DNA of 62,074 nucleotides from an uncultured Winogradskyella sp. (GTDB lineage Bacteria; Bacteroidota; Bacteroidia; Flavobacteriales; Flavobacteriaceae): positions 1 to 62,074 of the forward strand of contig CAJXLB010000012.1 in assembly GCA_913055905.1 (NCBI GenBank). The letters are read 5' to 3'. Below the pieces are notes generated by a model. That model was not told the DNA's origin. It ran no database searches and worked only from the letters and a program-made list of their open reading frames with translations. Below are positions 1 through 62,074 of the stretch, piece after piece. The translations under genes and the position numbers were made by a program. The stretch's first letter is position 1; each line of letters opens with the position of its first letter.

Positions 1-131
1 TTGAGCAAAAACTTGATACAAATGCAACCTTTAACTCCGTTAATGTTTCTAATTTAACTTCTGGTGTTTACATTATCGAACTCAAAGGCCAAGGCAACCA
101 AAAATTAATTAAAAAGGTTGTTGTTCGTTAG
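1..131 (+). CDS. C-terminal end of a T9SS cargo protein (type A sorting domain), partial
   Basis: Only the last 42 codons are in the window; the frame is open from base 3 to the TAG at 129-131. The peptide contains NVSNLTSGVYIIEL followed by a lysine-rich stretch ending KKVVVR, the classic end of the Por-secretion-system type A C-terminal domain (a 'L.sGvYii.i' strand, then a basic last strand). In the family this tail directs proteins across the outer membrane through the type IX system, after which it is cleaved and the protein is released or anchored. The enzymatic or adhesive part lies upstream of the window, so its function cannot be told. A rho-independent terminator follows about 20 bases after the stop. 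Confidence 0.85.
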   Translation, partial: EQKLDTNATFNSVNVSNLTSGVYIIELKGQGNQKLIKKVVVR

Positions 132-150
132 TACAAAACCTTCATTAAAA

Positions 151-179
151 AAGCCATATTAAAAAATATGGCTTTTTTT
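151..179 (+). terminator. rho-independent terminator after the T9SS cargo gene
   Basis: AAGCCATATT (151-160) pairs perfectly with AATATGGCTT (165-174) across a four-base loop and runs into a T tract. It lies 20 bases after the stop of the T9SS cargo gene. The A-rich left flank could also serve the leftward gene ending at 201. Confidence 0.85.
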
Positions 180-200
180 GATTTAGTTAGTTTTCCAATG

Positions 201-581
201 CTATAATACCTCTAAGAAATAGTCCATCATTTCTTCTTTTAGATCATAATGTAACTTAATATAGGTACGCATATCATCCTTTAATGGACGTTGTTCGTTT
301 TGAAGTCGACCATCAATATTTTCGTTAAAATCTGCATTATTGATATTTGCAATCTTATTACGGCAACGATGCAATAATTTTGAAATTGCATTTTTTTCTA
401 TCATAATACGATTTTGGAAAACCTCTAATTTTATGAGAACCATTGGGTCATTGTGTCGCTGTACGATTTCTTCCAGTTTTTCCTGAAAGGTATCCATTTC
501 ACTTAAATGAAAACGTAATTCACGCTTCCAGGTGTCGATGTTGAACTTTAAATCGCTTAAATATCTTACTTTTGCTTCCAT
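201..581 (-). CDS. conserved hypothetical helical protein (126 aa)
   Basis: I do not recognise a named family. The protein is small, charged, without signal peptide or membrane segment, and very rich in Glu, Lys, Asn and Leu with heptad-like spacing (for example LSEMDTFQEKLEEIV), so an antiparallel helical bundle or coiled coil in the cytoplasm is likely. Its start lies nine bases downstream of the stop of the EF-G paralogue, so the two are almost certainly cotranscribed. That makes a role connected with the translation factor possible, but this is inference from position only. The start ATG at 581 is the first in the frame and gives tight operon spacing. Confidence 0.7.
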   Translation of the reverse strand: MEAKVRYLSDLKFNIDTWKRELRFHLSEMDTFQEKLEEIVQRHNDPMVLIKLEVFQNRIMIEKNAISKLLHRCRNKIANINNADFNENIDGRLQNEQRPLKDDMRTYIKLHYDLKEEMMDYFLEVL

Positions 582-590
582 ATTCGTGGT

Positions 591-2711
591 TTATGTGGTT
601 ATTAAATCTTTTTCTTTTATCAATTCCTTTTGAATGTGGCTGGGTACAGCACTATAATCGTTAAAAACTGTAGAATAAGTTGCTCTACCTTGGGTGACAG
701 AACGCAATTGGCTCGAAAAATCACTTAATTCGGCAGACGGTATTATACATTTTAAAATCTGGTAATTCTCTTCCGTCTCAATACCTTGAATAATCGCCCT
801 TCTACTCTGCAACTCCGTCATTACGTTACCAATCATATGCTCTGGAATGCGAAGTGTCATCTGTTGAGTTGGTTCTAAAAGTTTAGGATTAGCATTTAAA
901 AAAGCCTCTTTGAAAGCTTGCGCTCCTGCGATTTTAAAAGATATGTCATTAGAGTCCACAGAGTGCATCTTGCCATCATAAACCATGACTCGGACATCTC
1001 TTATATAAGAATCCGTCAATGGGCCTGATTCCATAACTTCCAATATGCCTTTCATAATTGACGGTAAGTAGCGCTGATCAATAACACCACCCACAATACA
1101 ATTATAAAATACCAACTTACCGTCCCATGGCAATTCAACCTCTTCCTTACCTCTGATAGAAAAACCTTCCGGTTCAGGCATTCCTTCGTAATAAGGTTCA
1201 ATTTTAATATGCACCTGCCCAAACTGTCCTGAGCCACCACTCTGCTTTTTATGTCTGTAGTTAGCTGTTGCACTGCGCTGTATGGTTTCTCTGTATGAGA
1301 TCTTAGGCGCTTCAAATCTTGCCGAAACATCATATATGTTTTCCAGTAGCCAGTTCAGGGTAGACAAATGAAGTTCACCTTGAGTACCTACCAAAGTTTG
1401 TAAGGTCTCATTGTCATAGCGTAAATCCACGGTTAAATCTTGACTGTGAATACGTCTAAGTGCTTCACTAAGTTTTTCCTCTTCGCTTGTATTCTCAGCA
1501 AAAACAGCTTTTACCAATCTTGGCTGTGGAAACTTTATAGGTTTTATGGTACCAGCTTCGGCCTTACTAGCTAAGGTGTCATTTGTATCGGTATACTTGA
1601 GTTTGGTAGTCGCTCCTATATCACCAACGGTAAGTTTGTTAACACTATGTTTTTTCTTACCGTCCATTATAAACAATTGGTTAAGTGTCTCGCTTTCACC
1701 TGTACGCGTATTAAATAATTTGTCATTGGCATTTACCTCGCCAGACATAACCTTGAAAAAGGTAATCTGTCCCAAATTGGGTTGATAAATGGTCTTAAAA
1801 ACGAAAAGCGATGTGTCTGCATCAACGGTAGGAGAAATCAAATCACCTTCGAGAGTTTGTTCAGGTTTTAAATCTGCCGCTGCTGGAGCCACATTATCAA
1901 TAAAGCCCATAAGACGACCTGTACCCATATCTTTCAAAGCAGATACGCAAAAAACAGGGAAAAAGTCGTGATTGAGCATTCCTAGTTTAATGCCTTTTTT
2001 CAGTTCATTTTCGTTAAGCGTTCCATTTTCAAAAAACAACTCCATTAATTCTTCATCATTCTCAGCTGCTTTTTCAACAAGTTCATTGTGCAAATGGTTT
2101 GCATATTCTAACTGATCTTCGGGTATGGGTAACTTTTCTGGCTTCCCTCCTTCTGGACCAAATTTGTAACACTTCATTTTAAGCACGTCTATGATACACT
2201 GGGCACCATCAATGGTAATTGGGTACTGTACCAAAACAGCATTATTTCCAACCAATTGTTTAAGGCTATTCACCGCTTTTTCATAATTGGCCTTTTCGCT
2301 ATCTATTTTATTAATAACAAATAAGGTGGGCTTATGATAGCGGTCTACATAGTTCCATATGATTTCTGTACCTATATCAACACCATGCTTGGCATTAATT
2401 ACGGTAACAATAGTATCTGCCACACGAATGGACGACATTATTTCGCCTATGAAATCATCTAAACCAGGAGTGTCTATAATGTTGATTTTATAGTTACGCC
2501 ATTCTGTATGCAAAGGGGTAGCAAAAACAGAAGCACCGCGTTGGTGCTCAAATTCATGGTAATCCGATATGGTGTTTTGCTGCTCTACTGTGCCTCTTCT
2601 ATTTATAAGGCCTGCCTCGTAGAGCATGGTCTCAGACAAGGTGGTCTTGCCCGCGCGATGTGTCCCTACAAAAGCCACATTTTTAATATGTTTATCATCA
2701 AATACTTTCAT
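591..2711 (-). CDS. elongation factor G paralogue (EF-G2-like translational GTPase)
   Basis: This 706-residue protein has the full EF-G layout: GTPase domain with P-loop GTHRAGKTT (16-24), switch I remnant QRGASV (57-62), G3 DTPGLDDF (80-87) and G4 NKID (134-137), then domains II-V including a recognisable domain IV (SGGSGQFGQVHIK). It differs from housekeeping EF-G: the G3 histidine of DTPGHVDF, which positions the attacking water, is Leu84, and the switch I RGITI motif is RGASV. These changes place it with the EF-G2/FusA2 paralogues, some of which translocate the ribosome with little or no GTP hydrolysis. A separate canonical fusA is expected elsewhere in the genome. It is followed by a small helical protein in the same transcript. 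Whether it acts in starvation translation, as in gut Bacteroides, is inference. Confidence 0.9.
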   Translation of the reverse strand: MKVFDDKHIKNVAFVGTHRAGKTTLSETMLYEAGLINRRGTVEQQNTISDYHEFEHQRGASVFATPLHTEWRNYKINIIDTPGLDDFIGEIMSSIRVADTIVTVINAKHGVDIGTEIIWNYVDRYHKPTLFVINKIDSEKANYEKAVNSLKQLVGNNAVLVQYPITIDGAQCIIDVLKMKCYKFGPEGGKPEKLPIPEDQLEYANHLHNELVEKAAENDEELMELFFENGTLNENELKKGIKLGMLNHDFFPVFCVSALKDMGTGRLMGFIDNVAPAAADLKPEQTLEGDLISPTVDADTSLFVFKTIYQPNLGQITFFKVMSGEVNANDKLFNTRTGESETLNQLFIMDGKKKHSVNKLTVGDIGATTKLKYTDTNDTLASKAEAGTIKPIKFPQPRLVKAVFAENTSEEEKLSEALRRIHSQDLTVDLRYDNETLQTLVGTQGELHLSTLNWLLENIYDVSARFEAPKISYRETIQRSATANYRHKKQSGGSGQFGQVHIKIEPYYEGMPEPEGFSIRGKEEVELPWDGKLVFYNCIVGGVIDQRYLPSIMKGILEVMESGPLTDSYIRDVRVMVYDGKMHSVDSNDISFKIAGAQAFKEAFLNANPKLLEPTQQMTLRIPEHMIGNVMTELQSRRAIIQGIETEENYQILKCIIPSAELSDFSSQLRSVTQGRATYSTVFNDYSAVPSHIQKELIKEKDLITT

Positions 2712-2845
2712 ATATCCATTGATTTTTATTAGTTAGAGAATCCTTAAAAATTATACCTTTAAAGGTACTTGAGCTTACAGACATAAAACATGATAAAAGT
2801 TAGCTTCTTGAATTTTAATTTATATTTCCTGTAATTCCCTTAGAC

Positions 2846-3664
2846 ATGTCAAACCAAATCATTTTTCAGCAACTGTTTGAGGGCTACCAAAATACACCTC
2901 AGCTTTGGACAGGGAATACTATTTGGGATTTGGAACAACTCCCTATTGAATTGCACACTCAAAGAAATTTTGAATCCAATTCCAAAGGCAAGCGCTTACG
3001 ACTCGGCAAATGGGTAGAAACGTTTTTTTCTTTTCAACTTAACCAATTAAATACTATAAATATCGTAGCCGAAGGCATTCAAATTAAGCGCCAAAAACAA
3101 ACTATTGGTGAGCTCGACTCCCTATTTATATGGAAAGGACAACCTATTCATACCGAAGTGGTTTATAAATTCTATTTATATGACCCACAAATCGAAGGTG
3201 AAACTTATTTAGACCACTGGATTGGCCCAAATAGAAGGGATACTTTAATCTATAAATTAAATAAGCTTAAGAATAAGCAATTTCCTTTGCTCTACAACGC
3301 TAACACCCTAGAGGTTCTTGGGCGTTTAAATATAGACCCAGAACAAATCAGACAATTTGTGCACTTTAAAGCCAAACTTTTTACACCATTAAATTCAAAT
3401 ATTAACAAAAAAGCAGGATTGAATCCTTCGAGTGTCGCAGGAAATTATATTAAGGCCCAAGACCTTAAGGATTTTAAATCTTATCTGTTTTATGTTCCAA
3501 AGAAACTCGAATGGCTTTTAAATCCCGGAACCTCTGTTCCTTGGCTTCATTATAAGGATGCAGAACCATTAATTTTAAATGAACTTAGCAACGAACGCTC
3601 TCCCTTGATTTGGCTAAAATCGCCAAAAGGCGAGACGCAATTACTCTTTGTAGTATGGTGGTAG
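2846..3664 (+). CDS. DUF1853 family protein
   Basis: The 272-residue protein matches the DUF1853 pattern: an N-terminal segment with LWTGNTIWDLEQLP, a central basic patch around GKRLRLGKWVETFF, and a stretch with paired acidic and lysine residues (IGELDSLF, HTEVVYKFYLY, LDHWIGPNRRDTL) that resembles the core of PD-(D/E)xK-like nuclease folds. No signal peptide or membrane helix is present, so it is probably cytoplasmic. The family has no assigned biochemical role. Its last 10 bases overlap the start of rluE, so the two genes are translationally coupled, hinting at a link to RNA metabolism. The nuclease-fold comment is my inference from the pattern, not a demonstrated property. Confidence 0.8.
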   Translation: MSNQIIFQQLFEGYQNTPQLWTGNTIWDLEQLPIELHTQRNFESNSKGKRLRLGKWVETFFSFQLNQLNTINIVAEGIQIKRQKQTIGELDSLFIWKGQPIHTEVVYKFYLYDPQIEGETYLDHWIGPNRRDTLIYKLNKLKNKQFPLLYNANTLEVLGRLNIDPEQIRQFVHFKAKLFTPLNSNINKKAGLNPSSVAGNYIKAQDLKDFKSYLFYVPKKLEWLLNPGTSVPWLHYKDAEPLILNELSNERSPLIWLKSPKGETQLLFVVWW

Positions 3665-4221
3665 AACATTTCTATTTCAAATTATATAAACCTTACGGCT
3701 ATCTCAGTCAATTTATTTACAACCAAGGTCAACGGAAAAACAAGAAATTACTAGGTGAGCTTTATCAATTTCCAAAAGGAACGATGGCAGTAGGACGTTT
3801 AGACGAAAAGTCTGAAGGACTATTGCTATTAACTACCGACGGCAAATTTAGCTACGATATTACCAGTTCTGGCATAGAAAAAGAATATCATGTCATGGTA
3901 GATGGATTGATAACAGAACAGGCTATTGCCGCCTTAAGGCGAGGAGTTGATATATCGGTAAAGCAAAAAAATTACATCACTAAGCCCTGTAAGGTTCATT
4001 TATTAAACGACACGTCTCATATTTTTGATAGACATGTTCGAGACGAAAGACACGGTCCTACGTCATGGATTTCAGTAACATTGACTGAAGGTAAATTTAG
4101 GCAAGTCCGTAAGATGACTGCAAAAGTTGGATATCCTACCTTACGTTTGGTACGTGTTAGAATTGGCAATTATAGCTTAGGCGATATGAAGCCAGGAGAA
4201 GTCCAAATCGTTAGTCGTTAG
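3655..4221 (+). CDS. rluE: 23S rRNA pseudouridine synthase, RluE type (RsuA family)
   Basis: The protein isomerises a uridine in rRNA to pseudouridine; RluE of E. coli acts on U2457 of 23S rRNA. The family signature GRLDEKSEGLLLLTTDG covers residues 47-63, with Asp50 as catalytic nucleophile, and the later FRQVRKM motif of the RsuA family is present. It begins directly with FYFKLYKPYGYLSQF and has no N-terminal S4 domain, which fits RluE rather than RsuA, RluB or RluF. I chose the ATG at 3655, giving 188 residues: the longer frame from a TTG at 3610 would add residues foreign to the family and overlap DUF1853 further. The 3' end overlaps the convergent gene by 11 bases. Confidence 0.9.
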   Translation: MVVEHFYFKLYKPYGYLSQFIYNQGQRKNKKLLGELYQFPKGTMAVGRLDEKSEGLLLLTTDGKFSYDITSSGIEKEYHVMVDGLITEQAIAALRRGVDISVKQKNYITKPCKVHLLNDTSHIFDRHVRDERHGPTSWISVTLTEGKFRQVRKMTAKVGYPTLRLVRVRIGNYSLGDMKPGEVQIVSR

Positions 4222-4948
4222 GAGAATTATTATCACCAGCTTCAGTAACTTCACTCTTAAGCTTTATGGTCATCTTCTCATTAACAAAGACAATTCTGGC
4301 CTTAACTCCTGTAAGCAGATTCCATTCCTTAGAGGAAACCACACCTCCCTTATCGTCATAAATAACAAACTCTGCTGTATTGGGCCCAGATTCGCCTTGA
4401 TTCAGCGCAATAATATCCACGATATTCCGACCGTCGAGCAGATTGACTTGAACTCTACGATAACTACTCGTTAAAAGCAGACTGTTCTTTATAACTTCGC
4501 CATTAACCACTACTTGTACCCTATCACCATCTGGATATTCGTGATCTCTACAAACAATATTTACGAATTTGGTATCCACACGATGCTCCCCTAAGAATTG
4601 GTCCGACATTGTTTTAACAATACCACCTTTTGTGGCCTCCTTCTTCCAACGTTTTTCAAAAATCTCACTAGCACTTATAAGGCCATCATCCTCTATCATG
4701 GAAAATGGTTTTTCGGTTTCCCTTAGTATGAATTTCTTTTGGTCTTTCTTAGAATCGCCTTTAGATTTTTCGTCCTCTTTTTTGAGGATAGGAGCTACTT
4801 TGGCTTTGATAAGACTAGAATCTTTTTCTTTTTTTGAAGGTTCTGCAGGAATTCTGATAGATTTGTTTTCCTTATCAGGAACTTGAGCATAGGCAACGGT
4901 TGTAGTTCCGAAAAACAAAATAAGCCATATGTAGGTTAAATGCTTCAC
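4211..4948 (-). CDS. secreted protein of unknown function (245 aa)
   Basis: The N-terminus is a clear Sec signal peptide (MKHLTYIWLILFFGTTTVAYA, cleavage before QVPD). A long, highly charged, Lys/Asp/Glu-rich linker (about residues 25-85) precedes a compact C-terminal region with beta-strand character (RVQVVVNGEVIKNSLLL, VQVNLLDGRNIVDIIALNQG). The phrase 'GRNIVDI.ALN.G' with the later strand resembles beta-sandwich modules found in flavobacterial periplasmic proteins. I do not recognise a named family. It is convergent with rluE and overlaps it by 11 bases. Location in the periplasm or outer membrane is inferred from the signal peptide. Confidence 0.7.
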   Translation of the reverse strand: MKHLTYIWLILFFGTTTVAYAQVPDKENKSIRIPAEPSKKEKDSSLIKAKVAPILKKEDEKSKGDSKKDQKKFILRETEKPFSMIEDDGLISASEIFEKRWKKEATKGGIVKTMSDQFLGEHRVDTKFVNIVCRDHEYPDGDRVQVVVNGEVIKNSLLLTSSYRRVQVNLLDGRNIVDIIALNQGESGPNTAEFVIYDDKGGVVSSKEWNLLTGVKARIVFVNEKMTIKLKSEVTEAGDNNSPND

Positions 4949-5035
4949 AACACTAATTTATTACATAAAGGCAGTGCAATAACTATACCCAATTCAAAAT
5001 AAAAGCTAAAAAATATATTTCCGTACAAAAAAACG

Positions 5036-6550
5036 TTAAAACTTACCGTTAAAGCTTATACGTAATTTACGGTTGTACTCCTCAAACAACCAATCTTTGT
5101 AGTTATCCGTACTATTCATGATGCAATAGCAGTATTGCTTTATTCGGTAAGCGATGTCATCTTGCAATAATTTGACCAAATCTCTAGCATCATAGACATC
5201 TTCACTATTATCAATACACATTTTTGAATGCTGGGCAATTGATTGCTCGATTACGGAAAAAGACTTTTTACCAGAATTAATGGCTTCCTTATAAGCTGCT
5301 TCGATATCAAATCCAATAGACTCTGAATTACTGAATTTTGCTCTTATATCGTCGGGCATGACATACACAAACTCACGCTCAAGGGATTCATCATCAACAA
5401 TATTCTCCAAATACATATCCGGATACTTAAAAATATGTTGCCAATTGACTGGTTGATCCCATGGCCCGAAACGCGCAATATTGTTACCTAAATCTATCAC
5501 TTGGAAGGTATTTCTATTCTTATAAATACGGCTTCCACGACCAATCATTTGAAAATACAGGGTTAACGAACGGGTAGCCCTGTTTAAGATTATGGATTCT
5601 ACGGAAGGCTCATCAAACCCAGTGGTTAGTATACTAACTGAAGTTAAGATAGCACCAGGCGTATGCTTAAACCACTTAAGCGTTTCCTTACGTTCTTCTT
5701 TACTTGCGGTGTTATCTAAGTGCTTAATATCGTAACCTGCCTTTTTAAACGTATAAAACACTTCCTTAGAGGTATAAATTCCGTTATTAAAAATTAAGGT
5801 CTTTTTCCCTTTGGCCAAATCTTCGTAAGCCGTTAAGAGTTTAGACTGCATTAAAGAATTGGTATAAAGGGCTTCGGATGATTTTACGGTATAATCACCA
5901 TTAATACCTATTTTTAAAGAGGTTAGCCCTACGTCGTAATGATATAAATCTGCCTTTGCCAAAAAACCATTCTTAATTAAGGTTGCTATATCATCTCCTA
6001 CAATAAGTTTCTGGTAGTTATCCTTCATTGGAAGTTTAATGTTACTGCTCAAAGGCGTAGCGGTAACACCAAGAATGAAGCATGACCTGAAAAACTTAAA
6101 GAGTTTTCTAAAAGAATTATAGTGCGCTTCATCAATAATGACCAAACCAATATTTTTAAGTTCAAAATCATTATCGGACAGTCTATTATTAAGCGTTTCT
6201 ACCATCGCAACGAAACATTGATAGTCATCTTGGTCTGGCAATTGCTTAACCTTACTGTTTATCACCTTGTTCTTAACCTTAAAACCGGATAGAACGTTAG
6301 AGGTTTGTTTACAAAGTTCAATCCTATGGGTAAGAATCACGACTTTTTTGTTGTGTTCCTTAATGTATCGCCGAACGATTTCGGAAAAAATTATAGTCTT
6401 TCCTCCACCAGTGGGGAGCTGGTAAAGTAGGTTAAAATCATCTGGCTCCTCTGCCATGACATCAAAGATGCGGTTGAGGTCTTTGAGCTGATAATCATAT
6501 AATTTCTTTTCGGTGTCATTTGTATTTAAAGTCTCTGCGGTCATCGGCAT
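5036..6550 (-). CDS. DEAD/DEAH-box SF2 helicase (restriction-helicase-like)
   Basis: The superfamily 2 motifs are all visible: motif I LPTGGGKT, motif II DEAH, motif III GVTATP, motif V ILTTGFDEPSVE and motif VI QMIGRGSR. N- and C-terminal RecA-like domains are followed by about 120 residues of unassigned C-terminus. The architecture resembles the ResIII helicase of type I/III restriction enzymes and RadD/YejH-like repair helicases, but no methylase or specificity subunit is near, so a stand-alone DNA repair role is more likely. I place the start at the ATG at 6550: an exact TAnnTTTG promoter element at 6569-6576 (minus strand) would put transcription start downstream of the earlier possible GTG at 6580. 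Divergent from exbD. Confidence 0.85.
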   Translation of the reverse strand: MPMTAETLNTNDTEKKLYDYQLKDLNRIFDVMAEEPDDFNLLYQLPTGGGKTIIFSEIVRRYIKEHNKKVVILTHRIELCKQTSNVLSGFKVKNKVINSKVKQLPDQDDYQCFVAMVETLNNRLSDNDFELKNIGLVIIDEAHYNSFRKLFKFFRSCFILGVTATPLSSNIKLPMKDNYQKLIVGDDIATLIKNGFLAKADLYHYDVGLTSLKIGINGDYTVKSSEALYTNSLMQSKLLTAYEDLAKGKKTLIFNNGIYTSKEVFYTFKKAGYDIKHLDNTASKEERKETLKWFKHTPGAILTSVSILTTGFDEPSVESIILNRATRSLTLYFQMIGRGSRIYKNRNTFQVIDLGNNIARFGPWDQPVNWQHIFKYPDMYLENIVDDESLEREFVYVMPDDIRAKFSNSESIGFDIEAAYKEAINSGKKSFSVIEQSIAQHSKMCIDNSEDVYDARDLVKLLQDDIAYRIKQYCYCIMNSTDNYKDWLFEEYNRKLRISFNGKF

Positions 6551-6568
6551 ATCGAAATCATTGATTTG

Positions 6569-6576
6569 CAAAAATA
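6569..6576 (-). promoter_or_regulatory. Bacteroidota -7 element (TATTTTTG) for the SF2 helicase
   Basis: Read on the minus strand the octamer is TATTTTTG, an exact TAnnTTTG match, 18 bases before the ATG at 6550. It lies inside the possible N-terminal extension of the helicase and so decides in favour of the shorter start. Confidence 0.5.
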
Positions 6577-6683
6577 ACACATAGTAAGGGTTTATGTAAG
6601 TTAATGTTAATAACCTTTAACAAGATTGGTATTGTTGTTGTGTGCCTTTATTTAGTACATCAACAGTTTTAAATTCAATTATC

Positions 6684-7244
6684 ATGAAATCATTTAGACA
6701 ACACCCTGCAAAGGTCAACACTGGATCTATGGCTGACATCGCTTTTTTATTGCTTATCTTTTTTTTGGTGAGCACCACAATTTCTGCAGAAAAAGGTTTA
6801 CTAAGGAAGCTACCTGCCTATTGTGAAAATCCAGCCCAATGTGAAACAGACATTAAAAGAAGAAATCTATTGGAGATTACCCTAAATCGAAACAATGAAA
6901 TACTAATCTCTAGCCAACGAGCACAACTCTATGATGTCACAAATACTGTAGTAGCTTTCGTTGATAATAATGGTTTGGGACAATGCCACTATTGTAGTGG
7001 ACAACAATCAACAGACTATTCTGAACATCCTTTGAAAGCTGCCATTTTATTGCGATATGATGCAAAAAGCCGATACGACCACTTCGTTGCAGTACAAGAT
7101 AAAATTTCATTGGCGTATGACCAGTTGCGGGAAAACTACGCTAAAACCCACTTTAATACACCAATGGAAAAATTAGATGGAACAAGGTTGAATTTAGTAA
7201 AAGCTAAATATCCCATTAAACTTTCCGAAGTAAAGATTGAATAA
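6684..7244 (+). CDS. exbD: ExbD/TolR-family biopolymer transport protein (orphan)
   Basis: Residues 13-34 carry the ExbD signature: a polar stretch, SMADIAFLLLIFFLVSTTIS, with the proton-pathway Asp18 at the membrane entrance, then the 'LLRKLP' motif seen in Bacteroidota ExbDs. ExbD works with the ExbB ring to feed proton-motive force to TonB or Tol complexes. This 186-residue protein is longer than E. coli ExbD (141), and its periplasmic domain holds four cysteines (47, 53, 101, 104). No exbB or tonB lies next to it. The ATG at 6684 is chosen because the in-frame upstream ATG at 6642 adds 14 residues that do not belong to the family. Confidence 0.85.
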   Translation: MKSFRQHPAKVNTGSMADIAFLLLIFFLVSTTISAEKGLLRKLPAYCENPAQCETDIKRRNLLEITLNRNNEILISSQRAQLYDVTNTVVAFVDNNGLGQCHYCSGQQSTDYSEHPLKAAILLRYDAKSRYDHFVAVQDKISLAYDQLRENYAKTHFNTPMEKLDGTRLNLVKAKYPIKLSEVKIE

Positions 7245-7417
7245 TTGAAATAGGAGATTTACGGAGCAAAGCATCTATTTTCAATCGGACCTTACGCCCT
7301 ATTCTTCACTTAATTATCGTTAAAATATGTTAAAATAGTATTATGCTATACCAAGTACTGTAACAAAATTGTTTTATGCTCGTCTATATAGTGTAATCAA
7401 TTAAAAAACGAATAATC
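7245..7417. other. non-coding leader of the micro-ORF locus
   Basis: No gene of ordinary size is seen between exbD (ends 7244) and hsp20 (ends 7686); this first part has no convincing frame. It is AT-rich and probably carries the promoter for the two micro-ORFs that follow; no exact TAnnTTTG element was found. The rest of the gap holds the micro-ORFs and a terminator, listed separately. Confidence 0.4.
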
Positions 7418-7504
7418 ATGAGAACTTTAAACAACAATCAATTGACGAGCAATTTAGCAGAAACAAAAGCTTACGTTTGGAACAAGAAAAGACGTTACAG
7501 GTAA
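7418..7504 (+). CDS. candidate micropeptide 1 (28 aa, basic C-terminus)
   Basis: ATG to TAA encodes MRTLNNNQLTSNLA followed by 14 more residues ending NKKRRYR. The peptide is polar with a strongly basic tail and no membrane helix. It lies with a second micro-ORF between exbD and a perfect terminator hairpin on the same strand, which suggests a short transcript of about 250 bases. Both micro-ORFs begin MR-x-L. No known family comes to mind. The alternative is a small non-coding RNA in which these frames are accidental; the tidy ORF-ORF-terminator layout argues mildly against that. Confidence 0.4.
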   Translation: MRTLNNNQLTSNLAETKAYVWNKKRRYR

Positions 7505-7543
7505 CCACTCCACTGAATTCATCAATCATTAAATCAATTAGTT

Positions 7544-7612
7544 ATGAGAGCCTTATCTAAAATTGTCAATGCATCTAACAGTTTAGATGATGACTTAGAA
7601 AACATTAAGTAA
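7544..7612 (+). CDS. candidate micropeptide 2 (22 aa, acidic C-terminus)
   Basis: ATG to TAA encodes MRALSKIVNASNSLDDDLENIK, a polar peptide whose second half is acidic. It follows micropeptide 1 by 39 bases and ends about 20 bases before a 12-bp terminator stem. The opposite charge of the two peptides is notable but could be chance at this size. Coding status is uncertain. Confidence 0.4.
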   Translation: MRALSKIVNASNSLDDDLENIK

Positions 7613-7632
7613 TGAAAGTTGCAGAAAAGTAA

Positions 7633-7665
7633 AAAACCAATACGACGACGTATTGGTTTTTTTTT
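7633..7665 (+). terminator. strong rho-independent terminator after the micro-ORFs
   Basis: AAAACCAATACG (7633-7644) pairs with CGTATTGGTTTT (7649-7660), a perfect 12-bp stem with loop ACGA, and runs into a T tract. The A tract on the left side means it may also end the leftward hsp20 transcript, whose stop is at 7686. Confidence 0.9.
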
Positions 7666-7685
7666 GACTTAAGCTTGCCAATCTT

Positions 7686-8165
7686 TTAAGATACCTTAAT
7701 CTGTTTAAGAGGTTTTTTCTTAGCTTCATCGCGTTTTGGCAACTCAATGGTTAGAATTCCATCTGTATAAGTCGCCTTTATTTTTTCTGATATCACTGAT
7801 TTTGGCAAGGAGAAAGTTCTTTTAAATGAAGAATAACCAAATTCACGTCTTGTGTAATTATCGTTAACATCTTCATTTTCAGTTTTTATTTCTGCAGAAA
7901 TGGACAATAAGTCGTTATCCAGGTTAATATCAAAATCTGATTTTTTCAATCCTGGAACTGCCATTTCCACAATATAATCATCAGCTCTATCCTTAACGTT
8001 CACGGCTGGCAATGTCATTCCCGTATTGAAATTGGACATTAGACCGTGTTCAAAATTGTTTTCAAAAATATCATCGAGCCATGTAGCTAAGCTCGGCACT
8101 GATCTAAAACCTAAACCTAATTTTGAGTCAGTACCATTTTTCAAAGTTGGAATTAAATTACTCAT
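7686..8165 (-). CDS. small heat shock protein, Hsp20/alpha-crystallin family
   Basis: The 159-residue protein has the usual bacterial sHsp layout: a variable N-terminus (1-50), an alpha-crystallin domain (about 52-145) with PAVNVKDRADDYIVEMAVPG and the end motif GILTIEL (136-142), and a short lysine-rich tail ending LKQIKVS, where I-K-V is the IxI/V-like anchor used for oligomerisation. sHsps hold unfolding clients for refolding by DnaK/ClpB in the cytoplasm. The gene is alone on its strand; an 11-bp perfect inverted repeat lies 65-103 bases upstream of the start and may be an operator. Confidence 0.93.
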   Translation of the reverse strand: MSNLIPTLKNGTDSKLGLGFRSVPSLATWLDDIFENNFEHGLMSNFNTGMTLPAVNVKDRADDYIVEMAVPGLKKSDFDINLDNDLLSISAEIKTENEDVNDNYTRREFGYSSFKRTFSLPKSVISEKIKATYTDGILTIELPKRDEAKKKPLKQIKVS

Positions 8166-8229
8166 AAGATTTAAATTTTTTTGTTGTTAAACTAATATCA
8201 TAGCAACAAATAAAATGCCATATCACAAC

Positions 8230-8268
8230 AACTGAAAAAATTTCATAATTACTGTCATTTTTTCAGTT
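8230..8268. promoter_or_regulatory. 11-bp perfect inverted repeat upstream of hsp20
   Basis: AACTGAAAAAA (8230-8240) is repeated in inverse as TTTTTTCAGTT (8258-8268) with 17 bases between. It sits between the stop of the E1 gene (8294) and the start of hsp20 (8165). In the leftward direction no T tract follows it, so an operator or mRNA hairpin fits better than a simple terminator. It is not the HrcA CIRCE sequence. Confidence 0.5.
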
Positions 8269-8293
8269 AAAGCTCTAGTTATCAGTTAAAAGA

Positions 8294-10294
8294 CTAATAG
8301 TTGTATAAGGCAATTAAGGCTTGTTCAAATCTAGATTTAGAGAGGTATTGCTCTTCCAATTGAGAAGAAAATGGAATAGGTGTCTCTAAACTGCCTACGC
8401 GTTTTACAGGTGCATCTAAATATTGAAAACATTCCTCCATAATCATGGCAGAAATATCACTAGCAATTCCACCGAACAACGAATCCTCTTGAAGAACAAT
8501 TACCTTACCTGTCTTCTTTACAGATTTGATGATTGCGTCCTTATCCAGGGGTTGCAATGACCTTAAATCAATTAAATCGGCATCAATATGGTTGTGTTTT
8601 TCCAAAGACTCTAATGCCCAATGCACACCTGCCCCATACGTTATAATGCTAATACTTTCACCTTCTTTTAGCAGACTAGCTTTACCAAAAGGTAAGGTGT
8701 AATAACCTGTTGGCACCTCTTGTCGTATACTTCTGTACAAAGCTTTGTGTTCAAAGAACATAACCGGATTGGGATCGTTTATGGCAGTAGCCAACAATCC
8801 TTTGGCGTCGTAAGGAAATGCAGGATAAACTACTTTTAACCCAGGCGTTTTTGTAAACCAAGCTTCATTGGTCTGGGAATGAAAAGGACCAGCCGCTACT
8901 CCAGCACCACAGGGCATCCTTACAACCACATCTGCCTGTTGGCCCCAGCGATAATGCGATTTAGCCAAATAATTAACTATGGGGTTGAATCCAGAGGTTA
9001 CAAAATCTGAAAATTGCATTTCAACAACAGATTTCATACCTGCAATAGACAATCCCATTGCTGCTTCCACTATAGCAGATTCACAAATAGGCGTATTCCT
9101 TATGCGATCTTTACCAAATTGGTTTACAAATCCTTCAGTGATTTTAAAAACACCTCCATACTCTGCTATATCTTGCCCCATCAGGACCAAATTATCATAC
9201 TTCTCCAAGGATTGTTTTAAACCTTCTGAAATTGCGTCGATTAAACGTAGTTCTTTAGTTTCTCTATTTGGCTTAACTTCTTCATAATCATAAACTTTAT
9301 AGACATCACCTAACTCTTCACTTTCAGATGATTCAATGGGCTCTTCAGCAAATGCGATGTTTAAGGCACTATCTATTTCTGCCTTTATTTCAGCATTAAA
9401 GGACTCCTCTAATTCTGGTGTCAATATTTGTTTACTGAACAAGTAATTTCTGTAATTTTCAATAGGATCTTTGGCTTCCCAAGTTTCCATGAGTTCCTTT
9501 GGTACATATTTAGTACCACTGGCCTCTTCATGACCTCGACGTCTAAAGGTTTTAAATTCAATTAAAATTGGTCTTGGACGTTTTCTTATGCTTTCGGCTA
9601 GCTTTTTAACTTTTGTATACGTTTCAATAATGTTATTTCCGTCTAGAATAAAAGACTCCATTCCGTAGCCCTTTCCTCTATCTGCCAAATGCTTACAACG
9701 GTATTGTTCATTCGTCGGTGTTGAAAGTCCATAACCATTATTCTCAATGCAGAAAATAACGGGTAATTGCCACACCGCCGCAACGTTAAGCGCTTCGTGG
9801 AAATCCCCTTCACTAGTACCACCCTCTCCTGTAAATACTGCCGTAACATTGCCATTATTCTGCAAAAGATTTGCTAAGGCTATTCCATCTGCAACGCCCA
9901 GCTGCGGACCTAAATGTGAAATCATTCCCACAATTTTATAGTCTTGGGTACCAAAATGAAACGATCGGTCGCGTCCTTTGGTAAAGCCGCTGGCTTTTCC
10001 TTGCCACTGACCAAATAAGCGATGTAAAGGAATTTGCCTTGTAGTAAATACCCCAAGATTCCTGTGCATGGGCAAAATATATTCATTAGGCTTCAGAGCC
10101 ATTGTAACCCCAACAGATATGGCTTCTTGTCCAATACCAGAAAACCATTTGGAAATTTTTCCCTGCCTCAAGAGAATAAGCATCTTTTCCTCTATTAATC
10201 TCGGCTTTAGCATGTTTTGATAAAGCTTTAAAAGCGTTTTGTCGCTTAGGTTTCTCTTATCAAAATCGATATTGCTTTTGGTTATTGTTGGCAT
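8294..10294 (-). CDS. fused E1 alpha/beta subunit of a 2-oxoacid dehydrogenase (branched-chain type)
   Basis: This thiamine-diphosphate enzyme decarboxylates a 2-oxoacid and hands the acyl group to the lipoyl E2. The N-terminal half is E1-alpha, with the ThDP motif from GEGGTSEGDFHEALN to ENNGYG (a GEG form of the usual GDG), and the C-terminal half is E1-beta (GQDIAEYGGVFKITEGF, ETPIPFS near the end), joined by an acidic linker near residues 325-345. Such fusions are common in Bacteroidota and are usually annotated as 2-oxoisovalerate dehydrogenase; pyruvate as substrate is not excluded. E2 and E3 are not adjacent. I start at the ATG at 10294 (666 aa), since a TACATTTG element at 10316-10323 lies within the longer frame. 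Confidence 0.9.
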   Translation of the reverse strand: MPTITKSNIDFDKRNLSDKTLLKLYQNMLKPRLIEEKMLILLRQGKISKWFSGIGQEAISVGVTMALKPNEYILPMHRNLGVFTTRQIPLHRLFGQWQGKASGFTKGRDRSFHFGTQDYKIVGMISHLGPQLGVADGIALANLLQNNGNVTAVFTGEGGTSEGDFHEALNVAAVWQLPVIFCIENNGYGLSTPTNEQYRCKHLADRGKGYGMESFILDGNNIIETYTKVKKLAESIRKRPRPILIEFKTFRRRGHEEASGTKYVPKELMETWEAKDPIENYRNYLFSKQILTPELEESFNAEIKAEIDSALNIAFAEEPIESSESEELGDVYKVYDYEEVKPNRETKELRLIDAISEGLKQSLEKYDNLVLMGQDIAEYGGVFKITEGFVNQFGKDRIRNTPICESAIVEAAMGLSIAGMKSVVEMQFSDFVTSGFNPIVNYLAKSHYRWGQQADVVVRMPCGAGVAAGPFHSQTNEAWFTKTPGLKVVYPAFPYDAKGLLATAINDPNPVMFFEHKALYRSIRQEVPTGYYTLPFGKASLLKEGESISIITYGAGVHWALESLEKHNHIDADLIDLRSLQPLDKDAIIKSVKKTGKVIVLQEDSLFGGIASDISAMIMEECFQYLDAPVKRVGSLETPIPFSSQLEEQYLSKSRFEQALIALYNY

Positions 10295-10315
10295 ATGTAG
10301 ATTGTTGCGTCCATC

Positions 10316-10323
10316 CAAATGTA
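10316..10323 (-). promoter_or_regulatory. Bacteroidota -7 element (TACATTTG) for the E1 gene
   Basis: On the minus strand the octamer TACATTTG matches TAnnTTTG exactly and lies 21 bases before the ATG at 10294. It would leave a short 5' leader and excludes the longer reading of the E1 N-terminus. Confidence 0.5.
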
Positions 10324-10402
10324 ACAAAAATGGAATAATCTCACCGCTTATTAATTAAGTTATGATTATGACCTTAGGTTATTATTTCGTCTATATTTTG
10401 GT

Positions 10403-10410
10403 TAGATTTG
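10403..10410 (+). promoter_or_regulatory. Bacteroidota -7 element (TAGATTTG) for the 2OG-oxygenase run
   Basis: Exact TAnnTTTG match 27 bases before the ATG at 10438. Because the next four genes follow with overlaps or short gaps, it could drive all five. Confidence 0.5.
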
Positions 10411-10437
10411 TATATAAACTTAATTTTTTAGCTCGTA

Positions 10438-11388
10438 ATGGATAGAATACCAAGTGTAGATTTAAACGACTTTATTTCCGAAGACCCAAAACGAAAGCAA
10501 AAATTCATCGATGACATTGGCAAAGCTTATGAAGACATTGGTTTTGTGGCCTTGAAAGGTCATTTTTTAGACGACGAACTTGTAGACAAGCTTTACGCTG
10601 AGGTTAAAAACTTTTTCAACCTACCTCTCGAATCAAAACAACGCTATGAAATCCCTGGGATTGGTGGCCAACGCGGCTATGTTTCTTTTGGTAAAGAAAG
10701 TGCCAAAGGGAAAAAGGAAGGCGATTTAAAGGAGTTTTGGCATTTTGGGCAATATGTTGAAGACAATGACGCTTTAAAAAAGGAATATCCTGATAATGTC
10801 ATTGTAGAAGAACTTCCAGAATTCAACAAAGTAGGTAAAGAAGCTTATAGAATGCTTGAGAAAACTGCCAAATACGTTCTGCGTGCTTTGGCATTACATT
10901 TAGGTCTAAAAGAAGATTATTTTGACCCTTACATACACAACGGAAACTCCATTCTACGTCCCATACACTATCCGCCTATTTTAGAAGAACCAAAAAATGC
11001 AGTGAGGGCAGCCGCTCATGGCGACATTAATCTCATAACCTTATTGATGGGTGCCCAAGGTAGAGGCCTTCAAGTTCTGCGACATGATGGAGAATGGATT
11101 GATGCCATTGCCGAACCTGATGAACTCATGATAAATGTGGGAGATATGCTCTCCCGCCATACCAATAATAGATTAAAATCCACGATACACCGCGTGGTTA
11201 ACCCACCACGGGAACTTTGGGGAACCTCAAGATATTCCATTCCGTTTTTTATGCACCCTGTGAGCGAAATGAAGCTCGATGTGCTAGAGAGTTGTGTTGA
11301 CAAAGACCACCCTAAACTTTACGACGATATTACGGCTGGAGAATTTCTTAACGAAAGGCTGGTTGAATTAGGATTAATCAAAAAGTAA
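10438..11388 (+). CDS. 2-oxoglutarate/Fe(II) oxygenase, isopenicillin N synthase family
   Basis: A 316-residue non-haem iron oxygenase. The double-stranded beta-helix facial triad is visible as His194-x-Asp196 (AAAHGDINLITLL) and His251 (STIHRVVNPP), with the 2-oxoglutarate-binding pair Arg265-x-Ser267 (TSRYSIPFF). The N-terminal DIOX_N part starts with the usual IPSVDLNDF. The family includes IPNS, ethylene-forming enzyme, gibberellin oxidases and many bacterial members with no known substrate; the substrate here cannot be read from sequence. It heads a run of five same-strand genes with gaps of 17 bases or overlaps. No secondary-metabolite genes surround it, so a primary metabolic role is more likely. 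Confidence 0.92.
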   Translation: MDRIPSVDLNDFISEDPKRKQKFIDDIGKAYEDIGFVALKGHFLDDELVDKLYAEVKNFFNLPLESKQRYEIPGIGGQRGYVSFGKESAKGKKEGDLKEFWHFGQYVEDNDALKKEYPDNVIVEELPEFNKVGKEAYRMLEKTAKYVLRALALHLGLKEDYFDPYIHNGNSILRPIHYPPILEEPKNAVRAAAHGDINLITLLMGAQGRGLQVLRHDGEWIDAIAEPDELMINVGDMLSRHTNNRLKSTIHRVVNPPRELWGTSRYSIPFFMHPVSEMKLDVLESCVDKDHPKLYDDITAGEFLNERLVELGLIKK

Positions 11389-11405
11389 TTTATGTTGAAA
11401 TCAGT

Positions 11406-11735
11406 ATGGATTTAAAAGACCAATTACAACAATTATTTCCAGATCATAAACCTGACGAAACCCCTGAAGAAACAACCAATAAAAGTCAGTTATGGTTACA
11501 GGATGCTCCAATTCTATGTAAATATGAGAAACGCAAGGGGAAGCCAATAACCATATTAGAAGGGTATACAGGAGCAAATTCAGATTTTAAACAACTTACA
11601 AAGGAATTAAAAACCAAATTAAGCGTTGGTGGAAGTTTTAAGGATGAGACAATAATAATTCAAGGTGACCTGAGAGATCAAATCATGGCTATTCTAAAAG
11701 AAAAGGGGTTTAATGTAAAGCGAGTCGGTGGCTGA
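11406..11735 (+). CDS. SUI1/eIF1-like translation initiation factor (YciH family)
   Basis: The 109-residue protein has a short variable N-terminus and the SUI1 fold: basic beta-hairpin KYEKRKGKPITILEGY, then the family hallmark VGGSFKDETIIIQGDLRDQI and the closing LKEKGFNVKRVGG. In archaea and eukaryotes eIF1 checks start-codon pairing on the small subunit; bacterial YciH is a non-essential homologue that can discriminate against non-canonical initiation complexes. Its stop shares one base with the start of the next gene, so translation is coupled. Confidence 0.93.
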   Translation: MDLKDQLQQLFPDHKPDETPEETTNKSQLWLQDAPILCKYEKRKGKPITILEGYTGANSDFKQLTKELKTKLSVGGSFKDETIIIQGDLRDQIMAILKEKGFNVKRVGG

Positions 11736-12676
11736 TGCAGTCTAAAATTTTGCATATAACCAATGGTGATAGTCTCACAAATTATTTAAGGGAACTAGGC
11801 TTTAAGGATACTATACTCACCTGGCAGGAAATGCTTTGCGAAGGACCTACCATACCCAAAATAGATTCTAAAGAGTTTTTTGAAATAAGAGCAAAATTTT
11901 TAAAAGATTATTACGATGTAGAATACGACTTTGCTGCCTTAGAAAAAGAATTGGCCAAGTTGGATGATATTGATTCTTATGAAGAAATAGACCTCTGGTT
12001 TGAGTACGATTTGTTCTGCCACATCAATATGTTGGGCGTAATTAATCTATTACATCAAAAAAACATAAAAAAACCGCTATATCTCATCTGCAGCGGACGT
12101 GTTGAAGGCGAAAAAAACCTTAAAGGGCTCGCAGAATTATCACCAGAACAACTTCAGCAACACTACGATAATAAGGTACAGCTAACTGACACAGATAAGG
12201 AACTTTCAATATCCCTATGGCGAACATATTGCGGTAAGGACCATAATATCTTTAAACCATACATCGTTACCAAATCCAGTTTTGAGTATATGAGCAATTG
12301 CCTGAAGGCCCATTTGCAACGTTTCCCGCAGCAAAGTAACGGCCTGAGTGCTATTGAAAACAACATCCTGTTAATCATTAGGGACAATACTATAAAATCC
12401 AAGAACCATTTACTTGGCTATAGCTTAAATTACCAAGGCTTTTATGGTTATGGCGATTTACAGATGGAACGAATAATAAACAGCTTAAGTCTATTTTTCA
12501 ATGAAACTGACAAAGGTATTACCCTTAATAGAAAAGGACACGAAGCCATTTTAGGTCAATTTAATTTTGCTAATGAAATCAACAACACTATGGTTTACGG
12601 TGGTGTAGAACGTATTCAGTACCAGTATAGCAGTGATGAAAACAAATTAATCAAAACCGTTTCGCATGCCAATTAA
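11735..12676 (+). CDS. DUF1835 domain protein
   Basis: The 313-residue protein opens with the DUF1835 signature ILHITNGDSLTNYLRELG and LTWQEMLCEGPTIP, an alpha/beta fold whose N-terminal nucleotide-like loop binds an unknown ligand. A C-terminal part (about 130-313) with SALENNILLIIRD-like helices resembles winged-helix segments seen in Bacteroidota members. There is no signal peptide or membrane segment. Function is not known for the family. It overlaps the SUI1 gene by one base and the nucleoside phosphorylase by 11 bases, so all three are coupled. Confidence 0.8.
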   Translation: MQSKILHITNGDSLTNYLRELGFKDTILTWQEMLCEGPTIPKIDSKEFFEIRAKFLKDYYDVEYDFAALEKELAKLDDIDSYEEIDLWFEYDLFCHINMLGVINLLHQKNIKKPLYLICSGRVEGEKNLKGLAELSPEQLQQHYDNKVQLTDTDKELSISLWRTYCGKDHNIFKPYIVTKSSFEYMSNCLKAHLQRFPQQSNGLSAIENNILLIIRDNTIKSKNHLLGYSLNYQGFYGYGDLQMERIINSLSLFFNETDKGITLNRKGHEAILGQFNFANEINNTMVYGGVERIQYQYSSDENKLIKTVSHAN

Positions 12677-13538
12677 GGATTCAGAATTAATACTAAACCC
12701 TGATGGGAGTGTTTACCACTTAAATCTAAAGCCAGAAGACATTTCGGACACCATAATTTTTGTAGGTGACCAAGATCGGGTTGAAAAAATCACCAAGCAC
12801 TTTGAAAGTATAGAATTCAGCACTCAAAAAAGAGAATTTAAAACCCAAACCGGCTATTACAAAGATCGAAGAATCACCGTAATATCAACAGGCATAGGAC
12901 CAGATAATATAGATATTGTACTTAATGAACTTGATGCTCTAGTAAATATTGATTTAAAAACGAGGCAACCAAAAACTGACCTTACAGGTCTAAATATCAT
13001 CCGCGTGGGCACCTCAGGTTCTTTACAAGAAGACATCCCAGTAGACTCTTTTGTAATGAGCACACATGGCCTCGATGTTAATGGTATGCTGCACTTTTAC
13101 CAAATTAAAGGTATTAGCAATCCCGAAATTGAAGATGCATTCATTGCCCATACCAACTGGGATAAAAATAAAGCCAGACCTATCATAATTGAAAACAGTA
13201 AATACCTCCAAAAATACTTTGAAAGTGATGATGTCTTTAAAGGCATGACAGGTACTGCGGGCGGTTTTTATGGCCCACAAGGACGTGTGCTCAGGCTTCC
13301 ATTATTCGACCCGAATCTTAATTCTAAACTCGATAGTTTTTCATACAAATCATTTAGAATTACCAATTTTGAAATGGAGACTTCAGTGATTTATGGGTTA
13401 TCAAAATTACTGGGCCACGAAGCACTATCCTTAAATGCAATAATAGCCAACAGGGCTAACGGTGATTTTAGTAAAGATCCGAAAAAAACAGTAGAAAAGC
13501 TCATTCGTTATACTTTAGAGCGTATAGTTAACATTTAA
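12666..13538 (+). CDS. nucleoside phosphorylase (PNP/UDP family)
   Basis: The enzyme cleaves a nucleoside with phosphate to base and ribose-1-phosphate. Family marks are the phosphate-loop region VGDQDRVEKITKHF, STGIGPDNIDIVLNEL, IIRVGTSGSL and the ribose/base-site FEMETSVIYGLSKLLGH with the FEMET motif in the usual place. The 290-residue length and the 'GPDN' motif fit the uridine-phosphorylase-like branch, but which base it prefers cannot be decided. It starts 11 bases before the end of the DUF1835 gene and is followed 23 bases later by a solute-binding-like protein, which suggests shared salvage or ligand-sensing work. Confidence 0.92.
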   Translation: MPIKDSELILNPDGSVYHLNLKPEDISDTIIFVGDQDRVEKITKHFESIEFSTQKREFKTQTGYYKDRRITVISTGIGPDNIDIVLNELDALVNIDLKTRQPKTDLTGLNIIRVGTSGSLQEDIPVDSFVMSTHGLDVNGMLHFYQIKGISNPEIEDAFIAHTNWDKNKARPIIIENSKYLQKYFESDDVFKGMTGTAGGFYGPQGRVLRLPLFDPNLNSKLDSFSYKSFRITNFEMETSVIYGLSKLLGHEALSLNAIIANRANGDFSKDPKKTVEKLIRYTLERIVNI

Positions 13539-13561
13539 AATCATTATTCGAAACCTTAAAG

Positions 13562-14416
13562 ATGAAAAAAGTTTCAATCGGAGGCGTTCCAGAACATTTC
13601 AATTTAGCTTGGTATCTCACTTTAAAAAACGGAGAGTATAAAGACGAAGGCATTAACCTAAGATGGCACGATTATTTTGGTGGTACTGGAGCCATGAACA
13701 AAGCTTTAAGGAATGGCGATATAGATATGGCAGTAATTCTTACTGAAGGTATTGTTAAGGACATCATTGAAGGCAATCCATCTAAAATAGTACAAACATT
13801 CGTAAGCTCTCCCTTAATATGGGGAATTCATGTCGCTGCAAACTCAAAATTTGAAACTATACAAGATTTAAGAGGAACACGAGCTGCCATAAGCAGATAT
13901 GGTTCGGGCTCTCATCTTATGGCCTATATTAATGCCAAAAACCACAACTGGAACCTTGATACCGATTTAAAATTTGAAGTCATTCAAAATTTAGATGGCG
14001 CTATTAGAGCCCTAACAGAAAACCGTGCTGATTATTTTATGTGGGAGCGCTTTACGACGAAACCGATAGTAGACGATGGCATTTTTAAGCATGTAGGAAA
14101 TTGCCCTACGCCTTGGCCCTGTTTTGTTATTGTTGCAAGAGATGAATTTATTAAATCCAACGAAGACGATTTAAAAACCATTTTAGACATAATAAACAAA
14201 ACCACAAAAGATTTTAAAGCCATTCCCAATATAGACAGCACTATAGCCAAGAGATATGAGCAAGAATTGGAGGATGTTAGAAAGTGGTTAGCACTAACGG
14301 AATGGTCCCAAAGCCAAATTGAAGAATCAACACTCCAAATGGTTCAAAAAGAACTGTTTGAGCTTAATATTATATCCAAAAAAGTGGATTATAATAGCTT
14401 AATCCATAACGTTTAG
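13562..14416 (+). CDS. periplasmic-binding-protein-like protein without signal peptide (NMT1/THI5-like)
   Basis: The 284-residue protein has the type II solute-binding fold pattern: MKKVSIGGVPEHFNLAWYLTLKNG at the start, then DIDMAVILTEG, LRGTRAAISRYGSGSH, and ENRADYFMWE near the hinge. This is the style of NMT1/THI5 and SsuA/TauA-like binding proteins. It begins at the first core strand with no signal peptide or lipobox, and no ABC permease or ATPase is nearby, so it should be cytoplasmic. THI5-like proteins act as pyrimidine-synthesising enzymes rather than transporters, so an enzymatic or sensing role is possible here; the preceding nucleoside phosphorylase fits a pyrimidine- or purine-related ligand. 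Exact function unknown. Confidence 0.75.
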   Translation: MKKVSIGGVPEHFNLAWYLTLKNGEYKDEGINLRWHDYFGGTGAMNKALRNGDIDMAVILTEGIVKDIIEGNPSKIVQTFVSSPLIWGIHVAANSKFETIQDLRGTRAAISRYGSGSHLMAYINAKNHNWNLDTDLKFEVIQNLDGAIRALTENRADYFMWERFTTKPIVDDGIFKHVGNCPTPWPCFVIVARDEFIKSNEDDLKTILDIINKTTKDFKAIPNIDSTIAKRYEQELEDVRKWLALTEWSQSQIEESTLQMVQKELFELNIISKKVDYNSLIHNV

Positions 14417-14572
14417 GGTAGTTAAGATTTATTTTTTATTACAATTCCAAACCTTCTAGTAATTCGGCATAATGCCAGTAAAAATCGGTCAAAATCGTTA
14501 AAAAGTGTTAAGTAGTTTTAGATAAATTCTTACGTTTTTAGTGGGTAACTTTCAGTATTTCAATTTTTTATT

Positions 14573-14580
14573 TACATTTG
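14573..14580 (+). promoter_or_regulatory. Bacteroidota -7 element (TACATTTG)
   Basis: Exact TAnnTTTG match 41 bases before the ATG of the small membrane protein at 14622. It supports that short frame as a real transcribed gene. Confidence 0.45.
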
Positions 14581-14621
14581 TTTAACCAAATCGAAGCTAT
14601 TAACCGTTCAATAAGACTAAT

Positions 14622-14807
14622 ATGATTCTTACAATTACGCTGATTTTAGCATTTTTAGTCGCAGTTAACTTTCTCCTACTTTTTTTTAGTTGTAATAAGA
14701 TAACACGAGAAAAACCCGTTCGTAAACCTAAAATTATTAAAGGGAACAATCCTAAGGTAATTGCCAATCAATTGCCTTCTCGCCAGCTTGCTGCAACAGG
14801 AAGTTAG
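14622..14807 (+). CDS. small single-span membrane protein (61 aa)
   Basis: The frame encodes an N-terminal hydrophobic helix ([20 protein letters not shown], then SCNK) followed by a basic, proline-containing tail ending RQLAATGS. Its own promoter element precedes it. I believe similar short proteins with a C-terminal TGS tail lie beside ung in other Flavobacteriaceae, but this is from memory and not checked. The last 56 bases run antisense into the 3' end of ung, so both strands are coding there. The cysteine after the helix is not in a proper lipobox position. Function unknown. Confidence 0.55.
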
Positions 14808-15426
14808 TTTTGCTAAAGTGCTTATTACCAAACCAATGACCTCTATTGGCACTCAATGGCGATGGATGACCTGATTTTAAAATATGGTGCTTGTTTGCAT
14901 CTATAAGTTTAGCTTTTTTCTTGGCATAACCTCCCCAAAGTAAGAAAACAACACCCTCTTTTTCGGTATTTAAAATTTCAATGACCGCATCTGTAAACTG
15001 CTCCCAGCCTTTGCCTTGATGGCTTCCAGCTTGGTGTGCCCTCACTGTAAGCGTAGCATTTAAAAGGAGGACACCTTGATCGGCCCACGGCATTAGACTA
15101 CCGCTTTTAGGGTATGGCAAATTTAAGTCCTCCTGTAGCTCTTTAAAGATATTAATCAATGAAGGAGGATGTGGTATGCCCTCATTCACAGAAAAGCATA
15201 AGCCATGGGCTTGGCCAACACCATGATAGGGATCTTGACCAATAATTACAACTCTGGTGTTGCTAAAGGTGCTATGGTTAAAGGCATTGAAAATCTCATT
15301 CCCTTTGGGAAAACACTTATAATGGCTATACTCGAACTTTACAAATTCTACAAGCTGCTTAAAATAGGGTTTATCAAACTCCTGCTGTAAATAAGGCTTC
15401 CAACTAGAATCTATTTTAACGTCCAT
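14752..15426 (-). CDS. ung: uracil-DNA glycosylase, family 1
   Basis: Ung removes uracil from DNA as the first step of base-excision repair. The active-site motif GQDPYHG (residues 63-69, Asp65 as water-activating residue), the proline-rich [13 protein letters not shown] segment and the DNA-intercalation loop [11 protein letters not shown] are all present. At 224 residues it has normal length. The gene is transcribed alone, divergent from mutS2. Its last 19 codons overlap a small membrane-protein frame on the other strand. Confidence 0.97.
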
Positions 15427-15499
15427 GTCAAGGTATTTTCTTCAAAAATAAAGATTCCAAAAGTAATCTTAAGAAATAGGCTTATCTTCCCATTTAGGC

Positions 15500-15507
15500 T
15501 AAATTTG
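15500..15507 (+). promoter_or_regulatory. Bacteroidota -7 element (TAAATTTG) for mutS2
   Basis: Exact TAnnTTTG match 21 bases before the ATG at 15529, in the 102-base gap shared with the divergent ung gene. Confidence 0.5.
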
Positions 15508-15528
15508 CATGTGCTTTAAGCCAAGAGA

Positions 15529-17694
15529 ATGATAAAGATTCATAAAAAAACATTACAGGACCTCGAATTTTTTTCGGTATTAGAACAAATTAGCGACTAC
15601 ACCTTAACGGAACTTGGCCACAATAGTGTTCTGGGTATTTTACCTATAGCAGATGAAGAGCTGCTTAAAAAAGAGCTTATTTACGTAAACGAATATTTAT
15701 CATCCTTTGATAATGACAACAGAATCCCTAACCATGGTTTTGATTCCATTTCTAAGGAAATCAAACTTTTAAAGATTGAAAATACATTTCTAGAGGTTAA
15801 GAGTTTACAAAGGATTGCTAGCATTTCAATAACCGTCAACACAGTTTTAAAATTTCTAGATAAGTTTAAGGATTACTATCCGCAATTATATTCTTATGCG
15901 AAAGCCATAGAATTTAACACCACCATAATCTCTCAAATTGATACTGTTATTGATAGATTTGGAGAAATCAAGGATGATGCATCGCCTCAACTTTATGAAC
16001 TGAGACAGTCTATTAATAAAGTAAAAAGTAAAATAAACAGTAGCTTCTCCAAAGCGCTTACTACTTACCACAATCTTGATTATTTAGACGACATCCGTGA
16101 ATCTGTAGTTGAAAATAAGCGTGTGCTAGCCGTAAAAGCCATGTACCGTCGTAAGGTGAAAGGTGCCATTATGGGCGGAAGTAAAACGGGCAGTATTATC
16201 TATATTGAACCAGAAACCACACTTCAATACTCCAGGGAGTTAAATAATTTAGAGTACGACGAAAAGGAAGAGGTGATAAAAATTCTTAAGGAATTAACTG
16301 ACTATTTAAGACTATTTCTGCCGCTACTAGAAGATTACCAGAATTTCCTTACCAAGTTAGATGTTATAGGTGCTAAGGCAAAATACGCAAGGAGCATGAA
16401 CGCCATCTTGCCCGAGATAACTGATGATAAGACCTTATTTCTAAAAGATGCCTTTCATCCTTTATTATACCTTACAAACAAGGTCAAAAACGAAAAAACA
16501 TTTCCACAGACCATCACTCTAGACAACTCTAAGCGCATCATTGTTATTTCTGGACCTAACGCTGGCGGAAAGAGTATTACGCTTAAAACGGTCGGACTGC
16601 TTCAGGTTATGCTTCAAAGTGGGCTTCTCATACCAGTGCATGAGCGCAGTAAAGTTTGTCTTTTTGATAGGGTTTTGAGCGATATAGGCGATAACCAATC
16701 TATAGAAAATCATTTGAGTACCTACAGCTACCGCCTAAAGCAAATGAATTATTTTCTTAAAAAAGTTAATGATAGTACCTTGTTTCTCATAGATGAATTT
16801 GGTACTGGGAGCGACCCTGAAATGGGAGGCGCTCTAGCCGAAGCCTTTTTAGAAGTTTTTTACGACCGAAAAGCGTTTGGAATCATTACAACCCACTACT
16901 CCAATCTAAAACTACTGGCCAACGAATTACCACATATGCAAAATGCAAATATGCTCTTTAATGAAAAGAGCCTTATGCCTATGTTTAAGCTCGTTGTTGG
17001 ACAAGCAGGAAGTTCATTTACGTTTGAAGTAGCTCAAAAAAATGGCATTCCCTATAGCTTAATAAACAAGGCAAAGAAAAAAATTGAGCGTGGAAAAGTA
17101 CGTTTTGATGCTACTATAGCCAAATTACAAAAAGAACGAAGCAAATTAGAGCGCACTGAACGATCATTAAGGGCCAATGAAATTAAAAAACAATCCGAAG
17201 CAGACCGATTGGAAGAGACCAATGCCCGAATTCAGAAAAAACTGGAAAGTTTCCAAGAACTGTACGACAGCAATCAACGTCTTATCTACCTCGGACAAAA
17301 GGTCAAGGATTTATCCGAAAAGTATTTTGAAAATAAGCGCAAACGCGACTTAATAAATGAGCTTTTTAAATTGGTCCAAATCGAAAATGCCAAGCGAAAA
17401 AAAATGTCTGCCAAACAAAAACGTGCTCAAAAGGCAAAAGAGGAGCAAATAAAGCAAGAAGCCAAAAAAAAGGTGGACGTAATCAGGAAACAGAAAAAAG
17501 CCCAAAAGGAAAAGGAAAAGAATAAGCCAGCGCCACCAAAGCCAGTCTTAAAAATAGGCGACCGCGTGCGCATGCATGACGGCAAGGCTGTTGGAAACAT
17601 TGAGAACATCGAAAAAGGCAAGGCGATAGTCAATTATGGCATGTTCACCACAAATGTTAGCCTAGACCTTCTTGAACTTGTTGAAAAAAAATAA
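15529..17694 (+). CDS. mutS2: MutS2-like DNA-binding ATPase lacking the Smr domain
   Basis: The 721-residue protein follows the MutS2 plan: N-terminal core/clamp region (about 1-320), the MutS-type ABC ATPase with Walker A SGPNAGGKS near residue 341-349, Walker B LFLIDEFGTGSDPEMGG near 418-434 and the THYSNLK switch, then a long lysine/glutamate coiled coil (about 530-670). The C-terminus has a small KOW-like beta part (KIGDRVRMHDGKAVGNIE). It lacks the mismatch-recognition domain of MutS1, and the C-terminal Smr nuclease of full-length MutS2 is also absent: I see no LDLRG or HGxGxG motif. Known MutS2 proteins suppress homologous recombination or act on collided ribosomes; the missing Smr suggests a structural or partner-dependent role. 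Confidence 0.9.
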   Translation: MIKIHKKTLQDLEFFSVLEQISDYTLTELGHNSVLGILPIADEELLKKELIYVNEYLSSFDNDNRIPNHGFDSISKEIKLLKIENTFLEVKSLQRIASISITVNTVLKFLDKFKDYYPQLYSYAKAIEFNTTIISQIDTVIDRFGEIKDDASPQLYELRQSINKVKSKINSSFSKALTTYHNLDYLDDIRESVVENKRVLAVKAMYRRKVKGAIMGGSKTGSIIYIEPETTLQYSRELNNLEYDEKEEVIKILKELTDYLRLFLPLLEDYQNFLTKLDVIGAKAKYARSMNAILPEITDDKTLFLKDAFHPLLYLTNKVKNEKTFPQTITLDNSKRIIVISGPNAGGKSITLKTVGLLQVMLQSGLLIPVHERSKVCLFDRVLSDIGDNQSIENHLSTYSYRLKQMNYFLKKVNDSTLFLIDEFGTGSDPEMGGALAEAFLEVFYDRKAFGIITTHYSNLKLLANELPHMQNANMLFNEKSLMPMFKLVVGQAGSSFTFEVAQKNGIPYSLINKAKKKIERGKVRFDATIAKLQKERSKLERTERSLRANEIKKQSEADRLEETNARIQKKLESFQELYDSNQRLIYLGQKVKDLSEKYFENKRKRDLINELFKLVQIENAKRKKMSAKQKRAQKAKEEQIKQEAKKKVDVIRKQKKAQKEKEKNKPAPPKPVLKIGDRVRMHDGKAVGNIENIEKGKAIVNYGMFTTNVSLDLLELVEKK

Positions 17695-17730
17695 AATAGA
17701 GAAGATGTCGCCATCAACTCTATAGCGCTT

Positions 17731-17805
17731 TTGGGAATAACATTTGCTATTTTGCTCGTAATGGATAAAGGTGAGGATTTAACTGAATTTTTAAACACTT
17801 TATAG
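17731..17805 (+). CDS. possible short membrane peptide (24 aa, TTG start)
   Basis: Directly after the mutS2 stop, in the same frame, bases 17695-17805 stay open. Any start is non-ATG until 17761; from the TTG at 17731 the peptide is LGITFAILLVMDKGEDLTEF plus four residues, one hydrophobic stretch with an acidic tail. It could be a small membrane peptide translated after mutS2, or chance. I give it low weight because of the missing ATG before the hydrophobic part. Confidence 0.2.
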   Translation: MGITFAILLVMDKGEDLTEFLNTL

Positions 17806-17815
17806 CCATTAAAGC

Positions 17816-17823
17816 TAACTTTG
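17816..17823 (+). promoter_or_regulatory. Bacteroidota -7 element (TAACTTTG), start-proximal
   Basis: Exact TAnnTTTG match ending four bases before the GTG at 17828. If used, transcription would begin on or next to the start codon, implying a leaderless mRNA. Confidence 0.45.
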
Positions 17824-17827
17824 TAAC

Positions 17828-18250
17828 GTGATAGAATCTATACCTGAAAATAAACAGCTTATCCTTTTCGATGGTGTTTGCAATTTGTGCAACAGCAGTG
17901 TGCTTTTTGTTATTAAACGCGATAAAAACAATACGTTTTTATTTGCACCACTGCAAAGCGATATAGGAGAAGAAATAATGAAATCCTTTAACATTGATAG
18001 TAATCAGGTAGACTCTATTTTACTCTATGACCCAAAGCATAAACGCCTTAGGATAAAATCTTCTGCGGCTTTGTATATAGCAAAAAAGCTAGGTTTCCCT
18101 ATTAACCTACTGGTTATTTTTTTAATAGTTCCGAACTTTATTAGAAATTGGGTTTATGACTATGTTGCCAAAAACCGTTACAAATGGTACGGAAAAAGAG
18201 AGGCCTGCATGATTCCGACTCCTGAGCTACAAGCAAAATTCATTGCATAA
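17828..18250 (+). CDS. DCC-family thiol-disulfide oxidoreductase (DUF393)
   Basis: The 140-residue protein carries the family's defining motif FDGVCNLCN with Cys18 and Cys21 as the redox pair in a thioredoxin-like fold, and the later RSSAALYIAKKLG-type segment (IKSSAALYIAKKLGFP). It is expected to shuttle dithiol electrons; its partner is unknown. A short hydrophobic stretch near residues 95-112 could be buried or membrane-associated. The start is GTG at 17828, as no other start fits the fold. The promoter element lies almost on the start codon, and a terminator begins at the stop. Confidence 0.9.
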   Translation: MIESIPENKQLILFDGVCNLCNSSVLFVIKRDKNNTFLFAPLQSDIGEEIMKSFNIDSNQVDSILLYDPKHKRLRIKSSAALYIAKKLGFPINLLVIFLIVPNFIRNWVYDYVAKNRYKWYGKREACMIPTPELQAKFIA

Positions 18251-18285
18251 AAAAAGCCTTTCAGCATAAAACTAAAAGGCTTTTT
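18251..18285 (+). terminator. rho-independent terminator after the DCC gene
   Basis: AAAAAGCCTTT (18251-18261) pairs with AAAGGCTTTTT (18275-18285). The loop is 13 bases and the right arm ends in T residues. The next 230 bases to 18519 hold no gene that I can see. Confidence 0.85.
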
Positions 18286-18519
18286 CATTAACAACTTACT
18301 TAAACTAATTTAATGTCACAAAACTTAAAATCAATTGTATTAAATGAGGGGTTTTAATATTGATTAAAAGCACATTTATGTCATTAAAAATAATCAGTCT
18401 ACTATAGATTTTGTTATAAAATCGATGTAAAGCATTTTAAAAAGTCTAAGTTGAAATGACTGTAAAAAACATCTACGAACTGCCAAAGCAGATAGATTCT
18501 ACAGTTGTAAAAGCAAGAT

Positions 18520-19680
18520 TTATTTTAAGCTTTTTAGGATAAAATCTAAATTAGAATCGGTATTGTCGTTATGGATGTAGGCATCAGTGTAGTACTTTGG
18601 TGGTAAAGCCAATCCAAGGCCTTGGAGCTTTTTAATTGTGGATACATATTCTTGGCTCACCTTACCTGTTAGAAGCAGTCCTAAGTCCTCTTCAGAATTA
18701 GCATATTTATAAATATTTCTAATTCCCTTTAAATACAAATGATCCTTGGTGAAGCCTCCACCTCTGTGAACCCTTAATGTGATGGAAAAGGCCTTGTCCC
18801 TATTTAATTTATGCTGATTATGAAGCAAATGAAAAGTGTCTGAAAATGTATAACCTTTATGTAAACTATCCACTGCAATGACCCTAAATGCCAATTCCTT
18901 TAAGCGCTCTATAGTTAAGCAGCCACTCATAAATTCTGAATAAACAGCCAGCCCTTCTTGCGTTTCAACATTGTTTGGGAAACCGTTAGAAAACACCTTA
19001 AGTGGTTGATTAAGGCCATTAAAGGTAGTTACCATATGAACACCTATCTCATGATTGGTTAACACTTTAAGCTGATTTAAACTAAACTTATGGCTCTTGC
19101 GCAAGACTAATGTTTGGGTATTATTGAGAACCATAGCCGCTGCCGACAAGTTGTTAGAGATTTTTATTCGATACTTAAAATCGTAACGTTTGGAAAACTC
19201 ATCAAAATAGTCCCGAGCTTCCTGGGCATTATACATTGGCAACAGTTCTTCATTGAATTCAGAATCATCGAACCTTAATATAAATTTTGCGTTCTCCAGC
19301 GAACGCTCGGTAGGCGTACCAAAACTTTTTAAACTATTGAAATAAAACTTTCGTCCCTGGCCAATGGTTTCAATACATTCAATTAAACCAGAATATTCAT
19401 AGATAATGTCTTCGTATAATTGTCTAATGTCATCATCTTCTATACGCTCTAGTCGCTGAGAAAAAAACAACCGATGCAATTTGTATCCATTGAACCTGAT
19501 TTTTGGATAATTAAATTGAGGTTCATAATTGTATTTTGCCGCAAAGAATTTCTTTTTCTCCGAGGCAATATTCTGCGGATTAATGTAATTGAGCAATTCA
19601 ATATTCTTAACCAAGCGGTTGATATTGGCATCAATTTCAAAAAGTGATTGGAATTCTTGTGTTGTTTTAATCTGTGCCAT
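18520..19680 (-). CDS. DUF1704 'QEGLA' metallopeptidase-like protein
   Basis: The 386-residue protein shows the family name motif QEGLA at 241-245 and a zinc site His210-Glu211-x3-His215 (HEIGVH), an HExxxH variant of the gluzincin motif; Glu242 in QEGLA is the likely third ligand. The same family includes the eukaryotic tubulin tyrosine carboxypeptidase MATCAP, so removal of a C-terminal amino acid is a reasonable expectation. It is often annotated as 'flavohemoglobin expression-modulating', with little mechanistic meaning. It is the last gene of the gshB cluster; its ATG shares one base with the stop of the N-formylglutamate amidohydrolase-like gene. No signal peptide, so cytoplasmic. The substrate is unknown. 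Confidence 0.88.
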   Translation of the reverse strand: MAQIKTTQEFQSLFEIDANINRLVKNIELLNYINPQNIASEKKKFFAAKYNYEPQFNYPKIRFNGYKLHRLFFSQRLERIEDDDIRQLYEDIIYEYSGLIECIETIGQGRKFYFNSLKSFGTPTERSLENAKFILRFDDSEFNEELLPMYNAQEARDYFDEFSKRYDFKYRIKISNNLSAAAMVLNNTQTLVLRKSHKFSLNQLKVLTNHEIGVHMVTTFNGLNQPLKVFSNGFPNNVETQEGLAVYSEFMSGCLTIERLKELAFRVIAVDSLHKGYTFSDTFHLLHNQHKLNRDKAFSITLRVHRGGGFTKDHLYLKGIRNIYKYANSEEDLGLLLTGKVSQEYVSTIKKLQGLGLALPPKYYTDAYIHNDNTDSNLDFILKSLK

Positions 19681-20510
19681 TATGCTTTAAACCTATTGTA
19701 AAAATGTTTCGCGTGCTCAGGAATCAAGATTTTTAATTGACTTTCTACGGCTTCAACAACTTCAGGATATATAATTTGTTGGTATTCATCACAGTAAACT
19801 TTGGCAATTTCTGTAGCCAAGACTAAGGTATTACTAAAGGTATTGGTTATATACCTTAAGAAATAACCATTCCCGTAAAATGTGTCGTTTATTTTAGCTG
19901 TTTTCTTAATGCCATAAGGTAATTCTACACGCTCAAGATCTTTTCTCCAATCTTCTATGAGGTCACCAAATCTGGAATTATCTACATTTGTTGTACCCAG
20001 ATTCCACGTTGGCACTTCCCTCTCCCAGCGCTGCCAATTGTAGCTATGCATATCGTAAACGATACAAACACCAAATTTCTCCTCCAATTTTGAAATCAAA
20101 GTATTTACTACTTTATAAAAATTCTTATGCTTTTGTAAGCTGATGTTTTTTTCCTCCACTGAAAGCGGCTCTCTCCACAGTTGCTTCCCCCAAGCGGTTT
20201 CAAATACTGCCTCCTCTGGAAATCTATTTAGATCGTATTCGAAACGCGAGTCGCGTCCAGCTATAACAATGGGATGGGATTGTATCATCGTCTTTGTTTC
20301 AGGGTCTTCTTCATACCATCGGTCGTACTCTGAGTGCAAACATTTCTCCCATAGTGATTTTCTAAACTCATGCCCATCATGCACCGCAGCACAAACGTAG
20401 TGCACGTAATTGTCTATTTTTAAGGTAAAGGCATAATCATCTGATACGGCATGAAAGGTCTCTTCTGCCCTTATCTTATTGCAAATAGCATCTACTGAAA
20501 GTTTTTCCAT
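19680..20510 (-). CDS. N-formylglutamate amidohydrolase-family protein
   Basis: The 276-residue protein belongs to the FGase (HutG-type) metal-dependent amidohydrolase family: AAVHDGHEFR at the first metal site, HPIVIAGRDSRFEYDLNR in the middle, the second-site VYDMHSYN, and a conserved late NDTFYGNGYFLRY. The classic enzyme frees glutamate from N-formylglutamate in histidine breakdown. No hut genes are here; instead it sits between a TerB-like gene and a DUF1704 peptidase with one-base overlaps on both sides. The real substrate is therefore more likely an N-acylated or glutamyl compound made by the GshB-like ligase of the same run. That last point is inference. Confidence 0.87.
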   Translation of the reverse strand: MEKLSVDAICNKIRAEETFHAVSDDYAFTLKIDNYVHYVCAAVHDGHEFRKSLWEKCLHSEYDRWYEEDPETKTMIQSHPIVIAGRDSRFEYDLNRFPEEAVFETAWGKQLWREPLSVEEKNISLQKHKNFYKVVNTLISKLEEKFGVCIVYDMHSYNWQRWEREVPTWNLGTTNVDNSRFGDLIEDWRKDLERVELPYGIKKTAKINDTFYGNGYFLRYITNTFSNTLVLATEIAKVYCDEYQQIIYPEVVEAVESQLKILIPEHAKHFYNRFKA

Positions 20511-20845
20511 TACATAGCTTTAAATAACCTATTTAGACATTGAAGCATAATTTGTTCGTTAATGTTGAAATCGCCATCCGAGAAGAACAAAGTCTTGATA
20601 TCTGAAAGTAACAAGTCTACATCATTTTTATCGTAATTATGCTGCTTTAGGCTGGACAATATCTTTTGAATCCCTTGATAATCATTATCGTTATCAAATT
20701 CATCATGGATTTCCTGAAAAGTGTAAACATCTACTTTTGAAAGAATACTATTGCGCTCTCTGTTGTTTTCTTTAAAATCTGAATTGGCGGCAAATAGCAA
20801 AATATAGGCTACCAGTTCGTCTCTAGTCCAATCGACCCTATTCAT
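20510..20845 (-). CDS. small TerB-like helical protein
   Basis: The 111-residue all-helical protein resembles the TerB fold: a first helix hairpin (DELVAYILLFAANSDFKENNRE) and a second with the acidic pattern SDIKTLFFSDGDFNINEQIM, where 'S-D-G-x-x-x-x-x-E' matches the metal-binding repeat of TerB. TerB proteins act at the membrane with TerC and with metal-linked stress pathways. The two acidic motifs are partial, so the assignment is a structural guess. The stop overlaps the start of the amidohydrolase by one base, and gshB ends 43 bases before it, so it belongs to the same transcript. Confidence 0.6.
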   Translation of the reverse strand: MNRVDWTRDELVAYILLFAANSDFKENNRERNSILSKVDVYTFQEIHDEFDNDNDYQGIQKILSSLKQHNYDKNDVDLLLSDIKTLFFSDGDFNINEQIMLQCLNRLFKAM

Positions 20846-20888
20846 TTATTTGAAACTTTGAAATTAAAACCATTTTAGAACCAAAACC

Positions 20889-21926
20889 TTAAGCTTCATC
20901 AACAGTTCTTCGAAGTCGCGCTCTTCTATCAAAAGCTTGAAGTTGATCCATAACCTTGCTTTCTAAAAAGTCTATGACCTTTTCTTCTACTTTGGTTTTG
21001 TTTTTATAGACCTTATTGATATAAGTTATTCCGCCAGGCGACATCACGTTAACTTCTACAAGCTTACCGCCTATAACATCGATCCCAACAAAATAAAGAC
21101 CGTCCTTAACCAGTTTCGGGCCTATTTGCTTACAAAGAGCTTTTTCTGCTTTTGTTAAAGAATGCTTTTGCACAGAACCTCCAGCTGAAACGTTAGACCT
21201 GTGGTCATCTGATCCCGGTACACGTTTCATAGCTCCTACGGGTTCACCATTCAGCATTAAAATCCTTACATCACCTTTGTCTGCTCCTTCAATATAATCT
21301 TGAAGAATGACGTAATTGGAAGATCCATCAGAGTTTGTAATGTAAAAATCCAATAGTGACGTTATATTACTCATCGCAGACTTTTCAATAAGTATAACAC
21401 CAGAACCGCCAAAACCATTAAGGGGCTTTAGAATCATCTTATCCGATTTAGATTCCCTAATCTGTCTGATAAGGTATTTTTTATTCTTTGAAACATGCGT
21501 GTTTGGTATAATATTGCTGTGGGCATCTCCAAAAGCAGCAGTATAAAGCTTATTATTGGCTTCGCGCATTCCTTGCAGTGAATTGACAATAAAAACATCA
21601 TCCTTTACAGAATCAAGGAAATTAAGCATCAAAGGATCTAATGGAGGGTTTGCCCGAAAAAATATAGCATCGAAACCTGCCAGAGGTAACATCTCTTCCC
21701 TTAACTCTGCTTTTTTATAAAATGATTTTAAGGTTGTTGGGACCTTATCCATCCTGCCGATAACATTACAGAAGGCGTTGGTTACACTATTTCTTATGGT
21801 TAAGTTCGCAGGAGTACACATTGCAACACCATGCCCACGCTTAACACATTCCTTAATCAAAGCAAGACTTGTATCATTTTCTGGGTCGATGTTTTCCCAT
21901 GGATACATAATGAAGCAAATATTCAT
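20889..21926 (-). CDS. gshB: glutathione synthetase-like ATP-grasp ligase
   Basis: GshB joins gamma-glutamylcysteine and glycine with ATP. This 345-residue protein aligns well by eye with E. coli GshB: start ICFIMYPWENIDPENDTS, FFRANPPLDP, the lysine-bearing MILKPLNGFGGSGV of the ATP-grasp, DVRILMLNGEPVGAMKRVPG, and the metal-site region FVGIDVIGGKLVEVNVMSP. The family ending 'NVTSPT' is NVMSPGG here, and there is about 30 residues of extra C-terminal helix. gshA is not nearby. The operon partners (TerB-like, amidohydrolase, DUF1704 peptidase) are not standard glutathione genes, so the peptide product may be a related compound. Confidence 0.88.
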   Translation of the reverse strand: MNICFIMYPWENIDPENDTSLALIKECVKRGHGVAMCTPANLTIRNSVTNAFCNVIGRMDKVPTTLKSFYKKAELREEMLPLAGFDAIFFRANPPLDPLMLNFLDSVKDDVFIVNSLQGMREANNKLYTAAFGDAHSNIIPNTHVSKNKKYLIRQIRESKSDKMILKPLNGFGGSGVILIEKSAMSNITSLLDFYITNSDGSSNYVILQDYIEGADKGDVRILMLNGEPVGAMKRVPGSDDHRSNVSAGGSVQKHSLTKAEKALCKQIGPKLVKDGLYFVGIDVIGGKLVEVNVMSPGGITYINKVYKNKTKVEEKVIDFLESKVMDQLQAFDRRARLRRTVDEA

Positions 21927-21990
21927 AATGCTAACGATTTGATTGGTTATTAATAAAGTTAAAGGTAACTAATTTTTAACCGATTATAAA

Positions 21991-23313
21991 TTATTTTACA
22001 GCATGGTAATTATCATCCCATTCCTTAGGATGCGGTTCGTGAAGCTTGTCTAAAGATTTAGCTACAAGCATTGATACCGTGGCATCTCCAGTAACATTAA
22101 CGACAGTCCTACACATATCCAAAGGTCTATCTACAGCAAAAATCAGTGCTAGGCCAATAGGCAATAATTCCGAAGGAAAATTAATGGACTCCAACACAAT
22201 AACCAGCATTACCATGCCTGCGCTAGGTACTGCAGCACTTCCTATAGATGCTAAAAGCGCTGTGAGTACAATGACAAGTTGATTCGTAAATCCTAAACCT
22301 TCTGGCCAAATAACCTGCATAATAAAAACAGCGGCAATTCCTTGGTAAAGACTAGTACCGTCCATATTTACCGTAGCACCAACAGGTAAAACAAATCCAG
22401 ACACTTCCTTATCTACGCCAATATGCTCTTCAACACGTTCCATAGTAACCGGTAAGGTTGCCGCACTACTACTCGTTGAGAACGCCAACAATTGGGCAGG
22501 ACTAATCCTATTCAAGAACCATAATGGGGATTTTTTGGCATAGATTCTAACAAGAAGCAAATAAAAACCAATCATAAGCGCTAATCCTGCAACTACGCAA
22601 AGGGCGTACTGAAGTAATTTTAGCAATATTTCGGTATCATCAAAAGCTATAATAACATTCGCCATTAAAGCAAAAACAGCATAAGGTGCAAAAAGCATAA
22701 TGACATCGACCATTTTCATGACTACTTCATTAAGAGAGTCGAAAATATCTACCATTGGTTTGGCCTTTTCCTCTGGGATGAGCAATAAGCATATGCCAAC
22801 AAAAAGAGCAAAAAAGATTACCTGCAGCATCTTGGTGTCTCCCATGGATTGGATAATATTACTAGGGAAAATATCTACCAACGGCTGCAATGGTCCAGCA
22901 CCTTTAGTAGCAGTAGCCATATTTATCTTGTCAACTACACCTGCATCATTTTCATATTTTAGTTTGATGTTTTCAATGGTATCCGCTGGCATGCCAGTTC
23001 CTGGTTTCACCAAATTAACGATTGACAACCCAATGACGATAGCCACCATGGTGGTACCTATATAAATAGAAATGGTTCTAAGGCCCATATCCCTTATTTT
23101 CGAAATATCCTTTAAATCAGATATGCCTTTAATAAGTGATGCCAAAATCAGAGGAACGGCTATTAGTTTCAGGAGATTGATAAAAATGGTTCCAAATGGT
23201 GCTATCCAATCGGCTACAAATTTCTGACCACTCACTGCATTCATGATAAAGCCAAAAATGATGCCCAATAGCATGCCAATAATTATTTTCCAGTGTAACG
23301 GGATTTTCTTCAT
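21991..23313 (-). CDS. dicarboxylate/amino acid:cation symporter (DAACS/GltP family)
   Basis: The 440-residue membrane protein shows the GltPh/EAAT architecture: multiple spans, the serine-rich re-entrant hairpin FSTSSSAATLPVTM (HP1), the sodium-site NMDGT motif in VGATVNMDGTSLYQG (TM7) and the second hairpin ASIGSAAVPSAGMVML (HP2), then DRPLDMCRTVVNVTGD in TM8 carrying the substrate-binding Asp and Arg region. It imports glutamate, aspartate or C4-dicarboxylates with Na+ or H+. It lies between aroC and gshB on the same strand with gaps of 41 and 64 bases. Supplying glutamate to the downstream ligase is an attractive but unproven link. Confidence 0.93.
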   Translation of the reverse strand: MKKIPLHWKIIIGMLLGIIFGFIMNAVSGQKFVADWIAPFGTIFINLLKLIAVPLILASLIKGISDLKDISKIRDMGLRTISIYIGTTMVAIVIGLSIVNLVKPGTGMPADTIENIKLKYENDAGVVDKINMATATKGAGPLQPLVDIFPSNIIQSMGDTKMLQVIFFALFVGICLLLIPEEKAKPMVDIFDSLNEVVMKMVDVIMLFAPYAVFALMANVIIAFDDTEILLKLLQYALCVVAGLALMIGFYLLLVRIYAKKSPLWFLNRISPAQLLAFSTSSSAATLPVTMERVEEHIGVDKEVSGFVLPVGATVNMDGTSLYQGIAAVFIMQVIWPEGLGFTNQLVIVLTALLASIGSAAVPSAGMVMLVIVLESINFPSELLPIGLALIFAVDRPLDMCRTVVNVTGDATVSMLVAKSLDKLHEPHPKEWDDNYHAVK

Positions 23314-23354
23314 AAAATACTTAGTTTGTTTGGGTTACCCTTAAAATGATACGC

Positions 23355-24425
23355 TTACCAATCTTTAGTTTCTTGTCGCCTCAGCAAGCTGTAATCGGCT
23401 AAAACAAGCGCAGCCATCGCTTCAACAATTGGTACAGCTCGCGGTACCACACAAGGGTCGTGCCTCCCTTTGCCTTGCATCTCCACAATGTCTCCAGAAG
23501 CGTTTATGGTATCTTGTTTTTGAAGGGTTGTAGCAACAGGTTTAAAAGCTACATTAAAATAGATGTCCATACCGTTTGAAATTCCACCTTGAACACCACC
23601 CGAAAGGTTGGTTTGGGTACTACCATCAGTATTGAATTTATCATTGTGCTCGCTTCCGCGCATTTGCGACCCTTTAAAACCACTACCATATTCAAAACCT
23701 TTAACCGCATTAATGGATAACATGGCCTTACCGAGTTCGGCATGGAGCTTGTCAAAAACTGGTTCCCCTAGACCTGCAGGTACATTTTGAATCACGCAGG
23801 TAACAACGCCTCCAACCGTATCGCCTTGTTTTCTTATCTCGCCAATGTGCTTTATCATTGCATCTGCCACTTCTAAATCTGGACAGCGCACTGGTGTTGA
23901 TTCTATTAGACTAAAATCCAATTCGTGATAATCCTTGTCAGTTTTAATAGTTCCAACGGCAGAGGTAAACGCATTTATCTTTATGTCTTTAATCAATTGT
24001 TTAGCTATGGCGCCAGCGACGACTCTACAAGCGGTCTCACGTGCAGAACTACGGCCTCCTCCTCTGTAATCTCTTATGCCATATTTTTTATCGTAAGTGT
24101 AGTCTGCATGGCTAGGTCTGTACACATCCTTGATATGCGAATAATCCTTTGATTTTTGATTGGTATTCTGTATGTAGAAACCTATTGGTGTTCCTGTAGT
24201 AACACCTTCAAATATGCCAGAATAAAAGTCGACAGTATCGGGCTCTTTGCGCTGTGTAACAATTTTTGACTGCCCTGGCTTGCGGCGACTCATATCCTTG
24301 TTTATAGCCTCAAAGTCTAATTTCAAGCCTGCAGGACAACCATCTATTATGCCTCCTATCCCCTTGCCATGAGATTCTCCAAATGTTGTTAGCTTAAATA
24401 ATTTACCAAAGGAATTTCCTGCCAT
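23355..24425 (-). CDS. aroC: chorismate synthase
   Basis: AroC removes phosphate from EPSP to make chorismate with reduced FMN, ending the shikimate pathway. All family signatures are present: [18 protein letters not shown] at the start, the middle [19 protein letters not shown], and the C-terminal [18 protein letters not shown]. The length of 356 residues is normal. It is the first of six leftward genes that could share a transcript, though its metabolic link to the gshB cassette is not obvious. Confidence 0.97.
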
Positions 24426-24634
24426 CGGCTATTTTTTTGTGCTAAAGTAAATGTATTATCACAGAATCAAAAATGCAATACCATGTTTTATTGGAATGAA
24501 AACAGCATACAGCTGAACCTTAAGACCTACTCTACTCATAACACTATGGTAACAATTATCTCATACATAATTAATTCTAAGGTGACATTCAGTTAACTGC
24601 TGATTTGGTTATTTGTACTTTATAAAATTTGCCC

Positions 24635-25486
24635 GTGAATCTTAAACGAAAAGTTGAAATCGCTGTAATTTCAGATGTGCACCTTGGTACTTTTGGGTGC
24701 CATGCGAAGCAACTACTCACCTATCTTAACAGCATTCAGCCTAAAAAATTGATTCTAAACGGCGATATCGTTGACATTTGGCAATTTAAAAAACGGTACT
24801 TCCCCAAATCACATTTAAGTGTGATTAAAAAAATAATGGACTTTGCTGCCGATGGTACCGAGGTCATTTATATTACTGGCAACCACGACGAAATGTTGAG
24901 GAAATTTGCTGATACGTCAGTAGGAAACATTTCTATTGTTAACAAACTCGTATTGGATTTAGATGGCAGAAAAGCATGGTTCTTTCATGGTGATGTTTTC
25001 GATATTTCAATACAAAATGCCAAGTGGCTAGCTAAGCTCGGAGGTTGGGGCTATGATATATTAATTCTTCTCAACCAAACTGTAAACTGGGTTTTAGAAA
25101 AATTTGGAAGGGAAAGGTATTCCCTGTCCAAGCGAATTAAGAACAGTGTTAAAGGTGCGGTAAAGTATATTCAGAACTTTGAAAAGGTAGCTGCCGATTT
25201 AGCCATTGAAAATGGATACGATTTTGTAGTGTGCGGACACATACACCAACCCAAGATGCTCGTTATGGAAAATAAAAACGGCAAAACCACCTATTTAAAT
25301 TCTGGCGATTGGGTGGAAAATTTTACCGCTTTAGAGTATCAGTTTAAGCGCTGGAAAGTTTACAACTACAATAAGGATAAGCTCACACCTTTCTTTGCAG
25401 ACGAGGAGCTAAAGGACATGGATGTCAAGGATTTAATCGCAGCCATAACCATCGTAGAATCGCCAAAGAAGAAAACATCTAAATAG
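24635..25486 (+). CDS. UDP-2,3-diacylglucosamine diphosphatase-like metallophosphoesterase
   Basis: The 283-residue protein has the calcineurin-like set of metal motifs in order: ISDVHLG, NGDIVDIW, TGNHDE, FFHGDVFD and CGHIHQP. Family spacing matches the LpxH-related group that Bacteroidota carry, which hydrolyses UDP-2,3-diacylglucosamine to lipid X in lipid A synthesis at the inner membrane. The amphipathic helical insert around VNWVLEKFGRERYSLSKRIK is in the place of the LpxH lid. I prefer the GTG at 24635; a TTG two codons earlier is also possible. Its stop codon directly abuts the stop of the convergent oxidoreductase. The exact substrate is inferred from family. Confidence 0.82.
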   Translation: MNLKRKVEIAVISDVHLGTFGCHAKQLLTYLNSIQPKKLILNGDIVDIWQFKKRYFPKSHLSVIKKIMDFAADGTEVIYITGNHDEMLRKFADTSVGNISIVNKLVLDLDGRKAWFFHGDVFDISIQNAKWLAKLGGWGYDILILLNQTVNWVLEKFGRERYSLSKRIKNSVKGAVKYIQNFEKVAADLAIENGYDFVVCGHIHQPKMLVMENKNGKTTYLNSGDWVENFTALEYQFKRWKVYNYNKDKLTPFFADEELKDMDVKDLIAAITIVESPKKKTSK

Positions 25487-28414
25487 TTACTTCAGGGCCT
25501 GGCGCAAAATTGTAACAGGATGTAGGGCTACCTTACCTGTTCCATCCATAATTTGATGTCTGCAACTCGTTCCGTTTGCAGAAATAACAGTACTTGTTTC
25601 TGCTTTTCGTACCGCTGGAAACAAGGTCTGCTCTCCTATAGTCATACTGACCTTGTAATGTTCCTTTTCGTAACCAAAACTTCCCGCCATACCACAGCAG
25701 CCACTTGGTATAATGGTCACTTTGTAGTTCTCAGGAAGATTGAGCATATCAAAACTGTATTTTTGATTGGATAGTGCTTTTTGATAGCAATGGCCATGAA
25801 ATTTTATGGTAAGTGCAGCCTTGGTAAATTGGCCTTTGTGAATGTACCCTTGTTCCATTTCACGACATATAAATTCCTCAATTAAAAAGGTATTTGATGC
25901 AATCGATTTGGCCGCTTCCTTGTCGTCTGCAAGTTTTAAATACTCATCCTTGAATGTTAAAATAGCAGATGGTTCAATGCCCAATAAGGGTTTTTGTTCC
26001 GTTACAATAGATTTAAAGATTGAAACATTAGCATTGCAAACCTCTTTGGCCTTATCCAACAGACCTTTGGAAATCATGGCTCTACCAGATTCCTCATGGC
26101 TAATGATGTTTACCTTGTAATTTAAGTGCGTTAAAAGATGTATGGCATCCAAGCCAATAGCAGTATCTAAAAAATTAGTGAACTCATCATTGAAGAGATA
26201 AACCTCTTTTATAAAATTTTCTCTATTTATTTCTTTTTCAATTTTTTGAAACTCTTTATATAAACTTTTAGTTGATATTTTAGGTAAGCTTCGTTCTAGA
26301 GCTACTCCATTGATTCGCTTTATGATATTTGAAGCATATCTATTGGTAAAAAGTACATTGGTTAACTTAGGAAAGTGACTCAATAGCTTATTGATTCTAT
26401 TGGTATAACCAAATAGTTTTGTCCTGAAGGAAACACCATTAGATTTTTGGTACTGGTATTGAAACTCAGCTTTGAGAGCGGCAACATCAACACTGCTAGG
26501 ACATTCACTGGCGCAGGCTTTACAACTTAAGCATAAATCAAAAACTTCCTTCAATTCTTCATGATCAAACGGATTTCGTTTTTCTGAATGGGTTAAAAAT
26601 TCGCGGAGTGCATTTGCTCTAGCTCGTGTTGTATCTTTCTCGTTTCTGGTTGCACGATAACTAGGGCACATGGTGCCTCCAAATTGCGGCAATTTTCTAC
26701 AATCACCAGAACCATTACACTTCTCTGCCTCTCTCAGTATACCTTGTGATTTAGAAAAATCCAAAAGCGTTTCTAGCTTGGGTTCATGACGGTCAGCCTC
26801 ATAGCGAAGACTTTCATCCATTTTACACGCATCTACAATTTTTCCTGGATTGAAAATATTATCAGGGTCAAATGCAGCTTTAATCTTACTCAAAAGGGTG
26901 TAATTCTCTTCACCTATAATTGTTGGAATAAATTCAGCACGAACTATCCCATCTCCATGCTCGCCAGACATAGAACCGTTATAGGTCTTAACCAAATGGG
27001 CTACATCAGTTGTTATTTTCCTGAATAAGACCACATCGTTCTTTTGCTTTAAGTCTAGGATTGGCCTTAAGTGCAATTCGCCAGCTCCTGCGTGAGCATA
27101 ATAGACTGCTTTTTGACCATAACTTTTCATTAACTTTGTGAAATCGGTGATAAACGGTTCTAAATCCTCTAAGGCTACGGCTGTATCCTCAATACAAGCC
27201 ACGGCCTTTTTATCTCCAATCATATTGCCCAAAAGACCTAGACCCGCTTTCCTTAATTCCAAGGCTTTATTGATATCGTCGCCACGCAATATTGGCTGGG
27301 CGTAACTTTGTTTTTCCTCTGAGAACGTTTGAATAAAACGCTCTATTTGTTTGTTCAGGTCTTCGTCATTATCAGACCGTAATTCGCACATTAAAATCGC
27401 AACAGGATTTTCTACTATAAATTTTCTATTCTCCTGCTGGGTCTTATTATATTTTGTGAGGTTAAGAATGGTATCATCCATCATCTCGCAGGTATACAAA
27501 TTATGCTGCATTGCACCAACCACAGCCTTTAAACAACGTTCTATACTCTTAAAATGTAAGGCTACCATAGCTCTTTCCGGAGGCGGCAAGATATCTAATG
27601 CCAAGGTAATTTCAGTGGTTAATGCCAAGGTGCCCTCACTACCTGCCAAGAGTTGGCACATATTAAAATCATTATCAGAGCTGTTTGATGTAAATAGATT
27701 TGATTTTATCAATTCGTCAATAGCATAACCTGTATTTCGTCTATGGATTGTGGCCTTTGGGAAATCGCTTTTAATCCTATTCTGAATTTCTTTTGGGGAT
27801 AGAAGTTCATGGACCTTTTTGTAAATGGCTCCTTCTAAATTGGCCTGGCTCGCTTTTTCTTCAAATTGAATTTTATCAACAGGTTCAAAAACAGCGTCTG
27901 AGCCATCACTTAAAATGGTTTTAAGACGAATTACCTTATCTCGGGTTACGCCATATTTAATAGAGGTGGTACCAGAAGAATTGTTTCCAACCATACCTCC
28001 TATCATGCAACGGTTTGAAGTCGAGGTATTAGGCCCAAAAAATAGCCCGTAAGGTTCTAAAGCGGCATTTAGTTCATCTCTCACCACTCCAGGTTGCACT
28101 GTAACGGTCCTTCGCTCTTTATCTATAGCAACTATTTTGGTGAAGTGTTTAGACACATCTACAACTATACCTTCACCCACGCATTGACCCGCTAAAGATG
28201 TTCCAGCCGCTCTTGGTATAATAGATAATTGATTAGCCTTGGCAAAGCCAACAAGCAACTTCAAATCATTGGTGTTTTTGGGGATTGCAACGGCTATAGG
28301 TAGTTTTCTGTAAACGGAAGCGTCCGTTGCGTAAAGCCTCCGCATAAGATTGTCATAATGTAAATCTCCTTTAAGCTGTTTCCCTAAAGTTTGAAGGCTT
28401 TCGTTAATGGTCAT
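25487..28414 (-). CDS. FAD-linked oxidase with 4Fe-4S and CCG domains (D-2-hydroxyacid dehydrogenase type)
   Basis: A 975-residue multidomain enzyme. The N-terminal PCMH-type FAD domain (about 30-265) holds IIPRAAGTSLAGQCVG and GGMVGNNSSGTTSIKYGVT; the FAD-oxidase C-terminal domain follows with AHAGAGELHLRP and MSGEHGDGIVRAEF. Then come a CNGSGDCR segment and the ferredoxin-like CLSCKACASECP, and finally a single visible CCG-type motif CCGMAGSFGYE. This is the YdiJ/D-2-hydroxyglutarate or D-lactate dehydrogenase layout: it oxidises a D-2-hydroxyacid and passes electrons to the quinone pool or a ferredoxin. Which substrate is used is not visible. Single gene, divergent from a small beta-barrel gene. 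Confidence 0.9.
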   Translation of the reverse strand: MTINESLQTLGKQLKGDLHYDNLMRRLYATDASVYRKLPIAVAIPKNTNDLKLLVGFAKANQLSIIPRAAGTSLAGQCVGEGIVVDVSKHFTKIVAIDKERRTVTVQPGVVRDELNAALEPYGLFFGPNTSTSNRCMIGGMVGNNSSGTTSIKYGVTRDKVIRLKTILSDGSDAVFEPVDKIQFEEKASQANLEGAIYKKVHELLSPKEIQNRIKSDFPKATIHRRNTGYAIDELIKSNLFTSNSSDNDFNMCQLLAGSEGTLALTTEITLALDILPPPERAMVALHFKSIERCLKAVVGAMQHNLYTCEMMDDTILNLTKYNKTQQENRKFIVENPVAILMCELRSDNDEDLNKQIERFIQTFSEEKQSYAQPILRGDDINKALELRKAGLGLLGNMIGDKKAVACIEDTAVALEDLEPFITDFTKLMKSYGQKAVYYAHAGAGELHLRPILDLKQKNDVVLFRKITTDVAHLVKTYNGSMSGEHGDGIVRAEFIPTIIGEENYTLLSKIKAAFDPDNIFNPGKIVDACKMDESLRYEADRHEPKLETLLDFSKSQGILREAEKCNGSGDCRKLPQFGGTMCPSYRATRNEKDTTRARANALREFLTHSEKRNPFDHEELKEVFDLCLSCKACASECPSSVDVAALKAEFQYQYQKSNGVSFRTKLFGYTNRINKLLSHFPKLTNVLFTNRYASNIIKRINGVALERSLPKISTKSLYKEFQKIEKEINRENFIKEVYLFNDEFTNFLDTAIGLDAIHLLTHLNYKVNIISHEESGRAMISKGLLDKAKEVCNANVSIFKSIVTEQKPLLGIEPSAILTFKDEYLKLADDKEAAKSIASNTFLIEEFICREMEQGYIHKGQFTKAALTIKFHGHCYQKALSNQKYSFDMLNLPENYKVTIIPSGCCGMAGSFGYEKEHYKVSMTIGEQTLFPAVRKAETSTVISANGTSCRHQIMDGTGKVALHPVTILRQALK

Positions 28415-28477
28415 GTAATTTTGAAAAATATGTTTATAAAACTATGAAGAATTCCAATAAAAATATGGTTTTATCGT

Positions 28478-28485
28478 TATTTTTG
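28478..28485 (+). promoter_or_regulatory. Bacteroidota -7 element (TATTTTTG)
   Basis: Exact TAnnTTTG match 32 bases before the ATG at 28518 of the small barrel protein. It lies ahead of an earlier possible start at 28497 but leaves a more usual leader for the ATG at 28518. Confidence 0.45.
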
Positions 28486-28517
28486 AATATCAATAATTGA
28501 CTTTAAAACAATACACA

Positions 28518-28994
28518 ATGAACAAATTAGTTTTAACATTATTTACGATCGTTTTAGCATCTTTTTCACTCACGGCTCAGGATATCGCAGACAATGCTAT
28601 AGGATTAAGATTAGGAGATAGCGATGGTTTCGGTGCAGAAATATCCTACCAAAGGGCACTAGGCGACAACAATCGATTAGAAGTGGATTTAGGCTGGCGT
28701 AGCGGAAATGATTTTGATGGATTTAAACTTACAGGACTTTATCAATGGGTCTGGGTACTGGACGGAGATTTTAATTGGTACGCTGGCGCTGGTGGTGGTT
28801 TAGGGTCTTACGATTTTGATACACCTGCAATTGATGATGAAACCTTCTTTTTCGTTGCCGGTAATGTAGGTATCGAATATAGTTTTGACATCCCACTATT
28901 ACTTTCACTAGATTTTAGACCAGAAATTGGTTTCGGAGATATTAATGACGACTTAGATTTCGACATTGCATTGGGTATTAGATATCAGTTCTAA
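28518..28994 (+). CDS. small outer-membrane beta-barrel protein
   Basis: The protein starts with a Sec signal peptide (MNKLVLTLFTIVLASFSLTAQ, cleavage after A-Q region) and continues as alternating polar/hydrophobic strands: IGLRLGDSDGFGAEISYQRA, NRLEVDLGWRSGN, LTGLYQWVWVL, VAGNVGIEYSFDIPLLLSLDF, ending FDIALGIRYQF with the aromatic last residue typical of outer-membrane barrels. About 137 mature residues fit an eight-stranded OmpW/OmpX-size barrel. The ATG at 28518 is used, because seven residues before it would spoil the signal peptide. Function beyond membrane location is unknown. A terminator follows. Confidence 0.8.
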   Translation: MNKLVLTLFTIVLASFSLTAQDIADNAIGLRLGDSDGFGAEISYQRALGDNNRLEVDLGWRSGNDFDGFKLTGLYQWVWVLDGDFNWYAGAGGGLGSYDFDTPAIDDETFFFVAGNVGIEYSFDIPLLLSLDFRPEIGFGDINDDLDFDIALGIRYQF

Positions 28995-29013
28995 TTTGAT
29001 AAAACATACAATT

Positions 29014-29050
29014 AAAACCACCTTGTAAAGAGGTGGTTTTTTCTTTTTTT
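29014..29050 (+). terminator. rho-independent terminator after the barrel gene
   Basis: AAAACCACCT (29014-29023) pairs with AGGTGGTTTT (29031-29040) across a seven-base loop and runs into a long T-rich tract. Confidence 0.9.
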
Positions 29051-29089
29051 TCTCTAAAAATGTAAGCGATTAAAGCCATAAAATTTGCT

Positions 29090-29097
29090 TAATTTTG
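29090..29097 (+). promoter_or_regulatory. Bacteroidota -7 element (TAATTTTG) for gcvT
   Basis: Exact TAnnTTTG match 24 bases before the ATG at 29122. Its position rules out the longer start at 29095. Confidence 0.5.
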
Positions 29098-29121
29098 GCC
29101 TATAATTTAAAGAACTCACTT

Positions 29122-30207
29122 ATGAAAACGACACCGTTAACAGAAACTCACATTGCACTAGGCGCTAAAATGGTACCCTTTGCGGGCTATAATATGCCAG
29201 TTCAGTACGAAGGTGTGAACATCGAACACGAAACGGTGCGCAATGGAGTCGGTGTATTTGATGTCTCTCATATGGGAGAATTTTTGATTGAGGGCCCTCA
29301 TGCCTTGGAACTCGTTCAAAAAGTTACAAGTAACGACGCCTCAAAACTAACTGTAGGTAAAGCACAATATAGTTGCATACCTAATGACAACGGAGGAATT
29401 GTTGACGATTTAATTGTTTATCGCGTAAAAGAGGATACCTATCTTTTTGTTGTAAATGCAGCTAATATTGAAAAAGACTGGGATTTTATCACGGCCAAAA
29501 ATACGGTTGGAGCGCAAATGCGAAACATTAGTGATGACTATGCTTTACTTGCTATACAGGGTCCTAAAGCCGTTGAAGCTATGCAGACGCTGTCATCTCA
29601 CGATTTGTTTCAAATTGGTTTCTACAATTTCATAGTTGGTGATTTTGCAGGTATAGACCATGTAATTATCTCCGCAACAGGGTATACTGGCAGTGGTGGT
29701 TTTGAAATCTACTGTAAGAATTCTGAAGTAAAACAAATCTGGGATAAGGTCATGGAAGCTGGGAAACCTTACGGCATTAAGCCCATTGGACTGGCAGCGC
29801 GAGATACGTTGAGATTAGAAATGGGATATAGCTTATATGGTAATGATATAGATGACACAACCTCTCCTTTTGAAGCTGGTTTAGGTTGGATTGTAAAATT
29901 TACCAAGGACTTTACCAATTCAGAAAATTTATCCGAACAGAAAAAGAGCATCCTAAAGAGAAAACTTGTTGCCTTTGAGCTTGATGAAAAAGGTATCCCT
30001 CGACGTGGATATGATATAGTTGATTCAAATGGCAAAGCTATAGGCAAGGTAACCTCAGGAACCATGTCGCCTTCCTTAAAAAAAGGGATTGGTCTGGGCT
30101 ACGTCTCTCCAGAGTTCGGTTCGTTTGGAAGTAAAATCTTTATTCAAGTTAGAAAAAAGAACATTCCCGCCACCGTTGTTAAATTACCTTTTTATAAAGG
30201 CAAATAA
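29122..30207 (+). CDS. gcvT: aminomethyltransferase, T protein of the glycine cleavage system
   Basis: GcvT takes the aminomethyl group from lipoylated H protein and passes the one-carbon unit to tetrahydrofolate, releasing ammonia. The sequence shows [20 protein letters not shown] at the start, [10 protein letters not shown] with the folate-site aspartate, [11 protein letters not shown], and the C-terminal barrel with GIPRRGYDI and [15 protein letters not shown]. With the ATG at 29122 it has 361 residues, the normal length. gcvH and gcvP are not in the window. The following RmlD-like gene starts 31 bases later and could be cotranscribed. Confidence 0.97.
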
Positions 30208-30238
30208 TAGATTATAAAGCATACGTGTTGAAGGATAA

Positions 30239-31069
30239 ATGAAGAAGAATAACAGCAAATACAAAATACTTATTCTGGGAGTAAGCGGCTACTTGGGACA
30301 AGCACTTTACAGGGAATTGGGCCCTTATTACAAAACATTTGGCACTTACAGGACTCCAAAAACAGACTATGAGCGAAATCATCAATTCTTTCAATACCTT
30401 ATGGAAGAAGATGATATTTACGAAATTCTGCAAGCCTGCAAGCCAGATATAGTCATTTCCGCTCTTCGTGGCGATTTTAATGCACAAACTATAGCCCATC
30501 AACACCTAGCGGAATATGCTATAGAACACGGTACCAAGGTTGTCTTCTTGTCTTCTGCGAATGCCTTCGACGCCTACAGTAAATTTCCTAGCTATGAATT
30601 GGATAAAACCCTGAGCCATAGTGTATATGGGCATTTTAAGATTAAAATAGAGAATATGCTTCTGCGCTTGCCAAAAAAGCAAGTGGCTATTTTACGCTTG
30701 CCTATGGTATTCGGAAATAATTGCCCAAGGATTCAGGAGATTAAACAAAATATTTCAGAAAAAGAGCCTGTTGAGGTCTTCCCTAACCTCATTATGAATG
30801 TTACTTTAGACAAAAAAGTAACACAACAGGTACATTACATCATTAATAGAAATAAAAATGGAATTTTCCATTTGGGGAGTACAGATTTAGTTCACCATGA
30901 TGATTTTATAAAAGAAATTGTAACCGGAATAACGCCACAACACGTACCATTAAAAATGGTCTATACTACTAATGAAGACCGCTATTTGGCCGTTTTACCT
31001 AAATTTAACAAGTTGCCAAAACACCTTCAAATTACCAGCCAGACTGTTTTGGAAGAACTTAAAAATTAG
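30239..31069 (+). CDS. RmlD/NAD(P)-dependent sugar-nucleotide reductase-like SDR
   Basis: The 276-residue protein begins with a Rossmann motif (ILILGVSGYLGQAL, a GxxGxxG variant) and continues in the style of extended SDR enzymes and dTDP-4-dehydrorhamnose reductases (VFLSSANAFDAY, SVYGHFKIKIENML with the active-site Tyr-x3-Lys as YGHFK). It probably reduces a nucleotide-sugar or similar ketone. The rhamnose genes rmlA-C are not near, so the rhamnose role itself is not supported. It lies 31 bases downstream of gcvT. Confidence 0.8.
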   Translation: MKKNNSKYKILILGVSGYLGQALYRELGPYYKTFGTYRTPKTDYERNHQFFQYLMEEDDIYEILQACKPDIVISALRGDFNAQTIAHQHLAEYAIEHGTKVVFLSSANAFDAYSKFPSYELDKTLSHSVYGHFKIKIENMLLRLPKKQVAILRLPMVFGNNCPRIQEIKQNISEKEPVEVFPNLIMNVTLDKKVTQQVHYIINRNKNGIFHLGSTDLVHHDDFIKEIVTGITPQHVPLKMVYTTNEDRYLAVLPKFNKLPKHLQITSQTVLEELKN

Positions 31070-31085
31070 GCTTGTGATTTGGTTG

Positions 31086-31093
31086 TAATTTTG
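31086..31093 (+). promoter_or_regulatory. Bacteroidota -7 element (TAATTTTG) for the pterin dehydratase
   Basis: Exact TAnnTTTG match 32 bases before the ATG at 31126. Confidence 0.5.
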
Positions 31094-31125
31094 CTACATT
31101 CGAGGGAAAATTAAGAAGAACGATT

Positions 31126-31413
31126 ATGAAATTAGACACTGCCACGATTGAAAAGAAACTCGCCGATTTTCCAGATTGGGAATATTCTGAAAACGCCATT
31201 CATACTGAGTTTGAATTTGAAAACTTTAAAGATTGCTTTAGTGCTATGAGTCGTATTGCTTTTGAATGCGAAGCATTGAATCACCACCCAAACTGGAGCA
31301 ATGTATATAATGTTTTGCGTATTTCTTTATCTACTCACGATGCTGGTGGAGTCACCCAAAAAGATTTTGATTTAGCTAAAGCTATTGAAACTATAGTTGA
31401 AGTTGAAGAATAA
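31126..31413 (+). CDS. phhB: 4a-hydroxytetrahydrobiopterin dehydratase (PCD)
   Basis: This 95-residue enzyme dehydrates pterin-4a-carbinolamine so that tetrahydrobiopterin can be recycled after phenylalanine hydroxylation. The signature ALNHHPNWSNVYNVLRISL and STHDAGGVTQKDFDLA is complete, including the His-His-Pro catalytic site. No phenylalanine hydroxylase is adjacent. It has its own promoter element and precedes yebC by 94 bases. Confidence 0.95.
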   Translation: MKLDTATIEKKLADFPDWEYSENAIHTEFEFENFKDCFSAMSRIAFECEALNHHPNWSNVYNVLRISLSTHDAGGVTQKDFDLAKAIETIVEVEE

Positions 31414-31507
31414 CTTAACCATTATAAAAAGGAAGAGATTTTTTTAGAGATTTTCTTTTGAGCACCCATCTTTAGGTCATGCTCCAATAAAAAACAATGT
31501 AAACATT

Positions 31508-32254
31508 ATGGGAAGAGCTTTTGAATTTAGAAAAGCAAGAAAAATGAAACGATGGGCTGCTATGAGCAAAGCCTTCACCAGAATAGGTAAAGACATAGTA
31601 ATGGCCGTTAAGGAAGGTGGTCCAGACCCTGATACCAACGCCAAACTACGCGCTGTTATACAAAATGCCAAGTCCGTTAATATGCCCAAGGATAATATTG
31701 AGCGAGCCATAAAAAGAGCTAGCGACAAATCCTTAGGAGATTATAAAGAAGTGGTTTTTGAAGGCTACGCACCTCACGGTATCGCAATTTTAGTGGAAAC
31801 AGCAACGGATAATAATACGCGCACCGTGGCCAACATAAGAAGCTATTTTAATAAATGTGATGGCAGTTTGGGCGTTTCGGGATCCGTGGCTTTTATGTTT
31901 GACCATACCTGTAATTTTAAGATCAAGGGCGACGATTTAGACTTAGAAGAGCTGGAGTTAGAGCTCATAGATTTTGGTGTAGAGGAAGTTTTTGAAGATA
32001 CTGATCAAGACGAAGATGGAAATGACATTAATTGCGTGATGATCTATGCACCTTTTGAAAGTTTTGGTAACATTCAATCATATTTAGAAGACAACAATAT
32101 AGAAATACTATCCTCTGGGTTTGAACATATTCCGCAAGTCACCAAAAAACTAACTCCAGAACAAATGGAGGATGTAGAGAAACTTTTAGAAAAAATTGAG
32201 GAAGACGATGACGTCCAAAACGTTTATCACACCATGGAAGAGGCGTCCGAGTAA
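31508..32254 (+). CDS. yebC: YebC/PmpR family regulator or translation factor
   Basis: The 248-residue protein starts MGRAFEFRKARKMKRWAAMS, a variant of the usual YebC opening, and holds NAKLRAVIQNAKSVNMPKDNIERAIKRA and GYAPHGIAILVETATDNNTRTVANIR, which define the family. Members were named DNA-binding transcription regulators, while more recent work links the family to relief of ribosome stalling at proline runs and, in mitochondria (TACO1), to translation. The acidic C-terminus (IEEDDDVQNVYHTMEE) is typical. Both roles remain possible here. Confidence 0.93.
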   Translation: MGRAFEFRKARKMKRWAAMSKAFTRIGKDIVMAVKEGGPDPDTNAKLRAVIQNAKSVNMPKDNIERAIKRASDKSLGDYKEVVFEGYAPHGIAILVETATDNNTRTVANIRSYFNKCDGSLGVSGSVAFMFDHTCNFKIKGDDLDLEELELELIDFGVEEVFEDTDQDEDGNDINCVMIYAPFESFGNIQSYLEDNNIEILSSGFEHIPQVTKKLTPEQMEDVEKLLEKIEEDDDVQNVYHTMEEASE

Positions 32255-32486
32255 TTTTTTTGTTCTAAATTTTAATCGGTAGTCAAACTCAAACCATCTT
32301 CATTCTAAGATAATTGCTAATTAGGTATCAACGCTACTAATTCGCGTCTGAACATTTTTTCAATTCAATTCGCTATTGAAATTTATAATTATTCAGAATA
32401 TAATTATAGATTTTATTGATATTCTAATCTAAAAACATTTTACCCATTTTATCATCTTTGTTATACAATTTAAACACTAACAACTT

Positions 32487-34778
32487 ATGAGAAAAAAAAT
32501 AATTATTCCGGCAATCGTACTAGCCGTTTTAGTGTCGTTTGCATTCACCTTTCCTATTGGAAACGACAAAGCAGAGACCGCATCTAAAGAAGGCGGTAGT
32601 TGTCCCTTTGGATTTGACAAATTAAAATCAACTGGTGAAGTCATTAAAAATGAAGGCAATACCAACAGAGATTGGTGGCCAAATTCTCTTGATTTAAGTG
32701 TCTTAAGACAGAACAGTGAGATGTCCAATCCTTTGGGCGAAGACTTCAACTACAAAGAAGCGTTTGAAAATCTCGACTATGAAGCGCTTAAAAAGGACAT
32801 TAAAGACGTTTTAACTGATTCGCAAGACTGGTGGCCTGCAGATTTTGGAAACTACGGAGGTCTTTTTATTCGTATGGCTTGGCATAGCGCAGGTACTTAC
32901 AGAACTGGTGACGGAAGAGGAGGAACTCGTGAGGGTAAACAACGATTTGCACCGCAAAATAGTTGGCCAGATAATGCCAACTTAGACAAAGCTAGAAGGT
33001 TGCTTTGGCCTGTAAAACAAAAGTACGGTCAAAATATTTCTTGGGCCGACCTTATGATTTTAGCAGGAAACGTATCCTTTGAGTCTATGGGATTTGAAAC
33101 TATAGGTTTTGCTGGTGGTAGAGAAGATACTTGGGAACCACAAAACAATGTGTATTGGGGTTCTGAAGATGAAATGCTTGGTGATGAGCGTTTTGATGAA
33201 GACAGGGAACTAGAAAAACCGCTGGCTGCGGCTCAAATGGGATTGATCTACGTAAATCCTGAGGGTCCTAATGGTAACCCTGACCCAGTACTCGCTGCCC
33301 ATGATATACGAAAGACCTTTGGCCGTATGGGAATGAATGATGAAGAAACAGTTGCCTTAATCGCAGGTGGGCACACCTTGGGAAAAACTCATGGTGCTGC
33401 TAATGGAAAGTATTTAGGCAACGCTCCAGAAGGCGCGTCAATTGAAGAACAAGGTTTAGGTTGGTTTAGCAGTTATGAAAGTGGTAAAGGTCCTGATGCC
33501 ATTACCTCTGGCTTAGAAGTTACCTGGACTCTAACGCCAACGCAATGGAGCCATGGCTATTTTAAAAGTTTATTTGAAAACGAATGGGAACTTACTAAAA
33601 GTCCAGGAGGAGCACATCAATTTGTTGCGGTTAATCCAAAGAAAATGTATCCGCATGCCTTCGACAAAGACAAAGAAGTTAAGCCAACGATGCTTGTAAC
33701 AGATTTATCCCTTATCAAAGACCCAGAATATCTGAAAATTTCCAAGCGTTTTTATGAAAACCCAGAAGAGTTTGAAAGAGCCTTTGCAAAAGCATGGTTT
33801 AAATTAACGCATAGAGATATGGGTCCTAAATCAACTTATCTGGGTCCAGAAGTTCCTGAAGAAGACTTTATTTGGCAAGACCCAATTCCAGCCATAGATC
33901 ACGAATTGGTGAACGAACAGGATATTAACTTACTGAAGCAAAAAATTAAAGCTTCGGGCTTATCTACAAACGAATTAGTAACTACAGCTTGGGGAGCAGC
34001 CTCTACGTATCGACACGGTGATAGAAGAGGTGGTGCCAATGGTGGAAGAATTCGTTTGGAACCTCAAGTGAGTTGGGAGTCCAACAATCCACAACAATTG
34101 AGAAAGGTGTTGAAGGTTTATGAGTCCATTAAAAAAGATTTTGACAACGGGAATAAAGAAATATCCATTGCAGACTTGGTAGTTCTAGGTGGCAACGTAG
34201 CAATAGAAGAAGCAGCTAGCAAGGCAGGTTTTTCAATAAGTGTACCTTTTAATCCTGGCAGAATGGATGCCTCACAAGAGCAAACTGATATCGAAGGGAT
34301 TAATCTGCTCGAACCTATGGCAGATGGCTTTAGAAATTACCAAAAGACCGATTACACTTTAACCACAGAACAGCTCTTAATAGACAAAGCTCAACAATTG
34401 AGGTTGAGTGCACCGGAAATGACTGTTTTAATTGGTGGTATGAGAGCGTTAGCCGCTAATTACGATGGGTCTTATGTGGGTGTTCTTACAGATAATCCAG
34501 GTGTGCTTACTAATGAATTCTTTAGAAATCTCTTAAGCATGGATTACAAGTGGCGCGCAGCTTCTGATGATAAAAACATGTTTGAAATCGTTGAACGCGA
34601 TACCGACAAAGTAAAGTGGACAGCTACTCGTGCCGACCTCATTTTCGGATCGAATTCAGAATTAAGAGCTCTTTCTGAAGTTTATGCGAGTGATAACGCC
34701 AAAGAAAAGTTTGTGAATGATTTTGTCGCAGCTTGGACAAAAGTTATGAATCTAGATCGTTTCGATTTAGAACAATAG
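32487..34778 (+). CDS. katG: catalase-peroxidase with an export signal
   Basis: KatG destroys hydrogen peroxide through a haem in its N-terminal domain. The distal Arg129-x-x-Trp132-His133 (RMAWHSAG), Tyr255 ([10 protein letters not shown]) and Met281 (GRMGMNDEE) needed for the Met-Tyr-Trp crosslink are present, with proximal His296 in [10 protein letters not shown]. The second, haem-free domain follows from about residue 440. Unlike cytosolic KatG, this 763-residue form begins with a lysine-lysine-hydrophobic signal peptide ([20 protein letters not shown]), so export to the periplasm is likely, as for KatP of pathogenic E. coli. CATCTTTG at 32453-32460 is a one-off match to the -7 element. 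A terminator-like hairpin lies downstream. Confidence 0.95.
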
Positions 34779-34804
34779 ACTCAACTATAACACTTTAGTT
34801 GTCA

Positions 34805-34840
34805 AAATAGCGGATTGAGCACTTGCTTGATCCGCTATTT
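34805..34840 (+). terminator. hairpin downstream of katG, probable terminator
   Basis: AAATAGCGGAT (34805-34815) pairs with ATCCGCTATTT (34830-34840), and the arms extend inward with AGC/GCT. The following T tract is short and broken, so termination efficiency is uncertain. Confidence 0.65.
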
Positions 34841-35018
34841 GCATTTTATGCATTTTCAATCCTAAAACAGCTTATTGTAATATTTCAAACAATCAACGAG
34901 CGATTTCATCTTGAAATGAATAGAATTACTTTTTTGAGAACTTTAACGCCAAAGATTTTTTGGCGCGTAGAAATTTACAGAAGTTATAGGCTATAATATT
35001 CAAAAAGAATCAAATTTC

Positions 35019-35498
35019 ATGGAAGTACATCATTCAAAAAAATCTAGAGATAATACCTATTATATGCAATTGGCTATTAATTTGGCAAAAAAAGGAATGA
35101 CCACTGACGGAAGTTCAGGCTTTGGAGCTGTTATAGTGAGACAAAATCAAATTATTGCCACGGCTTTTAATACAGTAGGCTCTTCCAATGACTGCACGCA
35201 ACATGCAGAGCTATCGGTAATTCAAAAAGCGGGCAAGACCATTGGCTATAAAAACTTGAAGAAATGTGACCTCTATACCAGCTGCGAACCTTGTATGATG
35301 TGCCTAGGTGCTTGTTACTGGGCTGGATTTAAAACCATTTATTTTGGAGCCTCCGCAGAAGATGCCAAATCCTTTGGATTCATTTATTCCAATATGTTTT
35401 ATTCCTCTAGCAATAAAGATAGATTCCAAGAATTCAAAATGAAACAATTGATGCGAGATGAAGCTCTTGAAGTTTGGCGCCTTAATAAGGCTGACTAA
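35019..35498 (+). CDS. nucleoside/guanine deaminase (CDA superfamily)
   Basis: The 159-residue zinc deaminase has His62-Ala-Glu64 (THAE-type, QHAELSVIQKAG) and Cys92-x-x-Cys95 (TSCEPCMMC), the metal and catalytic residues of the cytidine deaminase fold. The overall length, the 'FGAVIV' strand and the C-terminal region with FYSSSNKDRFQEFKM resemble bacterial guanine deaminase (GuaD of Bacillus type), which turns guanine into xanthine. tRNA adenosine deaminase TadA is less likely, because the tail does not fit. It is convergent with the rhodopsin gene, 44 bases apart. Confidence 0.88.
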   Translation: MEVHHSKKSRDNTYYMQLAINLAKKGMTTDGSSGFGAVIVRQNQIIATAFNTVGSSNDCTQHAELSVIQKAGKTIGYKNLKKCDLYTSCEPCMMCLGACYWAGFKTIYFGASAEDAKSFGFIYSNMFYSSSNKDRFQEFKMKQLMRDEALEVWRLNKAD

Positions 35499-35542
35499 CA
35501 CAACTCATTGCAATGACATCAAATCAAGAAGAAACTGGCCCA

Positions 35543-36379
35543 TTAATAGGAATAACCTTCCTTCTTACTCACAATTTGCGCTACTCGACCTAAAAGAACA
35601 CCATAAATTACTTTTGAACTAATATCAGCTACCGTGTAGGTCATTTGTCGGCCCACAACACCAGATTCGTTAAAGAGTCCTCCTTCTATTCCCAATAAGT
35701 GCGGCATCAAATACGCTCCAGGATATAAAAACCACGATACTAAAAATAGTAACCAGATTTGGTTCATCACTTTTTTTGCTTCTTGAGGTATACCCTCTTT
35801 GCCTTCTTGGATTACTTTTCTCATAACCCACAGAATATGAATAAAAAACACTGTAGAAATTCCACCCCAAATGAAAAATTTAGGAAGGTTGGACACCTCA
35901 TAAAATTGACCAATGTAACCAGTTATGATCATTAGTGCTCCAGAAAACCAAAATTGATTTCGTATCGATTTGAAGTTTGATTTTGTAAGCGACACTACAA
36001 ATAGAATTTGAAAGAGTAACATTGGTACATCTATCAACCAATTTAAGTATCTATATCCATTATTGAACAAATCTCCATCGGACTGCAACATATAGCGACC
36101 AATAGTCTCATCGTATTGAAATGAATTGGTCCAATTTCCTGCTTGTGCGTATAGCAACAGAAATGCAGAGACCATGACCACTCCAGACAATACGTTTGAA
36201 ATCCGATATTTAGGAGAGACCGTTTTAAGGGTTAAAACAAAATATAACAATCCGGCCAACATTACGGCATAACCTAAGGTTAGGGTATGTGAGACCATTT
36301 GATAAGCCATTTCGGAAAATCCTTCAGAATTCCCTATAAAATTTTCAAAATTTGCATTCACTAATTTATCCATAGACAT
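35543..36379 (-). CDS. sodium-pumping rhodopsin (NDQ motif, KR2 type)
   Basis: A seven-helix type 1 rhodopsin of 278 residues. Helix C reads YRYLNWLIDVPMLLFQI and carries Asn113, Asp117 and Gln124, the NDQ triad that defines light-driven outward Na+ pumps (N112, D116, Q123 of KR2). The retinal Schiff-base lysine is Lys256 in DISSKVIYGVLLG, with counter-residue Asp252. Other KR2 landmarks keep place with a one-residue offset: His31, Asn62, Ser71, Asp103, Arg110 and Gly264 (the N61/G263 cytoplasmic entry). In light it should pump Na+, or H+ when Na+ is absent, out of the cell. Retinal genes (blh, crtY) are not in the window. It is divergent from a D-lactate dehydrogenase-like gene across a long palindrome. 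A start at Met3 is possible. Confidence 0.96.
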   Translation of the reverse strand: MSMDKLVNANFENFIGNSEGFSEMAYQMVSHTLTLGYAVMLAGLLYFVLTLKTVSPKYRISNVLSGVVMVSAFLLLYAQAGNWTNSFQYDETIGRYMLQSDGDLFNNGYRYLNWLIDVPMLLFQILFVVSLTKSNFKSIRNQFWFSGALMIITGYIGQFYEVSNLPKFFIWGGISTVFFIHILWVMRKVIQEGKEGIPQEAKKVMNQIWLLFLVSWFLYPGAYLMPHLLGIEGGLFNESGVVGRQMTYTVADISSKVIYGVLLGRVAQIVSKKEGYSY

Positions 36380-36450
36380 TTTTATTTTCGTTTAAAATTA
36401 GGTTGCTCATTAGACTTAAATTAACTCTAATGAATAGAAAATTGATCGTT

Positions 36451-36514
36451 TAGTACAAAAAGCCTAGCCGTAGACCTTAATTTAATTTAACGGTCTTTTA
36501 TGAGGCTAGTACTA
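36451..36514. promoter_or_regulatory. long interrupted palindrome between the rhodopsin and ldhA-like genes
   Basis: Three nested pairs of arms share one centre near 36483: TAGTAC (36451-36456) with GTACTA (36509-36514), AGCCT (36461-36465) with AGGCT (36503-36507), and AGACC (36472-36476) with GGTCT (36492-36496). It lies in the 196-base gap between two divergent genes, 72 bases from the rhodopsin start and 62 from the other start. It could be an operator for both promoters or an RNA structure. Confidence 0.5.
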
Positions 36515-36575
36515 TATCATTTGTTTATCTTATGAAATCCTCAATTAATGGGTCCATAATTGAAAACATCAAATA

Positions 36576-37565
36576 ATGAAAATTGCAGTATTCAGCACAA
36601 AAACGTACGATAAGGATTACTTTGAAACCTATAACAAGGATTATGGCTTCAGCTTTTCCTTTTACGAAACGACCCTCAATAGTGATACCGCCAACCTTAC
36701 CAAAGGTTATGACATCGTATGTGTTTTTGTAAATGATATTGTAGATGATACCACCATTAAAATATTGGCAAAGCATGGCATAAAATTAATTGCCCTGAGA
36801 TGTGCTGGCTTCAATAATGTTGATGTTGAAGCCGCTAAGTCACATTCCATTAAAATTGTAAGAGTACCTGCTTACTCTCCAGAAGCTGTGGCGGAGCATG
36901 CCATGGCTCTTATACTTACCTTAAACAGGAAGACTCACAAGGCCTATAATAGAGTTAGGGAAGGAAATTTTTCTCTGAAAAATTTAATTGGTTTCAACTT
37001 ACACAATAAAACCGTTGGTGTTATTGGTACTGGACAAATCGGTGCTACATTTTGCAACATTATTAAAAGTTTTGGCTGTAATGTTATAGCTTTTGATGTC
37101 AAGGAAAATGAAAGTCTCAAAAAATCAGGTGTTAGCTATACGAGTTTAGATGACCTTTTTAAACAGTCGGACATAATCTCCTTACATTGCCCGCTTAATG
37201 AGCATACGAAGCACATAATCAACAAAGACTCCTTGGAATTAATGAAAAAAGGTGTCATGATTATTAATACCAGTAGAGGCGCATTGATTAATACGGCTGA
37301 TGTGATTGAGAGCTTAATTAATAAAAAGATAGGCTATTTGGGTATTGATGTTTACGAGCAAGAGGAAAATCTGTTTTTTGAAGATCTCTCGGAGCACATT
37401 ATTCAAGATGAGTTGATATTAAGACTAATGAGTTTTCCCAATGTTTTAATCACCTCCCACCAAGCCTTCTTCACCAAAGAGGCCATGATCGAAATTACCA
37501 CCACTACCTTGCAAAATATCCAAGCCTTTATGAGCGGAGAGCCCTTGGTCAATGAGGTTATCTAA
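36576..37565 (+). CDS. D-2-hydroxyacid dehydrogenase (D-lactate dehydrogenase type)
   Basis: The 329-residue enzyme follows the NAD-dependent D-lactate dehydrogenase (LdhA) plan: catalytic-domain start MKIAVFSTKTYDKDYFE, LRCAGFNNVD, Rossmann motif VGVIGTGQIG near 145-154, catalytic Arg in NTSRGALINT, Glu in DVYEQEENLFFED, and His in SHQAFFTKEA. This fits reduction of pyruvate to D-lactate in the cytoplasm. It is divergent from the sodium-pump rhodopsin and shares the palindromic control region, so coupling of redox state and light is imaginable but unproven. Confidence 0.92.
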   Translation: MKIAVFSTKTYDKDYFETYNKDYGFSFSFYETTLNSDTANLTKGYDIVCVFVNDIVDDTTIKILAKHGIKLIALRCAGFNNVDVEAAKSHSIKIVRVPAYSPEAVAEHAMALILTLNRKTHKAYNRVREGNFSLKNLIGFNLHNKTVGVIGTGQIGATFCNIIKSFGCNVIAFDVKENESLKKSGVSYTSLDDLFKQSDIISLHCPLNEHTKHIINKDSLELMKKGVMIINTSRGALINTADVIESLINKKIGYLGIDVYEQEENLFFEDLSEHIIQDELILRLMSFPNVLITSHQAFFTKEAMIEITTTTLQNIQAFMSGEPLVNEVI

Positions 37566-37629
37566 TTAAAGAAAGTATACTTATTCATTTACATACAAAT
37601 AGTACCTTTACGCCTCAACTAACTAGCTA

Positions 37630-38718
37630 TTGAAATCACAAAGGCTATATTTTATTGATGCGGTTAGGGCATTTGCAATCTTGATGATGCTTCAAGGTCA
37701 TTTTATAGACTCCTTGTTGGACCCAGCTTATAGGGATTCTAATAAAGTTTTTTATTCCATTTGGGAATACTTCAGAGGGATTACAGCACCTACATTTTTC
37801 ACCATTTCAGGACTTATTTTTTCGTATCTATTGATTAAGGCAAAACATAAAGGACAAACCGTTCTTAGAATACGCAAAGGTTTTGTTAGAGGATTAATGC
37901 TAATAGGCATTGGCTACGCCTTAAGGATTCCTATTTTTGAATGGTTTCTAGGAGAATTTAGAACTTATTTCATGGTGGTTGATGTGCTTCAATGTATAGG
38001 TCTATCACTTATTCTTGTAATTTTAATTTATGCCCTAACGTTTAGAAAAACACTTGTTTTTTCTATAATAATGTTATTGTTAGGCCTTATAATCTTTACA
38101 ACTGAGCCGCTATACAGAACCTTGAAACTTGAACATATTCCACTGTTTTTTTCAAACTACCTCAGTAAGGCCAATGGTTCTATCTTTACCATAATACCAT
38201 GGTTTGGCTATGTTTGTTTCGGTGCCTTTGTAGCTACGATTTTTTATCGTTATTTAGAACGACATCGCTTCAAGTCTATTACAGTGACGGCCTTTACCTT
38301 GGTTGGACTATTGTTAATTCAGTTTTCTTCCCATGCCTTTATGTGGCTTTACAAACAAACCGGAATGTTGCTTTTCTATGAGGTTGCACATTTCAATTAT
38401 CTGTATACTCGACTTGGTAACGTCCTTATTTTGTTTGCCCTCTTTTACGCGTTTGAATCGCTTGTAAAACAGCCACTGATTCTTAAGATTGGACAAAAAA
38501 CACTTTCAATCTATGTGATTCATTTTATTATCATTTACGGCAGTTTTACGGGTTTTGGCCTCTATCAAATCATAGGAAAGACGTTGCAACCAAGCCAAGC
38601 CATTATTGGCGCCCTAGTATTTTTAACAACGGTGTGCTTTATCGCATTTTACTATGTAAAAACAAATGCCTTTGTCTACCTTCATTTAAGAAAACTCATA
38701 GACAAACTGAAATCTTAG
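37630..38718 (+). CDS. multi-spanning acyltransferase-like membrane protein (HGSNAT/DUF1624 type)
   Basis: The 362-residue protein has about nine to ten hydrophobic spans and the opening RLYFIDAVRAFAILMMLQGHF, followed by FRGITAPTFFTISGLIFSY. This is the heparan-alpha-glucosaminide N-acetyltransferase catalytic-like pattern, where the His after the first helix moves an acetyl group across the membrane. The substrate in Bacteroidota is unknown, and a cell-surface glycan is likely. The start is TTG at 37630, the only start that keeps the first helix. TACCTTTA, one mismatch from the -7 element, lies about 25 bases upstream. It overlaps the convergent LysR gene by four bases. Confidence 0.8.
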   Translation: MKSQRLYFIDAVRAFAILMMLQGHFIDSLLDPAYRDSNKVFYSIWEYFRGITAPTFFTISGLIFSYLLIKAKHKGQTVLRIRKGFVRGLMLIGIGYALRIPIFEWFLGEFRTYFMVVDVLQCIGLSLILVILIYALTFRKTLVFSIIMLLLGLIIFTTEPLYRTLKLEHIPLFFSNYLSKANGSIFTIIPWFGYVCFGAFVATIFYRYLERHRFKSITVTAFTLVGLLLIQFSSHAFMWLYKQTGMLLFYEVAHFNYLYTRLGNVLILFALFYAFESLVKQPLILKIGQKTLSIYVIHFIIIYGSFTGFGLYQIIGKTLQPSQAIIGALVFLTTVCFIAFYYVKTNAFVYLHLRKLIDKLKS

Positions 38719-39638
38719 TAGCTCTGGTGCCACTTAAAATGGTCTTCAATTATCCGATCTTTTTCGGAAGTGATAAAGTCCAAATATGCCGCGGCGGTTG
38801 GTGAAAGCTTCTTGTTTTTTAGCCAAACTAAGTTCCAATTGGTTACCAATGGTAAACCCTTGAAGGGTATAATTTTAAGATCTCCATTTCGTAATTCGTT
38901 CTTTAAGCCTATAAGCGGCATAATAGACACGCCCAAACCTGCAATTACGGCTTGTTTTAGCGCTTCGTTAGATGTCAGTTCCATTTTTTTACGAGTAGGC
39001 AAATCCTTGCCGGCAATAAAGGCTTCCATCGCATCACGTGTGGCAGAGCCCTTTTCACGGTACAACAATGGATGATGTTCAAAGATTTTCTTTTTACCTG
39101 AAGCAACATTACTATCGGTAGCGGCACCACCGATAAGAAATAACTTATTCTCCATAAGCTCTACCCTATTGAGTTTTAGTTGATCTGGCACTACAGAAAC
39201 CAATGAAAAATCGACCTTATTATCAGACAAACTTTTTATAACAGCATCTTTATTGGTCACATCCATGACTAAGTCTACGCCTTTGTTTTTTTTAGTAAAA
39301 TCAGACAAGAAGTATGGCATTACGTATTTGCCTGTAGAAACTACGGAAATCTTTAAGCGGCCAGCGACCTCGCCTTTAAAAGCAAGGGATTTATAGTTTA
39401 TCATTTCTACCTCATGCAGAATTTTCTCGGCAGCTTCGGCAATTTCCTTTCCAAATTCAGTAACGTATAATTGCCGCCCTATGATTTCTGTTAAAGGAAT
39501 AGAAAATTGATCTTGAAACTTTTTGAGCTGGATGGAAACCGCAGGCTGACTTAAGAATAAAGCTTCAGATGCTTTTGTAATACTTTTTAATTCGGTTATC
39601 TTTAGAAAAATTTGAAGTTGATGCAAGGTATAGTTCAT
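38715..39638 (-). CDS. LysR-family regulator, probable controller of sbtA
   Basis: The 307-residue protein starts with the LysR helix-turn-helix (YTLHQLQIFLKITELKSITKA, then LFLSQPAVSIQLKKF) and continues with a periplasmic-binding-like effector domain. Position divergent from an SbtA bicarbonate transporter is the same layout as CmpR/CcmR-type regulators of inorganic carbon uptake, so it is likely to sense a carbon-related metabolite. The 85-base intergenic gap holds a 20-base palindrome fitting a LysR operator. Regulation of sbtA is inferred from position. Confidence 0.9.
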   Translation of the reverse strand: MNYTLHQLQIFLKITELKSITKASEALFLSQPAVSIQLKKFQDQFSIPLTEIIGRQLYVTEFGKEIAEAAEKILHEVEMINYKSLAFKGEVAGRLKISVVSTGKYVMPYFLSDFTKKNKGVDLVMDVTNKDAVIKSLSDNKVDFSLVSVVPDQLKLNRVELMENKLFLIGGAATDSNVASGKKKIFEHHPLLYREKGSATRDAMEAFIAGKDLPTRKKMELTSNEALKQAVIAGLGVSIMPLIGLKNELRNGDLKIIPFKGLPLVTNWNLVWLKNKKLSPTAAAYLDFITSEKDRIIEDHFKWHQSY

Positions 39639-39665
39639 AATTAATCTTTATGGGTTCTATTAATC

Positions 39666-39685
39666 TTATTTATAAAAATAAATAA
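39666..39685. promoter_or_regulatory. palindrome in the LysR-sbtA gap, candidate operator
   Basis: TTATTTAT, AAAA, ATAAATAA forms a perfect 8-bp inverted repeat with a 4-base spacer between the two divergent starts. T-rich/A-rich palindromes of this size are the usual LysR recognition style; the AT-rich setting makes chance matches more common. Confidence 0.4.
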
Positions 39686-39723
39686 AAATTTTATTACATT
39701 TTTGCCCCATTTAATTAAAAAGA

Positions 39724-40686
39724 ATGGATTTACATTTACTCGTTGACAATCTTACCAATCCTGCCTTGTTGTTCTTTTTCTTGGGCATCATTGCTGTACA
39801 ATTAAAGAGTGATTTAGAAATACCTTCTAATTCATCTAAGTTTATTTCGCTTTACTTATTGTTATCCATTGGTTTTAAAGGTGGCCAGGAGTTGTCGCAT
39901 AGTGACTTAAACATGGAAATCCTGTACTCACTTCTTTTTGGCATATTGTTGGCATTGTTGGTACCACTTTACACCTATTTTATTTTAAGACGAAAATTTA
40001 CTGTAGCCAACTCTGGAGCTATAGCCGCTTCCTACGGTTCGGTGAGTGCCGTCACCTTTGTTACAGCCATTTCCTTTTTAGAGATTGAACATATTGATTT
40101 TGGTGGACACATGGTAGCCGTTATGGCCTTAATGGAAGCGCCATCTATTATAATTGGCGTCCTACTTATTTCAATTTTTGATAAGGATAACCCAGAGAAA
40201 ATAAACTTGGGCAAAGTAGTGAGGCACGCCCTTACCAATGGAAGCGTCCTACTTATCCTAGGTAGTCTTGTGGTTGGATTTTTAGCTAGTGATGCACAGG
40301 CTGAAGGGATAAAACCATTTACAACCGATATTTTTAAAGGCTTCTTAGCCGTTTTTCTATTAGATATGGGAATTACCAGTGGCAAAAAACTGTCATCATT
40401 TCTTAAAAATGGTTGGTTCGCATTAATTTTTGCGATTATTATTCCGATTATCAATGGAATAACCGTTGCGGTTATTAGCGGAAGCTTTACAGATAGCACA
40501 GGTAATAGACTGTTATTCGCTATTTTGGCAGCGAGTGCCTCTTACATTGCTGTCCCAGCTGCGATGCGTTTGGCTGCACCCAAGGCTAATCCCAGTTTGT
40601 ATTTGCCCATGGCCTTGGCCATTACCTTTCCGTTTAATATTACCCTTGGAATGCCCTTGTACTTAGGGATTATTCAAGGGTTTTAA
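39724..40686 (+). CDS. sbtA: sodium-dependent bicarbonate transporter (SbtA family)
   Basis: The 320-residue membrane protein has two inverted halves of about five helices each, with the SbtA marks LYLLLSIGFKGGQELSHS, AASYGSVSAVTFVTA and, in the second half, FLAVFLLDMGITSGKK and AASASYIAVPAAMRLA. SbtA imports bicarbonate with Na+ in cyanobacteria; here it could supply anaplerotic carboxylases. The membrane location is the inner membrane. A LysR gene is divergent, and a sodium-pumping rhodopsin lies 3.3 kb away. No SbtB regulator is adjacent. A terminator was not found. Confidence 0.92.
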   Translation: MDLHLLVDNLTNPALLFFFLGIIAVQLKSDLEIPSNSSKFISLYLLLSIGFKGGQELSHSDLNMEILYSLLFGILLALLVPLYTYFILRRKFTVANSGAIAASYGSVSAVTFVTAISFLEIEHIDFGGHMVAVMALMEAPSIIIGVLLISIFDKDNPEKINLGKVVRHALTNGSVLLILGSLVVGFLASDAQAEGIKPFTTDIFKGFLAVFLLDMGITSGKKLSSFLKNGWFALIFAIIIPIINGITVAVISGSFTDSTGNRLLFAILAASASYIAVPAAMRLAAPKANPSLYLPMALAITFPFNITLGMPLYLGIIQGF

Positions 40687-40739
40687 TTTATTTACGGTTT
40701 GATTTTATTACTTTTAAAAGACTTGATCCCTGCGATATT

Positions 40740-41216
40740 GTGAAACCTTTAATTCAAAAATTTTACGAAGCCTTCAACGCCTTGAATGCAAATGAGATGG
40801 TGTCTTGCTATCATCCTGAGGTTACATTTGAAGACCCTGCATTTGGAGTACTAAAAGGTGAAAACGCCAAGCAAATGTGGTACATGCTTTGCGAATCGCA
40901 AAAAGGAAAAGATTTTCAGGTTTCGTACTCCAACATAAAGGTCGATGGCACTACAGGTTCTGCCAACTGGGAGGCCTTTTATGTTTTTAGCAAAACACAG
41001 CGCAAGGTACACAACAAGATTTCTGCTAATTTTAAATTTAAAGACGGCCTTATAATTGAGCATAAAGACGATTTTAGCCTGCACAACTGGGCCAAACAAG
41101 CCTTAGGCTTCAAAGGTTGGCTTTTGGGTGGTACCAAATTTTTTAAGCGCAAGCTTCAACAGCAGACCCATAAAACGCTGCAAAATTATATTCAAAATAA
41201 AAAGCGACTGCAGTAA
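40740..41216 (+). CDS. NTF2-like / SnoaL-fold protein
   Basis: The 158-residue protein shows the NTF2-like cone pattern: LIQKFYEAFNALNANEMVSCYHPEVTFEDP in shortened form of the family's first helices, the GSANWEAFYVFSKTQRKVHNKI strands, and FKFKDGLIIEHKDDFSLHNW with the conserved His-x-Asp. Such proteins may be enzymes (isomerases, dehydratases) or simple ligand-binding domains; the substrate cannot be predicted. The tail is unusually basic (KRKLQQQTHKTLQNYI). The start is GTG at 40740. It follows sbtA by 53 bases and ends inside a terminator. Confidence 0.8.
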   Translation: MKPLIQKFYEAFNALNANEMVSCYHPEVTFEDPAFGVLKGENAKQMWYMLCESQKGKDFQVSYSNIKVDGTTGSANWEAFYVFSKTQRKVHNKISANFKFKDGLIIEHKDDFSLHNWAKQALGFKGWLLGGTKFFKRKLQQQTHKTLQNYIQNKKRLQ

Positions 41217-41230
41217 ACAGATCGCTTTTT
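41199..41230 (+). terminator. rho-independent terminator overlapping the NTF2-like gene's stop
   Basis: AAAAAGCGA (41199-41207) pairs with TCGCTTTTT (41222-41230). The left arm lies within the last codons of the gene. Confidence 0.75.
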
Positions 41231-41322
41231 CGAGAACAATGTTTCTTTTTAGGGACTTTTTATAAGTTTACTTTATGTTTCATTGCATTTCAATTAATGC
41301 AAATGATGTGCCAAAAAGCAAC

Positions 41323-41871
41323 TTAACTATAGGCTTTTATCTTACCTTCAACTCCATTAAAAAATCCTCGAATGATTTTGAAATCGGATTCCATATCCTC
41401 GGTAGGATAAAAAGGTTCTGATACTTTATTTTGTTTATTTCCAAAATCTAAGGTGAACATGATTATAGGAACCTGGGCAGCTTTAGCAATAAAGTAAAAG
41501 CCCGTGCGCCATTGGTCTACTTTTTTGCGCGTTCCTTCTGGAGCGAGAGTCAATCTAAACTCGTCTTCCTTTTCAAAAAGTTTGGCGATTTGTTCAACTT
41601 TGTTCTCTCTTGTTGTACGATTGACAGGCCTACCTCCTATTGCCCTGAAATACCAACCAAAAGGAGGTCTAAACAATTCCTCCTTACCTATAAAATTTGT
41701 TTTAACACCTGTGATTTTGCGTAATAGCAACCCTATATAAAAGTCATGCCAACTCGTATGTGGCGCCGCTATAATAACAGCTTTTTTTATGCTATCCTTA
41801 GAAAAATTTGTGTTGCCTACAATTTTCCAACCTAAAAGCTTAAAGTAAATTAACTTGGCGAGGCAACGCAT
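41323..41871 (-). CDS. PlsC-like acyltransferase
   Basis: The 182-residue protein belongs to the lysophospholipid acyltransferase superfamily. The catalytic HX4D motif is APHTSWHDFY (His-Thr-Ser-Trp-His-Asp), and the substrate-binding motif is LAPEGTRKK. It transfers an acyl chain to a glycerol-phosphate or related acceptor at the inner membrane. It is shorter than plsC of E. coli (245) and closer to the compact group found in many Bacteroidota. It is the last gene of the kdsB run, one base after the alcohol dehydrogenase gene, which suggests a role in envelope lipid or lipid A modification. Confidence 0.9.
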   Translation of the reverse strand: MRCLAKLIYFKLLGWKIVGNTNFSKDSIKKAVIIAAPHTSWHDFYIGLLLRKITGVKTNFIGKEELFRPPFGWYFRAIGGRPVNRTTRENKVEQIAKLFEKEDEFRLTLAPEGTRKKVDQWRTGFYFIAKAAQVPIIMFTLDFGNKQNKVSEPFYPTEDMESDFKIIRGFFNGVEGKIKAYS

Positions 41872-41872
41872 C

Positions 41873-42955
41873 CTACATTTTTTTATATAACTCCAAAAGT
41901 CTTGCTCTTGTCATCTCCTTTTGCCAATTTTTACCTATGGCATTCTCCCAAAGTGGCTCTAAGCTCAGGGCAACGTCTATCATCTTATCGAATTCATTCT
42001 GGGACAATTCTGCACAAATTCCTTTTGGGAGTGTGATTCCGTGCTTTTCCTTCATCTTTTTAAAAAGCGCTACACCTTCAGGATAATAATCTTCTAAATG
42101 ATCAAATACAATGCAGTTGCCTATACCGTGTTTTATTCCTAATAAAAAACCAAGTCCATAACTCATAGCATGGGCAACTCCCACTTGAGAATAGGCAATA
42201 CTCATTCCTCCATGCCAAGAGGCCATCATTAATTTGTCTTGCGCTTCTTCCCGAGTAAGTGAATCTTCTATGAAAACTTCCTTACAAAGGGAAAGCGCCT
42301 TTTCACCATAACTTTGGCTAAATGCATTAAGATAGGTGCCATTTAGTGATTCCACACAATGCACATAACAATCCATACCTGTGTAAAACCATTGATCTTT
42401 GGGTACGTCTTTAGTAAGTTCTGGATCTAGGATAACTTGGTCAAATGGTGTATAATCACTGTTTATTCCCAGCTTTCTTTCAGGTCCTGTTAAAATCGTA
42501 GTTCTAGAGACCTCCGCGCCAGTTCCTGAAATGGTTGGAATGCCAACGTGGTAAATACCTGGATGCTTTATCTTGTCCCAACCTTGATAATCTTTAGATT
42601 CACCTTTATTGGTGAGCATTAAAGATACAGCTTTGGAAATGTCCATAACCGTACCGCCACCAATACCTATGATTCCAGAAGGTAGTTCGCTATATTCTAA
42701 TATAATATCCTCAACATACTTATCTATTTGAGATGTTTTGGGCTCTTCTTTGGTTGAGACATAAATAATTTTATCTAAATAAGATAAACGAATCCTTGAA
42801 GTCAACCAGTGATTGCCCTTAAAAACATCATCAACATAATAAATAAATGGTGCCTTTCTTCCCTTTCGATTTGGCGATAGTATATCCTCTAATTGATTAA
42901 AACTACCTCGCCCAAAAACCACTTTGGACACCATTGGATGGTTTTTATATATCAT
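41873..42955 (-). CDS. iron-dependent alcohol dehydrogenase, Kdo 8-oxidase (KdnB)-like
   Basis: The 360-residue enzyme has the Fe-ADH family: NAD loop GIGGGTVMDISKAVS, GIPTISGTGAEVSR, and the metal ligands Asp in TGMDCYVHCVESLN, His in that motif, His in GVAHAMSYGLG and His in GIKHGIGNCIVF. In Shewanella the homologue KdnB oxidises C8 of Kdo to an aldehyde that KdnA aminates to 8-amino-Kdo. Its place in an operon with kdsB makes a Kdo-type substrate likely. No aminotransferase (kdnA) is seen here, so the pathway end product is unclear. Name is inference from context. Confidence 0.8.
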   Translation of the reverse strand: MIYKNHPMVSKVVFGRGSFNQLEDILSPNRKGRKAPFIYYVDDVFKGNHWLTSRIRLSYLDKIIYVSTKEEPKTSQIDKYVEDIILEYSELPSGIIGIGGGTVMDISKAVSLMLTNKGESKDYQGWDKIKHPGIYHVGIPTISGTGAEVSRTTILTGPERKLGINSDYTPFDQVILDPELTKDVPKDQWFYTGMDCYVHCVESLNGTYLNAFSQSYGEKALSLCKEVFIEDSLTREEAQDKLMMASWHGGMSIAYSQVGVAHAMSYGLGFLLGIKHGIGNCIVFDHLEDYYPEGVALFKKMKEKHGITLPKGICAELSQNEFDKMIDVALSLEPLWENAIGKNWQKEMTRARLLELYKKM

Positions 42956-42984
42956 GTATTCAATTTCTTTGTCAAAAATAAAAC

Positions 42985-43713
42985 TTAGTTACCGTTCTGC
43001 TCGGCGAAAAGGTTTAAAATTTCCGTTAAACTTCGCACTGTTTTATAATCAAAACCGTTAGTTTCTTCCTCACTAACGTGCTCATGTTGCCAAGTAGTGT
43101 GAAATGGCACATGAATGGCCTTTGCGCCAATATTGACCAAAGGCAATATATCCGACTTTAAACTATTTCCTACCATTAAAAACTCTTGAGGTTTAATATC
43201 TAGATGGTTTAAAAGTTTAAGATAATTACTTTCCTGCTTTTCACTCAAAACCTCTATGTGATGAAAATACGCAATTAAGCCAGATTTTTCCAATTTTCGT
43301 TCTTGATCGAGCAAATCACCTTTTGTTGCCAATATTAATCTATAATCCTTGGACAAAACCCTTAAAACCTCCTCGACGCCATCCAATAACTCAATGGGTT
43401 TGTTAATCATGTCCTTACCTATGTTTATAATTTCTCCAATGATTTTATTGGAGACAGAACCATTGGATAATTCCAATGCCAATTCTATCATGGACAGGAC
43501 AAAACCCTTAACACCGTAGCCATAAGTTGGTAAATTCTCAATTTCAATTTTAAACAGCTCTTGGTCTATTTTATTCGGAGTTTCATAATGCGACAGCAGC
43601 TGTCCCACCTTTTCTTCTGCCTCCCGAAAATAGGTTTCATTGACCCATAAGGTGTCATCTGCATCAAAACCAATAACCTTTATATCTTTAAAACCTGAAA
43701 TCATTGTTGTCAT
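42985..43713 (-). CDS. HAD-superfamily hydrolase
   Basis: The 242-residue protein has the HAD motif I DADDTLW (GFDADDTLW, with nucleophile and acid-base Asp), a helical cap from about 20 to 100, motif II in LATKGD and motif III/IV around EFLMVGNSLKSDILPLVNIG. Such enzymes are phosphatases for sugar or nucleotide phosphates. It is larger than the KdsC phosphatase of Kdo synthesis and carries a C1 cap, so it is not a plain KdsC, but its position directly after kdsB suggests a Kdo- or sugar-phosphate substrate. Start at 43713 or 43704 are both possible. Confidence 0.85.
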   Translation of the reverse strand: MTTMISGFKDIKVIGFDADDTLWVNETYFREAEEKVGQLLSHYETPNKIDQELFKIEIENLPTYGYGVKGFVLSMIELALELSNGSVSNKIIGEIINIGKDMINKPIELLDGVEEVLRVLSKDYRLILATKGDLLDQERKLEKSGLIAYFHHIEVLSEKQESNYLKLLNHLDIKPQEFLMVGNSLKSDILPLVNIGAKAIHVPFHTTWQHEHVSEEETNGFDYKTVRSLTEILNLFAEQNGN

Positions 43714-43725
43714 TAACTTATAAAC

Positions 43726-44454
43726 CTATTTCCATAAACGCTTGGCCTTTTCCAAATCTTCTGGTGTATCTATCTCCACGCCTTGAACAGCAGTTTCTAC
43801 CATTTTAATCTTCTTACCATACTCTAAAAACCGAATACATTCAATTTTCTCCGTAGCTTCTATTGGTCGCATGGGCAAAATCGTAAAATCCAATAGCGCT
43901 TGCTTACGAAAGGCATAAACACCTTTGTGCTTAAAATACCTTATGGATGTGTTCTTATCTCTAGGATAGGGAATTGGACTTCTGGAAAAATATAGAGCAA
44001 ACCCTGATTTATCCGTTATCACCTTAACCGTGTTTGGATTATTTATCTCATCCCAATCTGTTATTTCAACCATTAGAGAAGCTAAATCAATATCTTTATT
44101 TTGATCATTTTTGAAAACATCCAATAATTTCGATAAGGATTCTTTTTCTGTAAAAGGCTCATCACCCTGAACATTAACTACCACATCACAGTCCACTTCC
44201 TTAACCGCCTCAGCGATACGGTCACTGCCAGACTCGTGCTCTTTCTTACTCATTATTGCCTTGCCACCGTTTTGTGTTATTTCGTCAAAAATAATTTGAC
44301 TGTCTGTAACAACATAGACATTACTGAACAATCCCGTTGCCACAGTGGCCTCGTAGGTGCGCAAAATCACTGACTTTCCTGCCAAATTCTGCATCAATTT
44401 ACCTGGAAAACGTGTAGCTGCATAGCGAGCCGGAATCATTGAGATAACTTTCAT
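43726..44454 (-). CDS. kdsB: 3-deoxy-manno-octulosonate cytidylyltransferase
   Basis: KdsB activates Kdo with CTP to CMP-Kdo for lipopolysaccharide core synthesis. The 242-residue protein shows [14 protein letters not shown] near the start, [23 protein letters not shown] and RSPIPYPRD, all family hallmarks. It is first in a leftward run with the HAD hydrolase 12 bases downstream. In Shewanella the kdsB homologue next to kdnAB uses 8-amino-Kdo, so the exact sugar accepted here deserves testing. Confidence 0.95.
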
Positions 44455-44540
44455 AGAAAAATTTGTTCTGTGTTAAAATTACAGCATTATCAATCAGTTC
44501 TTGTAGTTTTTTTCATTTTTTTGATTGTACCTGTTCAAAG

Positions 44541-45983
44541 TCAGTCATTTGCACTTTCTTCAAAAAAATCATCTTTAAAGCCAATGAGATATAGTTTTTC
44601 CTTGGCTCTAGTCACAGCTGTATACAACCATCTTACATACTCCTTATCTATTCCATTTGGTGCGTAAGGTTGTTCTACAAAAATAGTATTCCACTGACCA
44701 CCCTGTGATTTATGGCAGGTTATGGCATAGGAGAACTTGACTTGTAGCGCATTAAAATATTTATTTTTTTTCACCCCTAAAAATCGCTTATAATTAGATT
44801 TTTCATTGGCGTAATCCTTCACCACTTCATTGTACAAGCGGTTAGAGTCGTCATAACTTAATGAAGCTGATTCAACACTTAAGGTATCTAACATCAAAAC
44901 CGTTTCAAAAGGTCGCATTCTGGGATAGTCTACCATTCTTACTTTGACCTCTGCGAACCTAAATCCATAAAGTTCTTTTAGGTTATAGATTTCTAAAACC
45001 TCAATAATATCGCCATTGGCTATAAATCCTGCTTCAGTAGTGGGTTTAATCCAAAAATAGTTGTTCTTTACAACCATTAAGTAATCTCCAGTAGAAAGCT
45101 CACTGTCCTTAAACAATATGCGCTCTCGTATTTGTTTATTATATAGGTTGGCTCTTTTGTTACTTCTAACTATAATGGCGGTCTCCTCATAGCCCAAATC
45201 GCTGTATGCTTCATTTATGGCGTCCATAATCTCATAACCATCTATGAGCCTAACGATATCGCTGAAGCCACTCACGTTAAACTTAAAACTCTCGTAAAGT
45301 CCTGTTTCTAGCGTAGAGCGTAACTGGGTCGCATTTTCTAAAATTCCAGAATCTTGATCTTGCCGCACTACTTCATCCAACTCTAAACCGGTTACAGTTT
45401 TATTATAGTTTAACTCCAACCTATTTGTGTCCAAGGCAGGACTTAATTCAGACTTTACTGGTGGCAATTGAGCCACATCACCAATAAGAAGCAGCTTGCA
45501 CTGATGGCCAGAATACACATATTGCATTAAATCATCCAGCAAGGAACCATTCTCAAAGAGTTTAGAGTCTGAAGGTGTATCCGGAATCATCGACGCCTCA
45601 TCTACAATGAAGATAGTATTGCGATGCTTATTGGGTTGCATCACAAAACGTATACCTCCAGATTTTTGCTTTTTGGGGAAATAGATTTTCTTATGAATGG
45701 TAAAGGCTTCCTTTTTTGAATAACTGGAAATGACCTTAGCAGCTCTACCTGTGGGCGCCATTAAAACTGCGCTTTTCTTAGCTTGCCACAAATTTGAAAC
45801 CAATGTCCCTATAATGCTTGTCTTTCCTGTTCCAGCATACCCTTTTAGCATATAAACCGAACTCGTAGACTTGTCAAACACAAATTGAGAAATTTGCATT
45901 AAAACCTCATCTTGCTTGGATGTCGGTTCAAAAGGGAACTTAGATTTTAACAAGGTATAAAACGCCGAAGCATGGGCAATCAT
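44541..45983 (-). CDS. RecD-like AAA ATP-dependent DNA helicase
   Basis: An SF1B-style helicase of 480 residues: Walker A KGYAGTGKTS (about residue 47-56), Walker B IFIVDEASM, the GDVAQLPPV motif III-like loop, and the late motif ITCHKSQGGQWNTIFVEQ with a UvrD_C_2 style end. It resembles the C-terminal helicase half of RecD2/exonuclease V alpha subunit. No recB or recC lies near. Probably involved in repair or replication restart. I use the ATG at 45983; the GTG two codons earlier is also possible. Confidence 0.88.
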   Translation of the reverse strand: MIAHASAFYTLLKSKFPFEPTSKQDEVLMQISQFVFDKSTSSVYMLKGYAGTGKTSIIGTLVSNLWQAKKSAVLMAPTGRAAKVISSYSKKEAFTIHKKIYFPKKQKSGGIRFVMQPNKHRNTIFIVDEASMIPDTPSDSKLFENGSLLDDLMQYVYSGHQCKLLLIGDVAQLPPVKSELSPALDTNRLELNYNKTVTGLELDEVVRQDQDSGILENATQLRSTLETGLYESFKFNVSGFSDIVRLIDGYEIMDAINEAYSDLGYEETAIIVRSNKRANLYNKQIRERILFKDSELSTGDYLMVVKNNYFWIKPTTEAGFIANGDIIEVLEIYNLKELYGFRFAEVKVRMVDYPRMRPFETVLMLDTLSVESASLSYDDSNRLYNEVVKDYANEKSNYKRFLGVKKNKYFNALQVKFSYAITCHKSQGGQWNTIFVEQPYAPNGIDKEYVRWLYTAVTRAKEKLYLIGFKDDFFEESAND

Positions 45984-46102
45984 AAACACGTGGTTTAATT
46001 GGCAAGATAGTATTAATCTTTGGTTTATAAAGGCTTCGCTAAAGTGCTATTTTAATTTGTGTGATTTTTATTTAGATAGTTTTAACGAATAAAAAAAAAT
46101 TG

Positions 46103-46110
46103 TAGATTTG
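46103..46110 (+). promoter_or_regulatory. Bacteroidota -7 element (TAGATTTG)
   Basis: Exact TAnnTTTG match 28 bases before the ATG at 46139, the likely promoter of the membrane protein-DUF3822-rsmD run. Confidence 0.5.
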
Positions 46111-46138
46111 CCGTAGACCTAATTAATAAACTAAGACT

Positions 46139-46867
46139 ATGTTAGACGTTATTATAGCAATTGTAGTAATTATATTATTGACCATAGGTATAGTATGGTT
46201 AATTGACAGATTCGTCCCTAGAAAATTAAAACCTGTCATTAATCTTGTGCTTTGGGCATTAATTATCTATTTGGGCTATATAACATTTATGTCTGTTTAC
46301 AGGGAAATTCAATTCAACCAGCTTAAAGTAAAACGCTACAAGGTAGTTATTGAGCGACTTATTGATGTAAGGGATTCGCAACTGGCTTACAAAGAAGTAA
46401 ATGGTGAATATGCAGATAAATTTGATAAGCTTATCAGATTCGTAGATACAGCGCAGGTACCTATTACACAACGTAGAGACACATTGGTTTTAGATGAAGA
46501 ACGCACCAGAGCTTTTGGTGGTGTTGAGACCTTTAAGACCATTACCCTTATAGATACCTTGAGTTACTATTCTGTAAAAGACTCTTTATTTAAAGGTAGT
46601 GACCGTTATAAAACTATGATGAATGTTGGTGTTGGTAAACCTGGCGCCACTTTTGACCTTCAAGCTGGAAAGATTGATGACATTCCAGTTTTTGAGGCTA
46701 GTGTAGATAAAGCAGTGGTTTTAGATGGTCAGGAGCCGTATTTAATTGAAAAAGAGAAACAAGCCATTTCCATAGCTGGTGTAAAAGGCCCAACAATTAA
46801 GATTGGTTCTATGGATGAGGTAAGCACTAGCGGTAACTGGGGAAAAGACCTGTCTACAAAAGAATAA
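46139..46867 (+). CDS. conserved membrane-anchored hypothetical protein
   Basis: The 242-residue protein begins with two hydrophobic helices (VIIAIVVIILLTIGIVWLI and LVLWALIIYLGYITFM) and then a soluble domain of about 190 residues with the segment RDSQLAYKEVNGEYADKFDKL, which is a common sequence in flavobacterial proteins of unknown role. The soluble part probably lies outside the cytoplasm given the arginines between the helices. It starts a run with DUF3822 and rsmD, three bases separate it from the next gene. Function unknown. Confidence 0.75.
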   Translation: MLDVIIAIVVIILLTIGIVWLIDRFVPRKLKPVINLVLWALIIYLGYITFMSVYREIQFNQLKVKRYKVVIERLIDVRDSQLAYKEVNGEYADKFDKLIRFVDTAQVPITQRRDTLVLDEERTRAFGGVETFKTITLIDTLSYYSVKDSLFKGSDRYKTMMNVGVGKPGATFDLQAGKIDDIPVFEASVDKAVVLDGQEPYLIEKEKQAISIAGVKGPTIKIGSMDEVSTSGNWGKDLSTKE

Positions 46868-46870
46868 ATT

Positions 46871-47677
46871 TTGGCCATACATAACATTAAAGAACTGTCC
46901 ATTCAAATTAACCTGAATGGACTTTCTTTTTGCATTCTAAACAGAAGCCAAAATACTGTTGATTATTTAAAGACTCTCGATTTTAAGGGTAAACTAAGCC
47001 CTTTTGATGTTCTGAACAGACTTAAGACCGAGTTAATTCAAAACAGTATATTTTCCGATGATTTTTCAGAAATCCACGTCATTCACCAAAATGAATTGGC
47101 CACTTTGGTACCTGCTGATTTTTACGATGAATCGTGCAAAGCAGATTATCTTAAGTTCAATTCAAAAATATTGAAAACAGACTTTATTACTCACGATGAG
47201 ATACATATAAACAAAGCAGTGAATGTATATGTCCCTTACGTGAATATCAATAATTACATTTTTGAAACTTTTGGGGAATTTGTTTATAAGCATGCCTCAA
47301 GCGTCTTAATTGACAGTATTTTACAAAAGGAAAAACCTTCAGAACCCACGGCAGTTTATGTCAATGTTGGTTTACAGTCAATGGAATGTTTGGTCATAGA
47401 AAATCAGCAGCTACAGCTATACAATTATTTCGATTTTTACAGCCAGGAAGACTTTATTTACTATCTGCTGTTTGTATATGAACAACTAGGTCTAAATGCA
47501 GAATCGACCCCTATTATCTTTAGTGGTGCAATTTCTAAAAATGATGATCTTTACACTATTGCCTACAAATATATTAGACACGTAAGCTTTATGCCTTCTG
47601 AGTTTGGCTTTAAATTTCATGATGAAATAGAAACATCCGACCTTCATAGGCACTTTTTAATTTTAAATTCGTTTTAG
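46871..47677 (+). CDS. DUF3822 family protein
   Basis: The 268-residue protein has the ordering of a DUF3822 member: short ISIQ-type strand (LSIQINLNGLSFCIL), then the second part (KPSEPTAVYVNVGLQSMEC...), which together have the feel of an actin/ASKHA-type ATPase-like fold, an impression and not a demonstration. Start is TTG at 46871, three bases after the previous stop. It is directly followed by rsmD with a one-base overlap, an arrangement recurring in Bacteroidota. Function unknown. Confidence 0.75.
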   Translation: MAIHNIKELSIQINLNGLSFCILNRSQNTVDYLKTLDFKGKLSPFDVLNRLKTELIQNSIFSDDFSEIHVIHQNELATLVPADFYDESCKADYLKFNSKILKTDFITHDEIHINKAVNVYVPYVNINNYIFETFGEFVYKHASSVLIDSILQKEKPSEPTAVYVNVGLQSMECLVIENQQLQLYNYFDFYSQEDFIYYLLFVYEQLGLNAESTPIIFSGAISKNDDLYTIAYKYIRHVSFMPSEFGFKFHDEIETSDLHRHFLILNSF

Positions 47678-48216
47678 TGAGAATTATATCTGGCCAGTTA
47701 AAAGGAAGGCGTATTACGGCTCCTAAAAATTTACCGGTAAGGCCTACAACGGATCTGGCCAAGGAATCGTTGTTCAATATCTTGAATAACCACTATTATT
47801 TTGAAGACATCTCGGTTCTAGACCTTTTTAGCGGTACTGGCAACATAAGTTATGAATTTGCCTCGAGAGGCACTAATCGCGTAACTGCTGTAGATAACCA
47901 CTTTAGATGCACAAAATTTATAGAACAAACCTCTCAAGCTTTAGAGCTGCCAATAACTGCAATTAAAAGTGATGTTTTTAAATTTCTTGAGAATAGCAAA
48001 CAGAGTTATACAGTAATTTTCGCCGATCCTCCGTACGACTTCTCATTAGATTTGTTTTCAAAACTACCAGAATTGGTATTTCAAAATAGCTTGTTGGAAG
48101 AAAATGGCCTTTTAATCCTAGAACACTCCAAACACACAGACCTTAGTGATTTAAAGCATTATTTGTATACAAAAACGTATGGAGGGAATGCCTTTAGTTT
48201 CTTCTCTAATGAATAA
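47677..48216 (+). CDS. rsmD: 16S rRNA (guanine966-N2)-methyltransferase
   Basis: RsmD methylates G966 of 16S rRNA on the 30S subunit with S-adenosylmethionine. The opening MRIISGQLKGRRITAPKN and VRPTTDLAKESLFNIL, the SAM-loop VLDLFSGTGNISYE and the catalytic ADPPYDF (about 116-122) are all typical. Start is GTG at 47677, overlapping the DUF3822 stop by one base. At 179 residues the length is normal. A bidirectional terminator shared with rnpB follows at once. Confidence 0.95.
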   Translation: MRIISGQLKGRRITAPKNLPVRPTTDLAKESLFNILNNHYYFEDISVLDLFSGTGNISYEFASRGTNRVTAVDNHFRCTKFIEQTSQALELPITAIKSDVFKFLENSKQSYTVIFADPPYDFSLDLFSKLPELVFQNSLLEENGLLILEHSKHTDLSDLKHYLYTKTYGGNAFSFFSNE

Positions 48217-48245
48217 AAACCTCACCTAATAAAGACGAGGTTTTT
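48215..48245. terminator. bidirectional terminator between rsmD and rnpB
   Basis: AAAAACCTC (48215-48223) pairs with GAGGTTTTT (48237-48245). T tracts follow in both directions, so the hairpin can end rsmD from the left and rnpB from the right. Confidence 0.85.
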
Positions 48246-48249
48246 ACTA

Positions 48250-48565
48250 ATGAGTCCGTCTGTAAGCCGAATTCTGTACTCAAGTTGAGTCCTTATCATT
48301 TATCTGAGTTATACGTTACCGCATAACTTTAGCTGCCTACCCTCCAACATTGAACGTGCAATTCTCAAACGTTGGTTTACATGGCATTGCACCACATAGA
48401 GTTTACCTGATTTCACTACAGCCTTACCTGTACATACTTTCTGTTGCACTTTTCCTCACCTCACGGTGGGTGGCCGTTAGCCACTATATCGCACTGCGGT
48501 GTTCGGACTTTCCTCCCTAATGCCGAAACAAGTTCAGCACAAGAGCGATAAGGCGACGAACTCGG
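48250..48565 (-). ncRNA. rnpB: RNase P RNA (class A)
   Basis: Read on the minus strand the region holds the universal RNase P core: GAGGAAAGTCCGAACACC near the 5' part (P4 and J3/4 region) and ACAGAATTCGGCTTACAG at the 3' part. The P1 helix forms between GAGTTCGTC (plus-strand 48555-48563) and GACGGACTC (48252-48260) with a single G-U pair, which fixes both ends. The RNA is the catalytic part of the enzyme that trims the 5' leaders of tRNA precursors. An exact -7 element lies a few bases before the start. About 316 bases, a normal size for Bacteroidota. Confidence 0.96.
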
Positions 48566-48568
48566 GTT

Positions 48569-48576
48569 CAAAATTA
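48569..48576 (-). promoter_or_regulatory. Bacteroidota -7 element (TAATTTTG) for rnpB
   Basis: On the minus strand TAATTTTG matches TAnnTTTG exactly and ends about five bases before the first P1 nucleotide, the right place for a start at about 48563. Confidence 0.65.
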
Positions 48577-48629
48577 ACATAATTGTTAATAACTCACGTT
48601 AATTTTAGAAGCTAAAAAATAACATTTAC

Positions 48630-48658
48630 TTGCTTATTATTAAATTTGTAAGTCGTTA
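48630..48658 (+). promoter_or_regulatory. Bacteroidota promoter for dnaX (TTG / TAAATTTG)
   Basis: TTG at 48630-48632 and TAAATTTG at 48651-48658 are 18 bases apart, matching both halves of the family consensus (spacing 17-23). The dnaX start lies 42 bases downstream. The full two-part match makes this the best promoter prediction in the window. Confidence 0.65.
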
Positions 48659-48700
48659 CAGTAATGATAACCTGTCATTGTCAAGTAAACATAAATAGCA

Positions 48701-50428
48701 TTGGAACATTTTGTAGTATCTGCCAGAAAATATAGACCACAATCGTTTAAAGACGTTGTGGGACAACAGGCCATTACCAATACCTTAACAAATGCCATTG
48801 AAAATAATCATTTGGCACAAGCACTTCTGTTTACAGGCCCAAGAGGTGTTGGAAAAACGACCTGCGCTAGGATTTTGGCCAAAATGATAAATAGTGATGA
48901 GAATACCAGTGCAGATGAGGATTTTTCATTTAATATTTTTGAGCTTGATGCTGCTTCTAACAACTCGGTTGACGATATAAGAAATTTAACCGATCAAGTC
49001 AGGATTCCACCGCAAGTAGGCAGATACAAAGTTTACATTATAGATGAGGTACACATGCTTTCGGCATCTGCCTTTAATGCCTTTTTAAAAACGCTTGAAG
49101 AGCCGCCAAAACACTGTATTTTCATTTTAGCCACAACGGAGAAACACAAAATTATTCCTACGATTTTGTCGCGATGTCAAATATTTGATTTTAAGCGTAT
49201 TACTGTTACTGACGCAAAAGAATACTTAAAGTATATTGCAGAAGAACAAGGCATAAAAGCAGAGGACGATGCGCTCCATATTATAGCCCAAAAAGCTGAT
49301 GGTGCTATGCGAGACGCCTTATCTATTTTTGATCGGGTTGTGAGTTTTTCTGGAGCCAATTTAACACGTCAGGCAGTTGCAGAAAATTTAAATGTACTCG
49401 ATTACGAAACCTTCTTTAACAGTACCGAATTAATCCTAGAAAACAAAATACCAGAGTTACTGGTGCAATTCAACGATATTCTGGCTAAGGGTTTCGATGG
49501 TCATCAATATATATCTGGATTAGCTTCCCACTTTAGGGATTTACTCGTGTGTAAAAATGAAGCTACCTTAACACTATTGGAAATTGGTGAAGACACAAAA
49601 CAGAAATACATCACACAAGCTCAAAAGGCTTCAGAGCAGTTTTTACTCAATTGCATTGAACTTGCCAATACCTGCGATTTAAAATACAAAAACAGCAGTA
49701 ACCCAAGACTTTTAGTAGAACTGACTTTAATGCAGATGGCCTCTATCACTTTTGATGGAGAAAAAAAAAAGAATGAGCACTTCATAATCCCGCCGTCTTA
49801 CTTTAAATCCAAGGGGATAGAACCCATTAAAGTAAAGGTTCCTGAAAAAACAGAAAATACAGCTTCACCTTCTGCTCAAACTGAGCCCAAAGAAAAGGAG
49901 ACCAAAGTGGTACAAAAATCGATTCCACAAGTCCAAGATATACCAAAAATATCTATAGATAAATCCAAAAAACAGACCTCTGGGCTATCACTAAAAAGTA
50001 TAAGGGAAAAAAAAGAACATCAAATCAAACAACTTGATGTTGTTATAGATGAAGAACAACTGCCAAGAGAAGCTGTATCGGAAGAAGCGTTATTGGAGGC
50101 TTGGGAAGCCTATACCCAATCGCTACACAAAAAAGGCGAAAAAATACTAGCTTCCATTCTTGAAATGGAAAAACCAAAACTACAGGATACAGCGATATGC
50201 CTTACCTACTCGAATAATACCAATAAATTAGAGTTGGAGCGTTCACAATATCCTCTTATGATGTATCTTAAAAAAAGGCTACGCAACTATGACCTTCATT
50301 TAAAGATCAAGGTTAATGAAGAGGTTGCAAAAAAATATGCGTTTACGCCACAGGAGAAATATGAAAAACTGAAAAAGAAAAACAGTAATATTGAACTTTT
50401 GAAAAAAACGTTTGGTCTGGATGTTTAG
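48701..50428 (+). CDS. dnaX: DNA polymerase III gamma/tau subunit
   Basis: DnaX loads the sliding clamp and bridges polymerases at the fork. The AAA+ core is complete: VSARKYRPQSFKDVVGQ, Walker A GPRGVGKTT (46-54), Walker B IIDEVHML, and the arginine-finger ILSRCQIFDFK. Between Walker A and B the usual four-cysteine zinc module is missing and replaced by an acidic stretch (NSDENTSADEDFSFNIFELD); this seems to be lineage-typical, not a deletion. A charged linker (about 370-440) leads to a short C-terminal domain. Start is TTG at 48701, as needed to keep MEHFVVSARKYRP. The downstream lipoprotein-like gene overlaps its end by eight bases. Confidence 0.95.
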   Translation: MEHFVVSARKYRPQSFKDVVGQQAITNTLTNAIENNHLAQALLFTGPRGVGKTTCARILAKMINSDENTSADEDFSFNIFELDAASNNSVDDIRNLTDQVRIPPQVGRYKVYIIDEVHMLSASAFNAFLKTLEEPPKHCIFILATTEKHKIIPTILSRCQIFDFKRITVTDAKEYLKYIAEEQGIKAEDDALHIIAQKADGAMRDALSIFDRVVSFSGANLTRQAVAENLNVLDYETFFNSTELILENKIPELLVQFNDILAKGFDGHQYISGLASHFRDLLVCKNEATLTLLEIGEDTKQKYITQAQKASEQFLLNCIELANTCDLKYKNSSNPRLLVELTLMQMASITFDGEKKKNEHFIIPPSYFKSKGIEPIKVKVPEKTENTASPSAQTEPKEKETKVVQKSIPQVQDIPKISIDKSKKQTSGLSLKSIREKKEHQIKQLDVVIDEEQLPREAVSEEALLEAWEAYTQSLHKKGEKILASILEMEKPKLQDTAICLTYSNNTNKLELERSQYPLMMYLKKRLRNYDLHLKIKVNEEVAKKYAFTPQEKYEKLKKKNSNIELLKKTFGLDV

Positions 50429-50999
50429 CAACGGTTATAAATTTTTCTTATTGGTATTAATCGTCTGTAGTTGCGCGCTTAGCTGTGATGGACGAATCTC
50501 CAAACATCAAGCGCTGCAAAAAAGTGTATCAGAATTTAAAGCCAATAAGGTTTTAGTAAAGAACATCTATCATCCCACAACGTATAATGAGCAAAGAATA
50601 GACACCACTTTGAGCCACGATTATAGTGCAAGCCTAAAAACGTTTACAGATATGGAGCGTAATATCCCTAAAACCGTAAAAAAAGGCAGCCACATAGAAA
50701 ATCATTTATACAGACTTGTGCAAACCGAATTGAAGGTAGACTATAAAGGAGAAACAATTGTTACGGATATCATTGATGGTGACTTCATCAAAAGGCATTT
50801 AAATTATAACGAAAGTGATTGGTCTGATTATAATCTAAGAAACGTTTGGGTAGATCAAGCCTCATCTTTGGACGAAAATCTCTTGTCTATCATTGCTGAA
50901 TTTTATTCGGTACAAACAGAACATATAAGACGTTTTAAGTTATTAATAACTAATTCAGGGAAAATGTTCGTTACGGAAATTAAAACTAATGTCATTTAA
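50421..50999 (+). CDS. putative lipoprotein of unknown function
   Basis: The protein starts with a hydrophobic leader and lipobox-like cysteines (FFLLVLIVCSCALSC, then DGRISKHQA), fitting a lipoprotein whose mature N-terminus is one of the cysteines. The rest (about 165 residues) is hydrophilic, with no motif I recognise. The ATG at 50421 gives an eight-base overlap with dnaX; a TTG at 50412 would be longer without benefit. Its stop lies two bases before the miaE start, so dnaX, this gene and miaE form one transcript. Function unknown. Confidence 0.7.
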   Translation: MFSNGYKFFLLVLIVCSCALSCDGRISKHQALQKSVSEFKANKVLVKNIYHPTTYNEQRIDTTLSHDYSASLKTFTDMERNIPKTVKKGSHIENHLYRLVQTELKVDYKGETIVTDIIDGDFIKRHLNYNESDWSDYNLRNVWVDQASSLDENLLSIIAEFYSVQTEHIRRFKLLITNSGKMFVTEIKTNVI

Positions 51000-51001
51000 T
51001 T

Positions 51002-51583
51002 ATGCTAGGACTAAAATTACCTACGGACCCTAGATGGGTTAATATTGTTGAAAAAAACATAGAAGAAATCCTAACCGACCATGCTTATTGCGAGCAAAAA
51101 GCTGCGAGTACCGCAATATCACTTATCATAGGTTTTCCAGAATATACAGAACTGGTACAAGAAATGACAGATTTGGTGCAGGAAGAGATGAGCCATTTTA
51201 AAATGGTACACGATAAAATCACGGAACGTGGTTGGACCCTAGGAAGAGACCGAAAAGATGAGTATGTGCTAGCCTTAATGAAGTTTTTTCCTAAAGGTGG
51301 TAGCCGTACTACCCAGTTGGTTCACCGGTTATTAATAGCAGCTTTAATCGAAGCTAGAAGCTGCGAACGGTTTAAGCTGTTGTCCGAAGAATTAGAGGAT
51401 AAAAAACTAGCCAAATTCTACCGTAAATTAATGATAAGCGAAGCTGGTCACTATACCATGTTTTTGAATTTTGCGCGCAAGTATGGCGATAGAAAAGAGG
51501 TTGACAAAAAATGGCAAGATCTGTTAGACTATGAGGCCCAAATAATGAAAGATTTAGGCAAAAAGGAAACAGTTCATGGCTAA
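51002..51583 (+). CDS. miaE: tRNA-(ms2io6A37) hydroxylase
   Basis: MiaE is a non-haem di-iron monooxygenase that hydroxylates the isopentenyl side chain of ms2i6A at position 37 of tRNA. The 193-residue protein opens with GLKLPTDPRWVNIVEKNIEE and holds the di-iron ligand set of the ferritin-like bundle: Glu in HAYCEQKAAS, EEMSHFKMVH, Glu in ALIEARSCERF and the final EAGHYTMFL. Both EExxH-like pairs are in place. It ends the dnaX run, and a terminator follows. Confidence 0.96.
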   Translation: MLGLKLPTDPRWVNIVEKNIEEILTDHAYCEQKAASTAISLIIGFPEYTELVQEMTDLVQEEMSHFKMVHDKITERGWTLGRDRKDEYVLALMKFFPKGGSRTTQLVHRLLIAALIEARSCERFKLLSEELEDKKLAKFYRKLMISEAGHYTMFLNFARKYGDRKEVDKKWQDLLDYEAQIMKDLGKKETVHG

Positions 51584-51588
51584 CAAAA

Positions 51589-51615
51589 AAAACCGCAAAC
51601 AATTTATGCGGTTTT
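51589..51615 (+). terminator. rho-independent terminator after miaE
   Basis: AAAACCGCA (51589-51597) pairs with TGCGGTTTT (51607-51615). The stem is between convergent genes; the A-rich flank allows action for the leftward barrel gene too. Confidence 0.8.
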
Positions 51616-51641
51616 CTTCAATTGAGAGCAGAAGCTCTTTA

Positions 51642-52172
51642 TTAAATCTTTATTCCAAAGCCAAACTGCATCACGTGATTTTTTGCTTCGCCAGTTGTTA
51701 TATCCTCATCTAGGATATTAGTAAAACCATAGGAATATCTTGCATCAACAAAAAGTTCGTCCGTAATCATATATTCAGCTCCTACAACACCAGAAAATGC
51801 AAATGTTGAAAATGCATCTTGGTCTTTCCAAGTTTTAAGATTCACTTGCGGACCAGCACCAAAAGATAAACGGTCAGATACATTCAACCTTAATAAAATA
51901 GGTAACTGAATGTAATCTGCTCTTAAGTCTTCATCTTTGCCGCCTTCTGCAGACCACTGCAATTCTGTTCTTAGCGAAACGGTTTCAGAAAGCCCGAAAT
52001 CAACAAAGCCCGCAAAGGCAAAACCATTTCTGTGTTTGTTTTCAAAAGTAGCGTCGGGTTCAAAATCTAAATTGGAAACATTCAAGGCGCCTCTTACGCC
52101 ATAACGAATTTCCTGTGCACTACAAACCATTGTAAAGCAGGTTAAAACAAAAAGAATCGTATACTTTTTCAT
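51642..52172 (-). CDS. outer-membrane beta-barrel (porin-like) protein
   Basis: A Sec signal peptide (MKKYTILFVLTCFTMVCSA, then QEIRYGVRG) precedes about 157 residues of alternating beta-strands: FAFAGFVDFGLSETVSLRTE, LPILLRLNVSDRLSFGAGPQ, AFSGVVGAEYMITDELFVDA, ending MQFGFGIKI. This is the 'outer membrane beta-barrel / porin family' seen widely in Bacteroidota, of unknown substrate. It lies alone between miaE and ppx. Confidence 0.85.
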   Translation of the reverse strand: MKKYTILFVLTCFTMVCSAQEIRYGVRGALNVSNLDFEPDATFENKHRNGFAFAGFVDFGLSETVSLRTELQWSAEGGKDEDLRADYIQLPILLRLNVSDRLSFGAGPQVNLKTWKDQDAFSTFAFSGVVGAEYMITDELFVDARYSYGFTNILDEDITTGEAKNHVMQFGFGIKI

Positions 52173-52265
52173 AATGTAAAATTTGAGACGTGAAATATAG
52201 AGTTAAAAATAGAAACCTTAAGAATTAATAGATTTTAAGTCAAAAAATGTAGATGAACGAACAAA

Positions 52266-53171
52266 CTATACAGAAACACTCGATACAGTTTCGTAATATA
52301 TACTCTTTATTATTCCATCGGAAAGACCAATTTTTGGCACGAGTATATCCTTAGCTCCACTCCATTTCATTGCAGATAAATAAATACGTGTAGCGGGAAT
52401 AATTACATCCGCTCGATCCTGATTAAGATTAAGCTTGGTAATACGCTCTTCATAGGTATAATTCTGCAAGGTTTGGTAGTAATTTGAGAGATAAAAGTAG
52501 GTCAAAGGCTTTCCGAGTTGTTTTCCTGAAATCTTAAATATTTTATTGATGTTTCCTCCAGAACCAATTAATTCAATTTTATCATAATGTTTGGTTTTTT
52601 CCTTTATCCAATGTTCTAGCTCTACCCATGTTTCGTTTTTCACGATATCGTTCAGTAGCCTTACCGTTCCAATCTTAAACGATTTGGAATTGACCTTTTC
52701 TCCGCGGTGAAGAATGGAAAATTCAGTACTTCCACCTCCAACATCAACATATAGATATGTTTTTTCTGCATCAATGTAGGTGTGTAAGTCCGTTGCTGCG
52801 ATGATAGCAGCCTCTTCCTCACCTCCAATAATTTCAATATTAATTCCAGAACGATCTAATATTCGTTCCTTCAATTCAGTACTATTGGCAGCTTCTCTCA
52901 TCGCGGATGTGGCACAGGCCTTATATCTTGTAACACCATGGGATTTGATTAAAAGGCTAAATGCCTGCATCGTATCCAACATACGCTGTTGGTTGTATTC
53001 TGAAATCTCGCCATTCATAAAAACGTCTGCTCCTAAACGTATTGGCACACGGACCAGAGAGTTTTTTTTAAATATTACTGGTTCTCCCTGCTGTTCAATA
53101 ATATTAGAAATCAGTAGCCTTACCGCATTAGAACCAATATCAATGGCCGCATATTTCTGAATCTTGAGCAT
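52266..53171 (-). CDS. ppx: exopolyphosphatase, Ppx/GppA family
   Basis: Ppx releases phosphate from the ends of polyphosphate; GppA-type members also act on pppGpp. The 301-residue protein shows the ASKHA phosphate loops AAIDIGSNAVRLLI at the start, the EIIGGEEEA core with the catalytic Glu region and VDVGGGSTEFSI, and the later GSGGNINKI. It contains only the N-terminal double ASKHA domain, which is normal for Bacteroidota (the E. coli enzyme has 513). It begins one base after the ppk1 stop, so synthesis and breakdown of polyphosphate are coexpressed. Confidence 0.93.
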   Translation of the reverse strand: MLKIQKYAAIDIGSNAVRLLISNIIEQQGEPVIFKKNSLVRVPIRLGADVFMNGEISEYNQQRMLDTMQAFSLLIKSHGVTRYKACATSAMREAANSTELKERILDRSGINIEIIGGEEEAAIIAATDLHTYIDAEKTYLYVDVGGGSTEFSILHRGEKVNSKSFKIGTVRLLNDIVKNETWVELEHWIKEKTKHYDKIELIGSGGNINKIFKISGKQLGKPLTYFYLSNYYQTLQNYTYEERITKLNLNQDRADVIIPATRIYLSAMKWSGAKDILVPKIGLSDGIIKSIYYETVSSVSV

Positions 53172-53172
53172 T

Positions 53173-55227
53173 TTAATTATTTAATTTGTTTAGGTAATAG
53201 TTATACGTTTCAAATTGAGCCCTTAATTTTGGCTTCTCATCCGTCTTATAGGTGTTGTCCTGCGTTTGGTTGATTATTCTTGCTTTTACATTATCATTCC
53301 AGCAAATATCAAACAAATCCCACAACTCCGCTTTAATGTCTTCGTCATAAATTGGGCAAGTAACCTCCACTCTATGATCGATGTTTCTTGTCATCCAATC
53401 TGCAGACGAAATAAAGAACTTAGGGTCGTCATTATTGCAAAAAATAAATAATCTTGTATGCTCTAAGAATTTATCTACGATGCTAATAACCTCAATGTTT
53501 TCGCTCATACCCTCTACTCCAGGCACCAGGCAGCATATACCTCGAACAATCATTTTAATGGTAACACCTGCTCTACTCGCTTCATAAAGTTTATCTACCA
53601 TTTTATAACTGCTGATACTATTCATTTTCAATTTAATATAGGCCGGGTGACCCATTTTTGCATTTTGAATTTCCTTATCAATCAATGCGAATAGTTTACC
53701 TTGCGTATAGTGTGGCGACGTAATAATATGCTTGTATCTGTAAATTTTATAATTGACCTCAAAAAAATTGAAGACCTTATTGATATCCTTTAAGATTTTC
53801 TTATTAGAGGTGAGCAAGGTGAAATCTGTATACACTTTTGCTGTGGACTCGTTGAAATTACCTGTACTTATAAAACCGTAACGTTTAAGTTTATTGTTTT
53901 CTTCACGCTCTATAACACACATTTTAGAATGGACCTTAAGACCGGCCACACCAAAGAATAGATTGATGCCTTCATCTTGCATTTGTTCGGCATAATTGAT
54001 GTTGGCCTCTTCATCAAAACGTGCTCGCAATTCAATGGAAACAGTGACATCCTTACCGTTTTTGGCCGCATTAATCAATGAACTGGCAACATGGGATATT
54101 TGGGCCAACCTATAAATTGTTATTTTAATTGATTTTACTTGTGGATCTAAAGCTGCTTCCCTTAAAAACTTTATGATATAGGAAAAGGTGTGGTATGGTG
54201 TATAGACCAAATAATCCTTTTCGCTTATAGACTTAAAAATACTTTGGTCAAGACTTAATCCCTTAACGGGCAATGGCGCAATCTTTTTATATAGAAGGTC
54301 TGTACGCCCAAGACTTGGAAAGTTCATGTAATCTCTCCTGTTGTGATATCTTCCGCCTGGAATTATACTGTCCTTATCATCAATGTGCATTCGTTCAAGC
54401 AAAAAGTTCAAGGTAGATTCATCTATGGTTTTGTCATAAACAAAACGCACAGGATCTCCAATTTGCCTATCCTTTACACTTTCTGAAATCTTATGTATAA
54501 AACTCTTACTAAGGTCACTGTCAAAATCCAATTCGCCATCCCTAGTAATCTTGATCATGTGTGCCGAAATACTGTCATAAGTAAAAATGTTGAAGATATC
54601 GTCTAAACAATACCTAAGAACATCATCTACCATTATAATGTACTCCGATCCATTTTTACTAGGCAAAACAATAAATCGGTCCATGGTCTTAGAAATCTCA
54701 ATCAAGGCAAACCTAGGTTTGGCATCGGCTTTTTCCATGCGCACCACTAAGTAAGCTGCACTGTCCTTTAATTCGGGTACGTTAACATCTTCATTGAGCA
54801 TAATAACCACCAATGCTTGACTAAGCTCTTGATAGAAATATTTCTTTATAAAATCGTGCTGGCTCTTATCGATTTCAGACTCGTTGATTCTATAGATATT
54901 TTCCTCGCGCAGTTTCTTATCAAGATCATCAAGAATCTCAAGACTTTCTGTTTGCTGATCAATGACAACCTTGGTTATTTCTTCCAGTAATTCTCCTGCC
55001 CTGATTCCACCTAGCTCACTTTTACCTCCTTTTCCTGCTTGATAAATTCGCTTCACGGTAGCATAGCGCACTTTAAAAAATTCGTCTAGATTGTTAGAAA
55101 ATATTCCTAGAAACCGCAGTCGCTCTATTAAGGGAACGTTTTCATCGGCAGCCTCCTGTAAAACCCTTGCATTAAACTGCAACCAACTCAACTCTCTATT
55201 TATATAGCTGTTTTTTTGTTTTACCAT
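53173..55227 (-). CDS. ppk1: polyphosphate kinase 1
   Basis: Ppk1 polymerises ATP gamma-phosphate into polyphosphate at the inner membrane. The 684-residue protein has all four domains: N-terminal INRELSWLQFNARVLQEA, the middle part with head domain, and the two PLD-like C-terminal domains with the autophosphorylated histidine in LKVHSKMCVIE (HxK motif) and a second conserved His in DHRVEVTCPI. Its start overlaps sixA by one base; ppx follows at once. Confidence 0.96.
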   Translation of the reverse strand: MVKQKNSYINRELSWLQFNARVLQEAADENVPLIERLRFLGIFSNNLDEFFKVRYATVKRIYQAGKGGKSELGGIRAGELLEEITKVVIDQQTESLEILDDLDKKLREENIYRINESEIDKSQHDFIKKYFYQELSQALVVIMLNEDVNVPELKDSAAYLVVRMEKADAKPRFALIEISKTMDRFIVLPSKNGSEYIIMVDDVLRYCLDDIFNIFTYDSISAHMIKITRDGELDFDSDLSKSFIHKISESVKDRQIGDPVRFVYDKTIDESTLNFLLERMHIDDKDSIIPGGRYHNRRDYMNFPSLGRTDLLYKKIAPLPVKGLSLDQSIFKSISEKDYLVYTPYHTFSYIIKFLREAALDPQVKSIKITIYRLAQISHVASSLINAAKNGKDVTVSIELRARFDEEANINYAEQMQDEGINLFFGVAGLKVHSKMCVIEREENNKLKRYGFISTGNFNESTAKVYTDFTLLTSNKKILKDINKVFNFFEVNYKIYRYKHIITSPHYTQGKLFALIDKEIQNAKMGHPAYIKLKMNSISSYKMVDKLYEASRAGVTIKMIVRGICCLVPGVEGMSENIEVISIVDKFLEHTRLFIFCNNDDPKFFISSADWMTRNIDHRVEVTCPIYDEDIKAELWDLFDICWNDNVKARIINQTQDNTYKTDEKPKLRAQFETYNYYLNKLNN

Positions 55228-55712
55228 TAACGTAAAGCCTTAGGGATTATAATTTGTTTTGTGGTGCCGTTCTTAATATCTATCCACTCATCGATATCAA
55301 ATTCAATCTCGACTAAGCCACTGGTAGGTAGATTATCAATATACTTATTACCAAAACTGTTTGTAAGACTCGTTAGAGCATGGTTATGGCCAAAAATCAT
55401 TACAGATGATAAGGAATTAGGCAGGTCTTTTAGAAAAGCAATAACGTTTTGTCCTCCAAAATCGTAGAGATTTTCTATAATTTGAGCTTCAGAAGTGGGT
55501 ATATCTAGTGTTTTCAAGAAAATTTTGCAAGTGTCTAGGGCTCTTTTAGCCGGACTTGAGTAAATTTTGTCAGGAATTTCCGAACTTTCATTAAAAGTCT
55601 TAGCCACCAAAGCAGCATCGCGCTTACCTCTTGATTTTAGTGGTCTTTCCGTATCAGGAACATCATAATTCCAAGATGATTTTCCGTGCCTCATGAGCAC
55701 TAATTTTTTCAT
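55227..55712 (-). CDS. sixA: SixA-type phosphohistidine phosphatase
   Basis: The 161-residue enzyme belongs to the histidine phosphatase superfamily: the phosphate-binding LVLMRHGKSSW with the nucleophile His9, ERPLKSRGKRDA, SPAKRALDT, and the second His in MIFGHNHALT. SixA removes phosphate from histidine on response proteins in E. coli; here the operon with ppk1 and ppx suggests another target such as the Ppk phosphohistidine, which is inference. The ATG at 55712 is used because the frame before it adds an unrelated 11 residues. It overlaps ppk1 by one base. Confidence 0.88.
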   Translation of the reverse strand: MKKLVLMRHGKSSWNYDVPDTERPLKSRGKRDAALVAKTFNESSEIPDKIYSSPAKRALDTCKIFLKTLDIPTSEAQIIENLYDFGGQNVIAFLKDLPNSLSSVMIFGHNHALTSLTNSFGNKYIDNLPTSGLVEIEFDIDEWIDIKNGTTKQIIIPKALR

Positions 55713-55745
55713 ATTATATCGATTAAATGCATTTTTTTTCGACAA

Positions 55746-56023
55746 AATGTTGCATAATTCCGTTTTAACGAGTATTTTGCCGCTTCAACTCAAATGTTTG
55801 TTTATGATATTAGTTATAGGTTCATTTGTTTCAGTAAAATTAATGTAAATGACCCCAAATCAAAAATATATTAATTAATCCTTTTACACTGGTATATTCT
55901 ACCATTGTTCTTCCCTCAAAAACAATTAGAATAAAATCGAACTCAAAAAAGTTCGAAATTTTCTATGCAATAACAATTAAATCGCTTTGGCGATAGATAA
56001 ATTTTAGACTTTAAACTAAAACT
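55746..56023. other. non-coding gap between sixA and the adhesin run
   Basis: An AT-rich 278-base divergent region. No gene or RNA is seen. It should hold the promoters for the polyphosphate genes (leftward) and for the small secreted protein (rightward), but no exact TAnnTTTG match was found; TAAATTTT near 55998 is a one-off match. Confidence 0.4.
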
Positions 56024-56476
56024 ATGAAATTAATTCCTGCCATAGTAATGTTCTGGCTCTTTGTAGCAAGTACTGCAATTGCCCAGCAATCCCTGATTCT
56101 AAAAATAAAGGAAGGCTCTGATCAACCTAACTATAAAACAGAACATCTCTATTTATTGGAGATTAAAAATACGACACGCTCTAATGCAAGTTTCACTATT
56201 AAAACTTCGAATGTGCCGTGTGAAGAATTTAAAAGGAATCAGCAAATTGAGCTAAGTCATTCTACGCTCAATAAAGGTTCCAGACGCCAATTTTCCAACT
56301 ACAACTTACAGCCTAACGAGTCATTTGAATTTTATGTAAAACTAACACGACCTTTAAATGCTGCTAAAAATAGTTGGAATTGCACTAAAGTAATAGCGCT
56401 AGATGATAATGGAAAACCCATTAGCAACACAATAACTATTACGTCGTTGGTGCCAGATTCTAAGGATCAGCATTAA
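56024..56476 (+). CDS. small secreted protein with a predicted Ig-like domain
   Basis: A signal peptide (MKLIPAIVMFWLFVASTAIA, then QQSLI) is followed by about 130 residues of beta-strand character (YLLEIKNTTRSNASFTIKTS, LQPNESFEFYVKLTR) with three cysteines. The alternating strands with Asn/Thr and the 'NESFEFYVKLTRP' phrase resemble the beta-sandwich modules found in flavobacterial surface proteins. It is 36 bases before the giant repeat protein and may be cotranscribed, so it could be an accessory to it, inference only. Confidence 0.65.
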   Translation: MKLIPAIVMFWLFVASTAIAQQSLILKIKEGSDQPNYKTEHLYLLEIKNTTRSNASFTIKTSNVPCEEFKRNQQIELSHSTLNKGSRRQFSNYNLQPNESFEFYVKLTRPLNAAKNSWNCTKVIALDDNGKPISNTITITSLVPDSKDQH

Positions 56477-56512
56477 TTTATCTTAACTACAGTCAATCAA
56501 ACCTTCGGGTGT

Positions 56513-59500
56513 ATGAAAACAATACTACGCAAGTCCCAAATCAAAAACTTACTCTTACTACTTGTTATTTTATCGAGTAGCTTACTACAAGCACAAGTGC
56601 AAGAGACCTTCACCCCTCGTTTCAATCAAACGGTAAAGGGTGATTTTACAATGATAGCAAACAACATGCTATCCCGATCTGCTACGGGAGATTACAACGG
56701 TAGCGACGGTAATCATGATTTTACGGATAATGTCTATGTAGATATAGACGGAAACACGGGAATTGGTGCTACAACATTCAATTCGAGTAATGCCATTTTT
56801 AATAATCCAGAACCGTCCTTAACGTGTTTGTCCATTAAAAAAGCCTATTTATATTGGGCAGCGGCAGACAAAGAACCTACAAGCGATTTAAATTCTGAAA
56901 ATCAACCTGATTGGAATTTTAACGATGTAAAGTTAATGCTTCCAGGTGAAACTAATTATACCACTTACACGGCAGATGAGGTAATTTTCAGAGGACGCGA
57001 CACCCATTTTAGTAATGACCCTTATATATGTGTCAAGGACATTACCAATCAGGTCACCGCTTTAGGTAGCCCTTACGGTATGTATCAAGTGGCAAACGTA
57101 GAGGCTAAAACAGGAAGTTTAATCGCCCATCCTAATGGCAACACAGGTACCTCTGGTGGTTGGCAAATAGTTTTTGTTTATGAAAGCCCATTAATGCCAT
57201 CGAAAAACATCAGTATTTTCGATGGATATGCGCATGTTACAAGCTCTATCAACGACTTTGATATTAATTTTAGCGGTTTTCAGACCATACCTCTTGGACC
57301 TGTTAGTACTAAGGTGATGATTGGGTCATTAGAAGGGGATCGCGATTTAAGTGGAGACCGTCTCCAAATTAGGAATGTAGTCGGGAATTTTGTAGATATC
57401 AGTGCTCCGCAAAGAGCGTCCTCAAATTTCTTTAATAGTCGAATAACTGTTGGAGCTTCTAACTTTATTGATAGAAGCCCTGCTAGTTTAAACACTTTAG
57501 GATTTGATGCCGCAATTTTCGACCTAGACAATGGAGGCGCCTTTAATACCATAATAGGAAATAACCAGACATCGGCAACACTGAGGCTAACTTCCAATCA
57601 AGAAACCTACGGCCTGTACCTTTTGGGATTATCTGTAGATGTTTGGGCTCCAGATTTAAATCCAATCGAAATGTTCCTGAGCTCAGGAAATAATCCTGCA
57701 AATCCAGGAGATACTTTAGGATACAGCTTTAGTATTGAAAATAATGGAAATGACAATGCCGTTAATCTTCAAATTTCAGCTATTCTACCACCACAGGTAG
57801 AATTTAATGGTGCAGACAATTTACCTGCAGGTGTTTCCTTTACTTATAATCCTGTAACAAGAGAATTAGTTTTTCTTGTTGATGATGGTTTGGTTAATGT
57901 AGGAAGCCCAGAATTAGATATTGATTTCGAAATATTTGTAAAGGACGAATGCTATTTCCTCGAAGACAATTGTGACCTATCTATAGACTTACAATTTGAA
58001 GCTACCTACAATGGTATCCTTAATCCAAACCAACAAAGTACGCTAAGTTCTGCAAATCTCGATGAGTGTCAAGTTGGTATTCAAGACCCTACAATAATCA
58101 ATGTAAATCAGCCAGGTGCTGCCTTATGGGCTAATCCTGCCAACGACCTTGATAGAACTATCAATTGCGATGATACTGATGGCTTAAATGCAGCCCAAGC
58201 TTTAGAACCAACAACAGATAAATGTAATTTTACCTTAACTAAAACGTCAGGGAGTTTTGTGGCTGACCCAAGTTGTCCTAACACTGGAACATACACAAAT
58301 ACCTGGACATTTACGGATGCTTGTGGAAGAACGAGCCCTCCTTATGTGCAGGTAATAACCATTGCAGACCCTGATGGACCAACATTTAATGAACCATTAC
58401 CAGGAGACGTCACAGTTGAATGTGACGATATTCCTGATGCTCCTACCCTAACAGCTTCTACAAGTTGCGGTACCGTTACAGTTGATTACAATGAAGTTAG
58501 AACAGACGGAAGCTGTGATTCAGAATATACTTTAACACGAACATGGACTGCAACAGATAATTGTGGTGTTGAAACTATACATACACAGACCATTACCGTC
58601 CAGGATACCGTGGCACCGACCTTCAACGAAACATTGCCTACGGACGTGACCGTCGAGTGCGATGCCGTGCCAATTGCCGAGACCTTGACGGCCTCCGATA
58701 ACTGTGGTACCGCTACGGTAGCTTTCAACGAGACCACCACCGCTGGTACCTGTGACAACGAATTTATTTTGACACGTACCTGGACCGCTACCGATGCCTG
58801 TGGCAACGAGACCGTCCATACACAGACCATTACCGTTCAGGATACTGTGGCACCGACCTTCAACGAAACATTGCCTACGGACGTGACCGTCGAGTGCGAT
58901 GCGGTGCCTACGGCCGAGACCTTGACTGCTTCGGATAACTGCGGTACGGCTACGGTCGATTTTAATGAGACCACCACCCCTGGTGCCTGCGACAACGAAT
59001 ACACATTGACACGTACATGGACCGCTACCGATGCCTGTGGCAACGAGACCGTCCATACACAGACCATCACTGTTCAGGATACAACGGCACCTTCGTTCAA
59101 TGAAACATTGCCTACGGATGTGACTGTTGAGTGCGATGCGGTACCTACGGCCGAGACCTTAACGGCTTCGGATAACTGCGGTACGGCTACGGTCGATTTT
59201 AATGAGACTACGACTGCCGGTACTTGCGATAACGACTATACATTGACCAGAACTTGGACGGCTACCGATGCCTGTGGCAACGAGACCGTCCATACACAGA
59301 CCATTACCGTTCAGGATACCGTGGCACCGACCTTCAACGAAACATTGCCTACGGACGTGACCGTCGAGTGCGATGCGGTGCCTACGGCCGAGACCTTGAC
59401 TGCTTCGGATAACTGCGGTACGGCTACGGTCGATTTTAATGAGACCACCACCCCTGGTGCCTGCGACAACGAATACACATTGACACGTACATGGACCGCT

Positions 59501-62074
59501 ACCGATGCCTGTGGCAACGAGACCGTCCATACACAGACCATCACTGTTCAGGATACAACGGCACCTTCGTTCAATGAAACATTGCCTACGGATGTGACTG
59601 TTGAGTGCGATGCGGTACCTACGGCCGAGACCTTAACGGCTTCGGATAACTGCGGTACGGCTACGGTCGATTTTAATGAGACTACGACTGCCGGTACTTG
59701 CGATAACGACTATACATTGACCAGAACTTGGACGGCTACCGATGCCTGTGGCAACGAGACCGTCCATACACAGACCATTACCGTTCAGGATACCGTGGCA
59801 CCGACTTTTAACGAAACATTGCCAACTGACATTACCGTTGAGTGTGATGCGGTACCTACGGCCGAGACCTTGACGGCCTCCGATAACTGTGGAACCGCTA
59901 CGGTAGCTTTCAACGAGACTACGACCGCTGGTGCCTGTGACAACGAGTTTACCTTGACTAGAACTTGGACAGCTACAGATGCCTGTGGCAACGAGACCGT
60001 ACATACACAGACCATAACCGTTCAGGATAACGTGGGGCCAACCTTCATCGAAACGTTGCCTACGGACGTTACCGTCGAGTGCGATGACGTGCCCACTGCC
60101 GAGACCTTGACGGCCTCGGACAACTGTGGAACCGCTACGGTAGCTTTCAACGAGACTACGACCGCTGGTGCCTGTGACAACGAGTTTACCTTGACTAGAA
60201 CTTGGACAGCTACAGATGCCTGTGGCAACGAGACCGTACATACACAGACCATCACAGTGGTCGATACCACTGCACCGACCATTACCGTTCCTGCAGATGT
60301 GACCATAGAGTGTACAGAGGACGAGTCCTCTGCCAATACCGGCGTGGCAACAGGTGCCGATACCTGTGGTACGGTGACCGTCACGGAGTCCGACGTTGAG
60401 ACCGCTGCCTGTGGCAATACCAAGACCATTGTCCGTACCTGGACCGTAACGGACGAGTGCGGCAACAGCACATCCGCCGACCAGACCATTACGGTGGTCG
60501 ATACGACGCCTCCGACCATAGATAATACAAATACGGATGATATTGTCATTCAATGTGGTGTGACACCTGATGGCACATTGGAAGCCTGGCTTGCCGATAA
60601 TGCCGGTGCAACCGCTAACGATACTTGTGGTACGGTGACCTGGACAAACGATTACGGTGCCGATACCGATGTGGATTGTGCAAATGGCGCTATTACGGTG
60701 ATATTCACCGCTACTGATGAGTGCGGCAACGCTTCCACTACTACGGCTACCTATTCCATTATCGATACGGTAGCTCCCGTGATCACAGTGCCTGCTGACG
60801 TAACCATTGAATGTACCGAGGACGAATCTCCGGCCAATACCGGTACCGCAACCGCAACCGACGACTGTACTACTCCAGTGGTGACGTTCTCTGACAGCGA
60901 GGTTACCGCTTGTGGCAATACCAAGACGATAACAAGAACATGGACGGCTACGGATGCCTGTGGAAATTCGGTATCCCAAGACCAGATAATCATTGTTGAA
61001 GATACGACACCGCCTACCATCAGCGTGCCTGCAGATGTGACCATCGAGTGTACAGAGGACGAGTCCTCTGCCAACACCGGCGTGGCTACGGGTGCCGATA
61101 CCTGTGGTACGGTGACCGTCACAGAGTCCGACGTGGAGACTGTGGCCTGTGGCAACACGAAGACCATTGTCCGTACATGGACCGTAACCGATGAGTGTGG
61201 CAACAGCACATCCGCCGACCAGACCATTACGGTTGTCGACACGACACCGCCTACCATAGACAATACAAACACGGATGATATCGTCATTCAATGTGGTGTG
61301 ACACCCGATGGCACATTGGAAGCTTGGCTTGCCGATAATGCCGGTGCAACCGCTAACGATACTTGTGGTACGGTGACCTGGACAAACGATTACGGTGCCG
61401 ATACCGATGTGGATTGTGCCAATGGCGCTATTACGGTGACGTTTACCGCTACCGATGAATGTGGCAACGCTTCCACTACTACGGCTACCTATTCCATTAT
61501 CGATACGGTAGCTCCCGTGATCACAGTGCCTGCCGACGTAACCATTGAATGTACCGAGGACGAATCTCCGGCCAATACCGGTACCGCAACCGCAACCGAT
61601 GATTGTACTACTCCAGTGGTAACGTTCTCTGACAGCGAGGTCACTGCCTGTGGCAATACCAAGACAATAACAAGAACATGGACGGCTACGGATGCCTGTG
61701 GAAATTCAGTATCGCAAGACCAAATAATAACTGTTGAAGATACGACACCGCCTACCATCAGCGTTCCTACAGATGTGACCATAGAGTGTACCGAGGACGA
61801 GTCCTCTGCCAACACCGGCGTGGCTACTGGTGCCGATACCTGTGGTACGGTGACCATCTCGGAATCCGATGTGGAGACCGCGGCCTGTGGTAATACCAAG
61901 ACTATTGTTAGAACCTGGACCGTAACCGATGAGTGCGGCAACAGCACATCCGCTGACCAGACCATTACGGTGGTGGATACCACTGCGCCTACCATCAGCG
62001 TTCCTGCAGATGTGACCATAGAGTGTACAGAGGACGAGTCCTCTGCCAATACCGGCGTGGCAACAGGTGCCGAT
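56513..62074 (+). CDS. giant secreted HYR-repeat surface protein, 3' end outside window
   Basis: The frame is open from ATG 56513 to the window edge: 1,854 codons with no stop. A signal peptide (KNLLLLLVILSSSLLQAQ) precedes a non-repeat N-terminal region with many aromatic beta segments (about 30-380), a DUF11-like beta-sandwich (about 383-520), one degenerate repeat and then an array of HYR-like domains of about 79-88 residues. Each unit has four cysteines (VECD, DNCG, ACDN, ACGN type) and the pattern 'DTxxPT...VTxEC...TWTATDACGN...QTITV'. Such proteins are exported by T9SS and used as adhesins or gliding-linked fibres; a T9SS sorting tail is expected beyond the window. DNA in the array is visibly richer in G+C than its neighbours and codon choice is more uniform. 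It lies in the same direction as the small secreted gene 36 bases upstream. Confidence 0.9.
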   Translation, partial: MKTILRKSQIKNLLLLLVILSSSLLQAQVQETFTPRFNQTVKGDFTMIANNMLSRSATGDYNGSDGNHDFTDNVYVDIDGNTGIGATTFNSSNAIFNNPEPSLTCLSIKKAYLYWAAADKEPTSDLNSENQPDWNFNDVKLMLPGETNYTTYTADEVIFRGRDTHFSNDPYICVKDITNQVTALGSPYGMYQVANVEAKTGSLIAHPNGNTGTSGGWQIVFVYESPLMPSKNISIFDGYAHVTSSINDFDINFSGFQTIPLGPVSTKVMIGSLEGDRDLSGDRLQIRNVVGNFVDISAPQRASSNFFNSRITVGASNFIDRSPASLNTLGFDAAIFDLDNGGAFNTIIGNNQTSATLRLTSNQETYGLYLLGLSVDVWAPDLNPIEMFLSSGNNPANPGDTLGYSFSIENNGNDNAVNLQISAILPPQVEFNGADNLPAGVSFTYNPVTRELVFLVDDGLVNVGSPELDIDFEIFVKDECYFLEDNCDLSIDLQFEATYNGILNPNQQSTLSSANLDECQVGIQDPTIINVNQPGAALWANPANDLDRTINCDDTDGLNAAQALEPTTDKCNFTLTKTSGSFVADPSCPNTGTYTNTWTFTDACGRTSPPYVQVITIADPDGPTFNEPLPGDVTVECDDIPDAPTLTASTSCGTVTVDYNEVRTDGSCDSEYTLTRTWTATDNCGVETIHTQTITVQDTVAPTFNETLPTDVTVECDAVPIAETLTASDNCGTATVAFNETTTAGTCDNEFILTRTWTATDACGNETVHTQTITVQDTVAPTFNETLPTDVTVECDAVPTAETLTASDNCGTATVDFNETTTPGACDNEYTLTRTWTATDACGNETVHTQTITVQDTTAPSFNETLPTDVTVECDAVPTAETLTASDNCGTATVDFNETTTAGTCDNDYTLTRTWTATDACGNETVHTQTITVQDTVAPTFNETLPTDVTVECDAVPTAETLTASDNCGTATVDFNETTTPGACDNEYTLTRTWTATDACGNETVHTQTITVQDTTAPSFNETLPTDVTVECDAVPTAETLTASDNCGTATVDFNETTTAGTCDNDYTLTRTWTATDACGNETVHTQTITVQDTVAPTFNETLPTDITVECDAVPTAETLTASDNCGTATVAFNETTTAGACDNEFTLTRTWTATDACGNETVHTQTITVQDNVGPTFIETLPTDVTVECDDVPTAETLTASDNCGTATVAFNETTTAGACDNEFTLTRTWTATDACGNETVHTQTITVVDTTAPTITVPADVTIECTEDESSANTGVATGADTCGTVTVTESDVETAACGNTKTIVRTWTVTDECGNSTSADQTITVVDTTPPTIDNTNTDDIVIQCGVTPDGTLEAWLADNAGATANDTCGTVTWTNDYGADTDVDCANGAITVIFTATDECGNASTTTATYSIIDTVAPVITVPADVTIECTEDESPANTGTATATDDCTTPVVTFSDSEVTACGNTKTITRTWTATDACGNSVSQDQIIIVEDTTPPTISVPADVTIECTEDESSANTGVATGADTCGTVTVTESDVETVACGNTKTIVRTWTVTDECGNSTSADQTITVVDTTPPTIDNTNTDDIVIQCGVTPDGTLEAWLADNAGATANDTCGTVTWTNDYGADTDVDCANGAITVTFTATDECGNASTTTATYSIIDTVAPVITVPADVTIECTEDESPANTGTATATDDCTTPVVTFSDSEVTACGNTKTITRTWTATDACGNSVSQDQIITVEDTTPPTISVPTDVTIECTEDESSANTGVATGADTCGTVTISESDVETAACGNTKTIVRTWTVTDECGNSTSADQTITVVDTTAPTISVPADVTIECTEDESSANTGVATGAD
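58367..60262 (+). repeat. eight tandem 237-bp HYR-like repeats
   Basis: Units start at 58367, 58604, 58841, 59078, 59315, 59552, 59789 and 60026; every one is exactly 237 bp (79 codons). The first is the most diverged and the middle ones nearly identical. Each encodes one four-cysteine HYR-like domain. A degenerate extra copy precedes the first. Confidence 0.95.
58841..59788 (+). repeat. recent tandem duplication of a two-domain (474-bp) block
   Basis: Bases 58841-59314 and 59315-59788 are the same by eye except for one silent T/C difference (58846 versus 59320). Copies 4 and 6 appear identical over 237 bp. This is far closer than to other repeats and marks a very recent unequal exchange or slippage. 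Confidence 0.9.
60263..62074 (+). repeat. second array with a 738-bp higher-order unit (A-B-C)
   Basis: Three domain types follow in order: A at 60263 (237 bp), B at 60500 (264 bp) and C at 60764 (237 bp). The set repeats at 61001 (A), 61238 (B) and 61502 (C), so the higher-order unit is 738 bp. Then A follows again at 61739 and another A at 61976, cut by the window edge. B is a longer, 88-residue variant (DDIVIQCGVTPDGTLEAWL). Confidence 0.92.

What the first reader, a model, noticed from the sequence alone, without database searches (positions are those of the whole stretch)
18520..23313. gshB / TerB-like / N-formylglutamate amidohydrolase / DUF1704 peptidase cassette: a possible undescribed ligase-hydrolase system
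Seen: three one-base overlaps or short gaps (19680, 20510, 43 bases) tie a GshB-like ATP-grasp ligase, a small TerB-like protein, an FGase-family amidohydrolase and an HExxxH DUF1704 peptidase, with a glutamate/dicarboxylate symporter just upstream. Known: ATP-grasp enzymes build peptide bonds, FGases remove N-acyl groups, and DUF1704 includes MATCAP, which trims C-terminal residues. Inference: the set makes, edits and removes a glutamyl or peptide modification, on a small molecule or on a protein tail, and the usual names (glutathione, flavohaemoglobin) miss its purpose.
Basis: partly seen in the sequence, partly recalled or inferred. Interest (0 to 1): 0.7.

Follow-up and report, generated by a model that had tools for sequence, protein, structure and literature searches.

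The report
Bacterial peptide ligase–trimmer gene cassette
A marine bacterium carries a tightly packed, widely conserved set of genes that pairs an enzyme of a bond-making kind with two of bond-cutting kinds, one related to the human enzyme that trims tubulin tails; what they act on is unknown, and the database names (glutathione, flavohaemoglobin) probably mislead.

Summary
The four ORFs and junctions are real; only the label 'TerB-like' is unproven. The core is three genes: GshB-like ATP-grasp ligase, FGase-family amidohydrolase and MATCAP (DUF1704) metallopeptidase. It is complete and in order in 74 of the 80 nearest relatives (the other 6 are cut by contig ends). In 296 sampled Bacteroidota, MATCAP is in 16; the matching GshB is in 15 genomes, all among those 16 and within 2.5 kb. 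FGase and MATCAP are one polypeptide in one Bacteroidota genome and two Photobacterium records; a second arrangement lies on rhizobial plasmids. The window's genome has no detected gshA, and all 16 have the bacillithiol gene bshC, so ordinary glutathione synthesis is unlikely. In published RNA data from Photobacterium damselae, 'GshB' and 'QEGLA' genes with neighbouring locus tags rise 38- and 28-fold at low salt. My reading: a ligase–trimmer module that builds and shortens a short glutamyl-type peptide, analogous to RimK/RimB; substrate unknown. The linkage is robust; the chemistry is inferred. A 2009 amidoligase survey that I could not read may have noted it.

The parts
18520..19680 (-). MATCAP/DUF1704 metallopeptidase, 386 aa; HEIGVH at residue 210, QEGLA at 241, FTKDHLYLKG at 310
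   Evidence: PF08014 336 bits; human KIAA0895-like, 7z5g, E 7e-6; motifs
19680..20510 (-). FGase-family amidohydrolase, 276 aa
   Evidence: PF05013 54.5 bits; model pLDDT 90.7; best matches FGase structures 2q7s and 2odf, then metallo-carboxypeptidases at weaker scores
20510..20845 (-). small all-helical accessory protein, 111 aa ('TerB-like', unproven); in some relatives one ORF with a rhodanese-type protein
   Evidence: no family at cut-off; (49 of 80 loci; joined with the rhodanese-type gene in 6)
20889..21926 (-). GshB-like ATP-grasp ligase, 345 aa (NF009110 subfamily)
   Evidence: GSH-S_ATP 186 bits; NF009110 462 bits over cut-off 408; TIGR01380 235 under cut-off 299; NF003573 284 over cut-off 272; 1gsa, E 3e-40
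21991..23313 (-). sodium:dicarboxylate (glutamate/aspartate type) symporter, frequent but not obligatory neighbour
   Evidence: PF00375 402 bits; within 200 bases upstream of GshB in 62 of 80 loci

Best explanation
The core of the finding is a three-enzyme peptide ligase–trimmer module, not glutathione synthesis. Shown: the GshB-like ligase, FGase and MATCAP genes are kept together in Bacteroidota, Photobacterium and rhizobia, and FGase and MATCAP are sometimes one polypeptide. Inferred: the ligase joins an amino acid (most likely glutamate or another small residue) to the carboxylate of an acidic or gamma-glutamyl acceptor; MATCAP removes residues one at a time from the C-terminal end, as its human relatives do on tubulin tails; and FGase hydrolyses the remaining N-acyl-glutamate-type bond that a chain-shortening carboxypeptidase leaves behind. 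The balance of the three sets the length of the chain and frees the acceptor again. The acceptor (a small molecule, perhaps a thiol given the rhodanese-type gene, or a protein tail) is not known. About 0.8 that it is a dedicated non-glutathione ligase–hydrolase module; about 0.4 that the chain is glutamyl; the division of labour between the two hydrolases is a guess.
For: 74 of 80 nearest loci hold all three genes, same order and strand; the 6 others reach a contig end. 15 of 16 MATCAP genomes in a 296-genome sample carry this GshB within 2.5 kb, and no genome without MATCAP has it above 390 bits; FGase is adjacent in 13 of 16. FGase and MATCAP form one ORF in G045 and in two Photobacterium records. 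FGase-long MATCAP-GshB on Mesorhizobium, Shinella and S. meliloti plasmids. Two loci hold both GshB types around one FGase-MATCAP pair. In both loci with MATCAP and GshB but no FGase (L111, L113) an AstE/AspA-family gene lies beside GshB. PF04262 gshA in 0 of 16, GCS2 absent in the window's genome; BshC in 16 of 16. Two sampled genomes without MATCAP have a GshB near a GCS2 protein; both GshBs pass TIGR01380 and, like E. coli's, have SPT where 28 of 28 cassette ligases aligned have SPG or TPG. HExxxH in 29 of 29 MATCAPs checked (L112 not included). TMCPs shorten glutamate chains but leave branch-point glutamates (PMC10499314, passages). RimK/RimB is a tested ligase–peptidase pair (PMC11957791, passages), and the window's genome has RimB-RimK-AstE/AspA, the same kind of trio. 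In P. damselae 'GshB' A0J47_RS17020 and 'QEGLA' A0J47_RS17025 rise 38.4- and 27.5-fold (PMC10308900, passages).
Against: No substrate, product or activity is shown for any bacterial member. NF003573 (glutathione synthase equivalog) is passed at 283.8 over 272 bits, and most E. coli GshB motifs compared are kept, so a glutathione-like product cannot be dismissed. GCS2 proteins exist in 6 of 16 genomes: three (G130, G234, G186) pass a 'carboxylate-amine ligase' equivalog, but the one in G231 passes a 'glutamate--cysteine ligase' equivalog, 464.7 over 409 bits. The SPT/SPG contrast rests on 3 control sequences. MATCAP also occurs without these partners (G186, Pseudoalteromonas, Legionella). The rhodanese-type gene (44 of 80 loci) hints at sulfur chemistry rather than a plain glutamate chain. 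The AstE neighbour in L111 is on the opposite strand. The 80 loci are close relatives, not independent samples.
Confidence: 0.5

Rival explanations
1. Small thiol-peptide pathway: the ligase makes a glutathione-like or other cysteine-containing peptide, the rhodanese-type enzyme moves sulfur to or from it, and the two hydrolases recycle it.
For: High similarity to E. coli GshB (1gsa, E 3e-40) with most motifs kept; a double-rhodanese gene in 44 of 80 loci between GshB and FGase, in one ORF with the TerB-like domain in 6; DCC1-like thiol-disulfide oxidoreductase next door; a GCS2 protein over a glutamate-cysteine ligase cut-off in one of the 16 genomes.
Against: No PF04262 gshA in 16 of 16 genomes and no GCS2 in the window's own; bacillithiol synthase BshC in 16 of 16; no such rhodanese gene in the window's cassette or in the Aquimarina and rhizobial loci examined; the DCC gene is on the other strand.
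Confidence: 0.25
2. Protein-tail writer/eraser: the ligase adds residues to the C-terminus or a side chain of a cellular protein and MATCAP and FGase remove them, like tubulin tyrosination/glutamylation or RimK/RimB on ribosomal protein S6.
For: MATCAP homologues act on protein tails (PMC10499314, passages); the FGase model resembles metallo-carboxypeptidases after FGases; RimK/RimB precedent (PMC11957791, passages); RimK (52-fold) is in the same low-salt response as the presumed cassette genes (PMC10308900, passages).
Against: The window's cassette encodes no evident target beyond the 111-aa accessory protein; the ligase scores best with glutathione synthetases. Protein docking by bacterial MATCAP was not examined.
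Confidence: 0.15
3. Scavenging pathway: imported gamma-glutamyl or N-acyl-glutamyl peptides are broken down by MATCAP and FGase for glutamate, the symporter imports glutamate, and the ligase salvages an intermediate.
For: Glutamate/dicarboxylate symporter directly upstream in 62 of 80 loci; FGase and AstE/AspA act on N-acyl amino acids in known pathways (family knowledge, recalled).
Against: The ATP-consuming ligase is the most strictly linked partner (15 of 16 genomes), odd for catabolism; no symporter lies upstream in the Aquimarina loci (one, L081, has it 1.6 kb downstream on the other strand) or beside the rhizobial and Photobacterium cassettes examined.
Confidence: 0.08
4. Ordinary glutathione biosynthesis, as the automatic annotation says.
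For: GSH-S domains and NF003573 score over cut-off; in G231 a GCS2 protein passes a glutamate-cysteine ligase cut-off.
Against: gshA searches, BshC, TIGR01380 under cut-off, the two sampled genomes with GshB near GCS2 both lacking MATCAP, and the persistent linkage to two hydrolases.
Confidence: 0.05

Closest known systems
RimK-RimB(-RimA) ribosomal protein S6 polyglutamylation system
   Same: ATP-grasp ligase and dedicated peptidase in one operon, a natural hybrid protein known, opposing activities shown (PMC11957791, passages); in this genome RimB-RimK sit with an AstE/AspA enzyme, giving the same ligase-peptidase-amidohydrolase trio
   Different: The cassette ligase is of the GSH-S family, its peptidase is a MATCAP metallopeptidase rather than a retropepsin, and FGase takes the AstE/AspA place
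Eukaryotic tubulin-tail enzymes TTL/TTLL, CCP and MATCAP/TMCP
   Same: MATCAP is a sequence relative; ATP-grasp ligase and carboxypeptidase-like fold (weak) recur
   Different: No tubulin, the ligase and FGase are at most distant fold relatives, and no protein target is known
Glutathione synthetase GshB (E. coli 1gsa)
   Same: Same two Pfam domains over full length, about 31% identity
   Different: No gshA found in the window's genome, below the TIGR01380 cut-off, SPG instead of SPT near the C-terminus, linked to two hydrolases
Second Bacteroidota amidoligase cluster: C39-like peptidase, RLAN ATP-grasp, GCS2, FGase
   Same: Ligases plus FGase plus (in L124, L125) a peptidase in one cluster
   Different: Different ligase and peptidase families; includes GCS2
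Amidoligase-peptidase neighbourhoods of Iyer et al. 2009 (Mol Biosyst 5:1636; content recalled, text not seen)
   Same: General theme of ATP-grasp ligases linked to peptidases
   Different: Whether the GshB-FGase-DUF1704 set is in it could not be checked

Membership tests
MATCAP/DUF1704 (PF08014) | profile over curated cut-off, full length | tested here: met
   336.4 bits against 27, profile 1-363 of 365
MATCAP/DUF1704 (PF08014) | HExxxH with downstream glutamate (QEGLA region) | tested here: met
   HEIGVH 210 and QEGLA 241 in the window; HExxxH in 29 of 29 sequences checked, exact .EGLA in 25 of those 29
MATCAP/DUF1704 (PF08014) | carboxypeptidase activity | not testable with these tools
   seen only for eukaryotic members (PMC10499314, passages)
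TIGR02421 QEGLA equivalog | score over cut-off 338.65 | tested here: not met
   window 315.5; Photobacterium 459.9, Mesorhizobium 373.6 and Pseudoalteromonas 343.5 pass
FGase (PF05013) | profile over cut-off and FGase fold | tested here: met
   54.5 bits against 28.9; model best matches FGases 2q7s, 2odf
HutG N-formylglutamate deformylase (TIGR02017) | equivalog cut-off 278.75 | tested here: not met
   17.4 bits
Glutathione biosynthesis | a gamma-glutamylcysteine ligase in the genome | tested here: not met
   PF04262 and PF04107 not found in the window's genome; PF08886 and other forms not searched; among the 15 other MATCAP genomes, G231 has a candidate
Glutathione biosynthesis | GshB equivalog scores | tested here: inconclusive
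   TIGR01380 235 under 299.05, NF003573 283.8 over 272
TerB | sequence profile match | tested here: not met
   no Pfam or NCBIfam family at cut-off
TerB | helical TerB-type fold | tested here: inconclusive
   2h5n, E 0.16, TM about 0.6; that 2h5n is TerB-like is recalled
Rim system | RimK ligase and RimB retropepsin | tested here: not met
   cassette ligase and peptidase are of other families; the genome's own rimBK lies elsewhere

The most novel reading that the evidence does not exclude
A bacterial tail code: MATCAP's original job was to trim a glutamyl chain written by a GshB-like ATP-grasp ligase, with FGase removing the branch-point residue, on a conserved bacterial acceptor (protein or coenzyme); the animal tubulin-trimming enzyme would then descend from a bacterial writer/eraser module that spread between marine Bacteroidota, Vibrionaceae and rhizobia.
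Probability: 0.2. Interest if true: 0.85.

Novelty: new variant of a known kind. Interest (0 to 1): 0.55.

Why it matters
The cassette would give the prokaryotic setting of a peptidase family whose tested members, in the papers I saw, act on tubulin, and it offers a directly testable ligase–trimmer trio. It also warns that 'GshB' and 'flavohaemoglobin expression-modulating' annotations are probably wrong here; in one study a strongly induced 'GshB', with a locus tag next to that of 'QEGLA', was discussed as glutathione synthetase (PMC10308900, passages).

Tried and rejected
A MATCAP::GshB fusion in G231 (L112, ORF 8622-11366) was rejected: MATCAP lies in another frame (ORF 7975-10050), so it is a shadow ORF. 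A phage link was rejected: one record of 50,697, Pseudomonas phage Y1, 34% over 44% of the query. Promoter and terminator scans gave no more than shuffles. PDB sequence searches with the FGase and small-protein profiles gave nothing useful. The first annotation of S. meliloti L120 missed FGase because of shadow ORFs; tblastn found it at 7150-7902. A second Fisher test, on FGase, used a wrong count for the other genomes (24 where one search gives 26) and is not used. I could not sample whole genomes outside Bacteroidota, so the spread there rests on 7 of the 127 plasmid records with a MATCAP match: five with partners, two with MATCAP alone in the stretch seen. The N-terminal part (about 235 residues) of one long MATCAP matched no Pfam family and was not pursued. 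On recheck I recounted order and strand of the 80 loci and the symporter (62 directly upstream; 65 anywhere in the locus) and looked into the four strong GCS2 proteins; the last gave one result against my reading (G231), now told.
Full report
Origin and observation. The window's nearest named relatives are Winogradskyella (Flavobacteriaceae), up to 90% identical in MATCAP. MATCAP, FGase, GSH synthetase-type ATP-grasp and SDF symporter are over Pfam cut-offs; the 111-aa gene reaches no family cut-off.

Conservation. Of 240 confirmed relatives in genome contigs the best 80 were kept. 74 of these 80 have GshB, FGase and MATCAP at 85% coverage or more, in that order and on one strand, with at most 3.1 kb between GshB and MATCAP. 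In the 6 others (L031, L037, L066, L067, L075, L095) the upstream side stops at a contig end. In a sample of 296 Bacteroidota, MATCAP is in 16. The GshB subfamily NF009110 has 17 places above 390 bits in 15 genomes (14 of these over the curated cut-off), all among those 16 and within 2.5 kb of MATCAP. FGase is adjacent in 13 of 16; the exceptions are G053, G273 and G186. A same-genus genome, G226, has no MATCAP, so the cassette is patchy.

Architectures. Type A (the window): GshB, [rhodanese-type gene], [small protein], FGase, short MATCAP. Type B: FGase, MATCAP with an N-terminal extension of about 235 residues, and a GshB of about 29% identity to type A. G103 and G118 are hybrids with both GshBs. 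G045 (L103) and two Photobacterium records (L116, L117) have FGase and MATCAP in one polypeptide of 662-667 aa (both Pfam domains for L103 and L116; L117 by BLAST only). Mesorhizobium and Shinella plasmids and S. meliloti pSymB carry type B. MATCAP without these partners occurs in G186, Pseudoalteromonas and Legionella. In the two loci that lack FGase but keep GshB (L111, L113), an AstE/AspA-family gene is beside GshB, on the opposite strand in L111.

Accessory genes. A rhodanese-type gene is in 44 of 80 loci by BLAST; the two members scanned are double rhodaneses, and one is 3-mercaptopyruvate sulfurtransferase-like (NF008557 216 bits, under its cut-off 250). The small protein is in 49 of 80. 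The two are one ORF in six loci (L055, L058, L059, L061, L065, L068); in L034 the small protein and FGase share one ORF. The window's cassette has no rhodanese gene; the rest of its genome was not searched for one. The symporter is within 200 bases upstream of GshB in 62 of 80 loci, in 49 of them at 60% identity or more to the window's.

Glutathione. PF04262 is absent in 16 of 16 MATCAP genomes, and PF04107 (GCS2) in 10 of 16, including the window's. Of the six with GCS2, three (G130, G234, G186) have one over a 'carboxylate-amine ligase' equivalog cut-off, and G231 has one over a 'glutamate--cysteine ligase' cut-off (464.7 against 409 bits), which counts against the reading in that genome. 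In G211 and G186 a GCS2 lies in another FGase cluster, and the coordinates suggest the same in G171. BshC is present in 16 of 16. Two sampled genomes without MATCAP (G194, G076) have a GshB one or two ORFs away from a GCS2 protein; both GshBs pass TIGR01380 at 407.7 and 406.7 bits, against 235 and a cut-off of 299 for the window. At the C-terminal motif 28 of 28 cassette ligases aligned have PG where E. coli and these two have PT. Against: the window ligase passes NF003573.

Structure. FGase model: pLDDT 90.7; best matches FGases 2q7s and 2odf (TM about 0.6-0.7), then metallo-carboxypeptidases such as 4a37 at weaker scores (E 2.7e-4, TM about 0.3-0.4). Small protein: pLDDT 87.6, best 2h5n, E 0.16.

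Mechanism. TMCP/MATCAP enzymes release C-terminal residues of tubulin and shorten glutamate chains but leave branch-point glutamates (PMC10499314, passages). RimB removes glutamates that RimK adds (PMC11957791, passages). The window's genome has RimB-RimK-AstE/AspA; among the 10 of 16 MATCAP genomes with a RimB match, 7 have all three together, 2 have RimB-RimK without a detected AstE and 1 has RimB and RimK apart. The cassette repeats this logic with other families: ligase, chain trimmer, N-acyl amino-acid amidohydrolase. That is the basis of the model; substrate and direction are inferred.

Expression. In P. damselae at 1% against 3% NaCl, A0J47_RS17020 (GshB) rises 38.4-fold and A0J47_RS17025 (QEGLA) 27.5-fold, with neighbouring locus tags, and RimK 52-fold elsewhere (PMC10308900, abstract and passages). 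The authors discuss GshB as glutathione synthetase. That these genes are the cassette is inferred from the tags and from two other Photobacterium records.

Literature. Searches for DUF1704 (1 paper, on malaria parasites, not opened), QEGLA and 'flavohemoglobin expression-modulating' (1 paper each, PMC10308900), FGase with ATP-grasp (0), FGase with glutathione synthetase and gene cluster (0), and a mixed set (4, listing only apart from PMC11957791) showed no description of the cassette. The library is open-licence only, and Iyer et al. 2009 was not held.

Noticed in passing
L098 (window's genome C1, about 632-635 kb): RimB-RimK followed by an AstE/AspA amidohydrolase; the trio recurs in 7 of the 10 RimB-bearing genomes among the 16.
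   Followed up: partly
L124 4325-8717, L125 3229-7324, L126 5678-9044: Another Bacteroidota cluster: RLAN-type ATP-grasp, GCS2 and FGase, with a C39-like peptidase in L124 and L125 (not all members scanned in L125 and L126).
   Followed up: partly
L055, L058, L059, L061, L065, L068: The small 'TerB-like' domain shares one ORF with a rhodanese-type protein.
   Followed up: partly
L009 715-2544 and other long MATCAPs: An N-terminal extension of about 235 residues; in L009 it matched no Pfam family.
   Followed up: no
PMC10308900, genes A0J47_RS17020 and A0J47_RS17025: A 38-fold induced 'GshB' discussed as glutathione synthetase probably belongs to this cassette.
   Followed up: partly
L116 12001-13029 and L117 12001-13029: The Photobacterium type A ligase is 60% identical to the window's, twice the type A to type B identity, suggesting transfer between phyla.
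   Followed up: no
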